Of a stretch of 24,611 bases of DNA, positions 1-24,611 are shown piece after piece. A program made the position numbers and the translations under genes. Each line of letters opens with the position of its first letter. The stretch's first letter is position 1. The notes below the pieces were generated by a model. It worked only from the letters and a program-made list of their open reading frames with translations, was not told the origin of the DNA and searched no databases. Source of the stretch: a virus; the IMG/VR virus record IMGVR_UViG_3300022602_001907, positions 1-24,611 of that record. One strand, written 5' to 3'.

Positions 1-1
1 C

Positions 2-145
2 TATAACTGTGGTGGAAACTACGGTGGTGGTGGTGGTGGTGGCGGCACATCACACGGCGGCGGATATGGTGGAAAAGGCGCTGTTCGTATTATATGGCCG
101 GCAGCTACAAGAAGCTTCCCAGGAACCAATACTGGTAACCCATAA
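2..145 (+). CDS. Phage tail fibre/structural protein, C-terminal fragment
   Basis: This is the last 47 codons of a gene that begins left of the window; the reading frame starts at base 2 and ends with TAA at 143-145. The peptide has a poly-glycine stretch (eight consecutive Gly codons, six of them GGT), then THis-rich glycine turns, and ends in KGAVRIIWPAATRSFPGTNTG. A glycine-rich segment followed by a GAVRIIW...R.FP.TNT tail is a common ending of tail-fibre and other receptor-binding structural proteins in marine T4-like phages. The tail-fibre chaperone-like gene directly downstream supports this. The upstream part is not visible, so the exact fibre type is unknown. Confidence 0.7.
   Translation, partial: YNCGGNYGGGGGGGGTSHGGGYGGKGAVRIIWPAATRSFPGTNTGNP
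23..40 (+). repeat. (GGT)6 trinucleotide run
   Basis: Six consecutive GGT codons lie inside the glycine-rich fibre tail and are continued by two GGC codons. The run is in frame, so slippage would change the glycine linker length without a frameshift. Confidence 0.8.
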
Positions 146-170
146 TTTATAACTAAACGGAGAATTTTTA

Positions 171-713
171 ATGCTTTATATGAAAATTGATGGAAATGGA
201 AATCCTATTGGACTTCCATTAATCCAATCAAATGTAGAAGATATAGTTGGAACTAGGTTAATTACCCCAGAAATGCTTGCTGAAAATAATCTAGCAGAAA
301 TTATAAATTGCTACGATTGTCGTCCAGCTGAGTATCAAATTGCTACTAAAGGTGAGATTGTAAAAAATCCCGACGGAACTATAGAGCAACTATGGGATGT
401 TCGAGAAATGACTGATGCCGAAAAAGTCAGAACATGGATCGAGGGAATGAGATTCTTTAAATTACTTAATAGTGATTGGACACAAATGCCCGATAGCCCA
501 CTAAGTGCAGATGAAAAAGCTGCCTGGGCAATATATCGTCAAAAACTAAGAGATATTCCCGAAACTGTAGATTTGCCTAACTTAAAAAGTCATATTGCAG
601 TTCCATGGCCTGATCCTCCTGCTATGACTAGTAAGTGGTCTCCTAGTTTAGATGAACCACCTAGTTCTAAAACTAGCAATGTGTTTGTTAATATGGGACC
701 AGGTAAGTTATAA
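171..713 (+). CDS. Tail fibre assembly chaperone-like protein
   Basis: A 180-aa protein. Residues about 82-130 carry the pattern typical of phage tail-assembly chaperone proteins (Phage_tail_APC-like): LLNSDWTQMPDSPLS followed by W..YRQKLRDIP. Such proteins are thought to help tail fibres fold or assemble in the host cytoplasm. The N-terminal 80 residues have no motif I recognise, and the C-terminus is Pro/Ser-rich and probably flexible. GGAG lies about 8 nt before the ATG; the alternative ATG at codon 4 has no better site. It directly follows the fibre gene fragment by 25 nt, the usual position for a fibre chaperone. A strong hairpin terminator begins at the stop codon. Confidence 0.72.
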   Translation: MLYMKIDGNGNPIGLPLIQSNVEDIVGTRLITPEMLAENNLAEIINCYDCRPAEYQIATKGEIVKNPDGTIEQLWDVREMTDAEKVRTWIEGMRFFKLLNSDWTQMPDSPLSADEKAAWAIYRQKLRDIPETVDLPNLKSHIAVPWPDPPAMTSKWSPSLDEPPSSKTSNVFVNMGPGKL

Positions 714-740
714 AAAAAGGGCTTTAACAGCCCTTTTTTT
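712..740. terminator. Bidirectional rho-independent terminator
   Basis: The stem GGGCT (719-723) pairs with AGCCC (729-733) around a 5-nt loop and is flanked by seven A on the left and seven T on the right. It therefore has a T tract on either strand. It lies between the rightward chaperone gene and the leftward gene ending at 745, so it can stop both transcripts and marks the left border of the accessory island. Confidence 0.88.
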
Positions 741-744
741 ACGA

Positions 745-1503
745 CTAGTTAAAATGAAACGGACATTTTGATTTTTCGTTTCGATCAATCATCTTTTTAT
801 GCCAAGATAGATTTTTTTCAAATTTATTAGTAGTGCCATATTCAAATCTCATTTTATTAAACTCTGCTGTATCAATTAAATGATTTTTAATTATTACTTC
901 TCTCTCAGATAACGGTGTTATATGTGCAATAGGTTGACCGGCTTCTATAATAAATCTATGATCCTGCTTAGGATGTATAATCATATTAATATTAGTAGTA
1001 ATTTGATATTTGTAACTTACTACACCAGGTAATACTGTATAATCACTTATTGTTGACATGTTCCAAGTTGGTTGTGAAAATGTCCAATGGATGTCATCTT
1101 TGGTTTTAAAAAACCAAGGACTTTCTAATTTGATATGAAACTGCCCTCTTTCTAAAGGTAAAAATCCCGCCCATTGATTAGGATCATGACTTTGAGCAGG
1201 TGTGATATGGTCTGAAAATTGCCAATTGCATTCTCTATGTGTAATGTGTATAGCAATATCAGACCATAAAGGTAATACAACACCATATTGAAAATTGTCA
1301 ATAAGCCCCGGACAACCTTTCATTGTGGGTTGTTCGCCTAATGTGTTGTTTAAGTTAGGATTTTGAGTGTTATAAGTTTTAGGTAACTTTTTCCACCATT
1401 CTGGATAGTGTTTATTAGCAAACTCTATAGGTGTATATTTACAAACATCTGGTCGATCTGTAAAACAGTCTAGTGTAATTTTTTTACGTTTAAAAAAGAA
1501 CAA
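745..1503 (-). CDS. Uncharacterised island protein, copy 1 (TTG start)
   Basis: A 252-aa protein of a family I cannot name with confidence. It is clearly homologous to the protein at 11295-12056: both begin MFFFK and share LDCFT at residues 11-15, YP.W and LP near 33-41, MKGCPG.ID at 61-69, PLW.D, QW.GF, a later G.P..H..PL, and a C-terminal CPF. Three Cys positions are shared (13, 64 and 247 here). There is no signal peptide or membrane segment. The start is TTG, with GGAG 6 nt upstream; alignment of the first residues with the ATG-started paralogue supports it. It is 1 nt downstream of the oxygenase gene on the same strand. The paralogue also follows an oxygenase gene, which suggests a functional pairing. 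The layout of aromatic and His residues in the C-terminal half vaguely recalls DUF6065-type proteins, but this is only an impression. Confidence 0.75.
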   Translation of the reverse strand: MFFFKRKKITLDCFTDRPDVCKYTPIEFANKHYPEWWKKLPKTYNTQNPNLNNTLGEQPTMKGCPGLIDNFQYGVVLPLWSDIAIHITHRECNWQFSDHITPAQSHDPNQWAGFLPLERGQFHIKLESPWFFKTKDDIHWTFSQPTWNMSTISDYTVLPGVVSYKYQITTNINMIIHPKQDHRFIIEAGQPIAHITPLSEREVIIKNHLIDTAEFNKMRFEYGTTNKFEKNLSWHKKMIDRNEKSKCPFHFN

Positions 1504-1504
1504 G

Positions 1505-2155
1505 TTAATCTCCGTTTACAAATCTTAAATTTCCAGAAATAGAAATTCTATAATCATCAGAAGTGTAAAATGGGTTAACACTATGTGCAAGAGTTGACGG
1601 AAACATAGCTAGTCTGCCTTCCCAGCTACTGTCTACTGGTAATATTTGACTACAAAATTGACCTAATATGTTAACATAGTGAAATGTAAATTTAGAAGTT
1701 CTTGGGCCTCCACTGTTTACTGTTGGAAATATTGCATCTTCGTCTTTTAAATTATAAGGAATTTTCATCCAAATTACAAAACTTAATACGCCAGTATGTA
1801 GATGCGGAGGATTAAATTCATACTTCTTTTGAAAATTAACCCATAGTTCAGATAGTATTAGCGTAGAAGGTCCAACATGACTGCCAAATGTTTGAAAATA
1901 CTGATATTTTTCCTCGTATAAATTTCCCATCTGTAGCATAAATGGCTCTAAGAAATTTATCATATCGTCCATCTTATATTCTTTTTCCATATGCCCTAAT
2001 AAATTTTTGTTATTAGGTATAGAATTTTTAAAATTTTCATTTTGTATTTTGTCAATGTAGCTATAAAGTGGCACTGATATGGATTTTGGAATATGGCAAG
2101 ATAGCACTCCAAAATTTGGAGGATCAATAAAATCTACAATTGTTTCTTCTATCAT
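1505..2155 (-). CDS. Putative Fe(II)/2-oxoglutarate oxygenase
   Basis: A 216-aa protein related to the 2OG-Fe(II)_Oxy_5 type of double-stranded beta-helix dioxygenases. Candidate iron ligands are H118 and H120 (PPHLHTG) and distal H191 in FPSTLAHSV; R203 in YRISISGN would bind the 2-oxoglutarate carboxylate. The FPS..H.V....RISISGN block matches the family pattern. I chose the ATG at 2155 because TGAG lies about 8 nt upstream; a TTG four codons earlier (2167) lacks a visible ribosome site. It is the first gene of a leftward pair with the unknown gene at 745. A TATAAT box (2175-2180) in the shared intergenic region can drive it. It has the same motif set as the three oxygenases at 3846, 4457 and 5990 but is more divergent. 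The substrate is unknown. Confidence 0.7.
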   Translation of the reverse strand: MIEETIVDFIDPPNFGVLSCHIPKSISVPLYSYIDKIQNENFKNSIPNNKNLLGHMEKEYKMDDMINFLEPFMLQMGNLYEEKYQYFQTFGSHVGPSTLILSELWVNFQKKYEFNPPHLHTGVLSFVIWMKIPYNLKDEDAIFPTVNSGGPRTSKFTFHYVNILGQFCSQILPVDSSWEGRLAMFPSTLAHSVNPFYTSDDYRISISGNLRFVNGD

Positions 2156-2174
2156 TATATGTCTCAAGTAGTCA

Positions 2175-2201
2175 ATTATATATCAATTGATCTATTATCA
2201 A
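2175..2201 (-). promoter_or_regulatory. Leftward sigma70-type promoter
   Basis: Read on the minus strand, TTGATA (2201-2196) and a perfect TATAAT (2180-2175) are separated by 15 bp. The spacing is short, so strength is uncertain. It points into the oxygenase gene starting at 2155 and lies back to back with the rightward promoter. Confidence 0.5.
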
Positions 2202-2213
2202 GAAATATTCTTG
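2199..2213. promoter_or_regulatory. Candidate operator palindrome
   Basis: CAAGAA-ATA-TTCTTG forms a 6-bp perfect dyad with a 3-bp centre. It overlaps the leftward -35 element (2196-2201) and ends 2 bp before the rightward -35 (2215). A dimeric regulator bound here could control both halves of the island. The function is inferred from position only. Confidence 0.4.
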
Positions 2214-2214
2214 G

Positions 2215-2244
2215 TTGACAAAACGATGATAATTAAGTTATACT
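2215..2244 (+). promoter_or_regulatory. Rightward sigma70-type promoter of the halogenase operon
   Basis: TTGACA (2215-2220), an 18-bp spacer and TATACT (2239-2244) form a near-consensus promoter. Transcription would start at about 2251, giving a leader of roughly 13 nt that contains GAGGG before the ATG at 2264. It is the only strong promoter I see for the 13-gene array. Confidence 0.75.
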
Positions 2245-2263
2245 AGTTAACTGAGGGAATTGT

Positions 2264-3853
2264 ATGCCAACAAAAATTGAAAAAATTGTCATCGTAGGTG
2301 GCGGATCTGCAGGCTGGATGACAGCCGCGCACCTTATTAAATTTTTTCCAAATAAAGAAATAGTAGTAGTAGAAAGTCCCGATATTCCTATTGTAGGAGT
2401 AGGGGAAAGCACCTTAGGACAAATTAGAAATTGGACACATGCTTTAGGCATTGATGAAAACGATTTTATGAAGTATACTAACGCTTCATATAAAATGAGT
2501 ATTAAATTTACAGATTTTTATAAAAAAGATGCTGGCGCTTTTCATTATCCGTTTGGTGTTCCTGTGTTTGCCGACGCTCCAGAAGAATTACTCGAATGGC
2601 AAGCTAAAAAGATAATCTATCCTGATACTCCGGTAGAAGACTATGCTAGAACCTACTACCCAATTATGCCATTAGTCGAAAACAACAAGTATACTAAGAA
2701 TCATAACGGGGATTTAGACGGTTTTAGATCTGATCTAAGTGTTGCGTATCACTTTGATTCTGCACTATTTGGACAATGGTTAAAGAATAATTTTTGTTTG
2801 CCTAAAGGTGTAAAAAATATAAGACAAACAGTTGTTAACATTCCTACTAATGAAAATGGAATCGAGCATTTAGAACTAGATAACGGTGACATTGTTACTG
2901 CTGATTTATTCATTGATTGCACTGGTTGGAAAAGTCTGCTGTTATCTGAAACTCTAAAAGAGCCTTTTATTTCTTGGAATGATGTATTGCCGAATAATAA
3001 AGCATGGGCTACTCAAGTAGAATATAAAGAAAAAGAAAAAGAATTAGAAGGTTATACTAATTGCACAGCTATAGGTAACGGATGGGTCTGGAATATTCCT
3101 TTGTGGAGCCGACTAGGAACTGGATATGTCTATAGCGATCAATTTATCAGCGATGATGATGCATTAGAAGAATTTAAACAACACTTAATGAGTGACAAAA
3201 TGACTGTTCCTAGAACACGGGAAGAAGTAGATTCATACTCATATAGAAATATTAAAATGCGTGTAGGAATTCATGAACGCACTTGGGTTAAAAATGTCGT
3301 TGCAATCGGTCTAAGCGCAGGATTTATTGAACCACTAGAAAGCAATGGGTTGTTTACAGTCCACGAGTTTTTAACATCTTTAGTTAATACACTTGAACGT
3401 GAATACATTAGTCAATGGGATAAAGATGTTTATAGTAGTGCTTGTAAAGGTATGTTTACTAACTTTGCTGAATTTGTAGGGCTACATTATGCATTAAGTG
3501 TAAGAGACGACACTCCCTATTGGAGAGCCGCTACTAGTAAAACTTATAGCAATGATATGGTTCATAGAATTCCAACCACCCATATAGGATTTAATGACTT
3601 AGCAGAGAGAAAAATGTTTAAATTTGCACACGAGGGTGGCGGAGGTATACATTGTATTGCAACTGGTATGCATTATTTTATGCTACATCGTCATCAATTA
3701 TTGTTTGCAGAAAATCATAGGGGCATCGATGCGAAGCTTAGATGTGACGAATTTGTTTTTAGAAGAAAATTTTTGCAACAAAAATGGCAAGCAGTTGCAG
3801 ATCGATCTCCTACTATCTATCAATATTTAAAAGATAACATTCATAATGAATAA
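2264..3853 (+). CDS. Flavin-dependent tryptophan-type halogenase
   Basis: A 529-aa protein with every hallmark of the PrnA/RebH family, at the family's usual length. The FAD-binding GxGxxG is G12-x-G14-x-x-G17. GVGES follows at 45-49. The catalytic lysine is K77 in NASYKMSIKF, matching K79 of PrnA/RebH. WxWxIP is intact (W274, W276, P279). The active-site glutamate is E359 in IEPLES, matching E346 of PrnA. The known reaction uses FADH2, O2 and halide to form HOCl or HOBr, relayed by the lysine to an aromatic carbon. No flavin reductase is encoded nearby, so reduced FAD would come from the host. GAGGG lies 6 nt before the ATG. It heads the rightward operon; its last 8 nt overlap the next gene. 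It is the most canonical of the five halogenase homologues here. Confidence 0.9.
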   Translation: MPTKIEKIVIVGGGSAGWMTAAHLIKFFPNKEIVVVESPDIPIVGVGESTLGQIRNWTHALGIDENDFMKYTNASYKMSIKFTDFYKKDAGAFHYPFGVPVFADAPEELLEWQAKKIIYPDTPVEDYARTYYPIMPLVENNKYTKNHNGDLDGFRSDLSVAYHFDSALFGQWLKNNFCLPKGVKNIRQTVVNIPTNENGIEHLELDNGDIVTADLFIDCTGWKSLLLSETLKEPFISWNDVLPNNKAWATQVEYKEKEKELEGYTNCTAIGNGWVWNIPLWSRLGTGYVYSDQFISDDDALEEFKQHLMSDKMTVPRTREEVDSYSYRNIKMRVGIHERTWVKNVVAIGLSAGFIEPLESNGLFTVHEFLTSLVNTLEREYISQWDKDVYSSACKGMFTNFAEFVGLHYALSVRDDTPYWRAATSKTYSNDMVHRIPTTHIGFNDLAERKMFKFAHEGGGGIHCIATGMHYFMLHRHQLLFAENHRGIDAKLRCDEFVFRRKFLQQKWQAVADRSPTIYQYLKDNIHNE

Positions 3854-4460
3854 AATGTATCCGTTATTTCCGCAGGCAGTTTTTACTGTAGAATCAACAC
3901 GACCTAGATTCGACAACGTTATTGATTTTTGTAAAACATTAGACTACGGACCAAATGGCGGAGGAAATTTTACCAGTGTAAATACAGATATTTTATCTCA
4001 TACTATGTTTTCCGAGATAAGATCTATGATAGAATCTGCCATAGATGAATATACAAAAAATATAATGGAATGGAAAGCTAACTTTTACATTATACAGTCT
4101 TGGATAAACAAAAATCCTCCTAATACTGCCCATCACGAGCATTATCATGCTAATAGTTTTATCAGCGGTGTATTTTATCTTAAACCATTAAGACCGGATT
4201 TTCTAACGTTTGGCAGTGGAAAACAGTTAACTCTTGCCCCTCCGACATTAAATTTTAACATGTGGAACAGTCAAAAATACGATTTGCCATTAAACGATAA
4301 TATGATTGTTTTATTTCCGTCAACTCTATTACACAGTGTAGGAGAAAACAAAACTAATGAAACTAGATTTAGCCTTGCATTTAATGTATTCTTAGAAGGA
4401 GTGCTAGGCGCAGAAAAAGTAACAAGCCAACTAAGATTAACTAAAAAGGTCATGATATGA
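3846..4460 (+). CDS. Fe(II)/2-oxoglutarate oxygenase (2OG-Fe(II)_Oxy_5-like), array copy 1
   Basis: A 204-aa protein starting MYPLFPQAVF, as the next oxygenase and the one at 5990 do in similar form. The metal-binding region is HHEHYHANS (H96-S104), with H99-x-H101 aligning to the family H-x-H-x-N-S motif, then SGVFYL. The distal histidine is H163 in LFPSTLLHSV, and R174 in ETRFSLAFN is the likely 2-oxoglutarate ligand. This pattern fits the TIGR02466/Oxy_5 family of putative hydroxylases. The start overlaps the end of the halogenase by 8 nt (ATGAATAA); a second ATG three codons in is possible. There is no clear Shine-Dalgarno, so translation is probably coupled. Its C-terminus overlaps the next gene by ATGA. 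The substrate is unknown; hydroxylation next to a halogenase suggests shared tailoring. Confidence 0.75.
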   Translation: MNKMYPLFPQAVFTVESTRPRFDNVIDFCKTLDYGPNGGGNFTSVNTDILSHTMFSEIRSMIESAIDEYTKNIMEWKANFYIIQSWINKNPPNTAHHEHYHANSFISGVFYLKPLRPDFLTFGSGKQLTLAPPTLNFNMWNSQKYDLPLNDNMIVLFPSTLLHSVGENKTNETRFSLAFNVFLEGVLGAEKVTSQLRLTKKVMI

Positions 4461-5050
4461 GTGAAATTTATCCCTTATTTTCTACTCCGGTTTTTAAAAC
4501 TCATCACGACGGTCCGCCATTTGAAGACCTTATTAAATTTTGTAAAAGCTCTGAAACTAGAGTTAACAAGGGGAATAACTATACCAGTTTAAACAACTAC
4601 GCACTAAATGATCCAATATTTTTAAAATTAAGAAAGTTTATAGAAGCCTCTATAAAAGAATACACTGATTCAATGGAATGGCAAAATGAATTTTACATTA
4701 CACAATCATGGTTTAATGTTAATCCGACAGGAACTGGTCATCATGAGCACTATCATTTAAACAGTATTGTTAGTGGATCTTTTTATCTAAATGCTGGGAA
4801 GAACGATTTTATAACATTTCATAGTGGACAACGACCAGCTATTGGGCTTACTACAAATGCGTTTAACATAATGAATTCTCCTTCATGGGATCTAGAAGTA
4901 GCTACTAATGATTTAATACTATTTCCCTCACAGACATTGCATAGTGTAAAACCAAATCCAGAACCGTATGAAAGAATTAGTTTAGCATTTAACACGTTTG
5001 TTAGAGGCACATTAGGATTAAACGAAAATTTAACACATCTAAAATTATAA
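4457..5050 (+). CDS. Fe(II)/2-oxoglutarate oxygenase (2OG-Fe(II)_Oxy_5-like), array copy 2
   Basis: A 197-aa close paralogue of the preceding gene, apparently a tandem duplicate. It keeps the same order of features: an N-terminal EIYPLFSTPVF, ITQSW, HHEHYHLNS (H98-x-H100), SGSFYL, LFPSQTLHSV with distal H162, and R173 in ERISLAFNTF. All predicted cofactor ligands remain, so it should be active. It starts in an ATGA overlap with copy 1, which indicates translational coupling. It is followed after 10 nt by the glycosyltransferase gene. It may differ from copy 1 in substrate or regiochemistry. Confidence 0.75.
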   Translation: MSEIYPLFSTPVFKTHHDGPPFEDLIKFCKSSETRVNKGNNYTSLNNYALNDPIFLKLRKFIEASIKEYTDSMEWQNEFYITQSWFNVNPTGTGHHEHYHLNSIVSGSFYLNAGKNDFITFHSGQRPAIGLTTNAFNIMNSPSWDLEVATNDLILFPSQTLHSVKPNPEPYERISLAFNTFVRGTLGLNENLTHLKL

Positions 5051-5060
5051 AGAGAAAAAC

Positions 5061-5993
5061 ATGAAAAGAAATACAGCATTTTTAATCAATGGCGGAGCAG
5101 GAAGAGTGTTATGTGCTATTCCAGCTTTAGAGCTATATGAAAAAGAACATCCAGAAGATGACTTTATAATTGTAGTTGAATATTTTATTGAATTATTTAA
5201 AGGTCATCCTACTTTATATAAAAGATGTTATGATCACCATCATAGACATTTGTATGAAGATAAACTTAAAAATATGAATGTTTATTTTCCGGAATGTTAC
5301 CATGTATGGGAGTATTTTAATCAGCAAGCATCTATTAGTCAATCTTTTGATTTATTACTTAATAAAAAAGGCGTAAGAGATTTACCAGTGCCTACACTTG
5401 TGCTGAGTAACGAAGAAACACAAGGCGGATTAGAGACTGTAAAAACAATTAAAAAAGATTTTCAAAACAAAAAAGCAATTGTGTTTCAACCATTTGGCAG
5501 AGGATCAACAATGACTCCTGGTTCTATAAATAACGATCCCCAAGGTCGATCGTTTTCAATGGCCGATGCTGTGCAAATTATTAGACGTTTGCAACGAAAA
5601 TATACAGTAATTGTCATGTCTGAAAATCAAATTGACTTTAAAATATTTGGAATAAAAGAAGTAGTTCCTCAGCTAACTAATATGTCATTGCGCCGATGGA
5701 TGGGTGTTATTAATGCCGCTGATTATTTCTTAGGGTGTGATAGTGTAGGACAGCATTTTGCAGTTTCTTTAGGTAAAAAAGCTACAGTAGTGCTAGGTGG
5801 AACTTTTAAAGAAAATGTTTCATATCCAAATTACAAAAATCTCAATATCATAGATTTAGGAGAAGGCAAACGTATGTATGCACCTATACGTATGTGTTCA
5901 AGCGAAATAGCAGATACTAATAATGAAAAATTGATATCGTTAACCGAAGCTAGCCTAAATAAAATTATTGCAACAGTTGATCAAAATATATGA
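5061..5993 (+). CDS. GT9-like (heptosyltransferase-type) glycosyltransferase
   Basis: A 310-aa protein with a GT-B layout. The N-terminus, FLINGGAGRVLCAIPAL (residues 7-23), resembles the GT9 start (G..GD.l...P.l). A middle segment, IVFQPFGRG (about 140-148), and a C-terminal nucleotide-sugar-binding segment, GCDSVGQHFAVSLGKKATVV (225-244), follow; the D/S-x-x-x-H pattern is typical of ADP-heptose:LPS heptosyltransferase relatives. It would transfer a sugar from a nucleotide donor; donor and acceptor cannot be read from the sequence. AGAG precedes the ATG by about 9 nt. The next gene starts in an ATGA overlap. With the carbamoyltransferase two genes on, it suggests that at least part of the island product is glycosylated. 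Confidence 0.68.
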   Translation: MKRNTAFLINGGAGRVLCAIPALELYEKEHPEDDFIIVVEYFIELFKGHPTLYKRCYDHHHRHLYEDKLKNMNVYFPECYHVWEYFNQQASISQSFDLLLNKKGVRDLPVPTLVLSNEETQGGLETVKTIKKDFQNKKAIVFQPFGRGSTMTPGSINNDPQGRSFSMADAVQIIRRLQRKYTVIVMSENQIDFKIFGIKEVVPQLTNMSLRRWMGVINAADYFLGCDSVGQHFAVSLGKKATVVLGGTFKENVSYPNYKNLNIIDLGEGKRMYAPIRMCSSEIADTNNEKLISLTEASLNKIIATVDQNI

Positions 5994-6601
5994 GACCTTC
6001 TGAAATTTATCCATTATTCCCTACAGTAGTTTATAAAAATAAATTAGAAAGGACCTTATCTCAAGAAGAATTAGATTTTATCTATTCTTCTGAAGTATTT
6101 GGGCAAAGTCTTGGAAATGAAATTTCAACTAGTATGTGGATTTTAGAAAAGGAAGAATTGCAACAGTTGAAGCAAGATTTCATGGAGCATGTAAACATTT
6201 ATTTAAATGAAATAATGATGGTAGATGCGGAGTTGTATATAACCAATTCTTGGATTAATGTTACTGGCCATAGCCAACAACATTCTCTACATAATCATAA
6301 TAATAGTATTATATCAGGAGTGTTTTATCTAAATGCTTCAGATAGCCAGCCCACTATTACATTTAATAGAATGATTCCACCGTTTTTCTTAACTATGAGA
6401 TCCAAAGAATATACAATGTTTAATTCGATAGAATGGAATATTCCCGTAGAAGATAACTCTATTATAATTTTTCCATCGCAATGCTACCATTTTGTTAAGC
6501 AGAATCTAAGTAAAAATCAAAGAATAAGCATTGCGTTTAATACATTTCTTAAGGGATCTATTGGCGGAGATTCCGAAGGTGCAGATTTAATTTTAAGGTA
6601 A
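5990..6601 (+). CDS. Fe(II)/2-oxoglutarate oxygenase (2OG-Fe(II)_Oxy_5-like), array copy 3
   Basis: A 203-aa third member of the oxygenase set that includes 3846 and 4457, separated from them by the glycosyltransferase. It begins SEIYPLFPTVVY. The metal site is LHNHNNS with H101-x-H103, followed by ISGVFYL. Distal H167 lies in IIFPSQCYHFV and R178 in QRISIAFNTF. The region between residues 20 and 80 is more divergent than in the other two copies, so a different substrate pocket is likely. It starts in ATGA with the glycosyltransferase stop. After an 8-nt gap comes the carbamoyltransferase. Confidence 0.74.
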   Translation: MRPSEIYPLFPTVVYKNKLERTLSQEELDFIYSSEVFGQSLGNEISTSMWILEKEELQQLKQDFMEHVNIYLNEIMMVDAELYITNSWINVTGHSQQHSLHNHNNSIISGVFYLNASDSQPTITFNRMIPPFFLTMRSKEYTMFNSIEWNIPVEDNSIIIFPSQCYHFVKQNLSKNQRISIAFNTFLKGSIGGDSEGADLILR

Positions 6602-6609
6602 CTAATATA

Positions 6610-8397
6610 ATGACAACATGGATAGCAGGAATTACCCGAGGACATAACGCAAGTGTATGTCTACTTAAAGATGGAGAAGTTGTTTTTTCTTTAGAGGAAG
6701 AACGTCTTAGTCGTCAAAAATATGACGGTGGCCCCCTTGCATGTATGGTAAAGATTTTAGAATATACCGATCGTTTAGACTATCTTGTAATTGCACATAC
6801 TCAAGCATTATCAATGACAGCTGGTAGAATTGATTTTACAGGCGATGATATGTATACAGGACTTGCTAGGAAATTAGGATTAATTGATCGTAAGCTAGAT
6901 ATTTTTAATCATCCACAGGTTATAGATTTATCATATAAACATCACGCATTACACGCGGCTTGCGCATTTTATCGATCAGGTTGGGATGATGCAGTTGCAT
7001 TAGTAGTAGATGGCGCTGGAACATTTATTCCTATGACCCTTGAAGGCACAGAAGCTATGACGTGGGAAACTGAATCTATATTATCTTGTTCATACCCAGC
7101 TAACTTTAAGACATTATTTAAACATTACGGTGCTAGAGATGTAATTAGCACAATGTTTACACAAGCTCCTTCTGACTTTATCGGCGAAGAAGGGGATACT
7201 CATTACGCAATTTTTACAGATCGTGCCGGGATTACAAAAACATACGAAGCAGTAACACAATATTGCGGATGGAATTCTATTGAAGCTGGTAAAACGATGG
7301 GACTATTCCCATACGGCAAACCAAACCCTACTATTCCAAAATTATTTGAATCTGATAGTATGGAGCCGTTATCAAACAGAAATGTAATATTACCTACGTA
7401 TCCAAACGGTGCTAAAGTCAACGCTGGTGCTTATGCAAGTTTAAAAGAACTACCTGCAGAAGGCACTGATCCTACTCTAATGCAAAATCGTAGAGATCTT
7501 GCCTATGCTGTTCAAACACAAACTCAAGAACAAGTGTTAAATTTAATTTACAAAGCAGTAGCATTGTCAGGTAAGCGACGTGTTGTTATTTCTGGCGGTT
7601 ATGGTTTAAACTGTGTTGCTAATTACTATTATCTCGATAAATTAAGAAATGATGGCATTGAAATATATGTAGAACCTATTAGTAATGACTCAGGAACTGC
7701 AATAGGTGCCGCTTTAATGGTATGGTATGAGCAGACGCAGAGCACACAAATAGGCAAACATGATACCCTGTATCTTGGCCCTAAGCATAATTATACTACA
7801 GATCAAGTAAATGATATTGCGTTAACTGCCGGAGTTGAGATTTCAGATGCTACCTATAGTGATATTGTTAAGTTATTAACTAATAAAAATATTGTAACAC
7901 TATATCAAGGTTCGAGTGAAAATGGTCCTCGAGCTCTAGGAAATAGGTCAGTATTATTTGACCCTAGATTTAAAGACGGTAAAGATTTTGTTAATAACGT
8001 TAAACATCGAGAATATTTTAGACCTTTTGCTGGCAGTATTCTGCAAGAACATGTAAACGAGTGGTTTGATTTAAGAGGTATGAAAGATAGTCCATTTATG
8101 ATGTATGCAGTAAACTGCCAACCGGGTATTGAAGAACTTATCCCAAGCATTATCCATGTAGACGGAACTTGTCGCATACAAACTGTTACTGAAGAACAAA
8201 ATTATCATTACTATAATTTAATAAAAGAATTTTATAATCAAACAGGCTGTCCTATATTGTTCAACACTAGTTTTAATCTAGGTGGTGAACCGTTAGTTGA
8301 AACATTAGAGGATGCTATATGGACTTTACAAAATTCAGATATTGAATATTTGTTTTTACCTGAATTTAACAAACTAATTACTGTGAGAAATGTATGA
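6610..8397 (+). CDS. NodU/CmcH-family O-carbamoyltransferase
   Basis: A 595-aa protein of the usual length for the family. The N-terminal Kae1-like domain starts WIAGITRGHNAS (GHNAS 11-15) and includes EEERLSRQK, KHHALHAACAFY with H111, H112 and H115 as likely metal ligands, and VVDGAGT near 133-139. GGYGLNCVANY (about 329-339) is the second conserved block of this domain. The C-terminal YrdC-like domain has GPRALGNRS (439-447), EYFRPFAGSI and NTSFNLGGEP. These enzymes use carbamoyl phosphate and ATP to make a carbamoyl-adenylate and transfer the carbamoyl group to a hydroxyl, usually on a sugar or antibiotic scaffold (NodU, TobZ, CmcH). All catalytic blocks look intact. AAGG lies about 12 nt upstream. 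The next gene overlaps by ATGA. Confidence 0.92.
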   Translation: MTTWIAGITRGHNASVCLLKDGEVVFSLEEERLSRQKYDGGPLACMVKILEYTDRLDYLVIAHTQALSMTAGRIDFTGDDMYTGLARKLGLIDRKLDIFNHPQVIDLSYKHHALHAACAFYRSGWDDAVALVVDGAGTFIPMTLEGTEAMTWETESILSCSYPANFKTLFKHYGARDVISTMFTQAPSDFIGEEGDTHYAIFTDRAGITKTYEAVTQYCGWNSIEAGKTMGLFPYGKPNPTIPKLFESDSMEPLSNRNVILPTYPNGAKVNAGAYASLKELPAEGTDPTLMQNRRDLAYAVQTQTQEQVLNLIYKAVALSGKRRVVISGGYGLNCVANYYYLDKLRNDGIEIYVEPISNDSGTAIGAALMVWYEQTQSTQIGKHDTLYLGPKHNYTTDQVNDIALTAGVEISDATYSDIVKLLTNKNIVTLYQGSSENGPRALGNRSVLFDPRFKDGKDFVNNVKHREYFRPFAGSILQEHVNEWFDLRGMKDSPFMMYAVNCQPGIEELIPSIIHVDGTCRIQTVTEEQNYHYYNLIKEFYNQTGCPILFNTSFNLGGEPLVETLEDAIWTLQNSDIEYLFLPEFNKLITVRNV

Positions 8398-9584
8398 AGA
8401 TAGCTGTATTAGGTGTAGGAACTGCTGGCATAATGTCTTTATGCCATACATTAAAATGGATATGCCCTGAAGGCAGCACAGTTACTTCAATTTATGATCC
8501 TTCTGTGGCTATATTAGGTATAGGTGAAACATCACAACCTAATTTTGTTAAATCATTATTTGAAGGCGCCGATTTTAATTTTTTAATAGATGCTCATGAG
8601 CTTGATGCAACTATTAAATTAGGAGCAAGTTACAAAAAATGGAGAGATACTGATTTCGATATGCCAATGGAGGCTCCAGCTTACGGCATACATTTTAATA
8701 ATTTTAAATTAAGAGATTTTTGTTTTAAACGGTTTAAAGAAAAATGGGGTAGTAAGTTTAGTATAATAGAAGGTAAGGTAGACAAAGCAGTTAGCAAAAA
8801 ATCACATGCTGAAGTAGTTGTTAACGGCAGATCTTATAGTTTTGATTATGTTATTGATTGCCGTGGGTATCCTCCCGATCTAACTGATTATACAGTATTG
8901 GATGATTTTACAGTTAATCATTGTTTAGTTAATATTATAGAAAAACCAGGCACTTGGAATAGCAGTATTAATCAAGCTACTACACACGGCTGGATGTTTG
9001 GTATTCCATTGACTACACGTCAAGGCTGGGGCTATCTATACAATGATAAGATAACAACTAGGGAAGAAGCAGTTGGTGAAATACAGAGTTTGTTTGCTGA
9101 TCCTAATCCTACACTTAAAGAATTTACTTTTAAAAGCTATTATGCTAACACGTTTTTTGATGGACGCATTTTAAAGAATGGAAACAGAGCGTTTTTCTTT
9201 GAACCAGCAGAAGGCATGGCTGGATTTTTCTATGACACTACATTAAGATATTTTTATGATTTTGTATCAGGTCAAACTAATGTTGATGTATTAAACGAAA
9301 ATTTATCAAGAACTGCTAACGATATAGAAAATTTTATCTACTTTTTGTATCACGGCGGAAGCACTTTTAATAGCAAATTTTGGAATATTACCAAAGAAAA
9401 ATGCACTAAAAAATTACGAGTAAAATCTGCTCATCGTTGGAGGATGACTTTATTAAATATCAAAAAAGCAATAGCTCATCCAGAGTTGAATATAAGCACA
9501 GACGAAACTGGACGCTGGTCTAAGGATCTATGGATTCGCTGGGCAGATAATTTAGGTTACGATTACTTTAAGGAAAAAGAATGA
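8394..9584 (+). CDS. Short flavin-dependent halogenase homologue, copy 1
   Basis: A 396-aa protein, over 100 residues shorter than PrnA-type halogenases. GxGxxG is at 7-12 (GVGTAG), GIGET at 42-46. The catalytic-lysine position is K75 in DATIKLGASY. The WxWxIP region reads GWMFGIPL (W200, F202), so the second Trp is Phe. The Glu position is E273 in FEPAEGMAG, where the usual Ser after Glu is Gly. It is very similar to the next gene, sharing HFNNFK, DCRGYP, TRQGWGYLYND, ITTREEAV and FFDGRILKNGNRA. The shortening is spread between the Lys site and WxWxIP and at the C-terminus. The fold and catalytic pair suggest a halogenase, but motif changes leave the activity open. It starts and ends in ATGA overlaps. 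Confidence 0.75.
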   Translation: MKIAVLGVGTAGIMSLCHTLKWICPEGSTVTSIYDPSVAILGIGETSQPNFVKSLFEGADFNFLIDAHELDATIKLGASYKKWRDTDFDMPMEAPAYGIHFNNFKLRDFCFKRFKEKWGSKFSIIEGKVDKAVSKKSHAEVVVNGRSYSFDYVIDCRGYPPDLTDYTVLDDFTVNHCLVNIIEKPGTWNSSINQATTHGWMFGIPLTTRQGWGYLYNDKITTREEAVGEIQSLFADPNPTLKEFTFKSYYANTFFDGRILKNGNRAFFFEPAEGMAGFFYDTTLRYFYDFVSGQTNVDVLNENLSRTANDIENFIYFLYHGGSTFNSKFWNITKEKCTKKLRVKSAHRWRMTLLNIKKAIAHPELNISTDETGRWSKDLWIRWADNLGYDYFKEKE

Positions 9585-10792
9585 GAATAGCCGTTGTGGG
9601 TGTAGGAACAGCTGGATTAATGTCGTTGTGTCATATGCTCGCACACGCTCCTGAAAATACTACTGTAGTATCTATATACGATCCTAAGATTAAAATTTTA
9701 GGAATTGGTGAAAGTTCAACATTTGGATTTCCAAAAATATTATTCCAAGGAACCGGATTTAATTTACCTGAATTTGCCAACGAACTAGATGCTACTGCAA
9801 AATTTGGAGTTACATATAAGGGCTGGAGAGAAAACGATTTTGAATCTGTAATTCAGCCTGGTGATTATGCGCTACATTTTAACAATTTTAAAATGAAAGA
9901 ATTTTGTTTTAAAAGATTTAAAGAATTATGGTTAGACAAGTTTCAAACTATAGAAGGCACTGTATTAGATGTTAAAAACAATGGTGCATATGGTAGTGTA
10001 TACTTAGAAAATTCTGAAGAAAAATTTGACCTTATTATTGATTGCCGTGGATATCCAACAGACTATTCTGATTATAACCTAATTGAAAATATGCCGGTTA
10101 ACCATGCGTTGGTCCATATGATACCAGAACCGGGAACTTGGAATACTACAATTCACCAGGCAACACGTAATGGCTGGATGTTTGGTATTCCTCTTAAAAC
10201 ACGTCAAGGCTGGGGATATTTGTATAATGATACAATTACAACCCGTGAAGAAGCTGTTGAAGAAATAGCTGAAATTTTTAATACTACTCCTGATAAATTA
10301 GATCTTAGAGAATTTCCGTTTAAACCTTACTTTGCTAAAACTTTTTTTGATGGTCGTATTTTAAAGAACGGAAATCGTGCATTATTTTTTGAACCGCTAG
10401 AAGCATTATCTGGATTCTTTTATGAAATGGCCCTGAGAACTGTGTTTGATTATTATACTGGGGTGATGCCAGGTGTTGACAAAGTTAATGATCATTTAAC
10501 AACACTTTCTCAAAATTTAGAAAACTTTTATCATTACGTTTATCACGGCGGTAGTGTGCATGATACAAAATTTTGGCAAACAGTTACAAAGACATCTGCT
10601 GAAAAGTTAAAAAATAATAAACGATGGGAAGATACTGTTGCTGAAGTTAATGGCTGTATTGTAGGAAATGATTTGATTGAAAAACCAATTGGTCTTTGGT
10701 TTACTGAAAAATGGATTGATTGGGAAGATAAATTTGGTTATTCTTATTTTAAACCTCACAGAGGTAGTATATATTTTAAAAGATATCCATGA
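9581..10792 (+). CDS. Short flavin-dependent halogenase homologue, copy 2
   Basis: A 403-aa tandem paralogue of the preceding gene. GVGTAG is at 7-12, GIGES at 41-45, the catalytic-lysine position K74 in DATAKFGVTY, GWMFGIPL with W199 and F201, and E274 in FEPLEALSG. It shares long blocks with copy 1, including DCRGYP, GTWN..I.QAT, TRQGWGYLYND and YHGGS, so the pair probably arose by duplication within this lineage. It differs from copy 1 mainly at 45-65, 80-95 and the C-terminal 60 residues. Two similar short enzymes side by side could be sequential halogenases or a heterodimer; the sequence does not tell which. ATGA overlaps join it to both neighbours. Confidence 0.75.
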   Translation: MRIAVVGVGTAGLMSLCHMLAHAPENTTVVSIYDPKIKILGIGESSTFGFPKILFQGTGFNLPEFANELDATAKFGVTYKGWRENDFESVIQPGDYALHFNNFKMKEFCFKRFKELWLDKFQTIEGTVLDVKNNGAYGSVYLENSEEKFDLIIDCRGYPTDYSDYNLIENMPVNHALVHMIPEPGTWNTTIHQATRNGWMFGIPLKTRQGWGYLYNDTITTREEAVEEIAEIFNTTPDKLDLREFPFKPYFAKTFFDGRILKNGNRALFFEPLEALSGFFYEMALRTVFDYYTGVMPGVDKVNDHLTTLSQNLENFYHYVYHGGSVHDTKFWQTVTKTSAEKLKNNKRWEDTVAEVNGCIVGNDLIEKPIGLWFTEKWIDWEDKFGYSYFKPHRGSIYFKRYP

Positions 10793-11295
10793 TAAAACAT
10801 TTTACAGAATTTACTACACCCTGGCTTCATGTTAAGGCTAAAGAACAAGTATTAAGCCCTTTTGTCGACTGGCATTTTCCAGGTAATGGCGGATATCATA
10901 ATGATATTGATAAAGCATGTTTTGCAAAATTAGTGTTTGACGCTGAAAGAAATTACAGTGACTGGTCCGGAGTAGATAGTTTATCTTATGTGTTAGATAA
11001 TTGGTTGTATAATAATCGGTGGTTTAAATTTAAAAGACTAAATCGATGTATTTTAAATTTTTATACCGCAGGGCAGACTATAGGTTGGCACACTGACCAC
11101 GCTAATCAAGATCATTACACATTAATTTACTATGTTAATGATGCAGACGGTGGAACTGAATTTAAAAATGCTTCATTCCCGCATAAAGAAAACACTGGAA
11201 TATTGTTAAATTCAAATGAATCTCATAAGAATATCGAATCTACCGTTCCGAGAAGAATATCTGTAGCATGGATTATTGTTGGAGATATAGTCTAA
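10789..11295 (+). CDS. Fe(II)/2-oxoglutarate oxygenase (prolyl 4-hydroxylase-like)
   Basis: A 168-aa single-domain dioxygenase of the P4H-type/2OG-FeII_Oxy group, a different subfamily from the Oxy_5-like copies. The facial triad is clear: H101-x-D103 in GWHTDH and distal H146 in NESHKN. R155 or R156 in PRRISVAW would bind 2-oxoglutarate. DADGGTEF and GILLNS are typical of the strand between them. The iron ligand is a true H-x-D rather than the H-x-H of the other set. This implies Fe(II) hydroxylation chemistry; halogenating relatives have Ala or Gly in place of the Asp, so this is not a 2OG halogenase. It starts in ATGA with the halogenase stop, and its TAA overlaps the next ATG (TAATG). Confidence 0.85.
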   Translation: MIKHFTEFTTPWLHVKAKEQVLSPFVDWHFPGNGGYHNDIDKACFAKLVFDAERNYSDWSGVDSLSYVLDNWLYNNRWFKFKRLNRCILNFYTAGQTIGWHTDHANQDHYTLIYYVNDADGGTEFKNASFPHKENTGILLNSNESHKNIESTVPRRISVAWIIVGDIV

Positions 11296-12056
11296 TGTTC
11301 TTTTTTAAAAAATCATCACTGATATTAGATTGCTTTACTTATGATCCAGTGATAGCAAAAACAGCTCCAATTTTGCCTGCGATTAGATTTTATCCTCAAT
11401 GGATACGAGACTTACCGACTTATCGTATACATGAAAAACAAATACCAGGTGGGCATCTTCATCACGTTCCAGAAGGGACTATGAAAGGATGCCCGGGAGT
11501 AATTGATTATTTTAAAACAGGCTTTATTGCACCGTTGTGGGTAGATGCTAGTATTATAATTACTGCTGATGGAAGGTATTCTTATACTAGTGCAGACAGC
11601 CCTTTTAGTCTAGAAACACATTGGCCCGGACAATGGGATGGGTTCAACGGATACATGCATATGAAAATGATATTCCCTTGGCACATTGAAGAAAAAACTG
11701 GAGCAAAGTTTTTATTACAAAAGCCTATGTGGACAACAAATAACGATCCTGTTATGATTAACAAGATAGTGTCAGCTGGCGGAGTAATTGATTTTAATAG
11801 CCAACATTGTTTACATCTACATACTTTCGTTGAAATCCCTCCAGTTAATCAAGAATTTATTTGGAATGTTGGCATGCCATTATTACATATGATTCCATTA
11901 ACTGATAAAAAAATTGAAATTAAAACACATGTGATTGATGAAGTAGAATGGATTAAGAAAACTCAAGTATCGACTGGAGCTAAAACATTTCTTAAACCGT
12001 CATTAAAACGAGAATTACTTGAAAAATCAGTCAATGGAGGATGTCCATTTAAATGA
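11295..12056 (+). CDS. Uncharacterised island protein, copy 2
   Basis: A 253-aa paralogue of the protein at 745-1503. I chose the ATG at 11295, not the in-frame ATG at 11268, because 11295 gives MFFFKKSSLILDCFT, matching the paralogue's first residues, and sits in a TAATG overlap with GGAG 10 nt upstream. Shared positions include C13, MKGCPG.ID with C66, PLW.D, QWDGF, FPWH, G.PLLHMIPL and the C-terminal CPF with C250. No signal peptide, membrane helix or known catalytic motif is visible. As with copy 1, the gene immediately upstream is a 2-oxoglutarate oxygenase. It may be a partner or substrate-presenting protein, or an enzyme of unknown type; I do not assign a function. Confidence 0.78.
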   Translation: MFFFKKSSLILDCFTYDPVIAKTAPILPAIRFYPQWIRDLPTYRIHEKQIPGGHLHHVPEGTMKGCPGVIDYFKTGFIAPLWVDASIIITADGRYSYTSADSPFSLETHWPGQWDGFNGYMHMKMIFPWHIEEKTGAKFLLQKPMWTTNNDPVMINKIVSAGGVIDFNSQHCLHLHTFVEIPPVNQEFIWNVGMPLLHMIPLTDKKIEIKTHVIDEVEWIKKTQVSTGAKTFLKPSLKRELLEKSVNGGCPFK

Positions 12057-13519
12057 AAACTGATACAATTGCAGTAGTAGGTAGCGGGACAGCCGGGTTA
12101 GTTTCTGCTCTTATTTTAAAAACAGCATTTCCTGAAAAACAAATAGATATTATATGTTCTAAACGTATTGGTATTATTGGAGTAGGTGAAGGATCAACTG
12201 AACATTGGGAAACTTTTGCGGCCTACGTTGGAATTAATACCGCAGAATTGATTAAAGAATGTGATGCAACTTTTAAAATAGGTATTGTGTTTAAAGATTG
12301 GGGAGTTCCTGATTACATGCACAGCATACAAGATGGTTACAGTTTAATTGCAAATCAATATCCATTTGTCTACAGCAGATTAATTAGTCAAGGTCTTGAT
12401 TCTAAAAGCATGAGTGGAAAGATTTTCTGGGAAAATAAAATACAAAATTGGTTTTTAAATAATAATCAAACACCAGTTGCACAATATCATTTTAATACTT
12501 TTAAACTTAATGAATTTCTAACAAAGATTGCATTAGAAAAAGGTATAACAATTCACCATGACGAAATTACTAGTATAAATTTAGCAGACGATGGTAGCAT
12601 TGACACTATTACCAGTTCTGAATTTACTTACGTTTACGATTTCTATGTAGATTGCACAGGGTTTAAAAAGTTTCTAATTGGCAAATTAGGTGCAAAATGG
12701 GTAAGTCATAGCGACTATCTTAAAACAAATAGTGCCTTAGTGTTTCAAACTGAAGATACTGACAACTACAACATGTGGTCTTTGTCACAGGCAATGAAAT
12801 ATGGTTGGCTATTTAGAACTCCTACATACGGTCGTTGGGGTAATGGTTACATTTATGACAGTGAATTTTTAACTCCAGAACAGGCTCAAGCAGAAGTTGA
12901 GGAGTTTTTAGGACATAAAATTAAAGTAGGACAACATATTAAGTTTGATCCAGGTGCCCTAGATAGAGCGTGGATTAAGAACTGTTGCGCCATAGGACTT
13001 AGTAGTAGTTTTGTAGAACCTTTAGAAGCCAGTAGTATTGGAGCTAGTATCCAACAGAGTTTTATGCTTTCTCAACGATTAGTAAATTATAACGAATCTG
13101 TTATAGATAGGTATAATGAAATGTTTACTGATATTGTGCATAATATACGAGATTTTATTCTATTGCATTTTGTTTGCCCAAGAAGAGATACTGAATTTTG
13201 GCGTAAAGTTGCAGAAGTAAAATTACCACCTGAGCTAGATCGTAATTTAAAAATTTGGAAAGATAAATTACCAATCGAAGATGACTTTAAAGGTAGTAGT
13301 CGACAACTACTATTTAAAGCACACCATTTTTTACTAGTTCTTCAGGGGTTGCAATGGTTTGATAAAGATAGTATACTAGAAGAGTTCAAATCTTTGCCAT
13401 ATCACATTCAGCAAGAAGCTGATATTGTAATTAAAGATCTAGAATATGGCAACAGAATAGATCAGTTAGATACTTCAACTCATAAAGAAATGCTAACTGT
13501 TATTAGGAATAACACATGA
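12053..13519 (+). CDS. Flavin-dependent halogenase homologue with WxFxTP motif
   Basis: A 488-aa protein, near the normal halogenase length. GSGTAG is at 10-15, GVGEGS at 43-48, and the catalytic-lysine position is K75 in DATFKIGIVFKDW. The dinucleotide-domain block reads VDCTGF at 199-204. The WxWxIP region is GWLFRTPTYGRWGNGY (W252, F254, T256, P257), so both the second Trp and the Ile are changed. The Glu is E325 in SSFVEPLEASS, with the family's Ser one residue further along. The C-terminal helical region is full length. It belongs to the same broad group as the next gene, though the two are not close duplicates. Start and stop are ATGA overlaps, so it is co-translated with its neighbours. 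Confidence 0.82.
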   Translation: MKTDTIAVVGSGTAGLVSALILKTAFPEKQIDIICSKRIGIIGVGEGSTEHWETFAAYVGINTAELIKECDATFKIGIVFKDWGVPDYMHSIQDGYSLIANQYPFVYSRLISQGLDSKSMSGKIFWENKIQNWFLNNNQTPVAQYHFNTFKLNEFLTKIALEKGITIHHDEITSINLADDGSIDTITSSEFTYVYDFYVDCTGFKKFLIGKLGAKWVSHSDYLKTNSALVFQTEDTDNYNMWSLSQAMKYGWLFRTPTYGRWGNGYIYDSEFLTPEQAQAEVEEFLGHKIKVGQHIKFDPGALDRAWIKNCCAIGLSSSFVEPLEASSIGASIQQSFMLSQRLVNYNESVIDRYNEMFTDIVHNIRDFILLHFVCPRRDTEFWRKVAEVKLPPELDRNLKIWKDKLPIEDDFKGSSRQLLFKAHHFLLVLQGLQWFDKDSILEEFKSLPYHIQQEADIVIKDLEYGNRIDQLDTSTHKEMLTVIRNNT

Positions 13520-15009
13520 AATTTAAAATTATTGTAGTCGGTGGTGGCACAGCTGGAGTTATGGCTGCTACCTATTTTAGAGCTTATTGGGGAGATCTTG
13601 CTGATATTACACTTATCTATGATCACAAAAAACCAGGTATTGGTGTAGGTGAAAGTTTAACTCCTATTTTTGATAATTATTTAAAGGCAGTTGGAGTAAC
13701 CACACATGATTTAATTAAACACTGTAACGCAACAATTAAATTAGGACTTAAATTTACCAAGTGGGCTGATGAAGACAGTGTCGGCTGGCACAGTTTTCCA
13801 CATAACGAAGCATGGGGACAAGTTGATCAAGTATTATACGATTTTTGTGCAGTTGATGCATATGATATAGTTAATGGTCAATACGATGGCGGCTATAATT
13901 ATAGCACATACTATATAAAGAATAATTCGTTACCATCGGCGGACGACACTACTTATAGACACGCATTACATGTTGATGCTACTGTTTTAAGTAAATTTGT
14001 ATTGGATAGATATCGCAGTGCGCTTACGGTTATAGATGGGGTTGTTAATCAAGTTGATGTTGAAAATAATTCTATAAAATCGATTCAATTAGAAGATGGC
14101 AGACAATTTACAGCAGATATGTTCATTGATGCCAGCGGATTTGAAAGAGTATTATTTAAAAATTTAAAAGCAGAATGGGTTGACACTAGCAAATACCTAC
14201 CGACCAACAGAACAATACCAAACCCAATATTTAAAGAATTTGACACACTTCCTTGCTATACTACAGCAGAAGCATCTAAAAATGGTTGGATATTAGATGT
14301 TCCTTTGTCAAATAGACGAGGAACAGGGTATACATACTGTAGCGAATTTACTTCAGATGAAGAAGCTAAACAAGAATTCAATAAATGGTTAATAAAAACT
14401 CACGGGGTCGAGCTAGCAAGCGATCGAGTATTAAAATTTTCAACTGGATATTATAAACAAGAATGGGTAGGAAATTGCGTGTGTATTGGCCTAGCTAGTA
14501 GCTTTGTTGAGCCTCTCGAGGCAACAAATTTGCATCATACATGGATACAACTGGATATGATAACTAGATTGTATTCTGGTCGTCATACACAATTTAATCA
14601 AAAAAGTTATAATGACCGTATGAATTTTTTGCTAGAAGACAGCTTTAGGTATATTCGTTGGTTCTATCATACTGGCCGACAGGATTCTGATTTCTGGAAA
14701 TACATGTCAAACAATGTTCCAGACTACATAAAAGACATGGAAATATTAATTGCTGAAGGTGGATATTTAACCAAAGATCACTTTGCAGGAACAGGAAGTT
14801 TTATGTTCGAAGCGGCCGACTATAATATTGTTGCTTATTATAATAACCATTATAAGAACCTAGAAGGAATTTGGGACACGTTAACTGCAAGACATTTATA
14901 TGAGCATGCTGGACATGCTTCTAAACGCATACGAGAATTAAAACATAATTATCAAAATTTAGCTGTTGATCATAAAAAATGGATCAACTATATCAAGGAA
15001 CAAAAATGA
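13516..15009 (+). CDS. Flavin-dependent halogenase homologue with WxLxVP motif
   Basis: A 497-aa protein. GGGTAG is at 9-14, GVGESLTP at 43-50, the catalytic-lysine position K75 in NATIKLGLKFTKW, and the FAD-domain block IDASGF at 204-209. The WxWxIP region reads NGWILDVPLSNRRGTGY (W258, L260, P263), replacing the second Trp by Leu. E335 in SSFVEPLEATN is the active-site Glu position. Length and C-terminal helical part match the PrnA class. Residues 85-140 are unusually rich in Tyr, Trp and Asp and differ from the other copies, so the substrate pocket is likely distinct. It is the last halogenase of the operon; it begins in ATGA with the previous gene and ends in ATGA with the oxygenase at 15006. 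Confidence 0.82.
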   Translation: MKFKIIVVGGGTAGVMAATYFRAYWGDLADITLIYDHKKPGIGVGESLTPIFDNYLKAVGVTTHDLIKHCNATIKLGLKFTKWADEDSVGWHSFPHNEAWGQVDQVLYDFCAVDAYDIVNGQYDGGYNYSTYYIKNNSLPSADDTTYRHALHVDATVLSKFVLDRYRSALTVIDGVVNQVDVENNSIKSIQLEDGRQFTADMFIDASGFERVLFKNLKAEWVDTSKYLPTNRTIPNPIFKEFDTLPCYTTAEASKNGWILDVPLSNRRGTGYTYCSEFTSDEEAKQEFNKWLIKTHGVELASDRVLKFSTGYYKQEWVGNCVCIGLASSFVEPLEATNLHHTWIQLDMITRLYSGRHTQFNQKSYNDRMNFLLEDSFRYIRWFYHTGRQDSDFWKYMSNNVPDYIKDMEILIAEGGYLTKDHFAGTGSFMFEAADYNIVAYYNNHYKNLEGIWDTLTARHLYEHAGHASKRIRELKHNYQNLAVDHKKWINYIKEQK

Positions 15010-15620
15010 AAATATATGATAACATACTGTCTGAATCAGTATTCGATTTATTATGCGATAAGGTATTAGGATTTGAATTTGATTGGCACTGGAGTGCTAT
15101 AACATATCCGTTTGGCAGACTTAATACTAATAATGTTCACCCGTTTAATTTAACTCATTACCCTATTGCCAACGGCAGACCATGCACACAGTTTGGTGAA
15201 TTTTTAGAACCGTTGTTATACGATGCGATTGATAAAACAGGCGAGCGCATTAAAGAAATATTTAGAGTAAGAGTAGTTAACCAGCCTAGGACTTTTGGTC
15301 AATATACCAATGACCCACACATTGATTTGCCATGGCAACACAATGTTGGTATCATATATCTCAATGATACTAACAGCCCTACGGTTATCTATAAAGAAAA
15401 ATTTCCATTTGATACAGATCAATCTAAGTGGGATGATTTCCCACAAGCTAGTTTTGGATATTTTAAAGATAATTTCTTAGGACGTGAAACTATTATACAC
15501 AAGGTTGTTCCTAAACGTAATACATTACTGACCTTTGATGGCGGACATTATCACGCAAGTGCTACCCCAGACGATGTTGATCGTCGTGTTATTATTAATT
15601 TTACCTATTCTACTAGATAA
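15006..15620 (+). CDS. Fe(II)/2-oxoglutarate oxygenase, third subtype
   Basis: A 204-aa protein when started at the ATG at 15006, in the ATGA overlap; an in-frame ATG at 14979 lies inside the halogenase gene and adds nine residues unlikely to be real. The metal motif is H105-x-D107 in DPHIDLPW, followed by GIIYLND. The distal histidine is H181 or H183 in GGHYHAS, and R193 or R194 in RRVIINF would bind 2-oxoglutarate. It resembles the 2OG oxygenases found in many marine phages that have a HID motif and an FDGG.YH.S segment. It is the last gene of the rightward operon and its final 8 nt overlap the end of the NUDIX gene on the other strand. I see no clear terminator between them. Confidence 0.78.
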   Translation: MKIYDNILSESVFDLLCDKVLGFEFDWHWSAITYPFGRLNTNNVHPFNLTHYPIANGRPCTQFGEFLEPLLYDAIDKTGERIKEIFRVRVVNQPRTFGQYTNDPHIDLPWQHNVGIIYLNDTNSPTVIYKEKFPFDTDQSKWDDFPQASFGYFKDNFLGRETIIHKVVPKRNTLLTFDGGHYHASATPDDVDRRVIINFTYSTR

Positions 15621-16062
15621 GATCTAATAGATCAAATATTGTTTTAATTTTAGTTTTAACAATACGATTTGAGAAACTGTTACGTAGGCCTTGATGTAAT
15701 GGTTTTGGTGTGTAGTCAATCGTTGACCATGCCCAACCTTGGTGTTCATCACTAAGAATTGGCACAAATTCATTTTCTATTACACATAGATAAGTGTGAA
15801 AATTAAAAACTTTGTCGTTCGATACAAAAGTTTCTAAAGGAATTGTTTTAATTATCTTAGGATGTGCGCCAATCTCTTCTGTGATTTCACGCTGTAGCCC
15901 CTGCCAGGGAGTTTCCCCTTCAACATTAGTGCCACCTACTAATCCCCAAGTGCCACTATGCTTACCTCGTGATTTTTGAAGTAGCAAGAATCTACCAGTA
16001 GTTTTAGCATAGATTAATGCACCACTACAGACGATTTTATCAGTTAAAGAACGATTCTCCAT
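15613..16062 (-). CDS. NUDIX hydrolase
   Basis: A 149-aa single-domain NUDIX protein. The Nudix box is complete: G44-x5-E50-x7-R58-E59-I60-x-E62-E63-x-G65, with E62 and E63 as the metal-binding pair. Such enzymes hydrolyse nucleoside diphosphates linked to another group. The WGLVGG segment before the box resembles dGTP/8-oxo-dGTP (MutT-like) or GDP-mannose (Gmm-like) hydrolases, but the substrate cannot be fixed; a nucleotide-sugar substrate would fit the glycosyltransferase in the island. It is the last gene of the leftward gp14-gp15 unit, and its start lies 19 nt inside the end of gp15. Its 3' end meets the island operon tail to tail with an 8-nt overlap. Confidence 0.9.
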   Translation of the reverse strand: MENRSLTDKIVCSGALIYAKTTGRFLLLQKSRGKHSGTWGLVGGTNVEGETPWQGLQREITEEIGAHPKIIKTIPLETFVSNDKVFNFHTYLCVIENEFVPILSDEHQGWAWSTIDYTPKPLHQGLRNSFSNRIVKTKIKTIFDLLDLI

Positions 16063-17501
16063 TGGCTTGACGTATACTCACCTTCGAAACTCTTGACCCA
16101 TTGGACACCATTCCAAAGGTATTGAACTCCTGTGTATATATTCGTCTGCCATACCATGGTATCTGAGAATTGAGTGTAATCAAATATTACATGCCATTGG
16201 CTACCAGTCCACTCTATAATATCGTTAGCCTTTGCAACTAATGATCCCCATGCTTCTGTAGTATGCCCTGCACTTCCTATATCTTCAATTATTAACAATC
16301 TTAAACCGACACTAGGTGTTCCTGGATTATAAGTTTGCGGGTTTACAATAGCATCAAATGTTCCAGGGCTAGATGGGCGATAGCTAGCAGCCGCATTGTA
16401 GTTTTGATTAGTATCTAAATAGCCATTGCTGTCAATGCCAGTATTAGGAACAAGGGTATCTGCAAAGTATGTTACATTTAATCTAGTCGAATCTAACGGA
16501 TTAATAGCAAATGTGCCTACTACTTCGGTTCCATTAGGCTGAGTCAAATACAGCATGCTTGATCCAGCTATGTATTTTCCTGGATATCTGTCAAATAAAT
16601 CATGCCAATTGATAGCGGCAGACCCGCCTCTAGTAGGTATATCTAAATTAGGTTCTCGAGGGGTATATCCTTCGTTACTGGTCAGCAGTATAGCTTCGCC
16701 ATTGTATATTTGGATAATATAATCTGATACAGTAGTAACTTCTTGGCTTAGTAAATCTGATAAGAAAGATGTTCCAGTAGTTAATGGTTCTCCTAGCCCT
16801 TGAACATAGCTATCAGAATCTGTTTGATAGTTATTGTAGATGCTGGTAATAATCTTAGTAATAACACCAAGATGTTTAACTTTAACTGGAGGACTGATCC
16901 ATATAGGACTGTCAAATGTAAGAGTAGCAATATCAATTGGATTCTCTGTGCCTACTGGAACTTGTCTGCTACTCCAATTTACTGAACTTAAATTTAAAAC
17001 ACTTAAACTTGTCCAATCAATATAGTTGTCAGTTGTTTGTATTTCTAAACTAGGATTGAACAGCACCATAATTTGTTCTAGAATCTGTAGTTTTTGTTCT
17101 GTGCTAGAACTCCAGATATCGCACTTCATGGTTAACTTAAATGGTGTTGGCATCAATCTTTCAATAGTATAATTTTTACCTTGAGCTTGATTGTAGGTTT
17201 GCTGGCCGTTATCAACTTGTATGTCTCTTTCTCTAAAGTTTAGTTTACCAACATAAGATGCATCACCTAGTCTACTATGGTCAATATCTAATCCAGAAAT
17301 ATAAACTGCAATACGGGGAACCGATGCCACGGCGTTAGCTGAGTTTTGACTAATAATAGATCCAACCTGACGATCGCTATCACCATACATTACCGGGACA
17401 CGAACTAGTGTCCCGTCTCCGTATTTGACTACAAAATTACTTAACACACGAATTGTCTGTGTCAAGTAACGTCTAATCTGTCCATCATAAAAGAATTGCA
17501 T
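16044..17501 (-). CDS. 15: T4 gp15-like tail sheath stabiliser, extended
   Basis: A 485-aa protein whose first roughly 205 residues align with T4 gp15, the hexameric cap of the tail. FFYDGQIRRYLTQ at the start matches FYNSSFRRY of gp15; VRVPVMYGDSDRQ matches IRVPITYASKEH; PRI at about 73-75 and PTPFKLTMKCDIW match gp15's LPRI and SPIKMIYELSI; QILEQIMVLFNPS matches QIVEQILPYFQP. T4 gp15 is 272 aa, so about 200 residues here are extra. The C-terminal extension is rich in Thr, Asn and Tyr and ends in a W..VFDYTQ / YLWNGVQWV segment resembling adhesin-like beta domains. Its ATG overlaps the gp14 stop (TAATG). In T4 genes 13, 14 and 15 run in one direction; here 14 and 15 are on the strand opposite to 13. 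Confidence 0.8.
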   Translation of the reverse strand: MQFFYDGQIRRYLTQTIRVLSNFVVKYGDGTLVRVPVMYGDSDRQVGSIISQNSANAVASVPRIAVYISGLDIDHSRLGDASYVGKLNFRERDIQVDNGQQTYNQAQGKNYTIERLMPTPFKLTMKCDIWSSSTEQKLQILEQIMVLFNPSLEIQTTDNYIDWTSLSVLNLSSVNWSSRQVPVGTENPIDIATLTFDSPIWISPPVKVKHLGVITKIITSIYNNYQTDSDSYVQGLGEPLTTGTSFLSDLLSQEVTTVSDYIIQIYNGEAILLTSNEGYTPREPNLDIPTRGGSAAINWHDLFDRYPGKYIAGSSMLYLTQPNGTEVVGTFAINPLDSTRLNVTYFADTLVPNTGIDSNGYLDTNQNYNAAASYRPSSPGTFDAIVNPQTYNPGTPSVGLRLLIIEDIGSAGHTTEAWGSLVAKANDIIEWTGSQWHVIFDYTQFSDTMVWQTNIYTGVQYLWNGVQWVKSFEGEYTSSQWRIVL

Positions 17502-18961
17502 TAAAAATCCGCCTTAGGTCTAAGAGCTGTTGACAAACTTTGTCTCTGAGCTTCTCTGTTGTTGCATATATTGATAGTCCATTGCCCTGCATAAGGGATT
17601 GTCTGTTGGACTGGATTATTATTTACATCTGGTATTTTTGGAAGATTTATTTGTAAATGACCAGAGTTGTTAACTAATATACCTGGATAAGCAGGAGATG
17701 AAGTAGCTGGATGGTCTGCAACAACATAGGCAAGTATTGTTGTTTGATATTTCAATACTACATACAAACCAGTTTGATATGAGACGCTGGTATTAATTTG
17801 TGTTTGCCCAACAGTTAATTCAATATAATCAACAGCAACTGAATCATTATAAATGTAATCGCTATTATTAATAAAGCTAGTTTTAAGAGTAGATCTTGTG
17901 TCATTGTTTGTCATATTCATACGCACTGCATCTTCAACAACTACCCATCCGTTGACTTGAGTATCATATCTAAATAATCTGTTTGGTAAAAAGTCCACTC
18001 TTAGATAAAAATCATTGTCTGCCGGATTGTTTGGAAATTGTATTCCAAATCCAAACGCATATCCGTTAACCGGAAAGCCATCACCTACTAGGTATCCAGT
18101 ATATCCTGTTCTAACAGGCACACCATTTACTGCGGCAGCATTGATGTTGCTGGCATTGCTAGCATCTAATGTTGATTGATCGGCAGTTTCTAAAACTGGT
18201 TTGCCGGTATTAGGATCAACAGCAAGTGTATAAAACTGTCTAGTTTCATAACCGCTTTTTGCGGCATCAGCTTCTGCTTGATTTACAACAGCATCATTGA
18301 TAGATAATGCTGTATTTTGTGTGCTTAGAATATCTAATAGTGTAGTATTTTCTACTGGATCTCCATTAGCATCAGTAGCTGGTTGGTTAAAGATGCTGGC
18401 AAATTGTTGACTGTCAGTGACTTTCTTGCAACGTAATCTATACAAATGTGGCTGCCAAGTTACACTAAAACCGCCTGATGAACGGCCTACATCATCGACT
18501 ACATAGTATCTAGGCAAAGCAAAGCTGAGATTATTAAGTGCAAAATCATCTCGCAAATGCGGAAGTTCTATAACATCACCGTTGATAGGCTTGCGTCCAA
18601 TATACTTGATAAAATCGTTAATATGAATTTCTAAAAATATAGTGTCGTTATCAATAAACAATCCAAATTGACTTAGACTAAATTCACTTTGCTGAACATT
18701 ATACAAACCTCTAATTCTATATACTTGCGTATCGTAAGTTCTATCACGATTTTCTAAAAGTAGTAAGTCTTGAATGTTTGTAATAGAAGTTTGTGCGTAG
18801 TTAGGCTGATCAGCGGTGGCATTTGCCTGGGCTGTATTAGCACCTAGATATTTGTGTAGATATACATCAGTTCCGCCCGCCTGGAACATTTCGCTAACTT
18901 GGCGATCTATAAAGTTGTAATCGAGCCCGTATTCCGGCTTGTATAAAGATAGTCTTGGCAT
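17501..18961 (-). CDS. 14: T4 gp14-like neck protein, extended
   Basis: A 486-aa protein resembling T4 gp14 in its first roughly 190 residues. FIDRQVSEMFQAGGTDVYLHKYLG recalls the gp14 segment with VAESIQMRGVECYYVPRE. SQFGLFIDNDTIFLEIHINDF then GRKPINGDVIELP matches gp14's NFGMQVQDEVTLSINPNLF and GKEPKEGDLIYFP. T4 gp14 is 256 aa, so this homologue carries about 230 additional residues after the conserved part, with a low-complexity Asn/Asp/Ala-rich stretch (about 195-290) and a beta-rich C-terminus. With gp13 it should form the neck that joins head and tail. It is the first gene of the leftward gp14-gp15-NUDIX unit. No Shine-Dalgarno of normal strength is visible before the ATG. Confidence 0.72.
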   Translation of the reverse strand: MPRLSLYKPEYGLDYNFIDRQVSEMFQAGGTDVYLHKYLGANTAQANATADQPNYAQTSITNIQDLLLLENRDRTYDTQVYRIRGLYNVQQSEFSLSQFGLFIDNDTIFLEIHINDFIKYIGRKPINGDVIELPHLRDDFALNNLSFALPRYYVVDDVGRSSGGFSVTWQPHLYRLRCKKVTDSQQFASIFNQPATDANGDPVENTTLLDILSTQNTALSINDAVVNQAEADAAKSGYETRQFYTLAVDPNTGKPVLETADQSTLDASNASNINAAAVNGVPVRTGYTGYLVGDGFPVNGYAFGFGIQFPNNPADNDFYLRVDFLPNRLFRYDTQVNGWVVVEDAVRMNMTNNDTRSTLKTSFINNSDYIYNDSVAVDYIELTVGQTQINTSVSYQTGLYVVLKYQTTILAYVVADHPATSSPAYPGILVNNSGHLQINLPKIPDVNNNPVQQTIPYAGQWTINICNNREAQRQSLSTALRPKADF

Positions 18962-18964
18962 ATG

Positions 18965-18986
18965 ATATTTATCGTAAGCTAAATAT
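18965..18986. promoter_or_regulatory. Divergent late-promoter-like boxes
   Basis: ATATTTA (18965-18971) and TAAATAT (18980-18986) form an inverted repeat with an 8-bp centre. On the plus strand this gives GCTAAATA, like the CTAAATA late box of cyanophages, 17 nt before gp13's ATG. On the minus strand it gives GATAAATA, like T4's TATAAATA, 5 nt before the gp14 ATG. The minus-strand box would give an almost leaderless mRNA, so it is the less certain of the two. In AT-rich DNA such boxes also arise by chance. Confidence 0.45.
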
Positions 18987-19002
18987 ACTAGGAGAGTAAA
19001 AA

Positions 19003-19791
19003 ATGGCTGATTCGCTACCTACAAACAATACTACTGATTCTACAACCGAACGAAATGCAGTCTTTGCCTACATAAAGACCATGCTTGGCGACGGTATGAT
19101 TGATGTAGAATTAGATCCTGCGCACTACGAGTTAGCACTAGATAGAGCTCTTACACTTTATCGTCAAAAAAGCTCAAACGCTGTTGAGGAAAGTTACAGC
19201 TTTTTAGAGCTTATACAAGATCAAAACGAATATCGTTTACCGGATGAAATTATTGAAGTCCGCGAAGTATTTCGTAGAGCTATTGGTTCTAGAAGTGGCC
19301 TAGGCGCAGGCGGAACACTATTCGAGCCGTTTAACTTGGCCTACACTAACACATACATGATGTCTGGTAGTATGATGGGCGGATTGGCAACTTATGAGAT
19401 GTTTGCCGGCTATCAAAAGCTAGTAGGACGTATGTTTGGTAGTTATATTGAATATAACTGGAAAAGAACAAGTCACATTTTAGATATCCTACAAAGACCA
19501 TTTGCCCAGGGCGAACAAGTATTGCTAAGAACCTACAACTATCGTCCTGACTGGGTGTTATTGCAAGACATTTATGCAAAGCAATGGTTAAGGGATTATG
19601 CACTTGCAGTAGCCAAACAAATACTAGGACAAGCACGTAGCAAATTTGGATCAATTGCTGGTCCAGGATCGCCTATTACCCTTAACGGAACTGCATTGAT
19701 AGCAGAAAGTAAAGAAGAAATGACACAGCTTACTAAAGATTTACAAAACTTAGAAGCAGGCGGTATACCATATACGTTTGTATTAGGATAA
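19003..19791 (+). CDS. 13: T4 gp13-like neck protein
   Basis: A 262-aa protein matching the gp13 neck family of T4-like phages in length and layout. The N-terminal helical part has FAYIKTMLGDGMIDVELDP and the YRLPDEIIEV block. A glycine/methionine-rich middle (about 96-130) follows. The C-terminal block is strongly conserved in cyanophage-type gp13: DIYAKQWLRDYALAVAK, LGQARSKFGSIAGPG and LNGTALIAESKEEM. gp13 and gp14 complete the head and form the tail attachment ring. AGGAGAG lies 6 nt before the ATG. The gene is divergent from gp14 across a 41-bp interval that holds late-promoter-like boxes. The ANL-like gene follows after 4 nt. Confidence 0.82.
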   Translation: MADSLPTNNTTDSTTERNAVFAYIKTMLGDGMIDVELDPAHYELALDRALTLYRQKSSNAVEESYSFLELIQDQNEYRLPDEIIEVREVFRRAIGSRSGLGAGGTLFEPFNLAYTNTYMMSGSMMGGLATYEMFAGYQKLVGRMFGSYIEYNWKRTSHILDILQRPFAQGEQVLLRTYNYRPDWVLLQDIYAKQWLRDYALAVAKQILGQARSKFGSIAGPGSPITLNGTALIAESKEEMTQLTKDLQNLEAGGIPYTFVLG

Positions 19792-19795
19792 TAAT

Positions 19796-20995
19796 ATGTC
19801 AGCAATTACTAGAGAGATATTAAATCCAAATTTAACTATTGAAAGTTCAATAACACATGCTGACGGGTCAATACAAAAAGTTATAAAATCTTACAATGAA
19901 ATTACTGTTGATATCGACTGCGCTAAGACATACTTAATTAATGAAAGAAACGCTCAAGCAGGGCAAAAAGTATTGTTATGTGAAAATGCCTGGCCTCATT
20001 TTTTAGTTTGGTTTATTGCCTGCTCGGAATTAGGTATGGGTTTTGTATTTTTAGATAGAATCAATGCAAATAATTCTGAGAGTTTAGTAAACAAACTAAA
20101 CGGATATGGAAAAATTGATCACGTAATCGTCTGGCCTTACGGAACATTAGCTAAGAATTTAGGACCTTATAATATAGATTCTATTCATGTTGGTGTTTAT
20201 AGTTTTTATAGATCCCCGCTTACTAGACCAGACGAACATGCAGATGTATTTTTAGCAACTCCTGAATCAAAATTATTTTATAGGATGACAGATGGCATTC
20301 CTAAAATAATAGAGCATAGCCATCAATATGTATATGACTTACTAGAAAGAAATGCAAAACTTTATAATTTAAAAGAAAATGATTCTTGTTTACATACTAC
20401 TGGATTTCATTTAGGTTTTAGTCCAGCTTCTTATATTTTACCAGTTATAAAATATTGTGCAACACATTATTTTGTTGTCGACATTGGAAATAATGTAAAA
20501 AATATTTTACAATTAAAAAATATTACACATAATATGCAAAATGGTTTTGATAACCAACCTATATTTGAAACTTTAGAAACTCTTGGCCCGGTGCTATTAA
20601 ACAACAAATGTTTAGATAACTTTTTTGGTGTATATCTTGGACCCGGAAATTTCTTAACAATAAGATTGCCAGATACTACTGATGTAATTACCAATTCTGT
20701 GTTTTCAAAAGAAAACGATGAATTTATATTAGTAGATACTCCCAATGTTGTAGTTATAAACGGAACTCTTATTAATACTTCTGCATTAGTCTCTGTAGTA
20801 GCAAGTTTTCTCAAAGCAACGCCAGGGTTAGATTTTAATTTATTTGTCGATGGTGATAGAATCTATATAACAGCAACAACTTCATTAAATTTAACATTAT
20901 TAAATTCGTATATTGTTACAAGTTTATTGTTGACTGAATATATTATAAATCAACAAGCTAGTAGTGCAAACCTATATTGGCTAAAAATTTCTTGA
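19796..20995 (+). CDS. Degenerate AMP-binding (ANL superfamily) homologue
   Basis: A 399-aa protein that looks like a shortened adenylate-forming enzyme. Residues 55-87 read like the N-terminal A-domain block (AGQKVLLCENAWPHFLVWF...GMGFVFLD). Residues 162-176 (YRMTDGIPKIIEHSH) match the A3 phosphate loop [ST]SGTTG.PK.V.HSH, keeping D/G, PK and HSH but losing most of the Ser/Thr/Gly signature. LGPGNFLTIRLP and NVVVINGTLINTSAL resemble the later GR-dd-ING hinge region. A C-terminal lysine block (A10) is not recognisable, and the family is usually 500-600 aa. It is therefore probably a non-catalytic or repurposed ANL protein. AGGA lies 6 nt before the ATG, and it is co-directional with gp13, 4 nt downstream. 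Alternatively it could be an unrelated structural protein. Confidence 0.5.
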   Translation: MSAITREILNPNLTIESSITHADGSIQKVIKSYNEITVDIDCAKTYLINERNAQAGQKVLLCENAWPHFLVWFIACSELGMGFVFLDRINANNSESLVNKLNGYGKIDHVIVWPYGTLAKNLGPYNIDSIHVGVYSFYRSPLTRPDEHADVFLATPESKLFYRMTDGIPKIIEHSHQYVYDLLERNAKLYNLKENDSCLHTTGFHLGFSPASYILPVIKYCATHYFVVDIGNNVKNILQLKNITHNMQNGFDNQPIFETLETLGPVLLNNKCLDNFFGVYLGPGNFLTIRLPDTTDVITNSVFSKENDEFILVDTPNVVVINGTLINTSALVSVVASFLKATPGLDFNLFVDGDRIYITATTSLNLTLLNSYIVTSLLLTEYIINQQASSANLYWLKIS

Positions 20996-21020
20996 CCTTG
21001 TAACAAAACTGTTATATACT
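20992..21020 (+). promoter_or_regulatory. Sigma70-type promoter of the dNMP kinase
   Basis: TTGACC (20992-20997), a 17-bp spacer and TATACT (21015-21020) form a near-consensus promoter overlapping the ANL-like gene's stop. A start near 21027 leaves about 15 nt of leader containing AGGGGG before the ATG at 21042. The -10 is identical to that of the halogenase operon. Confidence 0.75.
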
Positions 21021-21041
21021 ATGTCATATCCAGGGGGTTCT

Positions 21042-21746
21042 ATGATCATAGGTGTGTGTGGGTTTATCGGTTCCGGCAAAGATACTATTGCCGATTATTT
21101 GACTAATTTTCACGGTTTTAGGCGTGAAAGTTTTGCCAACAGTTTAAAAGATGCTGTCAGCATGGTGTTTGGGTGGGATAGAACTATGCTAGAAGGCCGC
21201 ACAAAACAAGCCCGTGATTGGCGCGAACAAGTAGATCCTTGGTGGGCAGAACGCTTAAACATGCCACATTTAACACCACGTTGGGTGCTACAACACTGGG
21301 GCACTGAAGTTTGTCGTAATGGCTTCCACGATGACATGTGGATTGCTAGCTTAGAGAATAAACTACGCAACTCAAAAGATGACATAGTCATTAGTGACTG
21401 CCGTTTTCCTAACGAGATTAAATCAATTAAAGATGCTGGCGGGATTGTTATTCGTGTAAAACGTGGGCCCGAGCCTGAATGGTATCGAGACGCCGCAGAT
21501 ATGAATGCCGGCGAACATTGTATGAATTGGATGCTGGCTAAAAATCGTATGCAAAAACTAGGTATTCATGCTAGCGAAACTGCTTGGGTTGGCACCAAAT
21601 TTGACTACGTATTGGATAATAATGAAACTATTGACGACTTGTATAATCAAATTAAGAGTGTTATAAATCAGGCACTAGGTCGCCCTGCTTCCAACGAACT
21701 CCCTCTTTATGAAGGACTCGTTGACAATTTGCACACACAGTCTTGA
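21042..21746 (+). CDS. 1: Deoxynucleoside monophosphate kinase (T4 gp1-like)
   Basis: A 234-aa P-loop kinase. The Walker A motif is GFIGSGKDT (residues 7-15 from the chosen start), followed by FANSLKDAVSMVFGW, LQHWGTEVCR and IVISDCRFPNE, as in the T4 gene 1 dNMP kinase family. It phosphorylates dNMPs to dNDPs to supply nucleotides for phage DNA synthesis. I chose ATG 21042 because AGGGGG precedes it and because an in-frame ATG at 21021 abuts the -10 box and could not be in the transcript. It has its own promoter. Its last 86 nt overlap the HNH gene on the opposite strand, so its C-terminal 28 residues are shared coding sequence. Confidence 0.85.
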   Translation: MIIGVCGFIGSGKDTIADYLTNFHGFRRESFANSLKDAVSMVFGWDRTMLEGRTKQARDWREQVDPWWAERLNMPHLTPRWVLQHWGTEVCRNGFHDDMWIASLENKLRNSKDDIVISDCRFPNEIKSIKDAGGIVIRVKRGPEPEWYRDAADMNAGEHCMNWMLAKNRMQKLGIHASETAWVGTKFDYVLDNNETIDDLYNQIKSVINQALGRPASNELPLYEGLVDNLHTQS

Positions 21747-21987
21747 GATTAGTATGACGACAATTGTTTAAATCACCGTCTACATGAAAGACATTAAACA
21801 CCTCTGCATGAGGTGATCTAAATCCGCACTTATCACAAGAACTCTTTGGTTTATATCCGCTAGTAACCCAACGAGGTAGTTTAACTCCTCGATCACAAGC
21901 ACCGCAATGGCGTCGATAATATGGCTTGCCGTTTTTGTAATAATTAACAGCAACCGGTCTTAATCCGCATGAACATAGTGGTCTCAT
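21661..21987 (-). CDS. HNH endonuclease, small zinc-finger type
   Basis: A 108-aa protein with four Cys pairs: C5/C7, C28/C31, C51/C54 and C85/C88. The C-terminal half reads CDKCGF, then FNVFHVDGDLNNC, then NLKTVCANCQ. This is the HNH zinc fold with catalytic H68, N80 and the C51-C54/C85-C88 zinc knuckles. Small HNH proteins of this kind are common in T4-like phages, usually as homing endonucleases. The gene is convergent with the dNMP kinase and overlaps its 3' end by 86 nt. No good ribosome site is seen before the ATG; an in-frame later start is possible. It could be a free-standing mobile endonuclease or a domesticated one. Confidence 0.78.
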   Translation of the reverse strand: MRPLCSCGLRPVAVNYYKNGKPYYRRHCGACDRGVKLPRWVTSGYKPKSSCDKCGFRSPHAEVFNVFHVDGDLNNCRHTNLKTVCANCQRVLHKEGVRWKQGDLVPDL

Positions 21988-22092
21988 GTAAATATTTAAG
22001 CCTTTTTAGAACCTTTTCTTAGCTGATATGCACAGCAAAAAGCCAAAATCCTATAAATACAATTAGAAATCGTATTCATGGAGATTACATAA
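21988..22092. other. Intergenic stretch between HNH and sheath genes
   Basis: This 105-bp gap holds the sheath late promoter (22052-22059) and ribosome site (22080-22083). On the minus strand TTAAATA lies upstream of the HNH ATG and could be a weak late-like box. I see no hairpin terminator or RNA gene. Confidence 0.6.
22052..22059 (+). promoter_or_regulatory. T4-type late promoter
   Basis: An exact TATAAATA stands in the 105-bp intergenic stretch before the sheath gene, 33 nt before its ATG, with GGAG (22080-22083) between. This is the octamer recognised by the gp55 late sigma factor in T4. The 8-mer alone is not rare in AT-rich DNA; the position supports it. Confidence 0.75.
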
Positions 22093-24611
22093 ATGGCTAC
22101 ACTTAATTCACCAGGCGTTGCAGTAACAGTTGTAGACGAGAGTTTTTATACTCCGGCTGCTCCGGGAACAGTTCCCCTTATCGTTGTTGCTTCACAGGAA
22201 AATAAACAAAATGGAGCAGGCACTGGCATTGCACCGGGAACATTAAAATCTAACGCTGGACAAGTATATTTGTTAACAAGCCAAAAAGATTTATCAGACA
22301 ACTTTGGTATTCCTTATTTCCAAACTGATGCAGAAAACAACCCAGTTCACGCTGGCGAGTTAAACGAATATGGATTGCAAGCCGCTTACAGTTACTTAGG
22401 TGTTAGCAATCGTGCTTATGTAGTTCGTGCAGATATTGACACAAGCCAACTTAAAGCAACTCCATCTGCTCCAGCTGGTGCACCAGTTGATGGCACATTC
22501 TGGGTAGATACTGCAGATACTAACTACGGTATTTTTGTATGGAATAATACTACACAACAGTTTGTTAATGCAATCCCTAGAGTTATTACAGATTACACAT
22601 TGCTGGCAGGCGTTACCCTAAGCGGAACTACAGTATTGAGTTTTACAGGTATTTTACCTTCAGTTGGTTCTAACGGTGATTTTGCAGTTGTAGCAGTTAC
22701 AACCGACGTTACAATTTGGAATAAGTCAAATGGCGTTTGGAATGAATTAGGCACAACAGCATGGTCAGGTGATCAAACATTAACATTCAATGGTTATATT
22801 GACAATAACCCTTCTCCAGCTATTTTATCAAGTGTAGCTATTACAGGTAATGCTGGAACATTTACTTCATCTGCGTCGACATTTGCAGTAGGTCAACAAA
22901 TTACAATCAGCGGAACAATTAGTAATTCAAATACTCCAGTTACATCAGTAACTGCATCTAGCACAGCAGGAACCTTTACGGTTCCAAGTGGTTCTTTCCA
23001 AGTTGGACAACAAATTGTGTTGTCTGGAACTGCATCAACGTCTACCCTAAGCAATGTATTGTCTACAGGCCTAACTGGAACATTTAGCTGTTCATCTACA
23101 ACTTTAGCAGTTGGACAACCAGTTACATTCACAGGTAATAACACATCTACTACACTATCAGGGTCTGTAACAGTTGCTACTGGTGGTAACTTTACAATGG
23201 GATCTGCTTCTGCTACTACATTGCAAATTGGTCAAACAATTACAATTAGTGGAACATTAAGTGGTGTAACAATTACAGGCTACAGTAACCCAACAACTTA
23301 TTATATTATTGCTACAAACGGAACAACAACATTCCAATTGTCAGCAACTAGTGGCGGTCCTTCAATCACAACTACTGCTGGAACATTGACAGGCGCTACT
23401 ATTGTAGCTGGTGCCGCAACAATCAGCGGATATTCAAGCCCAGCTACTTATTACATTACAGCAACTAATGGAACAACTACATTTACATTATCGTCTACAT
23501 TAAGCGGCAATGCAATAACAACAACAGTTGGTCCAATAACAGCTGGTGTAGTTGCTGGTTCAGGTTCAATTACAGGTTATAGTAATCCTACAACTTATTA
23601 CATTACTGCAACTAACGGCACAACTACATTTACATTGTCAACAAGTTTTGGTGGTGCGGCAGTAACAACAACTAACGGTTTATTTGTAGGATATACATTT
23701 AGTCTACAAGCACCGAGTATTACAGGATATACAAATCCAAAAACTTATTATGTTATTGCAACTAACGGTTCAACAACGTTTACACTATCTGCTGTATCAA
23801 ACGGAAGTGCTATTACAACAGTAGGTGGCACACCATCTGGGCTAACATTTACAGCGGCTGGTGTTCCGGCTTCCGGCAACCAATTACATATCGTAGGTAG
23901 CGTAATTGGCGGCAGTATTATGGTAGGCGAAACTGTTACTTGGAATAGCGGCGCTAACTCAGCTACTATCACAGGCGGATCAGGCAGTTTATGGACACTA
24001 AGCGCAAGTTCTTTAACTGGTAGTTTAGGTTCTCCTGTAGCAATGGGTATCAGTTATATTGATTTAGAATTACAATTAAGCCCGCACACACAAGTTCCAC
24101 AGTGGCAAGCTTCAACAGCAAATCCAAGCGGAACACCTAGCGGTAGTGTATGGATTAAGACAACATATCCTAACTTAGGAGCAAACTGGGTTGTTAAGAA
24201 ATATAGTGCTTCTACAAAAGCATGGGCACAGATTAGTTCTAATCTATATCCAGACAACCATACAGCATTGTATAGTTTAGATCCAACTGGCGGTGGTATT
24301 AATCTAGCACTAGGAACAGTTTATGTAAGATACTTCCAAGATCCTACAACAAGTGCAGTTCAATTCTTAGTATATGCACGTCAAGCTGTTGGTGCAACTA
24401 GCATTACGCTAAACATATTACCAACTAGTGGCTCTATATCGTTTGCTATGAAAGAGACGTTACCAGGTGCTGCCAGTGCGTTGGCTAGCGAAAGTAATTT
24501 AATTAATATATCTGGAATTACTGCTGTAACAAGTCCTGTTACAACAGGTAATGCAATTGCTAATGCAATCGGAGCCGCTGGATTCCAATATATTACAGCT
24601 AGTGTAAACCA
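22093..24611 (+). CDS. 18: Tail sheath protein gp18, partial, with repeat insertions
   Basis: The open frame runs from the ATG at 22093 off the end of the window, giving at least 839 residues without a stop. The N-terminus (LNSPGVAVTVVD, then a TVPLIVV strand, LSDNFG, and YGLQAAYSYLGVSNRAYVVRA) matches the T4 gp18 start: LLSPGIELKE, LVNTFG, and FLQYGNDLRVVRA. T4 gp18 is 659 aa. Here residues about 254-585 are two sets of tandem repeats inserted after the N-terminal part, and the C-terminal domains that drive sheath contraction have not yet been reached. A W-rich segment (about 137-157, FWVDTADTNYGIFVWNN) is echoed near 685-715 (SGSVWIKTTYPNLGANWVV). GGAG lies 9 nt before the ATG, and a late promoter stands upstream. 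Confidence 0.88.
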   Translation, partial: MATLNSPGVAVTVVDESFYTPAAPGTVPLIVVASQENKQNGAGTGIAPGTLKSNAGQVYLLTSQKDLSDNFGIPYFQTDAENNPVHAGELNEYGLQAAYSYLGVSNRAYVVRADIDTSQLKATPSAPAGAPVDGTFWVDTADTNYGIFVWNNTTQQFVNAIPRVITDYTLLAGVTLSGTTVLSFTGILPSVGSNGDFAVVAVTTDVTIWNKSNGVWNELGTTAWSGDQTLTFNGYIDNNPSPAILSSVAITGNAGTFTSSASTFAVGQQITISGTISNSNTPVTSVTASSTAGTFTVPSGSFQVGQQIVLSGTASTSTLSNVLSTGLTGTFSCSSTTLAVGQPVTFTGNNTSTTLSGSVTVATGGNFTMGSASATTLQIGQTITISGTLSGVTITGYSNPTTYYIIATNGTTTFQLSATSGGPSITTTAGTLTGATIVAGAATISGYSSPATYYITATNGTTTFTLSSTLSGNAITTTVGPITAGVVAGSGSITGYSNPTTYYITATNGTTTFTLSTSFGGAAVTTTNGLFVGYTFSLQAPSITGYTNPKTYYVIATNGSTTFTLSAVSNGSAITTVGGTPSGLTFTAAGVPASGNQLHIVGSVIGGSIMVGETVTWNSGANSATITGGSGSLWTLSASSLTGSLGSPVAMGISYIDLELQLSPHTQVPQWQASTANPSGTPSGSVWIKTTYPNLGANWVVKKYSASTKAWAQISSNLYPDNHTALYSLDPTGGGINLALGTVYVRYFQDPTTSAVQFLVYARQAVGATSITLNILPTSGSISFAMKETLPGAASALASESNLINISGITAVTSPVTTGNAIANAIGAAGFQYITASVN
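22852..23268 (+). repeat. Tandem repeat A (4 units, about 36-38 aa) in the sheath gene
   Basis: Four in-frame units start near 22852, 22966, 23074 and 23182 (periods 114, 108 and 108 nt). Each has the form [AG]G[TN]F...VGQ.[IV]T.[ST]G: examples are AGTFTSSASTFAVGQQITIS, TGTFSCSSTTLAVGQPVTF and GGNFTMGSA...QIGQTITISG. Units are divergent in DNA but regular in protein pattern. Confidence 0.8.
23272..23859 (+). repeat. Tandem repeat B (4 units, about 50 aa) in the sheath gene
   Basis: Four in-frame units start at 23272, 23422, 23569 and 23719 (periods 150, 147 and 150 nt). Each contains I[TS]GY[ST]...TYY[IV][IT]ATNG[TS]TTF.LS. The end of the last unit is approximate. Conservation is strongest at TYY and ATNG.TTF.LS, which suggests a small beta-sandwich repeat. 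Confidence 0.85.

Follow-up and report, generated by a model that had tools for sequence, protein, structure and literature searches.

The gp13 to dNMP kinase interval

The window, a 24,611-base virus record from a freshwater phage, comprises T4-like structural genes, including those for a gp15-type sheath stabiliser and a gp13-type neck protein, and a tailoring island at 2264-15620. Outside this island, a reading frame for a 399-residue protein lies between the neck gene and a dNMP kinase gene, with the length and placement that the earlier note had given it:

18980-18985, + strand: TAAATA, T4-late-promoter-like, before gp13, with a divergent partner at 18966-18971 on the - strand (consensus match)
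19003-19791, + strand: gp13-like neck protein, ending 4 bases before the ANL frame and probably on the same transcript (ORF list, profile)
19796-20995, + strand: degenerate ANL (class I adenylate-forming) protein, 399 aa (ORF, fold, homology to intact phage ANLs, dN/dS)
20992-21020, + strand: sigma-70-like TTGACC-17-TATACT ahead of the dNMP kinase (consensus match only)
21042-21746, + strand: dNMP kinase, bounding the accessory slot on the side away from gp13 (PF21448, E 5e-12)

In 500 shuffles of the same bases no open run exceeded 137 codons, whereas this frame has 399. Its GC content of 29.7%, compared with 40% and 43% for the neighbouring genes, reflects an AT-richness expected for an accessory gene. 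The 4-base spacing from gp13 and the TAAATA pair, the latter a consensus match only, suggest late co-expression with gp13, and the kinase may be transcribed separately, given the sigma-70-like site ahead of it. A Cys/His-rich frame of 108 aa (21661-21987, - strand) runs antisense to the kinase 3' end and is conserved in several relatives.

Among gp13 loci collected for their resemblance to two gp13 proteins, a sample that is not a census, the gp13-kinase interval is shorter than 150 bases in 64 of 94 distinct intervals, and the remaining intervals hold mixed cargo, comprising (i) ANL genes, (ii) ClpS adaptors, (iii) 2OG oxygenases, and (iv) fibre-like proteins. ClpS-like adaptor genes occupy the slot in locus L019 (3984-4415, by Pfam match) and, by sequence likeness, in L070 (2799-3197) and L127 (6754-7173). 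An intact ANL sits in the same slot in L083. A small DUF6356-like frame precedes the ANL gene in L051 (2683-2937), L083 (7697-7951, below the cut-off) and L086 (7766-8020), with none in the window. Intact ANL relatives are also found in other neighbourhoods; the intact ANL of L088 clusters with a TauD-type oxygenase, an Asp/Asn hydroxylase-like protein and a radical SAM protein, with similar frames in L087, L090 and L092.

The position 4 bases past gp13, behind the T4-late-like pair, would suit a repurposed scaffold attached to the virion at its neck or collar, or one that directs virion assembly, rather than an enzyme partner, and fibre-like genes occupy this very slot in other phages. Nevertheless, the slot also accommodates plainly non-structural genes (ClpS, 2OG oxygenases), so that position says little, and, with intact ANL relatives residing elsewhere as well, a virion role is considered unlikely.

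Descent, fold and motif losses

The ANL superfamily (PF00501) comprises acyl/aryl-CoA ligases, NRPS adenylation domains and luciferases. The window protein itself matches PF00501 over residues 32-87 (E 1.3e-3, 18 bits; Pfam cut-off 29.9), and TIGR01733 likewise gives a sub-threshold match (E 5e-4), reaching E 5e-5 over residues 45-217 of the L002 copy. Relatives were obtained from (i) IMG/VR scans, which gave L001 (99%, a copy cut by the contig end) and L002 (78%); (ii) loci fetched through gp13, which gave L004 (58%), L051 and L074; and (iii) a profile scan, which added L083-L092, L089 being the same contig as L074. Residues 41-80 are identical at 35 of 40 positions between the window protein and L004. 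Many of the phage relatives are clear ANLs, scoring up to 68 bits against the 29.9 cut-off, and the intact copies are those of L083, L084, L085, L087, L088, L090 and L092 and the first copies of L074 and L086. Aligned by hhalign with the set of intact ANLs from uncultivated phages, the window clade gives a probability of 100 and an E of 5e-60 over 381 columns; since these phage proteins lie above the PF00501 cut-off, the homology establishes, independently of how the motifs are read, that the window protein has an intact phage ANL as its ancestor. Direct searches returned nothing significant for the window protein against cultured phages and PDB sequences, for L083, L088 and both L074 proteins against cultured phages, or for L083 against plasmids, and contig pattern scans with the intact relatives, which may miss distant homologues, gave no bacterial relatives.

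The AlphaFold2 model (pLDDT 87, pTM 0.85), computed from a 17-row alignment that includes intact ANLs and hence pulled towards the ANL fold and not independent of homology, places ANL enzymes at the top of the Foldseek ranking (E 1e-13) and superposes in VIA-align with acyl-CoA ligases and NRPS adenylation domains at Z 26; the intact L083 reaches Z 33 in the same kind of comparison. The alignment with 1v26_B (Z 26.2 over 361 residues, model residues 1-398) discloses a large ANL domain and a small C-terminal domain. The structure prediction that the earlier note had proposed as a check thus returns the ANL fold and not an unrelated one, and its reading of an ANL-like order of segments is borne out by the sub-cut-off profile matches, the homology to intact phage ANLs and the fold. 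By fold and homology the window protein belongs to the ANL superfamily, despite its own sub-cut-off PF00501 score.

Among the conserved motifs, A3 is the phosphate-binding loop, A7 carries the ribose-binding Asp, and A8 is the hinge, with a Gly-Arg pair. They were read from a family-only alignment and from an alignment with EntE, FadD, Acs and MenE of E. coli. The intact phage copies retain A3 (e.g., SSGTTGTPK), A5 (e.g., FGCTETSGP; in some FGSQE or FGANE), A7 (GD) and A8 (GR), together with a GIKF-like segment that places an invariant Lys at the A10 lysine. An early reading that these copies are without the A10 lysine was dropped, the GIKF Lys being adjacent to, or coincident with, the A10 Lys in MenE, EntE, FadD and Acs. 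In the window protein the corresponding segments, all on the + strand, are as follows:

19889-20056: best-conserved segment of the N-terminal subdomain, residues 32-87, the sole part that PF00501 detects in this copy (profile match)
20285-20323: A3 relic MTDGIPKIIEHSH, 3 residues shorter than in intact copies, with no Ser/Thr/Gly loop (both alignments)
20534-20545: site, around residues 247-250, where ~40 residues of the intact copies are missing between A4 and A5 (alignments, hhalign)
20561-20596: A5 relic, residues 256-267, IFETLETLGPVL versus IFGCTETTGPLL, with Glu retained and Gly gone (both alignments)
20687-20755: former A7 (TGD to TNS) and A8 hinge (Gly-Arg to Asp-Thr) (both alignments)
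20975-20992: C-terminal YWLKIS, with Lys397 as a candidate for the A10 lysine (family-only alignment)

Opposite the A3 relic MTDGIPKIIEHSH, L083 has STSSGTTDTPKVIPTTQ; where competent enzymes have [ST][SG]G[ST]TGxPK, the window clade reads MTDG---IPK, and both alignments agree with the earlier description of a relic loop devoid of its Ser/Thr/Gly residues. At A5 the clade reads IFETLETLGP, with FETLE against the competent YGxTE, and the window protein has TNS at the ribose-binding Asp of A7 and DT for GR at the A8 hinge. The window protein shares one set of losses with its close kin L001, L002 and L004: the A3 loop, a stretch of ~40 residues separating A4 from A5, the Asp of A7 and the Gly-Arg pair of A8. 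The C-terminal lysine block, formerly described as lacking, is an uncertain case: Lys397 aligns with the invariant Lys462 of L083 in the family-only alignment but is not paired with it in the alignment with the E. coli enzymes.

Residual nucleotide binding may persist, the A5 Glu and perhaps the A10 Lys having survived. The same two residues, together with His200, present in all copies of the family-only alignment, and His176, present in nearly all, could serve an enzyme of altered chemistry, such as acyl transfer or the use of a ready-made adenylate. A nucleotide site broken at four places (the A3 loop, the A7 Asp, the A8 Gly-Arg and the deletion before A5) makes such an enzyme distinctly unlikely.

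The motif losses and the long tree branch to the window lineage (1.52 changes per column) might also be expected of a decaying, non-functional gene. However, the frame is full-length in every copy except where a contig end cuts it, and dN/dS is 0.119 between the window and L002 (dN 0.131, dS 1.098), 0.269 between the window and L004 (dN 0.329, dS 1.224) and 0.238 between L002 and L004, ratios that are approximate because dS is ~1.1-1.3 across pairs. In the three full-length pairs every 80-codon block stays at or below 0.32, and gp13 and the kinase are under tighter constraint than the ANL gene. These values demonstrate that purifying selection continues over the whole ANL reading frame, and gene decay, contradicted by them, is scarcely credible.

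We read the window protein, with a probability of about 0.75, as a pseudoenzyme whose ancestor was an intact ANL adenylating enzyme of a phage. This reading is supported by homology, fold, motif loss and purifying selection, as are the earlier note's terms, "degenerate adenylate-forming enzyme" and "repurposed scaffold". Judged from the motifs, acyl-adenylate formation would have been lost.

Tandem copies and a possible binding role

The slot of three related phages (L051, L074 and L086) holds an intact ANL and a second, degenerate one in tandem. These second copies, including that of L091, resemble the window protein in their slot, the lost A3 loop and the conserved N-terminal subdomain, but have degenerated differently: the C-terminal subdomain and the A5 Glu are gone from them and the A7 Asp remains, whereas the window lineage kept the C-terminal subdomain and lost A7 and A8. 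The tree separates the two degenerate groups (support 100/100 and 100/99); the AU test (p 0.063) does not reject a grouping of the two into one clade. Unlike the window protein, the degenerate copy is in frame with the dNMP kinase in L086 (9272-10990) and L091 (64-1782), giving 572 aa with no intervening stop, as a fusion or with an internal start. The apparent recruitment of dNMP kinases by HMM iteration was discarded as not reflecting homology, the profile having been contaminated by this in-frame ANL-kinase fusion.

As a pseudoenzyme, the window protein would be made late, together with gp13, and would use its conserved N-terminal subdomain to bind a target, whether a partner enzyme, a substrate or a virion component. 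Another ANL-type enzyme would be the likeliest target, in view of the intact and degenerate tandem in the same slot of the three phages. This non-catalytic partner role, the weakest step of the analysis, is tentative, at somewhat short of even odds. The 24.6-kb fragment contains no intact partner ANL, which would have to come from another part of the phage genome or from the host; with no visible partner, and with degeneration unlike that of the paired copies, the pairing may not carry over to the window lineage. A broader proposal, a two-subunit adenylating system of catalytic and dead ANLs in which dead subunits arose more than once, and in which the lone dead subunit of the window would act on a host ANL or on the virion, is speculative and rather improbable. 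The tandem copies suggest that these phages have an uncharacterised activity on some acid substrate, and the occurrence of intact and degenerate copies in one slot offers a way to study an adenylating enzyme turning non-catalytic.

Known relatives and the halogenases

Compared with the ANL superfamily, the window protein shares the fold, the segment order, recognisable A3 and A5 relics and the N-terminal subdomain, but falls below the Pfam cut-off, has lost the elements listed above and is smaller, with 399 aa against 451-652 aa for the compared E. coli ANLs. The intact ANLs of uncultivated phages are homologous to it over the whole length; they differ in retaining A3, A5, A7, A8 and A10, and catalysis is predicted for them. 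The NRPS pseudo-Asub of a keto-acid-selecting module (PDB code, 6ulw) is likewise ANL-derived, and "pseudo" by its entry title, but resides within a multidomain synthetase, whereas the window protein is a free phage protein. The family is not new, since viral ANL proteins are already annotated (UniProt A0A6J5L571 and A0A6J5L563, both fold matches). The titles and abstracts listed by literature searches on phage halogenases and on phage or inactive ANL proteins contain nothing on this ANL family and no description of free-standing phage ANL pseudoenzymes; as far as these searches reach, the free-standing degenerate forms appear to be new.

The earlier note had considered a link with the halogenases of the neighbouring island, through amino-acid activation, and had suggested looking for a carrier protein. 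The window encodes five halogenases, and L086 and L001 also have both an ANL and a halogenase. Nevertheless, the two occur apart: a halogenase is present in 18 of the 87 gp13 loci that extend 3.5 kb or more upstream (counts that include overlapping copies of the same contigs), most of the 18 without an ANL; the ANL-bearing L074 and L083 have no halogenase nearby; and halogenases are absent throughout several ANL-bearing records, one of 93 kb. No carrier protein match (PF00550) was found in 11 ANL-bearing records, two of them of 162 and 93 kb, although these are fragments in which absence is not provable. With the catalytic motifs lost as well, amino-acid activation for the halogenases is highly improbable, and the suggested link is not upheld. 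Among the five halogenase genes, two adjacent tryptophan-halogenase-like genes at 8394-10792 encode proteins of 396 and 403 aa, compared with 488-529 aa for the other three, and show the Pfam match broken into two pieces.
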